Positions 1 through 64,000 of a DNA stretch of 64,000 bases are shown here, piece after piece. The stretch comes from Chondrosia reniformis (lineage: Eukaryota; Porifera; Demospongiae; Chondrillida; Chondrillidae): the NCBI GenBank assembly GCA_947172415.1, contig OX359198.1, positions 4,743,401-4,807,400 on the forward strand. The letters are read 5' to 3'. The position numbers were made by a program, and so were the translations under genes. Every line of letters starts with the position of its first letter. Within the stretch, counting starts at the first letter, position 1. Under the pieces are notes generated by a model. The model had not been told where the DNA came from. It saw only the letters and a program-made list of their open reading frames with translations, and searched no databases.

Positions 1-170
1 TGGACGATCAAGCACACCGACAAGTCACTTTATTAAATTTTAATTCAAGGCAACGTTTCGCCTTTTTTTCCTTTTTTCTTTATTTTGTGCCTGACAAAGC
101 CTGTGATAGGCGAAATATTGCCTTGAATTAAAATTTATTAAAGTGACTTGTCGGTGTGCTTGATCATCCA
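1..170. mobile_element. Foldback MITE with long terminal inverted repeats
   Basis: The first 60 bases and bases 107-170 are near-perfect reverse complements (left end TGGACGATCAAGCACACC, right end GGTGTGCTTGATCATCCA). The arms enclose a T-rich loop and a small GCCT/AGGC hairpin near 99-111. There is no coding capacity, so this is a non-autonomous inverted-repeat element. The left end coincides with the window edge, so any target duplication cannot be seen. Confidence 0.85.
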
Positions 171-263
171 AAGAAATCACTCTATTATACATTGTATCTC
201 ACCTGAAAATGGCCGATATATACTGGGGTATGTACATATATATATACGTACTACGTAGTACTA

Positions 264-298
264 TAGATGTTGTAGATGTTGTAGATGTTGTAGATACC
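264..298. repeat. Short tandem repeat, 9-bp unit GATGTTGTA
   Basis: About four head-to-tail copies of a 9-bp unit lie between the MITE and the last visible MAT exon. It falls in intronic or flanking DNA of the minus-strand gene and has no coding meaning. Confidence 0.8.
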
Positions 299-434
299 AT
301 TTTCTGTGCTGTTATGTATTACACAACAGTTGCTCAAAAGGAAATGCTGACTCACCATCTCTAATAGTTAGCATCTGTCTCCTACTGTTCTCCCTATGTG
401 TGCTTATGATGTAAGAATATTCACTGTATCTCAC

Positions 435-1848
435 CTGATCACCTGCTCCAATATCTTCTTCTTTCTTTCCCTCGTGGACTGCCTGTGCAATCTCAGAGCA
501 CTGTTCCTCCAGAGCAACCAACACATTGCACGTCTTGTAATCAAAACCTAAAGATATTATAAAGTAGAAATACTATATACACTCCTTTGCTGGGCAACCA
601 AGGCAAATTATATTACACAAAATGGTGTATAACTGCACTTTGACCTCTTATTATAGTTATACAATACGATATCCCACACTCAGTAAATGCCTATAAGCTT
701 GCGTTATCCCGCAAAAATGCAAAAAAGCCTAGTGGTAGAGTGTACGTATAACTATTACTTATAAATCTAAACCTCAGACTACCTTGAGAGTCATACAGAT
801 GCTAATAAATCAACCAAGCCTTAATACCTTTTTAAAATATTGAAATAAATGCAACTCAGTGTGTTAGAAGATGATGAGATGATGATACAGAATCTAGTAG
901 TAATCAGGTAATCTCCATTAATGAGAAACTATTATACTAACAACTAAAAACAAACCTTTTGAGGAATCATCATAGCCTATCCTCTTGATGCAGTTTCTGA
1001 TAACAGTTTGATAGTCAATCCTTGCATTAGTAGATATCTCCCCAAATACCATAATCATACCAGTTTTGGTAGCAGACTCTACATAGAGACACAAATAACA
1101 TTACAAACTGGGGCCTGAAGGTTATGAAATATATTGGACTTGTACATATATCTGAGGTGATGATATTCAAACTGTACTAATACATTTGGTTGACACTTGC
1201 TCCAAATATATTCAGTGAGCAAAGTGCTCTCTCTCCAATTGTACACCAATTAGTATATGTTTGCTAGTTACATAGTCGCTTAATTGCATTCTAGGAATAT
1301 CTTTGTACACAAATTCTTTACATAGCAATGCTTTGCACATACCACAGGCCACCTTGCTGAACCGATCTTGCTCTAAACACGCGTCCAAGACGGCATCTGA
1401 CACTTGGTCGCAGATTTTATCTAAAAAGAGGTCATTTAGTATATTTACACGATCGCACAGGGTACATGTTCTACACCTGTACAGAGCGGAGCTGAGAATA
1501 CCCACTAAACACACTAAAAATGTAATGTTTACACGTCAACTACCTCAGTATCTTTTGCAATGGGTCTGGCGTTGAGTTAATGTATTTGGACAATTAGTGA
1601 TGGCACTTCAATCCAGATATCATATAATTCTATTCTATTCTATCCTGAGTGCTCTGACACAAATGACATGTAAAAAGTGAAAATGAAAATGAAAATGAAA
1701 ATGAAAATTAAAATGAAAATGAAAATGAATGCGAGTACATCAACGTTTGTATCTCACCTGGGTGACCTTCTCCCACTGATTCTGAAGTAAAAAGAAACGT
1801 ATCATTGTGCAGACCACGGGTACTGGTGCTTCTCTGTGGTTCCGACAT
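435..1848 (-). CDS. MAT2A-like: S-adenosylmethionine synthetase (methionine adenosyltransferase), 5' exons only
   Basis: This enzyme makes S-adenosylmethionine from methionine and ATP in the cytosol. Four exons can be read on the minus strand: 1848-1758, 1420-1343, 1078-956 and 547-435. Their phases agree (1, 1, 1, 0) and they have canonical GT-AG borders. The start ATG at 1848 gives [10 protein letters not shown], a short divergent N-terminus. Family signatures follow: [39 protein letters not shown], then [17 protein letters not shown] and EEDIGAGDQ, matching the ATP/methionine-binding N-terminal domain of eukaryotic MAT. The ORF stops at the exon-4 donor after GDQ. The expected GLMFGYATDET exon and the catalytic C-terminal half are not visible in 1-434 and should lie beyond the left edge. 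MAT1 and MAT2 types cannot be separated here, hence 'MAT2A-like'. Confidence 0.95.
1677..1730. repeat. (GAAAAT)n microsatellite
   Basis: About eight imperfect copies of a 6-bp unit lie in the first intron of the MAT gene, upstream of exon 2 on the minus strand. Confidence 0.9.
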
Positions 1849-3229
1849 CTTGCCAGAGTGGTGAGGGTAGCACGTGCACGGCAAGTCACGCTACTTACAT
1901 ATCATTCCTCGTTTAACATTCACACCAAACCTCTACTATCCGTGCCAAGCATGTACTGCCGCGCCATTAGTGATACCATTACGCGTATACCAGCATACCA
2001 TATGCTTTGAAAACAGACTAAAGTGATGCTAAAACCTGTATGGAACTGTAAAAGTCGAGTGCAGTGGTTCTGCCAATGTACTTCATCTCCTCAAGCCATT
2101 GTCGAGTTATCAGCTGTTGTGATTCTTGCAATTGTACACAGTAAACCTTATGGCCTCAGCTTTGCAACTAAAATGTACTCTTCCGTCAAATGCTTTTGCC
2201 ACATCACATAATAATGGGAATGCCTATAACACTCGAACAAGCCTGAGCCACATTTAGAAAATAATATTCTATCTCAAAAATACAATAATATTAAACAAAT
2301 AACTATGCAATTTAAGTTGTTCAAATTGGGTGGGTGTGGTCAAATCTCTTCCATGCTATAAAGATTTAAGAGACATGCACAAGTAATATTTTGGAAATCA
2401 TTCTAGTATGTATGGTTGCTAGGCTAGAACACCCAATTCAGGTAATTACAGAATTACAAGACAATCATAATTCAGTGTATACTAATTTTGATATTTAATA
2501 GTAACAGACTTATCAATAGAGAATTAAGAATAGCTTACACCTTATATGTATATACATACATACACATTGTACTAGTCAGCATAACATATCTGTTTTATTT
2601 TAAAGGTTTAATTATTTTTGAAAAGAAAATAATATAAACATGCACAATTTTTCTCAAGTAGATATATCAGTTATTAAACCACAAGATTTTACTGTGGTAT
2701 AGATTCATTACTTCATAGTATGCTAAAACACCTGTATCCCTGTATGCTAAGGTATCAGATATGGCAATACAGTGGAACCTCCATAATCAATACACCCTTC
2801 AGTGGGACCAGAGTCAAATGTCCTAAATATAGAGGCAGCCCGATTTCAGAGGTTGTTTATGGTGAGTCAGCCAGCTGCTGTAGAAACATTTTTAGAATTT
2901 ATTCTTTTGTAAGAGGAGCACATTCCTAACAATGACAACAGTAGCCAAGAACTGGACAGATACAACAGTATGCTGTACAATCTCACTGCAATCATCTTGT
3001 CTCTACTTGCAAAAGACTGCAACATTTACATGGCCAAAATACAGAGAATAGATAGGTGTCTGTATTTAGGAGAGTATGTATCTTTAATGATATTTCATTT
3101 GGGACCTCAAAATGTGTATGAATAAGTGAGGTGTCCGTTAAGGAGGTTCCACTGTATCTGTAACTATAACTATAGCAATGAATTCACTATGTATTTTCTG
3201 TTCCAAAACTTTACCAACTTTGGTGAATT
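1849..3229. other. Intergenic DNA between MAT start and MTHFD2 stop
   Basis: About 1.4 kb lies between the MAT start codon and the 3' end of the MTHFD2-like gene. Apart from the TIR element at 2770-3154 it is AT-rich. It must hold the MAT promoter, 5' UTR and the MTHFD2 3' UTR. I see no further coding exon. The small plus-strand ORFs here show no protein family. Confidence 0.6.
2770..3154. mobile_element. TA-flanked Tc1/mariner-pogo-type MITE
   Basis: Terminal inverted repeats CAGTGGAACCTCC and GGAGGTTCCACTG are each flanked by TA, the target duplication used by Tc1/mariner/pogo transposons. The 385-bp body has no transposase. Near the right end, GTGTCCGTTA is typical of pogo-like TIRs. A related element with a CAGTGGAATTTC end lies at 40347-40542. 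Confidence 0.8.
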
Positions 3230-5816
3230 TCATGAAGTCTCATATTTCTCCAGCCCAAGTTGTATTTTGGCAGAACGTACTGTATTCATTAGCAATCCAG
3301 CCACTGTCAGTGGCCCCACCCCACCAGGCACAGGTGTTATTGCACCAGCAACATTAGCCGCTGTTGCAAAATCTACATCTCCAACTAGTTTAGTCTTGCC
3401 ATTATCAGCTGAAAATAAGAAAACAGTATATAGCTACACATAACTAATAGGCACACTGATATGAACATAACAAGATAGCGTTGCTGCCAATTTTAGCTGT
3501 TGTTAACAATCTAAAGTCCTAGATATTATTGATACTTTACGTACTTGTTATTCTGTTTATTCCAACATCAATAACAACTGCACCTGACTTGACCATGTCC
3601 TCTGTAACCAATCCTTGCTTACCAGCACAAACTATCAAAACATCTGCTTGCTTGGCACAAGAAGCAAGCACCTCTGGAGGAGTATACACATGGCAGGTTG
3701 TCACTGTACCATTGAAGCCACCTAGCAAGTGTAGGGAATACAGGAATTAGTGAATTAAGTAAATAAAAAATAATTCACCAAACAACAATAAGCTTAAGAC
3801 CTTGGTTATAATGGCTAGAGAATAAACATTATAATGAAATTGAGATTAAGAAATGATAGTGTTCATTGATAAAATATATATTACAGATGGTTTCAAGGAT
3901 ATGCGTTACTGCACGAGATGCAGGGGCCACAAAATGAATACTTGTACTATGCTTAGAAACTACGTACTTATATTCAATTTCATACATACTGTAATAACAT
4001 GTATTAAACTATGTATGTCAGCTTCTATCCTGAAATTCTAGTGCTCTCAAATGCAAGGTGTTACGTAAATGTAGTTACGTACATGCAATACATTTAAGTA
4101 ACCTTCAGAAAATATCTTTGAAATTGGCCCACCAACATGTCTGGAGGCACCAACCACACAGACCTGTTTCCCCTTGATATCAAATCCACACACCTAAAGC
4201 AGTACAGCACATGTTAATTGTATGCAGACAATATCAGCATTACAATGGTATTAAAAGTGTTATGGCTGAACAAACTTAGGCATTGAGCTATACACACTCA
4301 ATGAGCTATACACACTTACCTTAATCATTTCTTCGATGCCTTTGGCTGTGGCTGGCACATGCAAAGCCGTGCCAGCATACAGTCGACCCAGGTTAGTGAC
4401 ACTGAAGCCATCCACATCCTTAACGGGAGTCACACTGTCACAGACCAGCTGAGGAGAGATGTGTTCAGGGAGAGGGAGCTGCACCAAGAGACCGTCCACT
4501 TCACTATTGGCATTCAGTTCATCAACTAACTTTAGAACTTCAGCCTAACAAAAGGGAAGACATACGTACCATCTCAAACAGACCATGACCTCATAGTAAC
4601 ATAGGATGTATGTCCTTGATTAAACACTGCGACATTATTTTTTCATGCTGCTTTGAGGTTCGGTAAAATATTGCTAAATACATTTTCTCGTGGAACATGA
4701 CCTCAGGATCATTATTTAAGGAATGTTTTGAAACTTAAACAGCTTATCCTCCAAATCTAATTTCTACATAGACCTTCAGTAAATCTCTCAAATATTAAAA
4801 ACACTTTTTAAAATAAAGTTTATCCGATAATGCTACATGCTGACCTGTGAGGTAGAGGCTGGAAGACGATGGGTAAAGTCTTTTATTCCTACTTCCCTGG
4901 CTGCCTTAGCCTTTCCAGACACATAGGCTTGAGAGGCAGGATTGTCTCCCACCAACACAACTGCTATACCGGGAGCTCTGCCACACTTAGTCTGTAGGGA
5001 CATGATGTGGAGAAAGGGACATACACTATACTTTATTGGAATAAACAAATAATGATACGACTTTCAAAATATTAACAATTAAGCAGAAATATAATAAGAA
5101 TAATAATCATACATATATATTTGAGTTCAGATAATAATAAAACAAAAAATAATTAGTATATAATAAAACCAGACAATTAATAGTCAGTGAGCCACAGGTT
5201 CCCAATTAAACAGATATTTTATAATTAAAAGTTCACTCATATTTGGCTATAAAACATGTACGTATCAGAAATTTATTGTTATACTACTTTATGCATACGT
5301 GCATGTGTGTGTACAATCAGAAATTTCACACCGTCCATCTTACATTGTTCAGGTTTATACAGTACATCAATAACTGCAGAGATCATGTGAAATAAACTTG
5401 CTTACCTTCATCATTTCAATATCTTTTGTGAGGGTATCCCTAATATGTTTAGCTACAGCGTTCCCATTGATAACTCTAGCCGAACACCCATCCCTTGTGA
5501 CTAGGAAAGGTGAGTTGGGTATTACCGCTGTGGTAGAGTAGCTCCTAGCAACGAGTTGCCTGCAAGAGAAGTATGTAGGAAAATTATCTCAATTGGTACT
5601 TGAGGCAGAGCTGGATAAAAAGTAGATCAGTCTTCAAGATAATCTATTGAGCTAATAATTCTATGACGGTATGCCCCAGACGACTGATATTAACGTAGCT
5701 GAAAGCCAACTAAGTATTGCGTACAGGGCTACAGGAAGTATTAACGGATGATTAAGATTAACATACCTGAAGCTACCATGATAGATTTTCTCAAAAATAG
5801 ATCTAATGGTGGCCAT
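3230..5816 (-). CDS. MTHFD2: Bifunctional methylene-THF dehydrogenase/cyclohydrolase, mitochondrial type
   Basis: This enzyme oxidises 5,10-methylene-THF and hydrolyses the methenyl product to 10-formyl-THF in one-carbon metabolism. Seven exons on the minus strand fit in phase: 5816-5767, 5559-5406, 4991-4845, 4544-4320, 4193-4103, 3721-3545 and 3408-3230, giving about 340 residues (human MTHFD2 is 350). The N-terminus [19 protein letters not shown] is basic and hydroxylated, as expected for a mitochondrial presequence. Family motifs in order: [14 protein letters not shown] with the downstream substrate-binding Lys region, [27 protein letters not shown], the NAD(P)-binding [21 protein letters not shown] and [17 protein letters not shown] near the C-terminus. 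The YTPPE and KLVGDVDF stretches resemble MTHFD2/MTHFD2L more than the cytosolic trifunctional enzyme, and there is no synthetase domain. The stop is TGA at 3230-3232. Confidence 0.95.
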
Positions 5817-5874
5817 TTTTTTCTAAGTTCCCGGAAATGAAAGCCCTTAATCAGAATTAAATGGCTGCCAAACC
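5817..5874. promoter_or_regulatory. Divergent (head-to-head) promoter of MTHFD2-like gene and TRAPPC2
   Basis: Only 58 bp separate the minus-strand ATG at 5816 from the plus-strand ATG at 5875. Both 5' UTRs and both core promoters must be in this stretch or overlap the opposing coding exons. No TATA box is evident. The sequence has a TTCCCGGAA palindrome (5828-5836, STAT/ETS-like by eye). Confidence 0.75.
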
Positions 5875-5878
5875 ATGA
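5861..5878 (+). other. Upstream ORF overlapping the TRAPPC2 start (ATGA)
   Basis: ATG at 5861 opens a 5-codon frame (M-A-A-K-P-stop). Its TGA at 5876-5878 overlaps the TRAPPC2 ATG at 5875-5877 in the arrangement ATGA. If transcripts start upstream of 5861, ribosomes would have to leak past or reinitiate, so the uORF could tune TRAPPC2 translation. Whether it is in the mRNA is unknown because the transcription start is not defined. Confidence 0.6.
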
Positions 5879-7454
5879 GTGGTAATACATGTTACTTTGT
5901 TATCGTTGGCCACAATGATAATCCAGTCTACGAGTTGGATGTGAAGAGCGGCGGCGCTGATAAACAAGAGGATAAGAAGCATTTGAATCAGTTTATAGCG
6001 CATGCAGCACTGGATCTTGTAGACGAAAGCAAATGGAAAACCACTAATCCGTAAGTAGAGGAGAGATGCATCCCATTCTAATACAGACCAGTGCAATTTT
6101 ATGTCATTAGTCACGTATTAATACTTTATTTTATTGATGATTAATGATTATCAATTCAATTTTGCCTACATACAATGGTTCAGGGTCTTAACACATTCCC
6201 AGGGAGGTAGTAAATTCCATCGTACACCGTCTAGTATGACAGTATTCCTATCACTCTGTAGTTATATTGTATGTAGCTATCACTTTGTATGGGCCCAATG
6301 CTTCCTTAAGACACATCTCTGTCACTTTAGTTAAAACTTCCTGCCTATTAAGATAGTAGAGTAATAAGATGTGGCACATTTAACCTTGAAGTTTTAAGTT
6401 ATAAGAAGGTTTGTATACGCCAAGCTCAATAGGAGTGACTGCATTAATGTAATTGGATCATCCTTTCAATTATCCTTTGTACTTCTCAATTTAATTCTGT
6501 GGATGATCACCTTGATGCAGTTTCTTTATTGTGCAATCATTTGCAAATCTTGCGCAAGTGTGACCACTTTGGTTCATTCTCAACTTTGTAAAATATCTGA
6601 TTAGTGTAGCAGTTGCCTCTCCAGCTTCTTGCCCATGTGTGTATGTATCTGTATTGATGGTACTCCCGGTCTTCATGTTTGTTTGTTTTCGCTTTCTATC
6701 TACAACAGGTATTTACAGAAAGTTGATCGTTTTAATGATTACTACATTGCAGCATTTGTAACAGCAAGTCGTATCCTTTTTCCATTATTCCAAAAAGTGT
6801 AGCTATTGTTTGATAGTAATGTTTTATGTTTCTATTTACTTCTGCAATAGCCCAAACCCAGTAGAACAATAGTCTCACATCCTTAACTGAACAACATACT
6901 CAATTCTACTAACTTACTTTCACACACCTCCCACTGTGTAACCATAGACACTCAAAGTCACCAAGCTCAAAATGTCTGTCATGAATTGAACTTTTTCTCT
7001 TCTTAAGTGATACTAAAGCTTTTTACTGCTATATAGGAAAGACGGATAAAATGCACTAAACACATACACATGTGTAGGACTCAGAGTAATTTAAAAATGT
7101 ATATAATTGTGGATATCCTCTAATTGGCCTCTGTATAGAGTTTTCATTATAAAGTCACTGCTAATACATATACCATAACCCAAGACCTTGGTTAGTTTAA
7201 TAATGGAAATTTCAAAGGCTGTAATATCAGAGGGATAGCTTTCCTTAACAGAAATAGATATGCGTTTCCTGCTGTTGTATGATACGCTCAGTAGGGGAGG
7301 AGAAGACAGCATTAAGAGTTTCTTCATGGACATGTACGAACTGTATACAAAGGCCTCTTTGAATCCCTTTTATGAACTGAATACAAAGCTAACTGTGACA
7401 TCTAAACATTTTGATACCAAAGCACAGCAGATTGCTAAGAAACACCTCTTGTAA
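5875..7454 (+). CDS. TRAPPC2: Trafficking protein particle complex subunit 2 (sedlin)
   Basis: TRAPPC2 is a small longin-fold subunit of the TRAPP tethering complexes acting in ER-Golgi traffic. Three exons, 5875-6050, 6709-6770 and 7258-7454, join in frame to 144 residues (human 140). Recognisable stretches are [58 protein letters not shown] and the C-terminal AKKHLL. The start ATG at 5875 gives the usual MSG beginning; the upstream ATG at 5861 is a separate uORF. The second intron is U12-type, and using its GTATCCTTT donor restores the conserved SHMRF junction. The gene is divergently paired with MTHFD2. Confidence 0.96.
6771..7257 (+). other. U12-type (minor spliceosome) intron in TRAPPC2
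   Basis: The donor reads GTATCCTTTT directly after the exon, matching the U12 consensus RTATCCTTT. A perfect U12 branch site TTCCTTAAC occupies 7241-7249, about 9-10 nt before the acceptor AG at 7256-7257, and there is no polypyrimidine tract. This splice gives phase 1 and a His codon (C|AT), completing the conserved A-S-H-M-R-F junction. A U2-type alternative at GTCGTA three bases upstream gives a poorer donor and loses the His. Confidence 0.92.
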
Positions 7455-8516
7455 TCACATGCTGTCACATACAATGGTTCTCTTCTTATTGTAATCTAAG
7501 TGCATATAGAGATACGTATATAGCAATTGAATTAATATATATGATTATTATGGGTTATATATGTATGTATGCCTAATGTATGTTTTACTTCACTATAAAG
7601 TAGATTGGAATGTAGTCTTTAAGTGTTTAGTACCAGACATTGACAGTTACTATATTATCTGAATAGAGGCCTGGGCTTCTATTTTGTTCCAATCATTTTT
7701 GACCTGGCCCTTCAATTCAAGCCCAGCTATTAATAAAATAATGCTCTTAGAGCCCACACCCATCACCCTAGCAACCTCTTACTTAGTCTTTGCAGTGGAC
7801 TAGGCCTTTTACTTGAAGGAGACATCATCGGAATGTCCCTTTGGGAGCAATGCTGCAAACTCATGCAAGTATGTAGTACATGCCATCCTTTGCGCAGCTT
7901 CCTTACTTAAAGTCCTATGTATAAACATGCCGTCTATATGAATGTACTTGTTACACATTGGATTATGGTATTTAATGAAAGCTCGAGGGAGAAAAAGAAA
8001 TATAATTGTATAAAATTAGTTACCTACCTAAATATCTTGAGAATAAAAATAGATTTCACATGCAATGCAGTATGTATATAGATTAATGTCATTTTTAGTA
8101 TTGATATAGTCGGTTGTTGGCTACTTAAATTACAACCTTTGAAATAACCTCTGTGATGGACATTTTGTCTCAAGCTAAACTCTATATGTACAGGTTACAG
8201 GTAAATCTCAAAACAGACAAGTTTGCAACTATGCAAACAGCACCTCGCAGTTGAGTGCTTATACAAACATAATGTCTTAATTTCAAGTCACAATGCATAC
8301 AGAACTCTTGTAAATGAATAGCGGAACGCTTAAGCCTCACACAACGACGTAGACTATGTACTACCACTCGCATGAGTAATTATAATGCCTGTAGGAGTGA
8401 CGGATTCCTTTAAAGCTTAGTTAAAGAGATCAGGAAGGAAGAAAACGGATCGTAATACTCAGATTCTCCTACAGCAAGCGGGGCACAGAAATAGTTGGAA
8501 GTCGGACAGTCGCGTT
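7455..8516. other. Intergenic stretch without a recognised gene
   Basis: This stretch follows the TRAPPC2 stop and precedes the Ser/Thr-rich membrane protein gene. It should contain the TRAPPC2 3' UTR and the promoter of the next gene. I see no exon with a protein family signature and no clear inverted repeat. Confidence 0.5.
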
Positions 8517-9779
8517 ATGTTCGTAATAACCACACTTATTGCTGTAGAATTTGCCATGACTGTGGGGATTACTACCAATACAACCACATCTGTACAAATA
8601 AAAGAAATTAGTCTAACCGACAGCTTTTCTTCCACATTAACCTCATCCCCCGATTATACACCATACCCAGATGCTTTGACGACTAGCAATAATACGGTTG
8701 CGGGAGCAGTCTCGCCCTTGCTTCGAAATACGGCTTCTAACCAGTTAGATCTTGAAGAAAGAACACCATTACATCAAAATAGTACAGCTATTTGGTCCTC
8801 TTCGCTGTCTCCCTCATCATCATGGAAGACAATTGAAAGATTATTGACAACCGTTTATCCAGACGCTACACTCATGATCATGTACTCTAGCGCCTCTAGA
8901 AATGAATCAGTGTTGAATACTGTTAATGATCCTCCGAGTAATGGTTAGTACGGACTTACAAGCTTAATTTTATAGATCAATCTGTACTCCCGTACGCTCC
9001 TGCATGCTCTAGCTACGCATGTGTCCAGTGCATGTCCTGGACATACATGTGTTGGGTTTCCTGTGCATGTCACATGTAAACATGAAACATCTATAGTATA
9101 CCATTTTCCTACATGCCTATTCTGTAAAAAAGTCTATAGGGAACTAAACCTGGAGAGAGAGCTTTGGATAAAGATACAGAAGTCTCTTCTTTCTGTCTTC
9201 TTTTCTTCTCTTCCTTCTACTTCCTTCAGCTCCATTGGGCCAGACAGCTGCGTGTTTCTGGGAATTGCACCCTTCATCAGTGACCCTGGGAATCTTTGCT
9301 TGATCTTTGTGAATCCTTAATTGGCACAATGCACAGGCCATGTAGGACACGTACAGAACATATAAATACTCATGCATTCATAGCATATATGACTGAACAT
9401 ATAGCTCTTTGATACAGTAAAGCAATTTACTCTATTTGTAATTATAAGGGTTCATTTATAATTTATAATAATACATTTTGTATATCTATTAGGAATGGAA
9501 ACCACAGACAGTTCCTCTGATACCATTTTAAATCCTGGTATTCTTCTGGGAATATCCGTAGCAGCATTAGTATTATTTATTCTACTTGGCTTACCCTTCA
9601 TTCTAGTACTTCACAGGATCTCTAGATTTACCATCCATGGTAAAACTGAGAAATCAGACGAGAAAAGAGAATGTATGGGTCCAGAGAAACTTAAGAGGAG
9701 GAATTCTTGGAAATGGGTTAACAACTTCAAGTCAGAAATCATTCCAAATCAGTCTGCACAGGATATTACGTCAGTGTAA
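8517..9779 (+). CDS. Ser/Thr-rich single-pass membrane protein (mucin-like ectodomain)
   Basis: I do not recognise a family. Two exons (8517-8943 and 9493-9779, phase 1) give about 237 residues. A hydrophobic N-terminus (MFVITTLIAVEFAMTVG) fits a signal peptide. It is followed by about 140 residues very rich in Ser and Thr with several N-x-S/T sites, as in O-glycosylated stalks. Exon 2 encodes a transmembrane segment (ILLGISVAALVLFILLG continuing into LPFILVL), then a basic cytoplasmic tail with KLKRRNSWKW, an RRxS-type phosphorylation motif. The layout resembles the neighbouring receptors (type I, phase-1 intron before the TM exon) but it has no Ig or FN3 module. The intron carries a dispersed repeat at about 9120-9250. 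It could be a surface mucin or adhesion stalk; that is inference. Confidence 0.75.
9120..9250 (+). repeat. Dispersed repeat ending in CTCCATTGGGCC
   Basis: The sequence GGAACTAAACCTGGAGAG, a TTTGGAT box, a pyrimidine-rich tract and a CTCCATTGGGCC end recur at about 11240-11325, 45335-45400, 56740-56805, reversed at about 58530-58615, and as TIRs at the right end of the window (63858-63985). This indicates a multi-copy non-coding element. Confidence 0.65.
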
Positions 9780-10608
9780 TCACAACATACATATAACAGA
9801 ACATTTTGCTAAACAATTTTATCTTTATTATACTTTTATTATTGTAAACATGTGCATATAAGTGCTTCATTTTCTATGCACACTATATATAGAGCTTATA
9901 ATAACTTCATTTCCTACAGTGTGAGTGTCATGATTATTAAATCAGCAATTGCCATAATACATATTAGCATGGGTATATGTACAGTAATAATTTTTATACA
10001 CTCACCCCTTAATTGCTTACATTAATTATTATATTTGAATTCTAGCTTCTGCTGCTACCTGCTCTGACTTGGTTCACTGAACCATTCCATCTTGACTTCA
10101 GAACTCCTCTTTTCCAATGGTCCCATAACCACATTTATTCTCCTCCCAAAGGGGACTGGAATCACGGCTTTTGCAGAAGGCTTATGGGACATTTACCTTC
10201 GGAGTTATATATATAGACCCAATATATTGCCTCATCTCCTAATTACCCACAATATGGTTATATGCAATGCCTATGTACAGGTGATCAAAGTGACCAAGCT
10301 AGCTATAGATGCATGAAGTTGGGGGATAAACATATAATACATACATTTTGTATATATGATATATACAAAATGTATGTGTAGGACTATATACAGTGTAGTT
10401 TTGAGTTTGTAAAAATTGCACGGATGGTCGTTCTTAATTTAGATGGGGGAAAATATAAATTTTCGGGACACTTTTAACAGTGCCCGTATAACGGATCGAG
10501 GTATGTACATATGCAAGGGCGGGGTTTGTTGCACCATTATAGATTCTATATATGTATATGTACTATATAGTTTAGAGGATCTGTGGTAGTAAACCTTTTG
10601 AGCAAGGC
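9780..10608. other. Intergenic stretch between the Ser/Thr-rich gene and receptor A
   Basis: AT-rich DNA with a small palindrome of TACATTTTGTATATATGATATATACAAAATGTA type near 10339-10375. No coding exon is recognised. The promoter of receptor A should lie immediately upstream of 10609. Confidence 0.5.
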
Positions 10609-13600
10609 ATGTGGTTATGCTTTTGGTGTCAAATTATTGCCCTTGATTGTGAGTATCTAAATACCGCACATGTCCTACGATCATTAGATTAGCTTTGATC
10701 ACTTCTTGTATGTAGTCGCCTTGAGTCAGTCAGTGACATTCTATACTCTCCCTGAGAATGCGACAGTGATAGAAGGAGGAAGTGCTCGTTTTGAATGTAA
10801 CGTTTCTTTGCCGAATTATCGATGGTACTTAACGCCACCTCAAGCAACAGGACTACCACCCGTACCTATTGGGGCGAACAGAACTGACATCGCTGGACTC
10901 TCTGGTGCGTACGTGTTAGGAGGAACACTGATCCTCGACGGCGTACAGACCCTGCTACAGTCTTCCACAATTGCTTGTGCAGTTGACACTGGACCACCTG
11001 ATTTTAACGTTGTGACACAAGACCCTCCCTTTGCACACTTAATATTAGCTTGTAAGTTGACGGATTAGTCAGAGCTATATAATCAATGCACCCTCTGGAG
11101 TGATGGTGAGGATGCGTGTCTTCTCTTCTTGGAAGCACCCTAAAGTCTCAGCACTTTCGAATAATCAATACACCATTTTTCATGTATTTACTTAGCCTCA
11201 TGTTGATTTTTCTTACATGCTATACATCTACTTTAGAATAAAGGGGAACTAAACCTAGCGAGGGCTTTGGATGTGGATGCAAGAGGTTTCTCTTTCTACT
11301 TCTCTTCTTCTCCACTAGGCCATATGCATTTTAACTTAATACATGTAGATAATGTTTCTTAATGTAGTCCCTCCAAACATTACATCTAACACAACTGCTG
11401 ATATTGCTTTGGAAGGAGATCAGTTTACTCTTCGTTATACCATCAAAAACACAGAGTCTTTAAACTTTGAAGTGACTAAGGATGGAGTGAATGTCTTGTT
11501 AACCGGAGATAGACTTTGTGTGGATTTGACAAGTATGACCATCAATAATGTGAACCGTACCGACAGAGGAAACTACATCATCACAGTGACTACATTAGCT
11601 GGGAACGACTCCATCTCATTTTATCTAGATGTATACTGTAAGTTAATGTAGCCTGCATGTGACCTTTAATATAACATGTAAAATGTCCTCACTCTGACTG
11701 ATTAGATGTTGCAGAGTTCCCTAAAGTGAAGAGAATGGAGGAGATTGGGCAAGGGAACACATTTACATTGAACTGTACACCATCGGCTGCAAATCCTCCA
11801 CCTAGTAGCTATATGTTTGAGAGAGATGGAGTGGACATCACAGAAGGAGTGAGTGGATCCATCTTAACTGTCTCTTCTTTGGAGAGAAGGGAAGATAGTG
11901 GAAACTACACTTGTATGGTGACTAATGAAGCAGGAAGTGTTACCATATCAATATATTTGAATGTATTAGGTGAGTGTTAAGGTAAACTATCTACAGTTAC
12001 TATAGGAAGACATCGATATAGATATACAATATATACAGTGAAAAGGAGAGCTAATTGCACTAAGCCTGCATGTGCAAAGGTTTTTATAGAAATAATTAAT
12101 CATAGTGCCTGACCAACCAAGTGACCAAAGTCTGATCTTGCAATTGGTTGGGAATAAATGGCAACTAGTGATCACCACCTAGTCTTCCAAGATGACAAAA
12201 ATCATCAAACAAACCACAGACAGCTGTTTCACTCTTATTAGGGTTCTTCGGTGGTGAGTTTAGAAAAAATGGCTTAATATCGATCTTCCAGTAATATTTT
12301 CTTCCAGTGATATTTATCACATACAATATCTGGATATGTGGTAATGCAGATATATTTATGATTATATTAGATTACTTAGTATAATGTAACTTGCACTGTA
12401 TATGTATATATATATTCAACTATATATACGTACGTACTTATGTACAAAAATTAAACTTACCTTCTAAATCATGATTCAATTTGCCACATCTTCAAACCTT
12501 GTAGCTCCTCCAACTGTTCCAAGGCAATTGATGTCAGTAGGCAACAGTCCATTCAGTGTCACTCTAATTTGGGAGGTGCCATCTGATGAGGAGGAACTAG
12601 TCAACCTCTCTCCTACACTGTCAGAGTGATAAATGACACTGCTAGCCTGTCCTTCAGTACAACTTCAATTCAATTGATCGTAATTATGGATGATGGAATA
12701 TGGCACAGTTCAGTGTATAGTGTAATAGTATATTCTGAGAATGAATATGGAGTCAGTCCTTCAGCAGCCAGTACCTTTACTACACCTGACTCGGGTATGT
12801 AAGATGTAGTTCCATGTAATGTATAGCTAGGGTATATGAGTATTTGTCTGTTATATATGTAGTTCCTATTATTGAGAGTGTATCAGTTGAAGCACTCTCA
12901 TTAGCTATTCTATCAGTAAATGTTGCAATACTGACTGATGGAGGACAGAGAGTTGACAATTATACTGTAAGAGCTACATATATATGTATATGTGTATATA
13001 TATTCTTCCATCTATATACATGCATGTAGGTGCAATATATATATATTCCTCTATATTCATACATATATAATACATTTCATTACTGTTATCAGATTGTTCT
13101 GACAACCAGTAACAATTATTTCAATGGAAATACGACTATTACAATAATACTTGATAGTGCAAAAGGTCCATTCAGCATCCCTATATTAGAAGGAAGACAA
13201 CACGTTGTCATGGTGATTGCCACTAGTCAAATTGGAGAGAGTATGGCTTTCACAGTACCCTATATATCAGAGCTACCATGTATGTTAATACTCATATACG
13301 TACATGCAAGTAAATGATATCTTATCTGTGTTTTTCCATTTTATTTATACGTATATAGCTACTAAACCAATATCAAAATCCAGTGATGTAGTGGGTGTGG
13401 CAGTGGGTGGGGCTTTAGGTGGCTTCCTGTTAGGAATAATAGTCACGACAGTGTCTGTAGTTGGAATATACATTTGCTATATCAGATGTTACCATAGAAA
13501 CAGTGAGTGGAATTGGGGCCTATATGTTTATATACTTACATATTACATACATATATGACTGGCCATGCAAAATGATGCAATTTGCAATTGTCCAGCTACT

Positions 13601-14372
13601 AATTATAATAGTGCAAAGATGCAGTTTGGTCCTAAAGCAGTTTATCTGTTGTATGTAACCATCAAAAATTTATCTTCTTACTATTTTCCAAACTGACTAT
13701 GGTAACATGACATTTATACAGATATGACACTTCCAATTACAGCATGCACATTCATGTAAGCTATATATACAGATAAACTGTTGAATGTTGGTAAAAATTC
13801 AATTTCCATTGTAATTATCACATGGTCAAACAGGAATTCAAAAGCTAGGATGTGAATTGTAAGAAAAGCTGTATATGTTCCATTAATTAATATTTTCCTT
13901 CAGGATGGGAGATATATGCAGCTATGTATACGTACATACTCTCTGATATATGTACCATAAATGAAAAAAATTGCAGAGGAAGTATTTTACTATATTTCTA
14001 ATGATCTCAAATGCACCCTGAGCTGATAATATTTCCACAAAAATATTATATTACCATCTCTTCATTAAATGTATCATATAAGGTACACATATATGTATGT
14101 AGTGGTACGTATATACATATTTTATTTAATTATTAGTGTGTATATATTCTTTCATTTTTTGTTTGTTTCTCTTTCATGCAGGTATAAAGTACACAATCAA
14201 CAAGAAAGCTAAAGAGGTAGTTTATGAAGAATTTCCCCTTGAAGATGTGAAAATAGAGTCAAATCCATCTTATGGGGTTCCATCTGCACGAACTACAAGT
14301 ATAGCAAATCCACAGGTGGTAGAGGAGAAAGGTCAAAATACAGAGGTCAAAACTGAAGCAGATTATATTTGA
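10609..14372 (+). CDS. Ig/FN3 transmembrane receptor A (one exon frameshifted)
   Basis: A type I surface receptor assembled from nine exons: 10609-10648 (signal peptide MWLCFWCQIIALD), 10716-11051 (Ig-like), 11368-11637 (Ig-like, DRGNYIITV), 11706-11969 (Ig with L-N-C and DSGNYTCMV), 12505-12794 (FN3), 12863-12966 plus 13093-13279 (second FN3), 13359-13502 (TM, GVAVGGALGGFLLGIIV) and 14182-14372 (tail). Most junctions are phase 1. The tail has NPSYGVPS (NPxY plus YxxP), VYEEF and a terminal ADYI. The first FN3 exon is 290 bp where the inverted paralogue B has 291. One base is missing near 12587-12592 and the frame hits TGA at 12627. So either the allele is a pseudogene or truncated, or the sequence has an error. 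Expected length without the lesion is about 608 residues. The ligand is unknown. Confidence 0.85.
11240..11325 (+). repeat. Copy of the CTCCA-TTGGGCC dispersed repeat
   Basis: GGGGAACTAAACCTAGCG, GGCTTTGGATG and a pyrimidine tract ending CTCCACTAGGCC match the repeat at 9120-9250. It lies in an intron of receptor A, just before the second Ig exon. Confidence 0.6.
12505..12794 (+). pseudogene. Frameshifted FN3 exon of receptor A
   Basis: Aligned by eye with the reverse complement of 28739-29029, this exon differs at about 14 of 290 positions, including a single-base deletion (GATGAGGAGGA here against GATAATGGAGGA in the paralogue). The reading frame continues intact in frame +1 after the deletion to a good GTATGT donor, so the lesion looks recent. 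Without it the exon would be phase 1-1 and 291 bp. Confidence 0.8.
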
Positions 14373-15947
14373 AATTAATGAATAATTAATTTTGCTACTG
14401 TTTCTTTTCCCTAGCGTATTTTTATGAAATTCTTGGATTACCAAGTTACCCATGTATTGTATATGTGTCATATTTATCTATATATATTATTTGAATACAT
14501 TAATTAGCAATACATCGTTTAATATATAGACATATACACATACACTATTATATAAAATGATCTGGCCATGGGGCCCATGAATCACTATATATAAAAATAC
14601 AGTTTCTACTCTAGTTTATAACATATGTATGCATTAACCTGAAGAGACATTAATTGACTTAACTTTGTTAAGTTTAAAATTTATGTGTTATAGAATTACA
14701 CAACTTTAAAGTATCTTTTGAAAGTCCATCAATATCATGACTCTTTGCATATTCCTCTTAACTATTATATATTATTACCATGGTTATGAATACTAAAGTA
14801 ACAACAATGTATACAGCACGTACATCTTTGAAACAAGACAGTGATCAAAGATATAGCTAACCATACAGAAGTGGCATACTGAAATTTAAAGTTACTTATA
14901 TAATTATGCATATATATATACACATCAATTCTGCATTTAGGCGCACCATGTATAGCATACAAACTAGCTAGTTGTGAGCACACTTCATATATAGCCATGT
15001 CATCTATTTTGAAATGCATTATTTCCAGTTTTCCAGTAGTTGCTTCAAGTGTGATTATCACTTCGATTTTTGGTCATTTTGATCAATTAATTCTTAAGAA
15101 AAAGTAACAAAGTAACAAAGATTAAGTCAGGAATCATGAAGTAAAGTTATATACGCATAGAGAAGTGGCATATTGAAATTTATGATACTTAAACATACGC
15201 ATTTTTCTGTGTCGGTTATATCATGATGCACCCAGCCCAAATAGCGAAATAATGTGTATAGTTAAGTTTCAGTATGCCATTTCTGCATACATGGTATATA
15301 GGCCTTACCACATGATCCCCGGGTTGATTCGTTACCTTTTCCATAGATGTGCCAATCACTGTTGTAGCACTGCCATATCACTACTTCTAACTGTATCACT
15401 GTTAAAAGTTGCACATCGTGCATATGCAATATTGCAAAGGTTATATACATATATACAGTACAAGTTACAATATACTAAGGTAATCTAATATAAATATATA
15501 TATGTATATAAACTAATCCATATTAATATACACTGTTTTATTTATATAAACTTAATTAAGTACCAAACACGGTATGTGTGGTGCTATTATAATAGTTACA
15601 TATTAAATGTTGATCATGAAGATCATTGAAAATGAACTTATCCAACTATATAATGACATTGTAGTTTTATCAAATGTACTTTCATAGTGTAGATCATTAA
15701 GTTTCATAAACATGACATATTAATTTTATACTATATAATTATTATTATATAATATACAATATATATATATATAATTACATTTTTACATGTCATTCTGTTT
15801 AATTTATGTATTATACATATATAGTTACTTGTCAATGAATATATAATATATATAAAATCACATATATATATATGACATGAACTGAATATAAGTAGACATA
15901 TTAGCAGAACACTTCCCTGTCTAAGAGTGTTTCATCGATGCCACTAT
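14373..15947. other. Intergenic DNA with two decayed foldback MITE copies
   Basis: The only structure I see between receptors A and T is a pair of degenerate relatives of the 41265-41600 MITE. They are marked by GAAGTGGCATACTGAAATTT around 14868-14888 and by AAGTTTCAGTATGCCATTTC at about 15264-15283. The rest is simple AT-rich sequence, including TA-rich runs at about 15720-15870. Confidence 0.6.
14780..15400. mobile_element. Degenerate copies of the AAGTTTCAGTATGCCACTTC foldback MITE
   Basis: Two decayed copies (about 14780-15060 and 15155-15400) keep the diagnostic AGTGGCATACTGAAA / TTTCAGTATGCCA arms, the GATCA and GTTAC-TTTT blocks and a central GTGCGCCC-like remnant. The arms no longer pair well, so these are old insertions of the family that is intact at 50883-51258. 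Confidence 0.65.
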
Positions 15948-18900
15948 ATGAATATGTCCAGAAAAGACTTAAAGCTCTTTGTTCTGTCATTTATAACAGG
16001 TTTAAAATATGTTAATGGTACAGTATGTGTGCATTATTTAAGTTATCAGTATATCTATAGAGATTTCAGTGCTTCCAACAAAGACCATACATTGATACCA
16101 CTCTTTGTTTAGGTACATCATGTTATTATAGCTATAGAGCATGATCGAGAATGATGCACCTAAAATATATATACCATTCTATAGATATGGAGCTATAGAA
16201 ATACTGTATGGTGATTTATAAATGAAACCTGACTATATATATACAGCTATATATTTATGTCAATCTGATCACTTTTTATATATAATAGTTAATGCTACAG
16301 TACACATCGCTCAATTGCAACCTCCCAGTGCTATTGTTAGAGTTGGTACATCGCTGCAAATGACATGCATCACAACTGTGGATGTTGCAGTGAAATGGAA
16401 TACAAATGCTTCTGGGATAGATCTCAACAGACTAAACACAGTCATAATGCATAACGGATCAGGCTATTATCACCAGAAAACCATAAATAATATACAAAAG
16501 GAGCTTAATTTCACTTCTGTATGTTGCAGTTATAATTCTGGACATACAAAGAGCAATGTTTTGATTTTGAAGGTGTTTGGTAAGTTAAATTATCTTGATA
16601 CAGTATATAGAATGCTCAATGTATGTTATATTTTGTATATAGTAAGCATTAGTACATATCAATGTAACATGCAAAATAATTGTACTAGGTTCTGAGAACA
16701 TATGCATGTTAATTATAACTATATATCTGTTATAAACATGTGACTAATTTTGTGGGTTTTGAATTCTACATTCTCTTATTAGTAGTGTATATACTTTACT
16801 TGGCTTTTGTAGATCATGTTGGGCCGGTCACTGACCTAATTGTTTTATATGCTGTGGAGGAAAATCTTCCTATTTTTCTATGTTGGTCTGCACCTTGGAG
16901 CTATGTTCCTATTACAGAATACATGCTTCAGATATGTTCTAGAGACAATAAGTGTCATGCTGGTAGAACAGTGGCCAAGAGTGAGAAGTCTTGCTATGAG
17001 CTCAATACGTTTAAAGGAATTAACTACATTGAAGCAAATCAATCCAGCATTTCTGTAGCAACAATAACAAAGGAGCTTGGAATTGGACAAAATAGCACAC
17101 CAATAGTCACACCCATGCTGATATGTGTGTAATTGTATAAAAATATATTACTGTAATAAATTAAACATATATATCAGAAACTGTTTATATTGTATGTGAT
17201 ATATGTAATTAATGTCAGACATGTATGCATTAATATGAATGCTATATGGCAATCTTTAGTTTAAATTAATTTTACTATTATAACCTGAATCAGTTTTAAC
17301 TAATTACTATACTCAATCTAATTATGTAATTCGAGTTGTTCTATATTTTATCTTAGATTCAGCTATCCCCAATTACAAAAGAAAGAGAGTGACACTTACG
17401 AAGCTTGAAATTAATCTTATATATGGATTGTCAGATTTGGGAAAATCAAAAGTATTGATATACGTATAGATAGACAATAATATATATATGTCCGATATGT
17501 AAAAGAGTTAAAATATATCATGCAAATAATTATATAACATATTATTATATTTCATTTATGCACAATTTAATGTATATAGTTATTGTTTTACTTGAGCAAG
17601 GATGCATTTCTCGTCTTGCAAGACTGTGAAAGTAACTATAGACCTTCACCTTCAATTCAGTATGTACCTCTCCCCAAGTCACAATCCTGTATTATATTCA
17701 GAATGCAGGAAGTCATGTGGCTACTAACAGGTTCATACAGTTTCATAAGTAAGACTTATATACTTTTGGCTTATATAATATATACATGATTATATACTTT
17801 TTCCACAAATGTGTATCCATATACGTATATGCATGTTCACACCATGTATAGCATATTTGCATTTGCGTATATACCCATACATGTATGCATGTGACATATG
17901 TCCAACTTGATTGATTCAAGGCTATTATTATGAAAAATTTTATTGTTCTCTAGTTATAACTAAGATATTATGTGCTCTTTTGTGAACTTCTTCTTAGTGA
18001 GTAAGGAGATTAACATTAGCAGTAATTGTAATAATAACTTTACGGAACCTCAGCTACATGAAGGTATTAATTTAAAAATACTCATATAGTGTACATATAT
18101 AAGTTAAATAATGCAACATGCATGCATTATATATGCATTCTAACCTAAATTTACTTTGTGTAACATGCATTTATTCTTGGGCTGCCTGAATGCAATGGCA
18201 ATGGGATAATAATCGTATTCTCACTTCTGAAATGTTTCTGAATTGTTATATAAATGATTACATTTGTAAAATTTATCAATTAATTTGAATATACATTTGT
18301 TCAGGAACATCTTTTAGATACTGTAACAATGTAATATTGCATATGCAGTTCATATTTTTAATTAAAATTAATATGTAAATATGAATTTGAAAAGGCTCCA
18401 AGCTTTGAAAATGAATTTCCTATATTCAACATCCATTTTACGTACATAAATTTCTAAATATTATACATATATAGATTCATCTTCAACCAATTACCAGACA
18501 ACAGCTACAATTATAATTGGATCTGCTTTTGGTAGTTTCACACTATGTCTAATAGCAATCTCACTAGCCACATGCCTGTACCTGTACAAGAAGTTAAAGG
18601 CAATATCAAGCAAGCAATTAATGCAAGGTAAATTTCTTTCAATCATACCTAATATATATATATGGATCATGATTATGCCTCAAGAGCCTCTTGCATTTAT
18701 ATATATAGTGGCTACATTGCACACATATCATTTTTAATGTGTTTATCTTTTGCATTTCCCTTTATTAATTGAGTGTTGGCCAATACGAGCCCTCCACTCT
18801 GATCTGTCCACTACTGCTTCTGTCCAGTCTGCCTCTTAGGACCTGGCTGATCATGATAAAGTTGCAACAGTGTAGAGGCACACCCCCAGTTAGTATCCTC

Positions 18901-19523
18901 CTGCATGCCACTGGGTCTGCACCTCATCAGCTGTCTTTTGGGGACCATTGGTATATAGACATCCTCTATACATGATCAAACCATTGAAGGAATCTCATCC
19001 TGCATGAGCTGCTCCTCCACCAGCAACACCCCTGGCTGTATATTCTAGGATGTCTGTGTTCCCAACTCTGTTCCACTGGGTGATCCCTAAGATGTCTGGA
19101 AGGCATCTCGTCTGAAAGGACTTCCTGTTGTGTCATGATTTACCGTCCATGTTTCAGCTCCATACATGACCACAGACACATATATACTATACTGTTTGCT
19201 GATGAAAATCTACTGGTTGAAACGTCCTATTATCAATAATTTATGTTGCTGTTGCTCAATAATACCCCTGGATTAAAACACATATACTAGTATACCCTTT
19301 TCTTGCAGATCCAGTGATAAATCAATCTTCAAATGAATATCAGCTGCAGGAAACCAATGTCTATGACCAGTTAAATAACAGTAGTGGTCAGAAGATATAT
19401 GAAGAAATAGAGGATAAGTGTGGGTATATGGTCATGCAAGGAGCAGCTGCAAGAGACAGTGTTGGAGTTCAATCTTCACTTGTTGGATTAAAAAATGCTA
19501 ACCCAAAGAAATTCCAGAACTAA
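15948..19523 (+). CDS. Ig/FN3 transmembrane receptor T with an ITAM-type cytoplasmic tail
   Basis: Eight exons in consistent phase: 15948-15999 (signal peptide MNMSRKDLKLFVLSFITG), 16289-16579 (Ig-like, LQMTC to VCCSY), 16813-17124 (FN3, LCWSAPWSYVPITEYMLQI), 17357-17463 with 17580-17748 (second FN3-like module), 17998-18063 (short N-glycosylated stalk), 18475-18627 (TM, ATIIIGSAFGSFTLCLIAIS) and 19309-19523 (tail). The product is about 454 residues. The tail contains YDQL, eight residues, then YEEI, fitting the ITAM consensus YxxL/I-x(6-12)-YxxL/I with acidic surroundings (EEIED). In vertebrates doubly phosphorylated ITAMs recruit Syk-family kinases; whether that holds here is unknown. The exon-1 donor (GTTTAA) is weak; GTACAG about 21 bases on is an alternative with the same phase. 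Confidence 0.82.
18775..19175 (-). mobile_element. Decayed non-LTR retrotransposon (LINE) reverse-transcriptase C-terminal fragment
   Basis: On the minus strand, three motifs typical of the end of LINE RT ORFs occur in order, in different frames: YGAETWTV (about 19170-19140), ILGITQWNRVGNTDILEYT (about 19090-19035) and WFDHV-stop-RM (about 18985-18965). Frameshifts and stops make it dead. It lies in the last intron of receptor T in antisense orientation and is GC-richer than its surroundings. Confidence 0.8.
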
Positions 19524-20679
19524 GAACTCATGCAATACACTAGCTGTTATTAACTGTTTAAACATTTAACATGAACAACATGTACAAACATTTTGTTGCA
19601 CATTTGCAATTGTTTACATATATATATATATATTATATCCACTATATATACATGTGAGTAATGAAAGAGTTGTAGTACGTGTGCATGAGAATAATAATTG
19701 TGGTTCTTTTGATGACTTTTGTCATTTTAGTTTACTGGAAGGCGATCACTGGTTGCCATTTAATACAATGTCAGTCCCACAGCGAAGATACATTTTCAGT
19801 CAGTTGGCTAGTTACGGTAATATTTTCTAATGAATTTCCTATATTATTAAGGCAAATTTCAAAATATTTATATATTCCCGAAAATAGGCTCATGAAACTT
19901 CTAAGACAGCTGTTTCACCCTCTTAGGACTCATCAGTGTGGTATATATAATTCTGGTGGTGAGTTTCATTTTGGATCACTGCCTTCAATTTAGTAATCTA
20001 CTACAAGTGAGACATTTGTGGTTTCATAATAAGTGAAGATGAAGGTTACAGTCTGTAGGCAAAACTGAGCACTTTTGTCAAAATAAGTTCACATGCATGC
20101 TGTCTGGTTTCTTTTCAGATTATATATATATATGCTAGCAATGTTAACTACAAAGTGTTATATATATGCTATAGTTCTCTGTAAATTGCATTTGATTGTG
20201 AATAATATGATAACATCATTAATATTATTTTATAATAATCAGAGTTTGTCATATTATTAAATGTATAGTTTTGTGATTTTGTATGTAATTGCAAGCAATT
20301 AAAATCTGACTACACTTTGGCCCATGCTCCATGCAAGAATAATAATTTAAACCCAATATATACGTAAACTTAAATTTAAAGTTTTATTATACTAAAATAT
20401 GTAATATGTATATAGTATGAATAATTTAAATCTCCAGTATACGTATTTAGATAATACAAAAGTCTAAACACATGAAACTTATTAATATCTACGTATATAT
20501 ACAATACAAGAAGTACAAAAAATTAATCCGATTAATTTTTTAGTACTTCTTGTATTGAGTCTCATGTGTTGAAAACATATTTAAGCCTAATAAGCTTCTA
20601 ATAAGGATATAAGTATATATTATGGGTGTTCAATCACACTGCTGCAGCTTTTTCTTTATAAACAATATTACCATCCAAG
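19524..20679. other. Intergenic DNA between receptor T and the convergent minus-strand gene
   Basis: Holds the 3' flank of receptor T, an ACAGCTGTTTCACCCTCTTA repeat fragment at about 19908-19935 (also at 12219-12240), and a near-perfect hairpin at 20502-20557. The hydrophobic plus-strand ORF starting near 19679 has no splice context or family support. Confidence 0.5.
20502..20557. repeat. Near-perfect 26-bp-arm hairpin
   Basis: CAATACAAGAAGTAC pairs with GTACTTCTTGTATTG, and the arms continue into AAAAAATTAAT / ATTAATTTTTT around a 3-bp loop, with one unpaired base. It lies between the convergent genes, so it could be a small foldback element or a cruciform-forming spacer. Confidence 0.8.
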
Positions 20680-23600
20680 TCATTGGCATGCAAGCACAAT
20701 TAAGATACCAACAGACTATTCAAAGAAAAATACACACAGAAAGATATACATGATAGGAGTCAGAGCTTCTGTTGTTATATATATACATGCATATTAAATT
20801 AGATATTAATATATATACGTACGTAGGTGCTTACCATAGCCATTAAAATCTGAATTGGCTCCAAGTGTACAGCTATACCTCTACCAGGCACAGACGTGCA
20901 CAGTGAATCTAGAATAGATATCCATAAAACTATAATGTAAATCTATATTTAGATCTAGTACGGGATCAATTTACTCAACAGAGACATATTTTTTACTTTT
21001 AATTTTTCCTTAGAAGTTAAATGACTATGAAGATGAGAACTTAAGACAAGGGATTTTGTGTAAGTTAACACTTTATATAGCAGCTGACAATGAAGGGTTT
21101 GTAAATATATATATGTCATTCTTGATCATCTTAATTAATGCAATTCTATATTTACTTGTATATAGGTACGTAGGCATATATGGTTATATGCACAGATATG
21201 ACATATATATATATATAGGCCAAGGATCAATTAAATTAAATTAGAACTATAGCTTATTAAATTTAAAAAATGATTGTATTAATTATAATGTACAGGGCAT
21301 TGAAATTTATTACATTAGTATATCTATTATATACGATCATGTCATGATCACATGTGTAAATGTGAATATTATATATTTCTGTGCAGGATCAACCTTATAA
21401 ACAGTGTAATGGTTGGCTTCATACATCATTCTTGATTAATTCAGTTTTTATAATAAGTCATATATATCAAGGAGGGTGACTTGTATTTGTATTAATTAAA
21501 CTATATACATTGAATTTTAGCGGAGGTATTATATATTGTGGTATTATATATGATGAGAAAGTGGTTGGTAATCAATATATATATTAATGAAATAAACATA
21601 CCTTTCTTAAACCAAGTTTCATTATCAGATACATAGCAATGACTGGTGCTGTTATAACCACAAGTTATAAAAATCTCACTCTCCGCAAGACTTTCAATGA
21701 CATTAATATTGGGAAACTTGATCGTGGAGCATTTTCTATCATTGGTGTAATTGCAACGCTTAGATGGATTAAGAGTAACATTAAGTTTTACTGCACCTAG
21801 ATAGGAGTATGGTGTCTCTTGGCTGAATTCAACGAGTGAGTTGTTAATTTTCCATATAAAGTCGCAGGAGCTCTTATTATGACAACACTCCACACTTGTT
21901 TGGTTGCATCTCTCTTGATCAATTTTCAAGTTGATAGCAGGATCTCTTATACAAACTGAAATGATTCCTTATAATTAATTAATCCTAAAGCCATATTTTG
22001 CCTATTTAGTATATAGTATATAGTACAACCGGTCATGGCAGTGGACGGGCAAGGGTACAAAAATTCAATGGTATAGAGTAAAGACACTCGATTGTTTTAA
22101 CTAGCAGGCGAGTCGACCAAATTCTGTTATGATTTGAAAGGGCAGATGTTCCTAATCATTATTCGCTTGAAACTTAAGATTTTCCTCATGTTCCTCGCTA
22201 TTAGCCCTTGAAGCCCTTGAAGATGCTGTCGATAAAGATCATCGAATAACACTCGGCTAATGAAGGTATAGTCTAGACACTATGACCCATGCATGCAGGA
22301 TGTCCAATCGTGTTACACATGGAATCAATTTCAAAATCATAGCAGACGTTTTGGTCGATTTGTGTAAAACAATCGCGAGTCACGATTCGATGCAACATAT
22401 ATCGGACATGCACTTGGTTGATGGTACTGTATCACACATCTATACATATATAGCAACCTATAGGGCTCAGTCTTAGGGTCTCTTCTGTTCAGCTTCAAGT
22501 TCCAAAATTGAGTGACCCGATACATATATATGGCAGCCCGTAACATAACATGTATAAACAATCAAGAACAAAGAAGTTTCCTGATATATAAGTTCGGTTA
22601 ACTAGAAAGTTTCAGTTTATTCATATATAGCTACTACAAAAAAGTAATACGCGAGGTGGCCATACATTGGGAACTTTTCGTTTCATATGTACTATCCAGG
22701 ATCATCGGCTTACTTTGTTCAGATAAGGATATTAAAATTGTTGTTGAAGCTATGAACCAAAACTTCGTCATTGTATCCACGTCTCTGGTAAGGATTATAA
22801 TTGCCTTCGGCTAGTTATATACCCTCCTGCATGACCGGATATAGGTCTATATTAGTGGCGTAAGCAAGGAGGAATATTGAATTAGAGGGCTTCCAATATT
22901 TGGATTTGGCCTAAACCGAAAATCATACTGAATCCAAAGTTATTTGAAGACTTTACAATTTTTGTTTGCAAATACGTAAATCATAGGTAATTATTAGACA
23001 GTCATGAAATTAATAAAGTCAGTCCATTCCAGTGGCATAAGTACTTGTCCAACTGATCATGATGAGAGCAATTATGCAGCACAAGTCAAAGATTTCAATG
23101 CAACTTCAAGTATAGTAAAAACTCGGCATAAACTTCTCTTCCTTTGAGGATCCATTCTTGAAGACAAACAGCTGATATCAGTTGGAAGAGCTACATAGAT
23201 ACAGAATATTACACATAATACACCACATGACATGTATATGGGGCATACAATCATTGGTTAAAGTGGTATGCCCCCATCCTAGCTAGATATGACTTTAAGT
23301 TACTTGCTTGGAATAATATCTTCCAGTGATTATTTGTTTCTTTATCAAAGCTTTTGCACATCACTGAGCTAGGCTTAGTGAAATTAATTCCCACACTTCA
23401 ATATAAATAAAAAATTATATACAGATTTGTTCTTTCGTAGCTCAAGGGGATGTGGCTTTGGATACAGATTGTACTATGGTAGGTTAATCCGAACTATATT
23501 ATAGCTTAGCACTATATAGGAAATAACCCTCAAGTAGAAGCCTTATAAATGGACACAGAAATCTGTGTATATCATGAAATTAAAATGGGGACATATTTCT

Positions 23601-24248
23601 GTAATGTGTAGATTATATAGGATAGTTTGTCTGCTTGTATGCCATGCAGAAAGTATAATTATAATATTAAATAGATTTGCAAATTTTTACCTTCCTTAGT
23701 GATCACCGCTACATAAGAAGGTGGCTGGTAACCTACTCCACAAAAACGGAACCTCATAGAATTTAATCCAGCCTCAAATAAGTGAGATCCTACAGTCCAG
23801 TTTGCAGTGGATATGGTGAACTTTAGCAATCTGTAGCCCCGAATTTGATTTAAATCTATTACAGTCGGTGGAATAAACTGCTTAGAGTGAATGATTATTC
23901 CATCAAGATAGAAGAGTGGAATTTGAGTAGTCAAATTAGTAAAGCAGTTTACTGAGGTGTCACTGTATCCACAATACACTGTATGTAAGTATATAAAAAG
24001 TGGTATACACAACATAATTTAATATATATACATGCTGTAGTTTATAATTTGTACAAAACTGTGGTGGGTATATACATATATACTTATGTTAAATACCATA
24101 TGCACATGCAATCATATAGGTCAAATATACAGTAGTAGCCATGTAATATGGACTTACGAAATGTGTTACATTCTGGATGCATAGCCGTAGAAGCTGAAGC
24201 CATCTCTGTTATCAAAATGGTAACAACCTGTAATGTAGTGACAACCAT
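20680..24248 (-). CDS. Cys-rich, N-glycosylated secreted or receptor-like protein (3' end uncertain)
   Basis: No family recognised. Three exons are well supported: 24248-24158 (signal-like start MVVTTLQVVTILITEMASAS), 23978-23691 and 21955-21602, all joined in phase 1. Exon 2 encodes a module with a YCGYSDTSVNCF start and FRFCGVGYQPP end. Exon 3 is rich in Cys pairs (VECCHNKSSCDF, KRCNYTNDRKC, ITCGYNSTSHCYV) and has several N-x-S/T sites, consistent with a disulphide-bonded extracellular domain, perhaps Ig-like. The exon-3 donor GTATGT implies a further exon. A small exon at 20908-20835 and a terminal one at 20715-20680 (SVGILIVLACQ-stop) have fitting phases and splice sites, which would make a secreted protein of about 280 residues. 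I regard these last two as weak. No transmembrane exon was found. Confidence 0.6.
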
Positions 24249-25319
24249 GCAGTGAGCTGTAATATCCGTATATCAAATACTCCGTCTGATTTTTTGTATC
24301 TCTATGTAATTCTGTTCTAAATTAACTGAACTTTTGGACAAGAGGCTCTTCTATTTTGCTCCGACTTAGCCAGAAGAATACGATCCAGAAACCAAGAAAA
24401 CAATTCTTATATGTTCCTGATACAACAACTATCTATTGCTATTCAAAGAGGCAACACTGCTGCAATCATGGGATCAGCCCAATGCAGCCTCTCTGAACGT
24501 TTTGACAATGACTCTATTTATTGACATAAAATTATATTGGTTTTCTTATGTATTATACCAGATTGTGTTATTTGAATTAACTGATGATGATAATGATATA
24601 CCTATATTATACATACATACATTATGCTACTTGCCTCAGAATGACTATATACTGGTACGTATATTTAGTTCTGGTCATGTGCATTATTTTCAACTCACAA
24701 TAGTACTCAAGCAGCTGTAGAAGTTAGTCATCACTCCTTCAAAAATAACTTATAAAACTGATTTCAAAAGTGGTCTTGATAAAAAAACTTCTTAAGTATT
24801 TAGGTTCCTATAAAGTTCAGTTTCTTTGTTTAATTAGCTGGGATATGGCTGTTTGCTTTTCATTCCTCTTTATAGTCATGGTCTGTACAAAGGGAAAAGT
24901 AGATAAAAGATTCACTTTCACTTTTGTATTATTAATTTTATCCTTTCCCTATATACATTCGAATAAAATACAATAGAATATTATGTAATTATGGGTAATG
25001 ACACATTGGAGAATAACCTTTCAGATTGAATGTCACAGCCTAAAGCTATATAGTGTATATCAAATTTTTAATAATTGAAATAAAAATATTTTAGCAAATA
25101 TACCTTACAGCGGTATAGGTTTAGAAAGGGGGATTGTGGTTTAAGTGTCATGCATTTCGTATAAAAAATTGAAATTGCAGATATTGCACAAAAACCCCAT
25201 ATCGAGTATATACATCCAATTAGGTCTGTTGTGTTTACGCGTATTGTCTGAATTTATTTGTCATGAGTAATGGTAATGAGAATAAAAGTAATTTTAATCA
25301 GTCTCAAATGTCATGAAGA

Positions 25320-25425
25320 GGGAAAATTGCTGGAATCAAACCCAGGACAGCTGGTTATGACCACCAGTACCTATGCAGTGCTCTGTCACTGTTCTACAAT
25401 TGCCACAGCCAAATGCCACCTTCAT
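25320..25425 (-). repeat. tRNA-derived SINE or tRNA pseudogene
   Basis: Read on the minus strand the sequence has ACAGAGCACTGCAT, a 5-bp stem CTGGT/ACCAG closing a 7-nt loop like an anticodon arm, then CTGGGTTTGATTCCAG, a pol III B-box/T-arm (GGTTYRANTCC-like). The acceptor stem is not closed and position 33 is not T, so it is not a functional tRNA. A tRNA-derived SINE head is the simplest reading. Confidence 0.5.
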
Positions 25426-26439
25426 GTATATACATGATTCCCCTCTTATACAAAACTACAAGGAAGAAATTACTCTTCATTACTAGGAAGTGATGGTTCT
25501 CTTATCAGAACAAGCTGATAATCAAGACCAAGCCACTTTTTAGTGGGAGGGGCCATCTTAACAATGGTTAACTTGCTATGTACATGTTACACATATTATA
25601 ATATACGTACGTATATACATATGCCCATGTGCATGTCAGACATGCAGTCTCGTATAGTAAACTTAGAAAGTATCTACTATATATTTTATATTTATAATCA
25701 CTAAAGCCCATGCAATTTTCAAAAAGTTATATCACATCACATAAATGCAAATGTTATTACCCTACACTGTGAATTGTAGCACTACTGTACTTAATCAAAA
25801 TTCCCTTTTAGTTACTTTAATGATTTTTTCCAGTTTTTGGAAGTAGACCATTATTCATCAAGTCATACAAGTGTGTTACAACTTGGAAGCTTCTTTAAGG
25901 TTTCAGTATCATCGTTTTACCCAACTGAACTTTGAGGGCTTATACTACTTGTGTAAATGAATTCTCTCACCTTAAACATGCATGAAAATTTAAAATAAAG
26001 AAGACTGACTTATTATTTGACCTGTTACCTACATGCAGACATGCAAAACAAGTACATGATCCCAAAACAATAATATATACTAATTCATAAAATGTAAAAC
26101 AATATAAGCATATATATACACAGTTTTGTAATAATAATCACTCTTAAATTAATGTATAATAAAAGGAGGTATGCATTAGTATTAGACATTTTACTGATCA
26201 TCATGCAGTTTAAACAAAATTTTAAAAAGTAAAAGGTGATAAGAAGGGGGAACTACTAAAATGTTAACATATCAAATGCTTTGGCATATAAGGCGAAGAT
26301 AATATAACAAAATAAAGTTTGCATGCCAAAAAACTTACATTGTTCCAAGCATTAATAATTTATACATTAACAATAAGTGAATTGACTGAATGTACGTACA
26401 TCTATATAGCTATATACACAAACTTCACTATTAAATAAC

Positions 26440-26650
26440 AAGTAGTGTGCATCAGAAAGGTTTCACATTCAATATTGGGTTAAACTGAGTGCGTATTATA
26501 TATATAAAGTGAGGAATTGTGACAATATCATGTATCAAAAGATACTGTACTATTTGGAAACAAGCTCATAGAAAATATTAAACAGTATGTAGGAAGTCAT
26601 TTACTTATGAATCAATAACAACATATACACAACATTCCTATTTACATATT
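26440..26650. repeat. 3'-flank segment of receptor B duplicated at 30728-30880
   Basis: Blocks TAAACTGAGTGNGTATTA, GTGACAATATCATGTA-CAAAAGATA, GATAGAAAAT and AGGAAGTCA occur in the same order here and at about 30728-30880. Each lies about 0.5-0.8 kb 3' of an NPSY-type tail exon (27262-27452 and 31106-31243). They appear to be matching 3' flanks from a tandem gene duplication. Confidence 0.7.
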
Positions 26651-27261
26651 AGGAAGTACATACGTATATATAATTACTACGAATACAGGAGACCTACATA
26701 TATAGAATACTTAAAATGATATACATATATGTTTGCATATATATATTTTGGATTCAAAGTGATCTAACCAATTGAAAATTTGTATCAATATAACACATTG
26801 TTTTAATATAAATTTCCTATAGGTTTGTTAATGGCTATTTATGTAGACTTTGTCCTCCATTTTCTATCAAACGGAAGCCTAAATGAAAAATCCCTTAATC
26901 AAAAATTAGTTTTATCCTTTCTGGGGGTATAAATACAGTAAGTCAAGTGTTACAATGAGATGGAAAAGGTTCTTAAGTGCTCATCCATATTTGGTGGAAA
27001 GTAAATGCATGATACAATAACATTCATGCATTTGGATAATGATACACATTCTTATAACCAGTATATAATACTTTACAAGTACTTTATACATTCAAGATTT
27101 GAACACAGTGCAAAAACATTGCTGCCCCCTTGCGCACACTTCACTATACAATGCCAAAACAAAGACTTCTAATATTACAAATGTGAAAACACAGAAAAAA
27201 ATTAATTAGTTTAAAATAACAACTCAAAAAGAACTAAAAAGAAAACACCATTTTTGCATAT

Positions 27262-30200
27262 TTATGATGGCGTTTCATATGTAACAGTGTCCCCTCCCTT
27301 GTCAGCCATCTTGTTTTCATTTCCTCTCCTCTCTGACCCCGTTACTTGAGATGGTACAGCATAAGAAGGATTGTGTTGCATATCAACAACCTCCTTCATG
27401 TCACAGTCTTCATAAGTGGGATTTTTAGGAGAATTGGACTTGGAGGAGACACCTGTGAAAAGTCAGTAAGTCTAAATTTAATGTATAGATCAATCAACAA
27501 TTCTAAATGTATCATGTGTAAATGTTTTGAGCTATAACAGTTAATGTCTCCTATATAATCTAATACACCATACATGTCTCCTATATATGTTAATGTCTCC
27601 TATACGTATGTACACATATTGTCACACGTACCTTTGCATGTCGTGTAAATTATAGAATGATTTATGGGCTCAGTTGAGTTCAGTCTAGCAACTCAGCATA
27701 TGTCATGATCACTGTACTATTATATATTCTATATATATCTAATAATGTTTACAATGTACTGAAACACTCACTAGATCTGTTGCACTGTTTACCACAACAG
27801 ATGAATGTGATTGTAGTGATCACTGCTCCCATTATCAGACCAAGAATGAGTCCTCCAAGTGAACCAGCTACAGTACCAGCTACCAGTTGACTAAAGGAAT
27901 ATGAAGGGGAAGTCCCAAGTGATGTTGACACTAATGAGAACCAACAAATATGAAAGAGTTAATAATACTTGTATGTTTCAGGTAGCACAGTATAATGATG
28001 AGTATATATAATCAAGATGATGAGGAGAATTATATAGAATAATTCTCCTACAGTACCTCCATCAAGATTAACAGCTGGTATAGTATTGAGGTGTTGCAGT
28101 AACTGTCACTGAAGTAAAATTTACATCGTGAGATACGTATAGCTATTAAAATTCCCATTGTAATCAAGGATGATAAGGAACTTTGTACGGAATATGGATA
28201 TCCCTAATTGGTACTCTATATACTTAATAGTTTAATTATTCATGATCTATATATAACATACGAATGATATGACTATTTAAAGGTTTGTTGTATTAAGAAT
28301 ATTTTAATGAGTTCCTTACATGATATGATTAATTTTGATTCAATTGGAAAACTCCTGCCAACACCGTTTGTAGCAGTTACTGTAGTAGTGTAACTCATTC
28401 CTTCTGTTAACTCATTTACTAACAAAGCATAGGATGTAGTGTCTGGCTGAGCTAAAATTGTGTTAATATTGTTGAAAATTGTGACCTGTAAATTTGCAAA
28501 TATTCACATTTCTACTCATAGACAATGGGTGCAAAAATGTGTTACAGTTATGCAATGTATGAAAATTTTAACTCACAGTATAATTAACCACATTCTGTCC
28601 TCCATCAGTCAGTAGTACAACATCCACTGATAGAATAGTCAGTGAGTGTGCTTCAAGTGATACGCTCTCAATAATAGGAACTACATAACAGAAAATATAC
28701 CTCACTATACAGACTATATGAAACTACATCTACCATACCCGAGTCAGGTGTAGTGAAGGTACTGGCTGCTGAAGAACTGACTCCATGTTCATTCTCAGAA
28801 TATACTATTACACTGTACATTGAACTGTGCCATATTCCATCATCCATAGTTACGATCAATTGAGTTGAAGTTGTACTGAAGGACAGGCTAGCAGTGTCAT
28901 TTATCACTCTGACAGTGTAGGAGAGAGGTTGACTAGTTCCTCCATTATCAGATGGTACCTCCCAACTTAGAGTGACACTGAATGGACTGTTGCCTACTGA
29001 CATCAGTTGTCTTGGAACAGTTGGAGGAGCTGTAGATATATATATATATATAGCATATACGGCAAAACAAACTTATGTTTGTAAATTATTCTTACTCACC
29101 TGCAACCATCAGCTGTACAGTCACTGAATCACTCCCAACTCCATTGCTTACTTCACAACTGTAGTATCCTCTGTGGTCCCTAACTACTGAAGATACACTC
29201 AACACATAACCAGTTGTAGTGACACTCTCCTCAGCTGCTCCGGTATTGTTGTGAGAGAAGGAGACAGTAGCTTGAGGATTGCTATCAACTGGAGTGCAGT
29301 TCAAAGTGAATGGAGTATTATATAACAATTTCAACAAAATCTGAATATTACCAAGTTCAGGAGGATCTGCAAAATAAATGTATAAAAATTCTTTGGAGTG
29401 CATGCACATATATGTACACACATATATAGATAAGGAACAAATTAAACCAGCATGGCTATAAAAGCCACACCATCTACATTTGATAGCTGAAAACTTTCAC
29501 CATAGTCAGCTGCATGTGGTTAATTAATCAATAATGTTGTATATACAATTATTGTTATTCCTAGGGAATGTATATAAAATTATACATGCACACAGCTCAC
29601 ACTGCACATTTAATGTAAAGTTGGCAGATCCACTTCCAGCGACATTAGAAGCTGTTACTATATACACTCCTCTGTCACTTCTACTGACACTACTGATTGA
29701 TATACTATTAACAGTCAAAGCTATCCTGTCAGTTGAAGAGAGAGGAACAGTGTCTTTGGTCCAAGTGAAGCTGTCTGGTTGAGGGTCAGCACTGATAATA
29801 TAGTTATACATAAATGTATCTCCTTCAGTTGTAGTAGTGGACTGGACTGATGAAGATGGAATATAGGAGGGAAGATCTGTGGTATTGGAAAACAGCTCTA
29901 CTGAAGTATATAGAATGGATAATATACGAATCTTATATATGTATATGTCAATATGATATCCGCTACTTACATTTCACAACCAAAGTAGCAGTGGACGTGT
30001 TGGGTGTACCATTGTCGCAGGTAAGTTGTGCATCATTGTCCGATCGATTCACTCTAAAGGTAAATTGTATGCCATTGGAAACTATACTTTGCTGATATCC
30101 TGGTTTGGCAATTTCGATCCTAACTTTATTGATCAAAAAATCTACTGGTACTTCGGTGATACAAGTTACGACTACTTCCTCGTTTTCGCAAGCTGTCGGT

Positions 30201-30268
30201 GTTGCGGGAAATATTTCAGATCTTGCAAAAGGGAAGAACATCCAGATTATCCAAAACGTACCAGTCAT
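27262..30268 (-). CDS. Ig/FN3 transmembrane receptor B (inverted paralogue of receptor A)
   Basis: Eight exons join in phase to about 583 residues: 30268-29971 (signal MTGTFWIIWMFFPFARS plus Ig-like 1, VVVTC to AQLTC), 29876-29601 (Ig-like 2, SDRGVYIVTASNVAGSG), 29366-29100 (Ig 3, FTLNC to GYYSCEVSN), 29029-28739 (FN3-1), 28680-28577 plus 28485-28320 (FN3-2), 27930-27772 (TM, VAGSLGGLILGLIMGAVITTI) and 27452-27262 (tail). The tail has NPTYED, NPSYAVPS and TYETPS, so two NPxY motifs (PTB-domain ligands) and two YxxP motifs (Crk/Nck SH2 ligands in other animals). Tail exon (191 bp) and FN3-2a exon (104 bp) have the same sizes as in receptor A. Unlike A, the signal peptide and first Ig share one exon. 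The frame is open throughout, so this copy looks functional. Confidence 0.9.
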
Positions 30269-31105
30269 TTTCTGCCCTTTAGCCAAAAACCTAAACTCAT
30301 GCCGTGATCACATGGTATTTCATTTATAACAAGTAATTTTCCCTTAGTCTCCCGTGCCAGCCCCTATTCCCCCCGCTAGAGGAAATGACTTTACATTACT
30401 ACCTGACAATTTTCTCTATTATGGGGTACCCGTTTGAGCCAAAATCTGCATAAAAATAGAGTTGGTGAAATTCTCCTTATCGAAGCAGTATACCAAAACA
30501 GTACAAATACAGTTGGACCTGCAAACAGTTTGCTAAACAAGTCTACTAATATATAACGCCAAAAATGTTGAGTCTTCGAGTTTTTCGAATTTAGTCTAGA
30601 TTGCATAAAGTCAAAGGAAATTGTACAATGTATATCATTCCACTTAGTCTATATTTCCTCTGCACTCTAACAAACAACTGTTGTGCTTTGTATATATATC
30701 AGAAAGGAATTAAGTTCACCTTTAAATAGGCTAAACTGAGTGTGTATTACAATGAGGAAGTGTGACAATATCATGTAACAAAAGATAGTTGAAAACAAGT
30801 TGATAGAAAATGAAGTTAACAGTGTATAATATGTATAGGAAGTCACTATAACAATACACAGCATTCCTAATGTACTGTATACGGGACCAAAACATGAGAG
30901 CAATATATAGCAAGCTGGTTTAGTATAAAAATACTGTATATAAAAGAATTACAAAAACAAAAACAAAATGTCAAAATTAAGGATATTGAACATTAAAGTT
31001 CTGTTATAGGTTACTGTATACTCTGTGGGTTTGGTCAGAGCATTATAAGCAGGGCTCTCCTCAATCACCACTCTGTCCCTCATCTCACTCTTTATACACT
31101 AGACC

Positions 31106-31243
31106 CTACACCTGACCAGACAGACCAGATGAGGTGAGGGGAGATGGAATAGCTACATAAGAGGGGTTAGGCTGGAGGTCAACCTCTTTTGAATCTACAT
31201 CTTCATACACCACTTCTTTAATCTCTTTGTGTGACCTATACAT
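31106..31243 (-). pseudogene. Orphan cytoplasmic-tail exon of a lost Ig/FN3 receptor
   Basis: An open stretch of about 45 codons reads KEIKEVVYEDVDSKEVDLQP followed by NPSYVAIPS and ends at TAG (31106-31108). It is clearly related to the tails of A (KEVVYEEFPLEDV, NPSYGVPS) and B (NPSYAVPS). VVYEDV fits the ITIM pattern (V-x-Y-x-x-V). No matching TM, FN3 or Ig exons are found to its right, where a transposon exon and a MITE now sit. Shortly after the stop, another frame (VIEESPAYNALTKPTEYTV, about 31070-31015) suggests the original tail was longer and is now frameshifted. Confidence 0.7.
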
Positions 31244-31630
31244 CTATGAATATAATATACAATTACAGAAAATTGCAATTATAATTATAGTTTAACGTAT
31301 GTACGTAGTAAACATTCTATTCATCACTTTATCTATATGTATATAGGAACCAAAAAAGAGAAAGTTGGGACAGGTCCTTCAAAGAGTTGGAACCTTTATA
31401 GGCCATCGCTATCAAGATTGGTCCGAAAATGAGAATGTATACCTGTAACATTAGCTTCAAGTCTTCCCTTCAGCTACTTTTGAATAGCAATTTTATTTTG
31501 GAACAGGTAAATATATAAAAATGTGCCGGATAAATGATACATGCATATAGATATATAGTGCTATAAGTATGTATAGTGTATGTACAAGCTAACACATGCA
31601 TGTGTATAGGCTGCATGTCCTCTATTGTAG

Positions 31631-31804
31631 ATGGCCGATCACGCCACACACAATGACCTACTTCATGATGTCTGTGATGGCAAACACTTCAAGGACAATC
31701 CCCTTTACAGAGCCCACAATGATGCACTACAGGTTATACTATACTATGATGATGTGGAGATGTGTAATCCACTTGGCTCAAAAAGGAAAATCCACAAACT
31801 TGGT
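31631..31804 (+). mobile_element. Orphan exon of a transposon-type protein (NPLGSK...HKLG domain)
   Basis: An open exon with a TAG acceptor just before 31631 and a GTAAAA donor after CTTG encodes FKDNPLYRAHNDALQVILYY, then DDVEMCNPLGSKRKIHKLG. I recognise the 'YYDD-E-CNPLGSK-KHKLG' signature from multicopy metazoan proteins that behave like transposon-derived families, but I cannot name the superfamily. No flanking coding exon is evident, and the DNA right after it (about 31818-31845) recurs inverted near 51380-51400, consistent with element debris. Confidence 0.5.
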
Positions 31805-31869
31805 AAAATTTGAGATCTTTTCGGACGCCGTTTTTTAATTTAGCGCTCTCTATTATATCGTCTATTCTG

Positions 31870-32204
31870 CTACTTTATTTCGAGTTTTCACCAAGAAAAC
31901 GTTCAAAACAAATATTAACAATAAAAAAGGGGCAATACAAGTTAAATAAATTAAACATTCAAAAATGAAGTTAAAAGTAGGGATGGCACTATAACAGTGA
32001 TTGGCACATCTAGAAAAAGTAACGAAACAAGAAAAGTGATCATATGGTAAGCTTAAGGCTAATATTGCAGAAGTGGCATACTGAAACTTAACTATACACA
32101 TCACTTCTATGTTTGGGCGCATCGATCCCTACTTCTAGTATATCCATGATGCGCCCAAACATAGAAGTGATGTGTATAGTTAAGTTTCAGTATGCCACTT
32201 CTGC
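31870..32204. mobile_element. Foldback MITE, AAGTTTCAGTATGCC family
   Basis: The core palindrome 32067-32204 has arms GCAGAAGTGGCATACTGAAA and its exact complement, meeting at GGGCGCATC...GATGCGCCC. The outer left part (GTAACGAAACAAGA, GATCATATGGTAAG) matches the copy at 41265-41600, but the matching outer right arm is missing, so this copy is truncated. Confidence 0.85.
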
Positions 32205-32829
32205 TTAAACCTCCGTTTACTGCGATCTTAGCTTGTAGAGTATGCCTCCTCTATCCAGACCTAATCGTATCGTAATGATTGGCTTGTATAAGATATATAG
32301 TGCACTCTATGAGAAACGATATCGTTATACTGGTCTGTGGTTGAACAGTATTGCATAATTATAACAAATGTTGATAGATGGCATTTGCAAGGATTCTCTT
32401 CCAGTGTTGGTCGTATTAATAAGGTACATATATGCGTACAAAATATATTTGTCTGCCATTTGTAATTAAGGTATATGCTCTATAGATATACACAGATGTA
32501 TACCTTCCAGTAAGTGTATAGTTCTGCTCCTGTGAATATATATTGTGTATGAAGACTGAGAGCTACAACATTATATGTATGTATATAGAGATGTACATAT
32601 ATAGATGCCATTATCCCAATATTCTATATTATATTGCACAGATATAAAATGCAAGCAGTTTATCATTAAATTTATATGTCTGTTCATTATAATCCTGCAT
32701 GTTAATTTATAAAGTATAAAGTAGATATATATATTGTTACATTGTTATTGTTACATACGTATACTGTTACATCATAATAGTCTGTATAATTATAAATAGT
32801 CTAAATCATGCAGTATAATTTTATAGTCT

Positions 32830-33764
32830 TCAAAGGTTCTGGGCCTCTTTCTCAGCAAAGTCCAAGAGTAGGTCTGTCCATTTTTTCAGGAGTAGGAAAG
32901 CTGTTTGTTTTCTACAAGCCATAGGAGGACCTACAGCAAAAGTGTTTAAAGATGTGTAGAGAAAGTGTAGATCCTGCATGAGCCATGCAAGAATAATATA
33001 TGAAGGATATATTTTATGTATGTATACATGTATATATACATATGTCACTGACAAATATTCACATATGAATATACCTTCTATTTCTATTGGTACCCTCATC
33101 TGAATCTGTTCAGATCTCTCACAACACTGTTTAACAATATTATTTAATTGTGGGTTAGTCATAGTCCCTGGGGGATAGGCAGCTATCAGTTCATGGGATC
33201 CATGCAGACTCTCCTCGGCCAGGGTAAAGTTGAATTGGTAGTGTGTAAAGCTGTCATTCAGATGCTGTACATCCCTTGAAGTGACACAATCAGGGCACAG
33301 TGCGCTCACTTCCTGACCTAATGTCACTTCATCAAGATAGAATTGCAGGTTGAATGGTTGACTAACTTTATCATAGATGCACATTGCAACATTTCCATTC
33401 CTTGTGCAATCAACTGTAAATAATTGAAATTTAAACTTAATATTTAATATAATAGTAAAGACATTTTAATTAATTTTACCTTATAAGTATGTACACTTTG
33501 AGTGAGAATGTCTCACTACATATCAACATGCATGGCATTGTACATTTTAACAGTGATTGGTGTGCGGTTGGTGAAATATACAATGCATAAATAACCAAAT
33601 TAACAAGTAATTCAGTAAGAAATTAAATCAACAAGATTGAGAACTTACGTACCAAATTTATAGCAAATATTTGCGTTGTAATCATCATTACACACAACCG
33701 CTGATGATGTGAATGATGTCCTGAAGATAACCAAAGTCAAAGCTATTGCTAGATACTTCTTCAT
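32830..33764 (-). CDS. Small secreted Cys-rich protein, copy 1
   Basis: Family not recognised. Three exons, 33764-33653, 33413-33075 and 32930-32830, give about 183 residues. The ATG at 33764 starts a clear signal peptide (MKKYLAIALTLVIFRTSFTS). The in-frame ATG further upstream is rejected because it overlaps the TATA box. The mature part has about nine Cys (VVCNDDYNANIC, DCTRNGNVAMC, ALCPDCV, a CC pair, MAC), N-x-S/T sites, and an amphipathic Leu-rich C-terminus (LLLKKWTDLLLDFAEKE). A second copy lies 4.95 kb away in the same orientation with identical exon-1 and exon-2 lengths (112, 339). A secreted effector or matrix role is possible but unproven. Confidence 0.85.
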
Positions 33765-33841
33765 TCTTGAAAGTTCTTGCACTTGATCAATATATTTTAA
33801 TTGTCCTGTTACCTTCACATGCCAATCCCAGCTCAAGCCCC

Positions 33842-33849
33842 CTTTTATA
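33842..33849 (-). promoter_or_regulatory. TATA box of secreted Cys-rich gene copy 1
   Basis: On the minus strand TATAAAAG lies about 80 nt before the ATG at 33764. It is kept exactly in the second copy (38788-38795), in a conserved block that includes GGGGGCTTGAGCTGGGAT. Confidence 0.7.
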
Positions 33850-36319
33850 CACATTCATCCAGTGAATAATACTTCCCTTTACTACCTAAATATTCCCTTA
33901 TAAAGGGATTTTTTATGACCAGCAACTAATTTATATTTCAATATAGATATATTGAATGAGATGACAATAACTTTGCATGCACTTATAATATTGGATTTAT
34001 ATAGATCTAGAGAGAGAACATTCCATAATCATATCCTTGTATTAAAGGACATATATAGTATTTCAATTTTGAGTGAATATACTATTCAGCAATCCCTTAT
34101 TGTCCCTATATAGCTCACAATGAATTTCACTCTAGTATATAGAACGGAAGCACTTCACTTTTAATTTTTCAAAATGAATATTTTCAATGTGTCAAAAATG
34201 ACAATACCAAGCAAAACATGACTCAGTTAAACTAAATTAGGATCTTTCAAGTTTTGAAAGTTTTAAAAACATGCAATTCGTTTATTATAATATTTTAACT
34301 CTAATTTCATCCAAGAGGCTTATGTGGATAAATAATATTATTTAGAAAACTATAAAATTGCATGGAACTATATAGATATAGTGTTGACATCGACAGTAGT
34401 TGAAAGCTAATAACTTTACTCATTACTGTAGAATTATAAACAGACATATATATAAATTTATAATTACATACAAGATAAGTGTATATTATTTACAATTTTT
34501 ATAAAATTATAAATGTTACATCAAAGCATCTTACACTTTTATATCTATACACATTCATGACCTGTTATTATAAATTTGCTATATATATAGTTATGTATAC
34601 ATGTGTCTATATACGTATATCAGCAATAAGATATGGAGACATGTTTTTGGGGATTATAATAATTATATACATATCAATGTAGTACTTATATATGTATGTT
34701 TAGCTGTCCAATGTAATGTATGGTGTAATCCTGAAAGCTGTATATAATACTGTTGTGCTTCACAAACTATATATTCAATGAATCAATGAATCATCAACAA
34801 GAAAATTAAGGAAAGATATTATGGGATTTCACTTTGATTTTCAGAAGGTCAGTTAATTTGATTGTGTACTTTCAAACACTATCCTGATTTCCTTATAATG
34901 CAGTGACTGTCCTGTTAAGTCCAAATTATACCCCATACTGTATGTGGTTTGTCAATCTATATAATATATATATGTATACATTAGTGAGCTTAAAACTCTA
35001 AATCAGCGTATGGTCACAAAGGTTTTCATGGTGTAGCCTCGATTATATATACTTAGTGTTAATGGTGCATGTATTTGTTTAGCTAATGTGGACTGTATCA
35101 TACAGGATGTGACAGTAGTGGAGACCTGTCTGTGTGACCATTTTGCATTGATTAGTAGACAAACCATTTACTTATACTAATTAAGGGGTGCTCCACTATA
35201 CATATATATACGTAGAATATATGTTTTGAATGTCAATGCAAGGCCAAAGTATACCTTCAACAGTATATGCTATATATAGCTATAGGTACTATTATATAGA
35301 TTCATATAATCAAACAGGTATATACGTATATATCTAAGAGCTAGGACTTCAAAATAATTAATACATGTATGTACGTACTCTTAAAATTATTGTGCATTGT
35401 GTTTTAATTTATAAGTAATTCTACTATATATACACTCATATATATAGGTTTTGTTAAGGGCATTTTTGTTTAGCTATATAGCAGATCATATATGAGGTTC
35501 CACTAAGGTAATCCAATATATATACGTATATAACATGAAAGAGATGAATAAATATGTATATAAACTTAATAAAATCAGGCAGTATATACATTTGAGTGTT
35601 ATATATACAGTTTTGATCTATCAAATATCAATCAAAGCATTATTAACATGTACGATTTTAACCTTCCAGCAATTAAAGGGGTACATAAGATCTATAAATG
35701 CATACTACGTTATTATACAATATACACAGTTGTATATTTCTGGTGAAAATCTCCCGGTTTGAAACGTTTTAAATTAGCAAATCCATGTTGCTGATGCTCA
35801 ATAAGGCTTTATTCTCATATACAGTTGTATTGTTTAATTATGAAGGCCACAAGCTGTTCAGTTTTGTTAAACAGGAAATGGAAAGAACATGTGGGGTATT
35901 CACTTTGACTTTTAGCCAAAGGTCAGCTCTATACAGTTAGTTTAAATGTGTGACCTCAATCTTCACCTGTGCTTCCTTAAATTACACAAATTACCCTATG
36001 AATATATGGCTTCCTTTATATTGGTGCACAATATGATAGATACTGTAAGTTATAATTAGTAGATTGGTTTCTATCACTAATACTGTTACATGCCAACTAT
36101 ATATATATATATGGTTTGAGTGATGTCCTTATTATATAATAGTCATGTAGTTGCATTTATTTCATGGACTAATAAATGACTTTGCATGACACATAAGTAT
36201 TCAAAAACAACACAAAATAACAAGTATACACCAAAATATATATTTTGTTATAGGTATATACGAATACCCTTCTGGCTATATATTAAATAATGTCTAATAT
36301 AGTTATTGGCTACCCGTAG

Positions 36320-36425
36320 AAATAGGTTTCCTTAACTTTCTTCAAGGGGTAAGGGAATCTTGTTTCCTAGCAATATAGGTTTCCTTGACTTCCTTCAAAT
36401 GAGTAAGGGGATTTTGTTTCCTATA
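36320..36425. repeat. Two-copy tandem repeat, about 51-bp unit
   Basis: The unit ATAGGTTTCCTT-ACTT-CTTCAA...GTAAGGG-AT-TTGTTTCCTA occurs twice in a row with about 85% identity by eye. It is non-coding. Confidence 0.8.
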
Positions 36426-37136
36426 ACACTCCAAGGGGATAATTAAACTTCCACTAGCTTCAGTTATAGGTAATTCATAATCTATACATAATGATAACGT
36501 AGTTATATATCTGCATAGGCTGAGAAGATCTATATGTGTATTACCATTACATCATTATTAAAATAATACATGTTAAGTATGGTTGTTACATATTACATAT
36601 ACGTATGTAACTTAAACATTTTTTCTTAAACATGCAGCAACCATGTAACCAACCAAGCAAAATAAATCAGCAACCATGTGTATAAATATATTTGTAGCAT
36701 GCAGCAGTCTGATTCCACATGTACATGCATATATATAATGATAACATTGATCTGGCCTTGTCTGAGGGTCTGATTAAATAACATAATCTGTTCTCTTTTT
36801 CTTTTGATTTTAATCTTTAAAATATATTTCTTTTCCTGTATTATAGCATGCAACATTGTACATGGACCTCATATTTTTAATTATCCTTAAGTTATATTGT
36901 ATCCATATATTGAATTTTTTTTCTTAAATATGACACATAATATGGATAGAAAGGTCAAGTGTATATGATGAATGGTTCAGAGGTTTATTAATATGTACAT
37001 ATACAATGCAAATTTATATGTAATCAAATATGCCATATTTGCATGTGTAAGTATTGGTAACGGTGTTACATCATACTCCTAATATACATAAAGTGAAAAG
37101 GTTCTTCTTTGCAATTTGCATGAATATTAATTAATA

Positions 37137-37263
37137 TTATCATCATTGAGCTCTGGATTCTCTGGTTCCCATCAAGTAAACTTTGGTTCTGCCCATTAGA
37201 TCATTAAGCTCCTCAGGAGACATGAGTGGGCAGTGGTAATATCCAGAGTTCAATGATAATGAT
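37137..37263. mobile_element. Small TIR element (MITE)
   Basis: Arms ATTATCATCATTGAGCTCTGG and CCAGAGTTCAATGATAATGAT are inverted repeats around a body with TTCCCATCAAGTAAACTT and CAGGAGACATGAGTGGG. The body matches the segments at about 42805-42900 and 54230-54310, so these form one family. Confidence 0.75.
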
Positions 37264-37801
37264 CTTGATGCTTCAGGTGCGGCTTTAGATCTTACATAAT
37301 ATCACCCTTAGGCTATTTTTTGCATGCATATACGAGATTTCTATTTTAGAGTATGCATGCTTGCATATATACAAATCAAAGTTAATTTTTTTGAATTTAT
37401 GTACCAAATATATACTCTTACATACAGTGGTGATAACAAGTAATGCTTGTGTCGTTTGCGCATCACTCGTGTAAGTGTAAATTTGTTTAAAGATTAAAAG
37501 TGTGATTTTCTACGGAGTCTCAGTATATATTAATTAATCTTTTAGAATCGAGACCATGCAATTTCAATATCAAGAAAATCAATTGTATACATGAAAAGAG
37601 ATGGCTACATAAAGAATAATATAAACAAGTATATAGTATTATATGTGCATGGCCATGGTATATACAGTCAAAGTTATATACAATGTCCAGTCAATAGTAA
37701 TACATAGTGTTCTATTAAGTCCAATGCAAACAAATCAAGTCAGTGGTTAACTAAATCAGAGTTATCAAGCCTATACATATAGCAAAAAAGTAATTAGTAA
37801 G

Positions 37802-38716
37802 TCAGTTATCTTGAAATCCCTCTCTCTCAGCAAATTCCAATAGTATTTTAGTCCAGGTTTTCAGGAGTGAGAAAGCTGTTGCCTTTGAGCAAGGTTGAGG
37901 TGGTCCTATGTATAAAGTAAAGAAAATAATAAGCATGATTCAATCTTTATATCAGTAAACTCTGAATCAACAAAGAAATAACGAAAAAAGAACACACTAT
38001 ATATCTTTATTCTTATTTCATATTCTGTTTCTAAATATACCTTCTATTTCTATTGATACCCTCATCTGAATCTGTTCAGGTCTCCCACAGCACTGCTTCA
38101 CAATATTATTTAAGTGTGAATTAGCCATAGTCCCTGGAGGATAGGCAGCTATCAGTACATGGGATCCATACAGGTTCTCCTCAGCCAGGGTAAAGTTGAA
38201 TTGGTAGTGTGTAAAGCTGTCATTCAGATGCTGTACATCCCTTGAAGTGACACAATCAAGGCACAGTGCACTCACTTCCTGACTTGGTGTCACTTCATCA
38301 AGATAGAAATGTAGGTTGAATGGTTGACTAACTTTATCATAGATGCACATTGCAACATTTCCATTCCTTGTGCAATCAACTATAAAAAATGGAGAATTAA
38401 ATTTAATAGATTATCATTTTAAAATGAAGTGAAACATTCTAAGGGGTAATATTTCACCTTATAAAGATGTACATTTTGAGTGAGAATATCTCACTACATG
38501 ATTAGTGTGCGGTTGGTGAATATAATACATGCATACCGGTATATGACCAAATCACGTGTTGATTATTAACAAGAAATGCATCATCAATTAGATTTCGAAC
38601 TTACCAAATTTATAGCAAATATTAGCGTTGTAATCATCATTACACACAATCGCTGATGATGTGAATGATGTCCTGAAAATAAACAAAGTCAAAGCTATTG
38701 CTAGATACTTCTGCAT
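37802..38716 (-). CDS. Small secreted Cys-rich protein, copy 2
   Basis: Tandem paralogue of the 32830-33764 gene. Exons are 38716-38605, 38379-38041 and 37905-37802, about 184 residues. The signal peptide is MQKYLAIALTLFIFRTSFTS. The Cys pattern and the block CVTSRDVQHLNDSFTHYQF are kept. Exons 1 and 2 differ from copy 1 only by scattered substitutions (for example ALCLDCV for ALCPDCV). The last exon has diverged much more (GPPQPCSKATAFSLL, ending EREGFQDN) and is one codon longer. The intact frame in both copies suggests both are kept. No lesion is visible. Confidence 0.85.
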
Positions 38717-38787
38717 TCTTGAAAGTTCTTGATCAATATATTTTAGTTGTCCTGCTACCTTCACATGCAAATCCCAGCTCAAGCCCC

Positions 38788-38795
38788 CTTTTATA
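38788..38795 (-). promoter_or_regulatory. TATA box of secreted Cys-rich gene copy 2
   Basis: TATAAAAG on the minus strand about 72 nt before the ATG at 38716, in the same sequence context as in copy 1. Confidence 0.7.
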
Positions 38796-40346
38796 CACAT
38801 TCATCCAGTGACTAATACTTCCCTTTATAATTCATACCTAATTTTATGACCTGCATTACTGACCTTTACACTTATATGGATTACATTCATAGAACATTCC
38901 ATGTGATCATGATATACACTTATATGTGATGTAATATGTGTACATATATATAGCTTTTATCCCTGAGTCATATTGAATGCGCCTTTGCAATATATAACGG
39001 AATTGAATGTAGCATTGGATGCATTTCACTTTTGTTTTAAAAGGAATAGTTTCAGTAATGAGTACATCATGGTTAAATTAACTGCAACTGGTTTCTTTCG
39101 AATTTTGAAATGTCTGTTTTATAATATATACTAGATCTACTGACATACATAATACTGAAGTGCATATATATATACAGCTGGACATGTTGGGAGGGAATTT
39201 GATTTGACAGTTTGGTGGTCTCCCAGATATTCAACAATTATAAATTTGTTAATATTTTTATTTGCATAAGAACACATTTACGGCTGGGTACCGAGCTACA
39301 GTGTACACGACCATGGGGCTGAATGACATCAAAAACTTGAGCCGCAACACCTTCAAATTTAAATTTCACCAATAATAAAATGAAAATATAGCCAAGCGTA
39401 TTGTCAAAATTATTCAGCTATATATATACGGTATATTGCAACTGTTACAACACTATTAATATGTGTGTATATATATAGATAAACATATATACGTATACAT
39501 GCATGTATATATGTATATATACTGCTATATGCCATGATTTTTGTCACTGTTGTATATACGTACATGTAAATTCTTTATATACATACACTTGTTTGGTTAT
39601 CCCATGATTCACAAATAATGCCCCTGGTCTAATCAAAACTCAGAAAGTGACCCATTTTCCTTTGTGATTTTGATTGAATCTTAATAATGCTTGACACTGT
39701 GTTTGTGTGTATATATATATAAAAATGATAAATGATATGATTATACCTCTCAAACTAAGGTTAGAAATAGGGTTTTATAAAATTAATGTGCAATGCATGT
39801 TGTTATAAACAGTAATGAATGTTGCATGTTTCCCTTTATATTTTACATATTTGTACATGTTTGAATTATATACACATAATGTGTTTGCTATAATCATATT
39901 AATGTGAATGATATATGATTAGCTAGTGAAATATGAATATTTATATATACATGGGAAAAGGGTATGTCTATAATCTATAAAGGGAAATTTATTGATTTTG
40001 TGGAATATGAATTGCCTTGTATGGTGCAATCTTGAAAGCTATATACTATTTGTGTGCTTCATAAACTACATATTCAATGAATCACCAGAACGAAAGGGAA
40101 AGATAATATATGGTATAGGGGATTTCCCTTTGACTTTGGAAGGTCATGATCATGATAATTTAAAGTGTGTATCTCACCAAAATTACCCATCATATATTCC
40201 ATGCAGTCAAAGTCTAACATATATGGTATGCTAGAGGATTTGATCTTTGTAAATTATATTGTAGTTACACCAATATACATTTGTTTACTGGCAAGTGCAT
40301 GAAATTCCACTGGAATCCAGAACATTTAATTAGTGGAATTCATATA

Positions 40347-40542
40347 CAGTGGAATTTCATTATAGTGAAGCTCAAAAGGGACCAAAATTAGTTCGGAATC
40401 CTTATATACTCTAGGTATATATATCGTATATTCACTATATTGAATGTATATAATAGTATACAACTTTTACTGGGGCTAGCAAAGTACTTTACTATACTGA
40501 GACATTGACTAATAGCGATTTCGTTATAATGAGATTCTACTG
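40347..40542. mobile_element. Pogo-like MITE
   Basis: Left end TACAGTGGAATTTCATTATA and right end TATAATGAGATTCTACTGTTA are imperfect inverted repeats of the CAGTGGAA type, about 196 bp apart. No ORF. Confidence 0.7.
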
Positions 40543-41264
40543 TTATTTGATACTTCACTTTATACAGATTGTTGTCTATATATAAGTGATTAACTAATAT
40601 ATATACGTATGCCGTGAATACCATATACATATGCATACTGAAACATCATCATGACTTACATCATTATATATACAGGACACCTATAACTTATTTAATAGAG
40701 TAATAATTGTTGCTGTTGTGCAGATCCTATAAAAAGAACCCAAATACGTATATTGTTTTAAAAATTATGAATTAACCAAGAATATAGCTTAAAATGCAAT
40801 ATCTGTTTCAATTTCACAATTCTTGCTTCATATAACATCAGCTTCATATATGTAAACATATATAAACAGAGGCTTTCAAACAAAGTTTCTGCTTTGAAAA
40901 AAACAACGACATGCTAATATATTGGAAAAAACATGCATATGCTCATAAGATAACAAGTAATGCAGTTTTCCCGACCATTAACTGTTTTTTCAAGTTCATG
41001 CAAAGTTGATATGATATCCTTATTTGATTAAGATTTAAATATAATGTAACTTTTCAATATGAACAGTTTTTTCATTAAATCCATTTACGTCCCTCTGTCA
41101 CAATGAATTTCACTTTTTGGATTATATAAAAACGGAAATGGAAAACAACTGTTCCTGAGTCATATAAATGAAACCTAATAATATATATATATATATATCC
41201 TATAATTGGGGTTGAAATAGATAATTTTATAATTATATATTATATACACCTCATATATATATAT

Positions 41265-41600
41265 ATATATAAAGTAAATAAAAACATTTAAAAAATGAAA
41301 TGAGAAGTAGGGATGGCAGTCCTTGCAACAGTACCTATCACATCTAGAAAAAGTAACGAAACAAGAAAGTGATCATATGGTAAGGCTAACCCTGCAGAAA
41401 TGGCATACTGAAACTTAACTATATATATACATCACTTCTATGTTTGGACGCATCATGGATATACTAGAAGTAGGGATCGATGCGCCCAAACATAGAAGTG
41501 ATGTGTATATATAGTTAAGTTTCAGTATGCCACTTCTGCAATATTAGCCTTAAGCTTACCATATGATCACTTTTCTTGTTTCGTTACTTTTTCTGTTAAA
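41265..41600. mobile_element. Foldback MITE, AAGTTTCAGTATGCC family (near-complete)
   Basis: Both arms are present from the CATCTAGAAAAAGTAACGAAA region through GATCATATGGTAAG, CAGAAATGGCATACTGAAA and CACTTCTATGTTTGG to the complement ending in TTTCGTTACTTTTTCT. The loop region (ATGGATATACTAGAAGTAGGGATCGAT) also matches the 31870-32204 copy, in inverted orientation. Confidence 0.88.
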
Positions 41601-42090
41601 TTGATAAAAATTATTCAGATCACTATATATTATATATGCAATACCACATATATCATGTGCCATATGCACAGGCTAAAGATACAATTTAAGGGATGTGTAT
41701 AATACATATTTATATAGATTGTCATGCACTGAGTCTCATAGTTATATACCAAATTTAGAGACATATCATTAAAGTATACATATTGATACACACAAGATAT
41801 CTCAATAGTCACCAACTGTCTAGTGGGTGCAATTCCAATGCCACAAACTATGCAATAAATCTAATAACAAAGCCAAAGATATAATGTGTTAACTCTTCAA
41901 AGGTTTCAAAGTATCTGAATAACTTTTGCAAACACTACCTGCTATTCAAATTCCTTAGATAGTAACATTATTTCACATGCAGTCTATTATCTCTATATAA
42001 CTTTACAAGATAATGAAATATATACATCAATTGCAAGTGGTATTAACATATCAATGTTGTTGACCATATATATATATATATACTTACAAT

Positions 42091-42369
42091 CAAGTACTAC
42101 ACAGTGCAAGTTACAAATTTATACACGGATGCAAGTGACTCCCAAGATAATCACACTGAGGTATATAATATAATACGGATGTAAATGACTCCCTGCAGAA
42201 GTTGAGAATTCCAGTGTGGCTAAAGTCCTGTAGCATTTAATATACCTGATTGTGATTATTTTGGGAGTCATTTGCATCCGTATTATATAATATATATACC
42301 TCAGTGTGATTATCTTGGGAGTCACTTGCATCCGTGTATAAATTTGTAACTTGCACTGTGTAGTACTTG
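42091..42369. mobile_element. Foldback element with CAAGTACTACACAGTGCAAG ends
   Basis: Arms run from CAAGTACTACACAGTGCAAG and its following ACACGGATGCAAGTGACTCC to the complement at the right end. Half-copies lie at 59118-59249 (right half) and 53395-53560 (degenerate). Confidence 0.85.
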
Positions 42370-42452
42370 ATTAGTACACATCCATTGAGATGAATAAGAT
42401 TGAAAATGAAACAGTTTGACTAATGAAGTGATAACAAAAAGACAAGTGTATA

Positions 42453-42676
42453 CGAAACAGCTGTTTATGGCTCAACCATCTCTTTGAGTGGCTAATTGGA
42501 GACTCAATGCATAAATTTGAATTAGATGTACATATATATAACATTTTTGATATTAGGCATACATCTTTGATAATTATTAAAATTAACATTATTACTAATT
42601 AGTGTAAATGAAGACTAATTAATTAGTCTCCACTTAGCCACTCAAAGAGATGGTTGAGCCATAAACAGCTGTTTCG
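42453..42676. mobile_element. TIR element with CGAAACAGCTGTTTATGG ends, copy 1
   Basis: Inverted repeats of about 45 bp (CGAAACAGCTGTTTATGGCT then CAACCATCTCTTTGAGTGG) enclose an AT-rich body. The same element is found at 53882-54107 inside the second duplication copy, so it predates the duplication. Confidence 0.85.
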
Positions 42677-43185
42677 TCCACATATAGGTATGGTATATAA
42701 TAGAAGTTTTTAGTGACTACAGATATATAGCAACTCAACACTTCCATCTTAAGTCATACTGAAAAGTCCTTATGACTCAACCATTCTCTTTGAGTGGTTA
42801 TAATGGGAGCCTCTGGTTTCCATCAAGCAAACTTCAGCTCCACGCTTTCTATATAGCACATTGCGCTTCCCAGGAGACATGAGTGGGTGGGTACACTCCA
42901 CAATCAAATGATGAGACATTATGTATATACTTGTAGTTTCATTATCACTTTGATTATTCATTAATAGCAATCAATTGAGTTCTGAGTTTAAGCTAGCTAA
43001 GCTAGCTATATTATAAAATTCATAAAATATATAGATCATACAATTATAACCAACCAATTCATTATAATTAAATCTGACCATTTTTATGATCGAATGCATA
43101 TATTCATTTTATCTTTTCTATGTATACACACATAATATATACATAATATCACTCAGCTTAGTACTGCATTCACAATAGTGCAGAC

Positions 43186-46100
43186 ATTGGAACGTCTCAA
43201 GTATTTTTGGTATTGCTAGGAATCTTAGTTACAGGTATGTCAATATGAAATAGTAATAAAATTATTAAATATATACGTATGTATATATACACACACACAA
43301 TGGAGAACATATTCCTAAACTCCTTCTGCAGGTTACATCAAATCTGCCATGGCCGTACTGCATCAGAATAAAAACTGACAATTTTGAAATTAATGTATAC
43401 GTATATGACCTACAGACTCTGCTATACAGCTATGAAAAGTTAATTTATAGGGTAGATTATGTTGTCTATAGTGACAATCTGTATAATATTGCTACGTACG
43501 AGTCTGCCAGTAGCATATACCGTATATACATTCTGTGGTGTTGCACTATACGTACACAGTGCAGTGAATATAAAAAATTATCCTACTAGCACTAATGCTT
43601 CTTTAAAATCTCTGTGTGGCTAGCTACAAGATTTTCTGTAACTACACTAGCTGGGAATGTAGTACTAATGTTAGGGGTCAGAATTCAGACACTTTGGCCC
43701 TATCAAGGACATTCTTTATGGCCTCTAGGGCACACCTCTGGGGGCATGGCACATCAGGACAGAACCTCACACTATGAACAGGGATGAAGGCCCACTATAT
43801 ACCATCAGTGTACAACCCACTGATTCAACAACTACGCCGGGCCTATTGAGAGCCCCCTCGTAGACTGTGTAGACTCCCCTTCCCCTCCTATTTATCCTTA
43901 TAATCATTTTGCTAATTCTACGGCATGGCTTTTCTATTATTATGTTAGCATTACATCATCACTTCCATTATCATATTTCCTCCCATTGTACGTGTATAAA
44001 GTTATCTTACCCCTTGTACTGTACAATATCACTGAAGAGGGCTCCGGATAGGGCTGAAATGTCTAAATTCTGACCCATAACATTGGTCCTATTTGATTTC
44101 TGGCTAGTATAGTTACAGAATAAATCAGTATAATGCTAGTATATACTCTCTAAAATTAATTGTGATGACATATTGGCACCCTTGAGATGCATATATACAG
44201 TTCTCCAAGTCTAGAATATATATTGGTGCAGGCTTGTCTCACCCAAACATGCCAGATTACTTTAGTTTACTTACATGTTTGGTATAATATACTGTATATA
44301 CTGTATAGCCTGAAAATTGGACAGTATTTTAATTTGCCTTCAAAGTGGGTTCAAATGATTTTGACGGAATTTAATTTGATGGTGTTGCGGTTCAAGGATG
44401 TGTTGTCATCCAGTCAACAATGGCCTAGTACACTGCCGCTCGGTCTGGTTATTGTATATAGTAACTAGCTACGAATGTAAACATTGACAGAATTAATTAG
44501 TGGTAACCAGCTAGACAATCAAACAGTCGAAATCACTGACAAATTCCAGCTAATACAGTATGCTATATATATTCTAATAATTAACTGTATATATATATAT
44601 TTACATGACAGTATTGCAATATTTTAGGAGAATCAGCAATTAATCTCACTACCCAGCTCTCCCCTCCTTGTCTGGGACAAAGTTACCAACTGAACTGCAC
44701 ATTTACAACAGATGGATGGGATGTAATACGCTGGCAGAGAAACGGGCAATTCACTTTTAGATTGCCCATTCAATTACAAGTTTTGTATATTTACTCAAGC
44801 AATGGTCATTATCATGAATTATCCTACCTTGAGATAACAAGAGAGCAGTTTAAAGATAAAGTATGGCACTATCAGTGCTATGCTCTCAATGTTAATACTA
44901 ATGCAAAGAGATTCAGTAATGAAATCACCATTGATGCCATTGGTAAGTATATAGCACGGACTATAGAGTATATACCGATATATACATCTAGTTTATACGT
45001 ATATACATGGATCCTGAAACTGCTATATATTTTAAAGCATTTAAAATTCTCACTGTTGTATAAGTCTACAAATGTGTATAGTTTAAATTAGCCTATAAAT
45101 TATATAATTATAAACTTATAATATAGCTTCTATTTGTTGCAACTTCATATGTTTATATTATCACTTTAACTTTTCACGCATATCAAGTAAAATGGTGTAA
45201 CATGAAATGAAATTTGGCTGGACTAATAGAGAGCATGAAAAGAATCAAGATTGGTGTCTCATGGCCCATTCGATGTCTTTTGTAATTATATATAACTTAA
45301 AAAACAATTTCTTATATAGCTACTTTGGGCAAATCTAAATGGGCTTAGATGAGGATACCATTTCTTCTCTTTCTACCTCCATTGGGCACAAGGCATAGAC
45401 GTATTATATACTATGTATATAGGTGCTGATTGCAATCATAATAGCATTTGAGTTAATTTTTTCGACCTGTAGGCATTACGGCTCTTTGACACATGTACAC
45501 AACTTGTTTCTCAAATTAAGTATCAATATAATCAGTGTGAAAGCTGTATATTTTGCTGCATGTATGTACAAGTATATATGAGTAATGTTTCATGATCATT
45601 CAAAACATACCTCCCTTAACCGATGACAATAAAAGACGCATGCAGTTTACATACAACGTACATAAATAGATACAGTGAATAACATTTATAACTTTTTGTG
45701 CATGATTAACCTAATAGATAGAACAGTATAATAATCTTATGCATGCAAGCAAAAACGAAGTAAAAGTAAAAAATACATTTATACATTAATATCAATATAT
45801 ATATATGATTGATTGTTTGCTCAAACCTCATCATTATAATATTATGATGTACCATATTAGAAGTGGCAGTTCCTTCAGCTATCAAGATAACTTCCAGCAG
45901 TAATCAAATTGGGATACACTTGTTCCATGACCCTAGTCGCAAATGTTATGGACAGTGTGTATTTACCTTCCACGTTACATGGATTCCAATTGCAACATTC
46001 AACATCACCCTTCTGAAGAACACAACTATAAGCAAATTTAGTAAATTGTTTTATTCTACTACTATATTATTAACAGAATTAATATCAAATACAGAATACT

Positions 46101-46541
46101 GTGTGAAAATTACTGCACACTGCATTGGTAACAATGATGCCTTCAGTGATCCATTAGTGCTAAATGTCTCCACGCATGCACAGAAAGAGATAAAAAATAA
46201 AACTGAAGTGAAAAAAGGTATAATATATAAAGTATTTAAATTAGTATATATAATATATATATTATACTAATTTAAAAACCTTTTATATGTATATTTCACT
46301 TGTGTATAATATAGCTGCAAATGTTTCAGAGCCCTCAACGGTTTGGATAGCCATTTCTGGTGTATTAGTCTCACTGTTCATAAGCTCCTGCTGTGTCTTC
46401 CTTGCTACCTGTGTTCATGTAGCTATTTGGAAATATAAGAGGATGAAGACGCACGCTAGCACCAGTTCCTCCACTGTAGTGTGTGAGAAATGTGAACGTG
46501 AGCAGATGGATATGAATCCTGCTTACGGAGCTGTTATTTGA
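43186..46541 (+). pseudogene. Ig/FN3 transmembrane receptor, duplicate 1 (start codon lost)
   Basis: Four exons: 43186-43234, 44628-44942, 45861-46217 and 46315-46541. After the signal peptide (GTSQVFLVLLGILVTG) come an Ig-like domain (PPCLGQSYQLNC to VWHYQCYAL), an FN3 domain (FTFHVTWIP, NTEYCVKITAHCIG), a TM segment (TVWIAISGVLVSLF, then a Cys-rich CCVFLATC) and a short tail ending MDMNPAYGAVI. The downstream frame is fully open (about 315 codons). The first codon is ATT where duplicate 2 has ATG, with an in-frame TAG upstream and no other ATG in the exon. Without an alternative first exon or a near-cognate start this copy cannot make the signal peptide. The tail has NPxY; it is not an ITIM because Pro is at -2. 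Confidence 0.8.
43671..44080. mobile_element. TIR element in receptor intron 1, copy 1
   Basis: The ends TTAGGGGTCAGAATTCAGAC and GTCTAAATTCTGACCCATAA are imperfect inverted repeats, continued inside by GGCCCTATC / GATAGGGCTGA. The body is GC-richer than its surroundings. The same insertion is in the second duplicate (55081-55476), so it predates the duplication. Confidence 0.7.
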
Positions 46542-49329
46542 GGATAAAAGCAAATTAATACTTTCTTTAGTGCACCCAGAAACATTCATAATATCATATG
46601 TAATGTGATTAACCATGCAACTACTATAAATATAGTGTTGTGATAGAATATAGTTTAATTTGTTTTGTGCATTTAAATTTATTATAAACTTTATATTAAA
46701 TTAAATATCTATATGTATAAAAAGTTATATGTATATATATATACAACACTTATATGTGCATACATGCATGATAAGTAAATATAAAACAATGCCAGTACCA
46801 ATGATCATATAGTGGAATTTGATGCCTGCCATGTATAGTGTATAGCTGTAGGTTTTATACAGATTGTGTGTGGGTGCACAAGTGAACATCAACAGCAACC
46901 TGGGAATTTTTGGGGCTGCCGTTGGGGATATTTTTAATTTGCTATAGAGCAATAATTTTAAATTATATATCTTGCATGGATCAACTGAACTGGTATATAT
47001 CAATTTGACCATTAGCAGTATTTCCATGTACATATTACACATATAATGCCAATCATTTGCCATGCACCTGTCTTGTCACATCATGTGATTCAAACATTGT
47101 AATATATTGGCATTGGTCTGTATATAGACAATGTCATGACATGTCATTAAGGGAAAAATCTGACCATGAAATTTTCCATCAGTTTCAGATATATTGACAA
47201 CTATTAATGAAGCCTTTGAAACCTTCATGTACATGTGCCTATATGGCGTTTTCATTTCCCAGCTAATATATACGTACAGTACTCCATGCAGGATTTGTAA
47301 TGACACATTAATTTAATGTTTAAGAGGAGGCAGTTGTAAAGCTCATTCAAGAGTATTTTGCCCTTAGACAACTTTTAAAAATATTTCCATTAACTCTTCA
47401 TGCAGAGAAATTAATGTATATAAGTCTAGCCCTATCCTCATCCAAAGAGGCTTTTTCCTAAGTTGCATATTTAATAGTCTAAATTCCAGATAACCAGTTT
47501 AGATTTAGATTAACCATGCATGTGTGCTTATATTTATCAATGGACTTTCCATATATACTGCCTATATACATGTCTACCTATGTAGTTAGTGTAGTTTAGA
47601 GATAAATAGATTTATATATATACAAGGGAGTCAAATGATGAGATGTCATAGCTATAAGATATTATATCTGCTTCAGATCTCAGAGTCCCCTTGTTTAAAA
47701 CTGTATATAATTTTAGTGTGTGAGTTAATAGGTTTATGTTGTCATATAATTATGTATCCCAGAATATAAGACAAATTACTGTACGGTTTTGTTGTGGGCA
47801 GACTTTCCTGGACTTGTGCCACAGATATGGGTACTGGATTGAAAGAATAAGATGTCCCACTTAAGCCTCTGGAAGATATGTATAAGAAATTCTAACATTG
47901 TATTTGTAAGCTTGGAATTTTTGCTGATAATGGCATGCAGATGCATCATCTTCAGTCTATACTAAGGTGTGAAAAGGTAATTGGAAGGCCATGTGTTTAA
48001 CCTTATATATATGATCTGAAGAGACTACTACTACTCTGTACGCAGAAGTTGAGAATTTCAGTGTGGCTAAAGTCTTGTAGCTGATTGCGATTATAATACA
48101 TCTATATAAGAAAGTATGGACAGCCCATTTATATAATATCAATGGGCTGTCCATACTTCCTACATATCTACCTAGTTAGTGTAGGTAGTTAAGGAGTATA
48201 AGAGATTCAGATGATAAGTACTGCTTCATATCAAAATCCCCCATTTATGACAGGTTAACATAATGTAATATGTATTATTTTAGTGTGTGGATATGTGTAT
48301 GCCATCATATATATACACTCTATATGTATCCCAGAATACTTTATATACTCTATATACTACTATATATATACTCTATATATCCCAAAATATAAGACAAATT
48401 ACTGTAAGGTTTCGTTGTGGGCATACTTTCCTAGACTTGTGGTTTAGCAATAGTCAGCAAATTGGCTGAAACAGCAATTAATATTTAATTGTGAGATGTT
48501 ACTGCTAATTAGTTGGGCAATTGAATACAGTGGAACACCAGCCTGGTCACCTATTGGATATATTTCATTATCTGCATGACTATATACTGTAGAGGGGTGA
48601 TTTCAGGATTATAATGTATAGATAATTAACTTGTTTATGCCCAGTTATGGCCTTTACAATTATCTATTCTATCCTGTTGGCAAATTGCAATAAGTATAAT
48701 ATATACATATGTAGAGTTTTATTATAATATATCTAAAAGAAACTTCCCTTACTTGAAGTATATGTATGTATGTGTATGATTTCACAATGTATTATAATTA
48801 TCAAAACAAGACAGTGATCATGTGATAAGATATAAGGTTAATCTAACCACAATATAGAAGTGGCATACTGAAATATATGTACAAGTTATAGCCCAGAGAC
48901 GAGGATATATAGTAGCCAGAATATAATATGTACAGGTTACTTTTGGAAGAGACCATTCAATGAAGTTATTTTAACTGAAGTGGTGACTGTCACTTTAATA
49001 ATAAGCAAATGTCTGTTCTATGGAGATACTGTTTAAAATATATATATGTCTTCTGTAATGTCCAAACGTCCTCAAATCAATCAACTAATCGCATATGACT
49101 AATTCTATTCTACATACTCACTTCTCTTTCTCTTCTAACCATGATGTTGTCACGTAATCCCCAGAAGTCTGCCTTAAGGTATATTTAATGTCCTATATAC
49201 ACATACACGATTATTATTAATTATATTATTCTATGAAAAGATAATTAACTCTAAGACTACATGCAGTTTGTCAAGATACATTATGACCTTCACAACAATT
49301 ATATGTAGTTAGATTTTAGGGCTGATACA

Positions 49330-49367
<38 letters not shown>

Positions 49368-49549
49368 CGTATATAATAATTGTTCCTATTATAAACTGGT
49401 GCCACACGTAGTTCAGCTAAATAAGAATTGCTAATTAAGTTCCTTCCGGCTTTAATAGACCTTATATTAATATGAAAATTCAAAAATAGACAGTTCTCTC
49501 ATTCATTCAAGCAAAGTTATACATTCAGTAAACTCTACTTGATTGCAAG
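46542..49549. other. Intergenic DNA, left arm of a large inverted repeat
   Basis: No gene recognised. An approximately 0.5-kb stretch at 48380-48880 is an inverted copy of 52370-52890 (for example AAACTTCCCTTACTTGAAGTA at 48740 against its complement at 52462). The ATATAAGACAAATTACTGTA unit occurs twice in direct order (about 47765 and 48388). A (TA)n run lies at 49335-49360. Confidence 0.65.
48380..48880. repeat. Left arm of inverted repeat around the intronless secreted gene
   Basis: Blocks matching 52370-52890 in reverse complement include CCTTACAGTAATTT, GGAAAGTATGCCCAC, CAAGTCTAGG, GCCAATTTGCTG and the AAGTAAGGGAAGTTTCTTT block. The arms enclose about 3.5 kb with the gene at 49550-50521 and two palindromic elements. 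Confidence 0.75.
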
Positions 49550-50521
49550 ATGAACAAGCTGAAGGCAGTACTAGTGGCCTTCTTCATACTGATGATTCTG
49601 TGCTTTCAGAATGGCACTGGTAAATCAATATTACAGCATACCCAGACATGCAAAGGAATTAGTGAAGGAAATCCAGCTTCTTCCTGTGAGGAAATATCAA
49701 GTGCATGTACGCCAGCCCCTTCAGGATATTATTGGATTCAGACACCTTCACAGGGTGTTCAGAAAATGTATTGCCTAATGGAACCAAATTTTGTTAGACC
49801 TTCTAGCTTGTTGAGGGTTGCTTACATGAATGCACTCAAAGAATGTCCAAGAGACGAAGGAATTCCTGGAGCTTGGCATAATGGTGTAGAATTTTGTTAT
49901 CGGAGTGCAACTTCACCTGGGTGCACATCCCTCCGCTATCCAACATTTGGTTTCAAATATTATTCCATAATTGGTAGGGTTAGAGGTTTTGGTGTGTACG
50001 GTTCTACCAAACGACTTTGTGGCTTCCACACTTTATCTGGCAGGACCATTAATGATCCCTATGTCAACGGAATATCCATAACAAGAGGTCCATCTAATAG
50101 CCGTCAACACATTTGGACTTTTGCAGCAGGTTGGGATGAAGTATCGGCTGATCCTTGCAGCTGCCCATATAGTTTTTCTATGTCTCAGCAAAGTAGAGGA
50201 ACGAACCCCCCAAATTTTGCTCGATATGAATATAATTGTGAAGCTCCATCAAAGTATCCACCATTATGGAACCCAGGTGTAGGTTATGGGCAATATATTC
50301 TCTATTTCAATAACACACTTTGGGACGGTTACTGCACTTTGGATAGTAGCTCCATATGTCAAGATAAAGAAAAAATTGGGAATTTGTTTACATCTACCAT
50401 TATACCAGATGGTACAACCGATGAGATAGAAGTCCGTTTCTGTAACACTGATACGGGTACTCCATCAGCTGATGATGACAACATCGGTGTGCATACACTG
50501 GAACTCTACCTGGAATTGTGA
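49550..50521 (+). CDS. Secreted intronless protein with fibrinogen-like N-terminus and IWTFAAG/LWDG domain
   Basis: A single 323-residue ORF without introns. Signal peptide MNKLKAVLVAFFILMILCFQ. Next comes a Cys motif stretch SCEEISSACTPAPSGYYWI to MYCLME, which resembles the start of fibrinogen-related or laminin-G-like cell-surface modules (CxE...SGYYWI...VYCDM). The rest contains IGRVRGFGVYGS, DPYVNGISITRG, RQHIWTFAAG, CSCPYSF, NTLWDGYC and the C-terminal DEIEVRFCNTD to HTLELYLEL. I recognise this 'HIW-FA-G ... CPC ... LWDG ... DDIEVRIC ... ELY' pattern from uncharacterised secreted proteins of sponges, cnidarians and lancelets; function unknown. About 18 Cys suggest disulphides. The lack of introns among intron-rich neighbours suggests retroposition or an originally single-exon family. 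Confidence 0.88.
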   Translation: MNKLKAVLVAFFILMILCFQNGTGKSILQHTQTCKGISEGNPASSCEEISSACTPAPSGYYWIQTPSQGVQKMYCLMEPNFVRPSSLLRVAYMNALKECPRDEGIPGAWHNGVEFCYRSATSPGCTSLRYPTFGFKYYSIIGRVRGFGVYGSTKRLCGFHTLSGRTINDPYVNGISITRGPSNSRQHIWTFAAGWDEVSADPCSCPYSFSMSQQSRGTNPPNFARYEYNCEAPSKYPPLWNPGVGYGQYILYFNNTLWDGYCTLDSSSICQDKEKIGNLFTSTIIPDGTTDEIEVRFCNTDTGTPSADDDNIGVHTLELYLEL

Positions 50522-50882
50522 GAACAACTTTTCTGCTTCAAAATTCAAGACAAGATATACTCTTTTTGTATTTACATACATATATCGCTGCTATAGTTGA
50601 ACAAATGGGATAGAACGGCATATATTTACCTATTTAGCTGAAATTTAACCCATTCATTTATAACTCTCTACATTATTCATTATTACAGTGGAAATTTAAT
50701 CACTGATTATTGATCGTAATATCTATACAAACCCTATAGGAGTTCATTCACACAATTAATTTTGTTTTCATAAATATAGCCAAAGTTTCTACATGACATT
50801 GTATAGTCATTAATGACACAGTATACGTAGGGGCCTCGGATACACTTTAGATGTATATAAGTCCAATCTAATCCTATATATA

Positions 50883-51258
50883 AAGTAAATAAAAAACATT
50901 TACAAAAATGATGTTAGAAGTAGGAATGGTAGTGTTCACTAATACATCTGCAAAAAGTATCGAAACAAGACACTGATTATATGATAAGGCTAATCATATA
51001 GAAGTTGCATATATACTGAAATTTAAGTAAATTAACCATACACTTCTGTGTTTGGGCGCACTAACCTTAAGTAGGAATGGTGCGCCCAAACACAGAAGTG
51101 TATGGTTAATTTACTTAAATTTCAGTATATATGCAACTTCTATATGATTAGCCTTATCATATAATCAGTGTCTTGTTTCGATACTTTTTGCAGATGTATT
51201 AGTGAACACTACCATTCCTACTTCTAACATCATTTTTGTAAATGTTTTTTATTTACTT
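50883..51258. mobile_element. Intact near-perfect foldback MITE, AAGTTTCAGTATGCC superfamily
   Basis: A 376-bp palindrome: about 180-bp arms from AAGTAAATAAAAAACATTTA to the exact complement, meeting at GTTTGGGCGCAC...GTGCGCCCAAAC. It shares AGTAGG-ATGG, GTAT/ACGAAACAAGA and GGGCGCA blocks with the copies at 31870 and 41265. The near-identical arms suggest recent insertion or arm homogenisation. A piece of its terminus recurs at about 60145-60180. Confidence 0.92.
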
Positions 51259-51507
51259 GTATTCCCCCTTTTTCCTCTTAATATTACTAGTTTTAAATTG
51301 ATTTGAAAGTTTTCTTGGCGAAGATCTCAAAATAACGTCTTAGACAAGAGAAATATGCCGAAAACCATGATCTCTTAATTAAAAAATGGCGTCCGAGAAG
51401 ACCACAATTTTCGCTCTTCATAATTAACATGCTTATTGTAGAGCGCATTCAGATTTGGGGCTGTCTATTCCCTAGTTCCGAAATATTTATGACGATTTAT
51501 AACTAGT

Positions 51508-52285
51508 ACGTGCCCGCATAAGTTCGCATATTAGCGCTAGTCTATTCAATAAAAGAAGAAGAAGAAGAAGAAGAAGAAAAAGAAGAAGAAGAAGAAGAAA
51601 AAATGAATTTTGGAAGTGGGTCTATTCCTAGTTAGCCGCTTTTTGAACGCTATAGAGCGTGTAGAGCGTCGAAACATGTTTTGGCATTTAGGAAAGCGTG
51701 CATTAATCGCTGCAAATAACCGAATATAACCGAAAATCGCTTCGTTGGCGATTTATGAGGTGTTGATTGCTAATACATTGGATAGGGCGGCCATTTTTTT
51801 TTCCGGCCATTCCTACTTAGAGAGTACTACCGTACTCTCTGATAAGTCCAATCCAATTTATATACCATTGCCATAGCAACAAGCTTTAAGATGATAATGG
51901 GCACACTGTATATGCATATAAATACAGTGTACAGTATGTATAATGTTTATTCAAAAAGTGAAGCTGTCACTGAAGTAAATCTAGTCATTTTATGCATTTA
52001 GTTACATAATTATTAGTTAAAGTTATAATCTGAAGTAAATATATGCCCTATCTAATGTATTAGCAACACCTCATAAATACCAATGATGCGATTTTTTGGT
52101 ATATTCGGTTATTTTCAGCCATTATTGCACACTTTTCTAAATGCGTAAACATGTTTTGACGCTCTACAGCGTTCAAAAAGTGGCTAAACCAGGAATAGGT
52201 CCATTTCCAAAATTCATTTTTTCTTCTTTTTATTTTATTGAATGGACTAGTGCTAATATGCGAACTTATGCGGGCAGGTACAAGT
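51508..52285. mobile_element. Foldback element with about 250-bp arms
   Basis: The left arm 51508-51790 (GCCCGCATAAGTTCGCATAT, then TAGCCGCTTTTTGAACGC and TGAGGTGTTGATTGC) is an inverted copy of 52046-52285 at roughly 85-90% identity. The central 250 bp is unique. The left arm carries an expanded (AAG)n tract at 51553-51602, absent from the right arm. Confidence 0.85.
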
Positions 52286-52369
52286 TATATACCATTGCAA
52301 TGGAATACAAAATGGCTATAAATAAAAAAAACTTGAAGCTATATAAGTACACAAAATATTCAAAGTGGT

Positions 52370-52890
52370 GTGTATGCTTTAAATTAGTATGCCACTGCTG
52401 TATGGTTATATAACCTTATCACATGATTACTGTCTCCTTTATTAATACACATGTATATATACTTCAAGTAAGGGAAGTTTCTTTCTGATAACAAAACTGC
52501 ACACCAGTATGTCATGCATCATCTATGTATATTCCTTGGTCTCTTGGATAATTATTTAGATACATGCACGATATAGATTATTGTGAAAGTCATAAACAAG
52601 TTAGTTATCTATAATTATATACGTATAGTCACCTTGAGCTCTATTATCTATATAATTATGTAGTCATGCAGATATATATACGTATATACAGGTCACATAT
52701 GTAGGTATACTGTATTCTATATTCAAGAGATCAATTGCTTGGGCAATGAATTAGCTGGTAGCATTAATACTACAAATTGCCGTTTCAGCCAATTTGCTGT
52801 CTATTGCTGAACCACAAGTCTAGGAAAGTATGCCCACAAAGAAACCTTACAGTAATTTCTTATATTCTGGGATACATAGTATACATTTTG
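52370..52890. repeat. Right arm of inverted repeat around the intronless secreted gene
   Basis: Reverse-complement counterpart of 48380-48880. Shared blocks include TATGCCACT-CT, CTTATCACATGATNACTGTC and CTTCAAGTAAGGGAAGTTTC. Confidence 0.75.
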
Positions 52891-53881
52891 ATTCACATAT
52901 TATGTGTATATATATATATAGCATAGTAATCTAACGTAATAAAATATATATAACATAACTGCCGAGCTATAAAGCGAGGCAACTAATCTTGAAACAAAAA
53001 TGTCTGTGAATGTTGACACCAAGTTTCAGCTTCATCTGTTCATTTGAAAGAGTTGCAGCACTAACTTACGTATATATATATAATACGAACTTAATGAATG
53101 GTAAGATAGATATAGTATATATATTATGGCATATGAGTAATTAAACATCAACTACAAACTCTTTGGATTAAGTTCATTATGAAGTTCATATCTGTCCAAT
53201 AACAACAAATACATACCCATGCACTTAATAGTGCAAATTACCTTTAGACTAAAATAAAGGATGAAAAAGGTCATGTTGTCAATCAATCTCAAGTAAATTA
53301 CTAAGCATATTTCAATCTCAAAACTGCCAAAATAAATCATATTCTGCCCAAATAACTCATTACGGGAGGTCTTTTAGTTACGTATTATAATTGCAATCAA
53401 GTACTACACAGTGTAAGTTACAAATTTAAAGAAATACAAGTGACTCCTATAGGATAATCACAATCAAAGTATATTAAACAGAAAAGACTTTAGTCACTAT
53501 TATATCATAATAGAAATTGATTAATGTGATATTTTGTAACTTGCACTCTATACATCATAGACTCTGTTTTAACACCCTCAACTCCATCACAAGCCCATTC
53601 GTCATCAAATGCAAATTCCTTATCTTAATCATCAGTCACAGCAGAAGCACCACATTTCCCTCGGCTTATTCACTCATTAAGGCTTGAATAAAATGATAAT
53701 AAATGATGAAGATCCTCAGGTCAAAATATATATTCAATTTCGAATTCTGCTCAAAATCTATTTTGCTGACACTCAAACATACTAATTACGTATACCATAG
53801 TACACATGTATTGATATGAATAAGATTGAAACGAAACAGTTTGACTAATGAAGTGATAATGAAACGACAAGTGTATATATA

Positions 53882-54107
53882 CGAAACAGCTGTTTATGGC
53901 TCAACCATTTCTTTGAGTGGCTAATTATATAAGTGGAGACTGAATGCATAAATTTGAATTAGATATACATATATATAACACTTTTGGTATTAGGTATACA
54001 TCTTTGATAATTACCTCATTCTATTAAAATTAGTGTGAATGAAGACAAATTAATTAGTTTCCACTTAGCCACTCAAAGAGATGGTTGAGCCATAAACAAC
54101 TGTTTCG
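53882..54107. mobile_element. TIR element with CGAAACAGCTGTTTATGG ends, copy 2
   Basis: Same element and same relative position as 42453-42676, upstream of the receptor signal-peptide exon. The right TIR has mutated to AACAACTGTTTCG. Confidence 0.85.
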
Positions 54108-54579
54108 TCCACATATAGGTATGGTATATAATAGAAGTTTTTAGTGGCTATATAGCAACTCAACACTTCCATCTTAAGTCATACTGAAAAGTCCTTATTA
54201 TAACCGTCTCTTTGAGTGGTTATAATGGAAGCCTCTGGTTTCCATCAAGCAAATTTCAGCTCCACGCTTTATAGCTCATTGCGCTTCCCAGGAGACATGA
54301 GTGGGTGGGTACACTCCACATTCAAATGATGAGATATTACGTATACATTTGTAGTTTCATAATCACTTTGATTATTCATTAATAGCAATCAATTTAGTTT
54401 TGAGTTTAAGCTATCTATTATATAGATAATACATACATAACCAACAAATTTATAATAATTTTTGAATGCATAATATACGGTATATATATTCATTTTATCT
54501 TTTCTATGTATACACATATATATAAATAATATCACTCAGCTTAGTACTGCATTCACGTTAGAACGAAAATAGTGCAGAC

Positions 54580-57500
54580 ATGGGAACGTCTCAAGTATTT
54601 TTGGTGTTGCTAGGAATCTTAGTTGCAGGTATATATGTCAATGTGAAATAGTGATAAAATTATCAAATATATACGTACGTATTATATACACACACACAAT
54701 AGAGAACACATTCTTAAACTCCTTCTGCAGGTTACATCAAATATCTGCCATGGTTGTACTGCATCAGAATAAAAACTGACAATTTTTGAAATTAATGTAT
54801 ACGTATATGACCTACAGACTCTGCTATACAGCTATGAAAAGTTAATTTATAGGGTAGATTATGTTGTCTATAGTGACAATCTGTATAATCATGCTACGTA
54901 CGCATGTCTTATATTTATATCAAGTCTGCCAGTAGTACTTATTCTGTGGTGGTTGCACTATACAGTGCAATAAAAATAGTGTTTATCCTACTAAATGCTA
55001 CTTTAAAATCTCTGTGTGGCTAGGTTCTGACGTGATAGTTTTTTTCTGTAACTACACTAGCTGGGAATGTAGTACTAATGTTAGGGGTCAGAATTCAGAC
55101 ACTTTGGCCCTATCCAGGACATTCTTCAGGACCTCTAGGGCACACCTCTGGGGCATGGCATATCAGGACAGAACCTCACACCATGAACAGGGATGAAGGC
55201 CCACTATATACCATCAGTGTACAACCCACTGATTCAACAACTACGCCGGGCCTATTGAGAGCCCCCTCGTAGAAAGTGTAGACTCCCCTTCCCCTCCTAT
55301 TTATCCTTATAATCATTTTACTAATTCTACGGCATGGCTTTTCTATTATTATGTTAGCATTACATCATCACTTCCATTATCATTTTCCTATGAATAAAGT
55401 CACCTTGCTTTGTACTGTACATCATCACTGAAGAGGGCTCCGGATAGAGCTGAAATGTCTAAATTCTGACCCATAACATTGGTCCTATAAGATTCCCAGT
55501 TATTGTGATTGCAGAATAAATCTATGAACACTAATGCTAGTATACTCTCTAAATAATGATGACATATTGGAGCCCTTGAGATGTATAATAATACATGTAC
55601 AGTTCTCCAAGTCTAGAATATATTTTGGTGCAGGCTTGTCTCACATAAATATATACATGCCAGATTACTTTGGTCATGCATGCATAATATTAAAATTACA
55701 TGTTTGCATATTATATGGGATATAACTAGATATAATATAGCTGGAAAATTGGACAGTACATTTAAATTTGACGGTGTTGCAGTTCAAGGATGATGTGATG
55801 TCATCCAGTCAACAATGGCCTAGTACACTGCCGCTCGGTCTGGTTATTGTATATAGTAACTAGCTACGAATGTAAACATTGACAGAATTAATTAGTGGTA
55901 ACCAGCTAGACAATCAAACAGTCGAAATCACTGACAAATTCCAGCTAATACAGTATGCTATATATATTCTAATAATTAACTGTATTTATATATATATATT
56001 TACATGACAGTATTGCAATATTTTAGGAGAATCAGCAATTAATCTCACTACCCAGCTCTCCCCTCCTTGTCTGGGACAAAGTTACCAACTGAACTGCACA
56101 TTTAAAACAGATGGATGGGATGTAATACACTGGCAGAGAAACGGGCAATTCACTTTTAGATTGCCATTTCAATTACAAGTTTTGTATATTTACTCAAGCA
56201 ATGGTCATTATCATGAATTATCCTACCTTGAGATAACAAGAGAGCAGTTTAAAGATAAAGTATGGCACTATCAGTGCTATGCTCTCAATGTTAATACTAA
56301 TGCAAAGAGATTTAGTAATGAAATCACCATTGATGCCATTGGTAAGTATATAGCACGGACTATAGAGTATATACCGATATATACATCTAGTTTATACATA
56401 TATACATGGATCCTGCAACTGCTATATATTTTAAAGCATTTAAAATTCTCACTGTTGTATAAGTCTACAAATGTGTATAGTTTAAATTAGCCTATAAATT
56501 ATATAATTATAAACTTATAATATAGCTTCTATTTGTTGCAACTTCATATGTGTATATTTATCACTTTAACTTTTCACGCATATCAAGTATGTTGAAACCA
56601 AAATGGTGTAACATGAAATGAAATTTGGCTGGACTAATAGAGAGCACGAAAAGAATCAAGATTGGTGTCTCATGGCCCATTCAATGTCTTTTGTAATTAT
56701 ATATAACTTAAAAAACAATTTCTTATATAGCTACTTTGGGCAAATCTAAATGGGCTTGGATGAGGATACCATTTCTTCTCTTTCTACCTCCATTGGGCAC
56801 AAGGCATAGACGTATTATATACTATGTATATAGGTGCTGATTGTAATCATAATAGCATTTGAGTAATATTTTCGACCTGTAGGCATTACGGCTCTTTGAC
56901 ACATGTACACAACTTGTTTCTCAAATTAAGTATCAATACAATCAGTGTGATAGCTATATATTTTGCTGCATGTATGTACAAGTATATATGAGTATATAAT
57001 GTTTCATGATCATACAAAACATATCTCCCTTAACTGACGGCAATAGAAGACGCATGCAGTTTACATACAACGTACATAATATAGATATATACAATGAATA
57101 ACTTTTTGTGCATGATTAACCTATAGAACAGTATAATAATCTTATGCATGCAAGCAAAAACAAAGTAAAAGTAAAAAATACATTTATACATTATTATATA
57201 TATGATTGATTGTTTGCTCAAACCTCATCATTATAATATTATGATGTACCATATTAGAAGTGGCAGTTCCTTCAGCTATCAAGGTAACTTCCAGCAGTAA
57301 TCAAATTGGGATACACTTGTTCCATGACCCTAGTCGCAAATGTCATGGACAGTGTGTATTTACCTTCCACGTTACATGGATTCCAACATTCAACATAACC
57401 CTTCTAAAGAACACAACTATAAGCAAATTTAGTAAATTGTATATCATTAACAGAATTAATATCAAATACAGAATACTGTGTGAAAATTACTGCACACTGC

Positions 57501-57981
57501 ATTGGTAACAATGATGCCTTCAGTGATCCATTAGTGCTAAATGTCTCCACGCATGCACAGAAAGAGATAAAGAATACAACTGAACTGAAAAAAGGTATAA
57601 TATATAAAGTATTTAAATTAGTATATATAATATATATATTATACTAATTTAAAAACCTTTTATATGTATATTTCACTTGTGTATAATATAGCTGCAAATA
57701 TTTCAGAGCCCTCAACGGTTTGGATAGCCATTTCTGGTGTATTAGTCTCACTGTTCATAAGCACCTGCTGTGTCTTCCTTGCTACCTGTGTACATTTAGC
57801 AATTTGGAAATATGAGAGGATGAAGACGTACACTAGCACCAGTTCCTCCACTGCAGTGTGTAAGAAAAGTGAATATGAGGAGATGGATATGAATCCTGCT
57901 TACGGAGCTGTTATAGGAGCTATAAAAAAATCAAATTATACTTTCTTTAGGGCACCCAGAAACCTCCATATGCATAATTAG
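54580..57981 (+). pseudogene. Ig/FN3 transmembrane receptor, duplicate 2 (FN3 exon frameshifted)
   Basis: Exons 54580-54628 (ATG intact, MGTSQVFLVLLGILVAG), 56027-56341 (Ig-like, 315 bp as in duplicate 1), 57258-57594 (FN3) and 57692-57981 (TM and tail). The FN3 exon is 337 bp against 357 in duplicate 1: an in-frame 6-bp loss, and a 14-bp loss near 57435-57445 that shifts the frame and leads to TAA at about 57506. The TM exon is open, and because the stop of duplicate 1 reads GGA here, the tail is extended after NPAYGAVI by about 21 residues (GAIKKSNYTFF...). As it stands the product would be a truncated secreted Ig protein. In the tail, CEKCEREQ of duplicate 1 is CKKSEYEE here. Confidence 0.8.
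55081..55476. mobile_element. TIR element in receptor intron 1, copy 2
   Basis: Duplicate of 43671-44080 with matching ends TTAGGGGTCAGAATTCAGAC and AAATTCTGACCCATAA. The body ORFs differ between copies, so they are not under coding constraint. Confidence 0.7.
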
Positions 57982-58739
57982 GTCTTGTAATGTATTTAAC
58001 CATGCAACTACTATAATGTTGTCATATAGTATATATAGTTTGTTTTGTGCATATTCATATTCATATTATTATTATTATTATTAGAGTGCCCATGCATGCA
58101 TACAATGAATGTATAAAAAGCAAACCAAAAGTAATTAAGGGGCACAGGGCTATACCTGGACACTTATAAACCATCACCACTTAAGACTACCAGGGTGTCC
58201 GCCCAGGTACATAGCCCGACTGCCTGGGTACATTAAACCATTGCCACTTAAGGCTACCAGGCCTCCCTTCCCAGATCTAGATAGCCACATGCAAGCACCA
58301 AGTTTGGAGGTGGTGTAAGTGATAATAAGTGTGGTTGCGGTTGTATACAACAAATATGGTGAAGTATTAATAAAGCATTTGAAACCTTCATTAACAACAC
58401 TTACTTTAAGGAACATAAAAGACACATCTTTATCGATATCCTTTATATATCCTAAGTCTTGTTCACTTCAAGACATATGTATCAGTAAGTAGGACTGTCC
58501 TAATTTAATAGTAAGATGTACATGGAAAAGAAGGAAGAAAAGACTCCCGTATCTTCATCCAATGCTCTCTTCAGGTTTAATTCCCCTATAGGCTTTTTTA
58601 CAGAATAGGCATAGCATGTAGGAAAATGGTATCTTAGATTTTTCATGTGCCTATATATGGCGTTTTCATTTCCCAGCTAATACAGTACTCCATGCAGGAT
58701 TTGTAATGACATTAATTTAATGCTTAAGAGAAGGCAGTT

Positions 58740-58852
58740 CAGGGTTAGAGACGATTTGGTAACTTGCACACAAGGGACATTGTTCGTGAAATGAATTAAA
58801 GACCCCAGCCTTTATGTCCCTGTGTGCAAGTTACCAAATCGTCTCTAACCCT
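58740..58852. mobile_element. Short hairpin MITE with 40-bp perfect arms
   Basis: CAGGGTTAGAGACGATTTGG and its extension GTAACTTGCACACA pair with the exact complement ending AACCCTG. The loop is about 30 bp. It is absent from the equivalent place in duplication unit 1, so the insertion is younger than the duplication. Confidence 0.9.
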
Positions 58853-60177
58853 GTTGTTTATGTGAATGCATGCAAGCAACCAACGGTACTCCTAGCTCAC
58901 ACTCAAGGCAAGTCAAATCTGCGGTGATTATTGGCTGAGACCCCCTGCATGAGACTGGAATTTTTGCTGATAATGGCATGCAGATGCATCATCTTCAGTC
59001 TATACTAAGGTGTGAAAAGGTAATTGGAAGGCCATGTGTTTAACCTTATATGATCTGTAGAGACTACTACTCTGTATGCAGAAGTTGAGTATTTCAGTGT
59101 GGCTAAAGTCTTGTAGCGTTTAATATACCTGATTGTGATTATTTTGGGAGTCATTTGCATCCGTATTATATTATATACCTCAGTGTGATTATTTTGGGAG
59201 TCACTTGCATCCGTGTATAAATTTGTAACTTGCACTGTGTAGTACTTGATTGTATTTAAACATGCATAATATATAACACTCCTTATTCCTACACAATATA
59301 TATATATATATATATAGATGACGGAGCTTAAAGTACCACAGTTTTACTACGGTCGTCTAAACGAATTTCTTTTATTTCTTTACATCAATATATATAGCAA
59401 CACTTTTGGCTTAAACTTAGCATGAACGTATACAAATACGCTTTATCTAACCTTCGCTACAACTCGCTTATTCGGTAGCTCCTTCTCGTAGGAGAGCGTC
59501 GACTTGTCATAGCCGTTCTCGAAAGGATGATCTTCTTTAGCAACGAGGGGGTGACGTTTTCGCAACGTCACATGATTCTCTAAATGTGTGTACCGAGCGA
59601 AGGTGTTGGTGACGCAGTAGAAAACATCACAATACATCATCAGCTTGCGCAATCGTAACTTTGAATTCTTCATTATATCTTGATTATTTTGCTCATTTAA
59701 TTAAGCAAAACTTCGCCAGACGTTTCTTATACACATGTACCATGATATATGTTGATTTCACAGTTATCTGACAAACTGAAATATTTTATCAATATAACAC
59801 CTGGTTTGCATATAAATTTCCCATAGGTTTTCTATAGTCCTATGGCTTTTTATATGCAAACTTTGTCCTCCGTTTTCTAACAAACGGAGGCCTAAATAAA
59901 AAATCCCTTAATTTGAAACGAGTTTTATACCCTAATCTTTATGATGATATGCCCATTTTGTTTTTAGGTTCTTTCTTGGAGCCATATGAATTATTTAATT
60001 ATTTATTTATTTATATTATATTATATTAGATTACCTTTGTATATTGTAACTTGCACTGTATATATAGATCATACAATTATAACCAACCAATTCATAATAA
60101 TTAATATCTGACCATTTTTATGAATGCATATATATAAATAAAAAAAATAAAAAAAAACATTTACAAAAATGATGTTA

Positions 60178-60253
60178 GAAGGAATTGTCTCAAAGGTTTT
60201 CTTTAAAGTAAAGGATTAAACGTAGCGCAGACGTTGCGGTCAACCAGAAGACC
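60178..60253. repeat. 76-bp direct repeat, left copy
   Basis: Bases 60178-60253 recur identically by eye at 60754-60829 (GAAGGAATTGTCTCAAAGG to CAACCAGAAGACC), 576 bp apart, flanking minisatellite 1. The right copy is followed by different DNA (TGACGTACC). Confidence 0.92.
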
Positions 60254-60254
60254 A

Positions 60255-60618
60255 GAAGTGCCTGTCCTGTCTATGGTGTCTATGGTGCCTGTCCTGTCTG
60301 TGGTGTCTATGGTGCCTATGGTACCTGTCCTGTCTATGGTGTCTATGGTGCCTGTCCTGTCTATGGTGTCTATGGTGCCTGTCCTGTCTATGGTGTCTAT
60401 GGCGCCTATGGTGCCTGTCCTGTCTATGGTGTCTATGGTGCCTGTCCTGTCTATGGTGTCTATGGTGCCTATGGTGCCTGTCCTGTCTATGGTGTCTATG
60501 GTGCCTGTCCTGTCTATGGTGTCTATGGTGCCTATGGTGCCTGTCCTGTCTATGGTGTCTATATGGTGCCTGTCCTGTCTATGGTGTCTATGGTGTCTAT
60601 GGTGCCTATCCTGTCTAT
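60255..60618. repeat. Minisatellite 1, 9-bp-based TCTATGGTG / CCTGTCCTG
   Basis: Tandem array built from 9-bp submotifs TCTATGGTG, CCTATGGTG and CCTGTCCTG in higher-order units of 27 and 36 bp. Because the period is a multiple of 3 and has no stop codon in several frames, it creates long spurious ORFs on both strands. Confidence 0.95.
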
Positions 60619-60753
60619 TGTAATTTACTTTTATATTGGAATTGTTTTGATATTGTGGTCGCAGTTTTTGCCCTCGACATTCTTTTGGTAACTAGTCTAG
60701 TGCCCAAAAAATACTGTGGACTTGTTCATATATATCGACGAAGAAGGTATCGG

Positions 60754-60829
60754 GAAGGAATTGTCTCAAAGGTTTTCTTTAAAGTAAAGGATTAAACGTA
60801 GCGCAGACGTTGCGGTCAACCAGAAGACC
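60754..60829. repeat. 76-bp direct repeat, right copy
   Basis: Identical by eye to 60178-60253; see there. Confidence 0.92.
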
Positions 60830-61089
60830 TGACGTACCAGATGGCATAAATGTTACGTCAATGAATTGACACACTATTTATGTTAAACCTAAGGTACGTG
60901 ACCAACTTATCTTTAACTTGGGTGTTATGGTTACTTGGGTACTGCAGAAAAGTAACTAGTAATGGCACTAAAATGTTATATAACGAGGCCTTTGGATGAT
61001 TTCACTGATGGTCAAAAAATAATAACTTGGCATTCTAAAATAGTTGGTTTTAAGGACTGAAATGTTTCTTAGACATTCCTTTGCTTCCT

Positions 61090-61252
61090 CTCATCACGAG
61101 CTCGGAATGAGCAAGGTACCCTGCTTCAGTTTCCTCATAGGGAGGGCCTTCTGGTGTAGAAGCTTTACACTACCACTAGCCTCTCCTCTAGTTTCCTCCT
61201 CCTCTGGCATATTGTATTCATAATCATCCTGGATGTGTCCTTGATCATTGTG
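61090..61252 (-). pseudogene. Decayed copy of the acidic receptor-tail exon
   Basis: On the minus strand NDQGHIQDDYEYNMPEEEET, then RGEASGSVKL matches the exon at 63532-63741. It then loses about 11-14 bases (the DVFFTPEG part) and is frameshifted to an early stop. The upstream side is cut right after CAATGATC, joined to sequence found further 5' in the other copy. Confidence 0.75.
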
Positions 61253-61299
61253 CCTCTCCACAGGCTTAGTGCAATCATATATAATCTATGGTGCAATTA

Positions 61300-61572
61300 C
61301 CGTAATTCGGGAAAATTTCGTTGTTAAAATATTTTCGTGGTTGGCTCAAACCACGAAAATTTATCACACGAAATATTTTAACAACGAATATATATGTAAA
61401 CGCAACACAGCTGAGCGTGGCCAAAATGGCTCTACTGCGATACCTGCAGCGTAAGGACGGTTTACCAGACCCAAAGGGGTGACTTTCGTCCGAAGTACCA
61501 CCAGCGTGCGACCCAGACCACGAAACTATTTTAACACGAAAATTTTTCCCACGAAAATTTCCCGAACTACGG
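61300..61572. mobile_element. TA-flanked MITE with CCGTAATTCGGGAAA ends and an exon-like core
   Basis: TIRs CCGTAATTCGGGAAAATTTCG and CGAAAATTTCCCGAACTACGG are flanked by TA on both sides. The paralogous locus at about 63820-63832 reads GTGCAATTAACTCCCC, the empty site with one TA. The core (61420-61480) has a Kozak-like ATG, 17 open codons (MALLRYLQRKDGLPDPKG) and a GTGACT donor-like end. Confidence 0.88.
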
Positions 61573-62492
61573 TAACTCCCCTTTATTACATATACTTAAA
61601 ATGATAATGTGATTTTCAGCTAACATATGATAAAGGTTCATTACTACGTAGTTATGTTGATGAGTCAGGGGTGATTCCCTTGAATGTATGGGAGGAACAA
61701 GGGTTTCAGTCTGGCTCTTTCTGCCTCTGTTTGCTGAGGAGTGTCCTGACTTGGCGACCCACCTCTGCAAACTCCACCAATACCACAGAGGCAGATCCAG
61801 ACCTCTTCCTCTTAGTATTATTATCACCCCTCCCCCTATTGCGTCACTAATCCTTTATTACATCACTTTTCGATTAATGATTAATGTCTAGTATGGAGTC
61901 CAGCTATCATCTACTATTACCCTGTACAGGGGTATCTCACTACAGTTTTACTGGTCTCATATGATCATCTTGACAACATGTGACAAATTCAGTATAGATT
62001 TGATTAGGAATACAGCCTCCATCAGCTACGTATTATAAAAGTTTATAAAACTGTTATAATTTCGTTCATATAATTCAATACATTATTTGTGAACATATGA
62101 ATGACATCATTAGGTATGTTAACCTAAGACTAATTTTGTCCTCTAAAGTGGGCCTATCCTGATATTTTCAGTAGAACCATTCTACAAACAGTGATATTGT
62201 AAGTTGACCCATTCTGCAGACGATCACTATTCTCAGTGAAATCATTCTACAAATGATTGATATCCTGAGTGGCCCCCTTCTGTAAACTGCTGTCATTCTC
62301 AGCTGGTCCATTCTGTATAATGCCATGGGATAATTCCATAACTTGACTATATGTGTTTATCACCAATACAGTATGTAGCTATGTAGACACATGTATTGTC
62401 ATAGATTAGTTTGGCAGAGTTAGAAGAAATCCCTATCATCTAAAAACTCTGCTTCTCTGTAATGAAGGCCGAACTTGACTTAGATTATGTCT

Positions 62493-62955
62493 ATGCAGTC
62501 TATGGTGCCTGTCCTGTCTATGGTGCCTATGGTGCCTGTCCTGTCTATGGTGTCTATGGTGTCTATGGTGCCTGTCCTGTCTATGGTGCCTATGGTGCCT
62601 GTCCTGTCTATGGTGCCTATGGTGCCTGTCCTGTCTATGGTGTCTATGGTGTCTATGGTGCCTGTCCTGTCTATGGTGTCTATGGTGCCTGTCCTGTCTA
62701 TGGTGCCTATGGTGCCTGTCCTGTCTATGGTGTCTATGGTGCCTGTCCTGTCTATGATGTCTATGGTGTCTATGGTGACTGTCCTGTCTATGGTGTCTAT
62801 GGTGTCTATGGTGCCTGTCCTGTCTATGGTGTCTATGGTGCCTGTCCTGTCTATGGTGTCTATGGTGCCTGTCCTGTCTATGGTGTCTATGGTGCCTGTC
62901 CTGTCTATGGTGTCTATGGTGCCTGTCCTGTCTATGGTGTCTATGGTGTCTGTGG
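62493..62955. repeat. Minisatellite 2, same units as minisatellite 1
   Basis: Same TCTATGGTG / CCTATGGTG / CCTGTCCTG submotifs as 60255-60618, about 460 bp long. Long ORFs in three frames (VYGACP, SMVPVL, DTIDRTG repeats) are artefacts of the 9-bp period. It lies 5' of the second acidic-tail segment, as minisatellite 1 lies 5' of the first, so array and exon were duplicated together. Confidence 0.95.
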
Positions 62956-63531
62956 ATCTATTTCTTAGAGTAAACCTATTAGCTTTAAGTTTCAACTTAC
63001 ATACTTATTATCCACAAATTTACTCCCAATATCTCTTAATTAGGACGTAGATGCCTACAAAAACTTTAGAGATTTGTTTATCTTACAGCTTTTTGTTATT
63101 TTCTCCGTCTTAAACACGATCGAAGATCTTTACCAAAAGGATACTCATTTGATACACGTGAGTATACGTACTTGTAATATGACGTTGCCCTATGTTGTAA
63201 TATATAATGTCGGCTCGTTTGTTTTCCCAAATGGAAAAACTATTTACACAGTAAAGTAATCCCTCCATACATGGTTCTTGGTTGCCAGGATGGCACTTGC
63301 CTGATGATTAAGATAATATTATTGTATATACAGTATCAAAAGTTTGTATGTTGTCACAAAAATGCTAAAAATGTTAGCTAACTATAACGAAGCTGAGAGC
63401 ACCCAAGTTCCTTCCATGAAGGTCAAAAATAATAACTTGGCATTCTGAGATAATTGGTTTAAATGATCAAGTTGAGTAAAATGTAATAAAGGGTTAAAAT
63501 GTTTCTCAGACATTAATATTCCTTCACTTCC

Positions 63532-63741
63532 TCACATCACAAGCTCAGAATGAGCAAGGTACCCTACTTCAGTTTCCTTGTAGGGAGAGCCTTCTGGTGT
63601 AAAAAACACATCAAGCTTTACACTACCACTAACCTCCTCTCCTCTAGTTTCCTCCTCCTCTGGCATATTGTATTCATGATCATCCTGAATGTGTCCTTGA
63701 TCATTGTAGGGCTCATTAGGGAACCATATTGGCTCCAGTAT
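63532..63741 (-). CDS. Terminal exon encoding an acidic, Tyr-rich cytoplasmic-type tail (gene runs off the right edge)
   Basis: An exon of 70 codons on the minus strand, from a TAG acceptor (63743-63742) to TGA at 63534-63532. It reads ILEPIWFPNEPYNDQG, then DDHEYNMPEEEETRGEE, SGSVKLDVFFTPEGSPY and KETEVGYLAHSELVM. The composition (Glu/Asp-rich, four Tyr in short motifs, no hydrophobic segment) and the terminal position resemble the tail exons of the receptors in this window, so it may be the 3' end of another receptor gene whose other exons lie beyond 64000. A decayed second copy at 61090-61252 supports it being a real exon. I cannot name the protein. Confidence 0.65.
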   Translation of the reverse strand: MLEPIWFPNEPYNDQGHIQDDHEYNMPEEEETRGEEVSGSVKLDVFFTPEGSPYKETEVGYLAHSELVM

Positions 63742-63857
63742 CTAATACATACATATATACATGACAAGTGAATAATCACTACATGGGAGTTATTATATAT
63801 GCCTCTTCACAGGCTTAGTGCAATTAACTCCCCTTTAGTAAAGTACACACAACTGTC

Positions 63858-63985
63858 TGGCCCAGTGGAGAAGATGAGTAGTCTAACACACCATTTTTAT
63901 TACATGCTACATAGAATTAAAACTAAACCAGTGAGAGTTTTTGAAGAGTTTTCTCCTTCTCCTTCTCTACTTCTCCACTGGGCCA
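63858..63985. mobile_element. TIR element with TGGCCCAGTGGAGAAG ends
   Basis: TGGCCCAGTGGAGAAG and CTTCTCCACTGGGCCA are perfect inverted repeats enclosing an AT-rich body and a CTT-rich tract. The right end matches the CTCCATTGGGCC-ended dispersed repeats at 9120 and 11240, which are probably one-ended relics of this family. Confidence 0.75.
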
Positions 63986-64000
63986 ACTTCTCTTCATCTT

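What the first reader, a model, noticed from the sequence alone, without database searches (positions are those of the whole stretch)
15948..19523. ITAM-type motif in an Ig/FN3 receptor of an early animal
The tail exon 19309-19523 encodes YDQL, eight residues, YEEI, then EDK, exactly fitting YxxL-x8-YxxI, downstream of a signal peptide, Ig domain, two FN3 modules and one TM helix. ITAMs couple immune receptors to Syk-family kinases in vertebrates, and similar motifs are known in cnidarian allorecognition IgSF proteins. Seeing one here, next to NPxY/YxxP-tailed relatives, suggests a phosphotyrosine-signalling receptor cluster.
Basis: partly seen in the sequence, partly recalled or inferred. Interest (0 to 1): 0.85.

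Follow-up and report, generated by a model that had tools for sequence, protein, structure and literature searches.

The report
Sponge Ig receptor with ITAM-like tail
A kidney-sponge gene encodes a small immunoglobulin-type surface receptor whose inner tail carries a pair of tyrosines spaced like the activating switch of vertebrate immune receptors; only a neighbouring, different tyrosine motif is shared with its two sister genes, so an immune-type switch is possible but unproven.

Summary
The motif is real. The last exon (19309-19523) encodes YDQL-x8-YEEI behind a TM exon, joined by phase-1 introns in a 346-aa model. The window is Chondrosia reniformis (demosponge) chr10. Ig is supported by a 3-sequence profile; FN3 is not confirmed.

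Chance: composition shuffles of this tail give the pattern in 0.8%, and 53 of 995 mechanical ORFs carry it. It is uncommon for one tail, not decisive. Two paralogues were found at E below 0.001 (chr1) with the same exon plan; neither has the paired motif (0 of 2). All three tails share G-Y-[M/V]-[V/I]-M-[K/Q], a YxxM (PI3K p85-type) motif.

Parts an ITAM would need are present: a tandem-SH2 Syk, a Shark/HTK16-type kinase, Src-type kinases; so is a p85 SH2-iSH2 gene. I read a multi-tyrosine docking tail with a conserved YxxM and an ITAM-like pair unique to this copy. Direct ITAM-Syk signalling is plausible (about 0.3), not shown. Interest is moderate.

The parts
15948..16017 (+). Exon 1: start codon and possible signal peptide (MNMSRKDLKLFVLSFITGLKYVN), ends phase 1 at a GT
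   Evidence: hydropathy; no signal-peptide predictor run
16289..16579 (+). Exon 2: Ig-like domain, phase 1 to 1
   Evidence: 3-sequence profile hits Ig domains in the PDB, best E 5.5e-6; Pfam below cut-off
16813..17124 (+). Exon 3: FN3-like domain (fold unconfirmed), phase 1 to 1
   Evidence: 44% and 35% identical to paralogue exons; no Pfam or FN3 PDB hit; model pLDDT 52
17357..17463 (+). Open stretch with AG/GT ends, probably not an exon of this mRNA: 107 nt, shifts the frame
18475..18627 (+). Exon 4: juxtamembrane and single transmembrane helix, phase 1 to 1
19309..19523 (+). Exon 5: cytoplasmic tail with four tyrosines and the stop codon
19338..19349 (+). YQLQ (YxxQ)
19362..19373 (+). YDQL, first half of the ITAM-like pair
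19398..19409 (+). YEEI, second half of the ITAM-like pair; no counterpart in either paralogue
19422..19436 (+). GYMVM, YxxM motif shared by all three family tails

Best explanation
A type I surface receptor (possible signal peptide, Ig-like domain, one FN3-like domain, one TM helix) with a tyrosine-rich docking tail, one of a small sponge family of which three genes were found. Inferred mechanism: ligand-driven clustering lets Src-family kinases phosphorylate the tail. The conserved GY[MV][VI]M site then recruits the p85 SH2 adaptor and PI3K. In this copy only, the added YDQL-x8-YEEI pair may also recruit Syk or Shark through their paired SH2 domains. Shown: the open frames, exon phases, motif positions, paralogue comparison, and presence of the kinase and p85 genes. 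Inferred: phosphorylation, binding and any immune role.
For: Gene model without frame break and the same exon plan in two paralogues. Searches with this protein and with paralogue B return the same three genes at E below 0.001. GY[MVI][VMI]M[KQ] is present in 3 of 3 tails, twice in paralogue B, with shuffle frequency 4e-5 or less in each (100,000 shuffles). Genome-wide the DNA pattern has 14 hits, 4 of them in these three tails; of the other 10, 9 lie in frames of 12 to about 66 aa that by eye do not look like receptor tails and one (window 12332) lies in no frame of 20 aa or more. A p85 gene: SH2 at C6:8086240 nearest to PIK3R1 N-SH2 (E 6.9e-42; best non-p85 protein 1.4e-13) followed by an iSH2 match. 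Src-type SH2-kinases, Syk, Shark type.
Against: YxxM-PI3K is itself only a motif reading; no binding or expression was tested. The iSH2 match (26.2 bits) is below the family cut-off (31.5), and 8 of 14 control genomes also ring below cut-off; the p85 call rests on the SH2. Genome-wide the GYxxM pattern is no commoner than its reversed control (14 against 19), so only its placement in the tails counts. Few sequences, one species. No RNA evidence was available. FN3 was not confirmed.
Confidence: 0.55

Rival explanations
1. A true ITAM: both tyrosines, once phosphorylated by Src kinases, bind the tandem SH2 domains of the sponge's Syk (or Shark), which then activates.
For: Exact YxxL-x8-YxxI spacing; 0.8% by shuffle; tandem-SH2 Syk with an arginine in the usual place in both SH2 domains (FLLRDS, FLVREH; placing recalled) and a Shark-type kinase exist in the genome; ITAM, ITIM or hemITAM motifs are reported on IgSF receptors of Hydractinia and Botryllus (PMC12065747, passages) and an ITAM on an oyster one (PMC11999971, passages).
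Against: Paired motif absent in 2 of 2 paralogues; Pfam ITAM profile silent; the acidic residue before the first tyrosine sits at -4, one place outside D/E-x0-2-Y (consensus recalled); the pattern is cheap in this AT-rich DNA (53 of 995 ORFs).
Confidence: 0.3
2. The YxxPhi motifs (YDQL, YEEI, YMVM) act mainly as endocytic AP-2 sorting signals, and the ITAM-like spacing is coincidence.
For: All three fit YxxPhi (recalled definition); the first lies about 30 residues from the membrane (positions).
Against: A sorting signal would not be expected to need the wider GY-x-x-M-K/Q context that the three tails share (inference); not tested further.
Confidence: 0.15
3. The gene model is wrong in the tail (different splicing, or an unexpressed gene), so the motif is not made.
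For: No RNA evidence; a 107-nt candidate exon and a 1.35-kb intron leave room for other isoforms.
Against: The five accepted exons are open, flanked by GT-AG and phase-compatible, and two paralogues share the Ig, FN3-like, TM and tail exon plan.
Confidence: 0.08

Closest known systems
ITAM/hemITAM-bearing IgSF allorecognition receptors (Hydractinia Alr family; Botryllus fuhc receptors)
   Same: Ig-type receptors with YxxL/I-type tail motifs in invertebrates whose genomes carry the associated signalling molecules (PMC12065747, passages)
   Different: No polymorphism or allorecognition data here; sequence relationship to Alr not tested; ITAM-like pair in 1 of 3 family genes only
Oyster CgIgIT2 (five Ig domains, TM, ITAM)
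   Same: Invertebrate Ig receptor with a tail motif of ITAM form (PMC11999971, passages)
   Different: CgIgIT2 has reported microbe binding and ERK signalling; here one Ig and one FN3-like domain, no functional data
Draper-Src42A-Shark axis of Drosophila
   Same: Src kinase, ITAM-type tail and Shark kinase are the same kinds of parts (PMC4503800, passages); Src-type and Shark-type genes are present in this sponge
   Different: Draper is a CED-1-family receptor, not an Ig/FN3 one (domain make-up recalled); its ITAM tyrosine was tested by mutation
DAP10/CD28-type YxxM tails that bind PI3K p85
   Same: GY[MV][VI]M in all three tails fits YxxM (p85 binding of the DAP10 YxxM: PMC10083361, passages; CD28 recalled)
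   Different: No homology tested or claimed; binding untested

Membership tests
ITAM | Two YxxL/I separated by 6-12 residues | tested here: met
   YDQL-x8-YEEI
ITAM | Acidic residue at D/E-x0-2 before the first Tyr (consensus recalled) | tested here: not met
   ETNVYDQL: E is at -4, i.e. x3 (sequence)
ITAM | Recognised by the curated ITAM profile PF02189 | tested here: not met
   Tail exon scan 0 families; genome scan at E up to 10 scored 4 candidates and gave 2 weak hits elsewhere
ITAM | Pair conserved between homologues | tested here: not met
   0 of 2 paralogues; no orthologue from another species available
ITAM | Cytoplasmic, behind a TM helix | tested here: met
   Gene model; topology inferred, no RNA
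ITAM | Binds tandem SH2 of a Syk-family kinase when doubly phosphorylated | not testable with these tools
   A Syk gene is present
ITIM | S/I/V/L at -2 of YxxI/V/L (recalled consensus) | tested here: not met
   -2 is N for YDQL and K for YEEI (sequence)
YxxM p85/PI3K-type tail | YxxM in the cytoplasmic tail, conserved among homologues | tested here: met
   GYMVM (this gene), GYMVM (A), GYVVM and GYVIM (B): 3 of 3 genes
YxxM p85/PI3K-type tail | A p85 adaptor exists in the same genome | tested here: met
   SH2 nearest to PIK3R1 N-SH2, E 6.9e-42; iSH2 hit below cut-off
YxxM p85/PI3K-type tail | p85 SH2 binding | not testable with these tools
   No binding assay
Immunoglobulin superfamily | Ig profile match and the usual Cys, Trp, Cys | tested here: met
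   Invariant C26, W36, C79; profile-to-PDB Ig hits, E 5.5e-6; single-sequence Pfam below cut-off
Fibronectin type III | FN3 profile or fold match | tested here: inconclusive
   No Pfam hit, no FN3 PDB hit, model pLDDT 52; two modules not supported
Hydractinia Alr family | Sequence relationship to Alr proteins | not tested
   No Alr sequence was used

The most novel reading that the evidence does not exclude
A demosponge Ig/FN3 receptor carries a working ITAM that engages a true tandem-SH2 Syk, next to a PI3K-type YxxM in the same tail: an activating module and a costimulation-like module in one receptor, placing Ig-receptor ITAM-Syk signalling among the earliest-branching animals.
Probability: 0.22. 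Interest if true: 0.75.

Novelty: new member of a known kind. Interest (0 to 1): 0.4.

Why it matters
Syk in sponges is already in print (PMC9486129 and PMC9601881, passages), but in the passages I saw nothing says which receptor would activate it there. This gene and its relatives with a conserved YxxM give a concrete, testable candidate, in a genome that also holds Syk, Shark-type, Src-type and p85 genes. If the ITAM-like pair binds sponge Syk, Ig-receptor-to-Syk coupling would reach back to the split of sponges from other animals; if not, it is a warning against reading ITAMs from pattern alone in AT-rich genomes.

Tried and rejected
Two FN3 modules: rejected, exon 17357-17463 breaks the frame. 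Pfam ITAM search: nothing here. GYxxM as a genome-wide enriched motif: rejected, 14 hits against 19 for the reversed control; only its placement in the three tails is informative. GRB2-like duplicates (C4:8.85 Mb), SHP-like SH2 exons (C3:9.11 Mb) and a C8 SH2 gene were looked at as Syk candidates and set aside by eye from their translations. Weak further hits of the family searches (C1:9964901 E 0.48; C4, C11, C6 at E 0.74 to 2.3) were not examined, although the C1 stretch was fetched. Of 123 SH2 matches, I translated only those on the stretches. Structure of the FN3 exon: low confidence, not searched; Ig exon not folded.

Literature: searches (34 papers, 20 listed; 49, 20 listed; 31, 15 listed; 8, all listed) with ITAM or immunoreceptor tyrosine-based and sponge/Porifera terms showed no title that I recognised as describing an ITAM receptor in a sponge; of those papers I read passages only, from eight of them, and subscription papers are mostly not held, so absence from print is not established. 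Passages of PMC5978004 say invertebrate Syk/Zap70 homologues were found only with CARD-CC/Bcl10; the words sponge and Amphimedon do not occur in its main text, so I do not take it as evidence about sponges.

Full report
What the window is. The window lies at C10:4743401-4807400 of a 117,379,552-base genome in 15 contigs. Contig lengths (C1 10.409, C3 9.416, C5 8.805, C8 8.125, C9 7.703, C12 7.522 Mb; C6 8.731; C2 10.289 and C7 8.459) match the chromosome table of Chondrosia reniformis odChoReni1.1 (117.37 Mb, 14 chromosomes plus mitochondrion; PMC12181767, passages); C4 is 8.954 against a printed 8.96. The host is therefore very probably the kidney sponge, a demosponge.

The observation. The tail exon 19309-19523 encodes DPVINQSSNEYQLQETNVYDQLNNSSGQKIYEEIEDKCGYMVMQGAAARDSVGVQSSLVGLKNANPKKFQN (the D codon spans the splice) and stops. 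Five exons (15948-16017, 16289-16579, 16813-17124, 18475-18627, 19309-19523) join by phase-1 GT-AG introns into one 346-aa frame. It could belong to another isoform using another acceptor, which only RNA would show.

Domains. Single-sequence Pfam scans give no accepted Ig or FN3 domain. A profile of the Ig exon with its two paralogues finds Ig domains of titin and antibodies in the PDB, best E 5.5e-6 over about half the profile. The FN3 profile finds no FN3 chain, and the AlphaFold2 model has pLDDT 52, pTM 0.39, with six strands that would suit FN3 but no more.

How far from chance. Shuffling the tail gives an ITAM pattern (x6-12) in about 0.8% and x6-8 in 0.35%. In 995 stop-to-stop ORFs of at least 60 aa from the window and 20 fetched loci, 53 hold the pattern, 47 of those without obvious YI/IY/IC/IH runs. 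The motif is uncommon for this one tail but cheap across an AT-rich genome, and this window alone offers several receptor tails to choose from.

The family. Searching the genome with this protein and with a paralogue gives two related genes at E below 0.001, both on C1: A (Ig exon to stop, C1:6629129-6634784) and B (C1:6645044-6647714). The tool scores only its best candidates, and a few weak hits were left unexamined. Their Ig exons are 36% and 30%, and FN3-like exons 44% and 35%, identical to this gene. Both keep the Ig / FN3-like / TM / tail plan with phase-1 introns. B may have an extra half exon before the TM. Tail A ends HEEPLYADLK and has no ITAM; tail B has one YETL and no ITAM. So the paired motif is in 1 of 3 genes.

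What is conserved in the tails. GYMVMQ, GYMVMK, GYVVMK and GYVIMK occur in the three tails (shuffle frequency at most 4e-5 each) although the rest of the tails hardly aligns. The DNA pattern for GY[IMV][IMV]M[KQ] occurs 14 times genome-wide (19 for the reversed control): 4 in these tails, 9 others in frames of 12 to about 66 aa that by eye do not look like tails, and 1 in this window at 12332 in no frame of 20 aa or more. This is YxxM, the form bound by the PI3K p85 SH2 (DAP10 example, PMC10083361, passages). Each tail also has at least one YxxL, but shuffles give YxxL/I in 29-34% of cases, so that carries little weight.

The downstream parts. A single genome-wide KWYAPE pattern hit beside two SH2 hits led to C6:6836501-6842500, whose exons read as SH2, SH2, kinase. 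The two SH2 pieces, joined, match SYK tandem SH2 at 1.3e-39 over residues 2-232, with the best protein outside Syk/ZAP-70 at 2.1e-14. A kinase piece is nearest to ZAP-70 and SYK after one EGFR entry that tops the list with no stretch passing on its own. On C5 an ORF with SH2 and ankyrin repeats (Pfam) is followed by a partial second SH2 hit and a kinase whose nearest PDB kinase, after the same EGFR entry, is SYK: a Shark/HTK16-type gene. Src-type SH2-kinase ORFs are clustered on C9. On C6:8.086-8.088 Mb an SH2 nearest to PIK3R1 N-SH2 (6.9e-42; best non-p85 protein SHP2 at 1.4e-13) precedes an iSH2 match below cut-off (26.2 against 31.5 bits; 8 of 14 control genomes also ring below cut-off): a p85 gene. 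Syk in sponges is already in print (PMC9486129 and PMC9601881, passages), and Shark/HTK16 in invertebrates generally (PMC10253181, passages).

Judgement. The comparison available here does not support the ITAM as the family's working element; it supports GYxxM. The best reading is a phosphotyrosine docking tail with PI3K-type coupling (0.55 for the whole explanation), with the ITAM-Syk reading at 0.3 and motif coincidence or endocytic use as further rivals. These probabilities are judgement, not computation, and the readings are not exclusive.

Noticed in passing
L027 (C9:1352001-1362000), local 3323-4507 and 7624-8688, minus strand: Two neighbouring single ORFs (395 and 355 aa), each with three SH2 matches in a row (three stretches confirmed by Pfam for the first) and no kinase match in the same ORF: an unusual triple-SH2 type.
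   Followed up: partly
L023 6588-6784: Paralogue A ends in HEEPLYADLK, resembling a hemITAM (acidic run before YxxL; resemblance recalled); an acidic pair with YxxL appears in 0.4% of shuffles of that tail.
   Followed up: partly
L024 about 7965-8034: Possible extra half FN3 exon in paralogue B between the FN3-like and TM exons, by eye.
   Followed up: no
window 44609-46541 and 56008-57981: Very similar tandem Ig receptor genes with NPAYG tails; the Ig exon of the first is weakly related to the gene studied (26%, E 1.6e-4).
   Followed up: partly
G000 C6:6854356-6854511 minus: SH2 hit with the same score as the Syk N-SH2 exon at C6:6841715, perhaps a second Syk copy or fragment.
   Followed up: no
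window 60207-60795 and 62436-63050: Two repeat stretches open in several frames on both strands; the ORFs there look like repeats, not genes.
   Followed up: no
L035-L038 (C4, between 2900001 and 2948000): Cluster of SH2-kinase gene copies with split SH2 and kinase exons, interleaved with other kinase ORFs.
   Followed up: no
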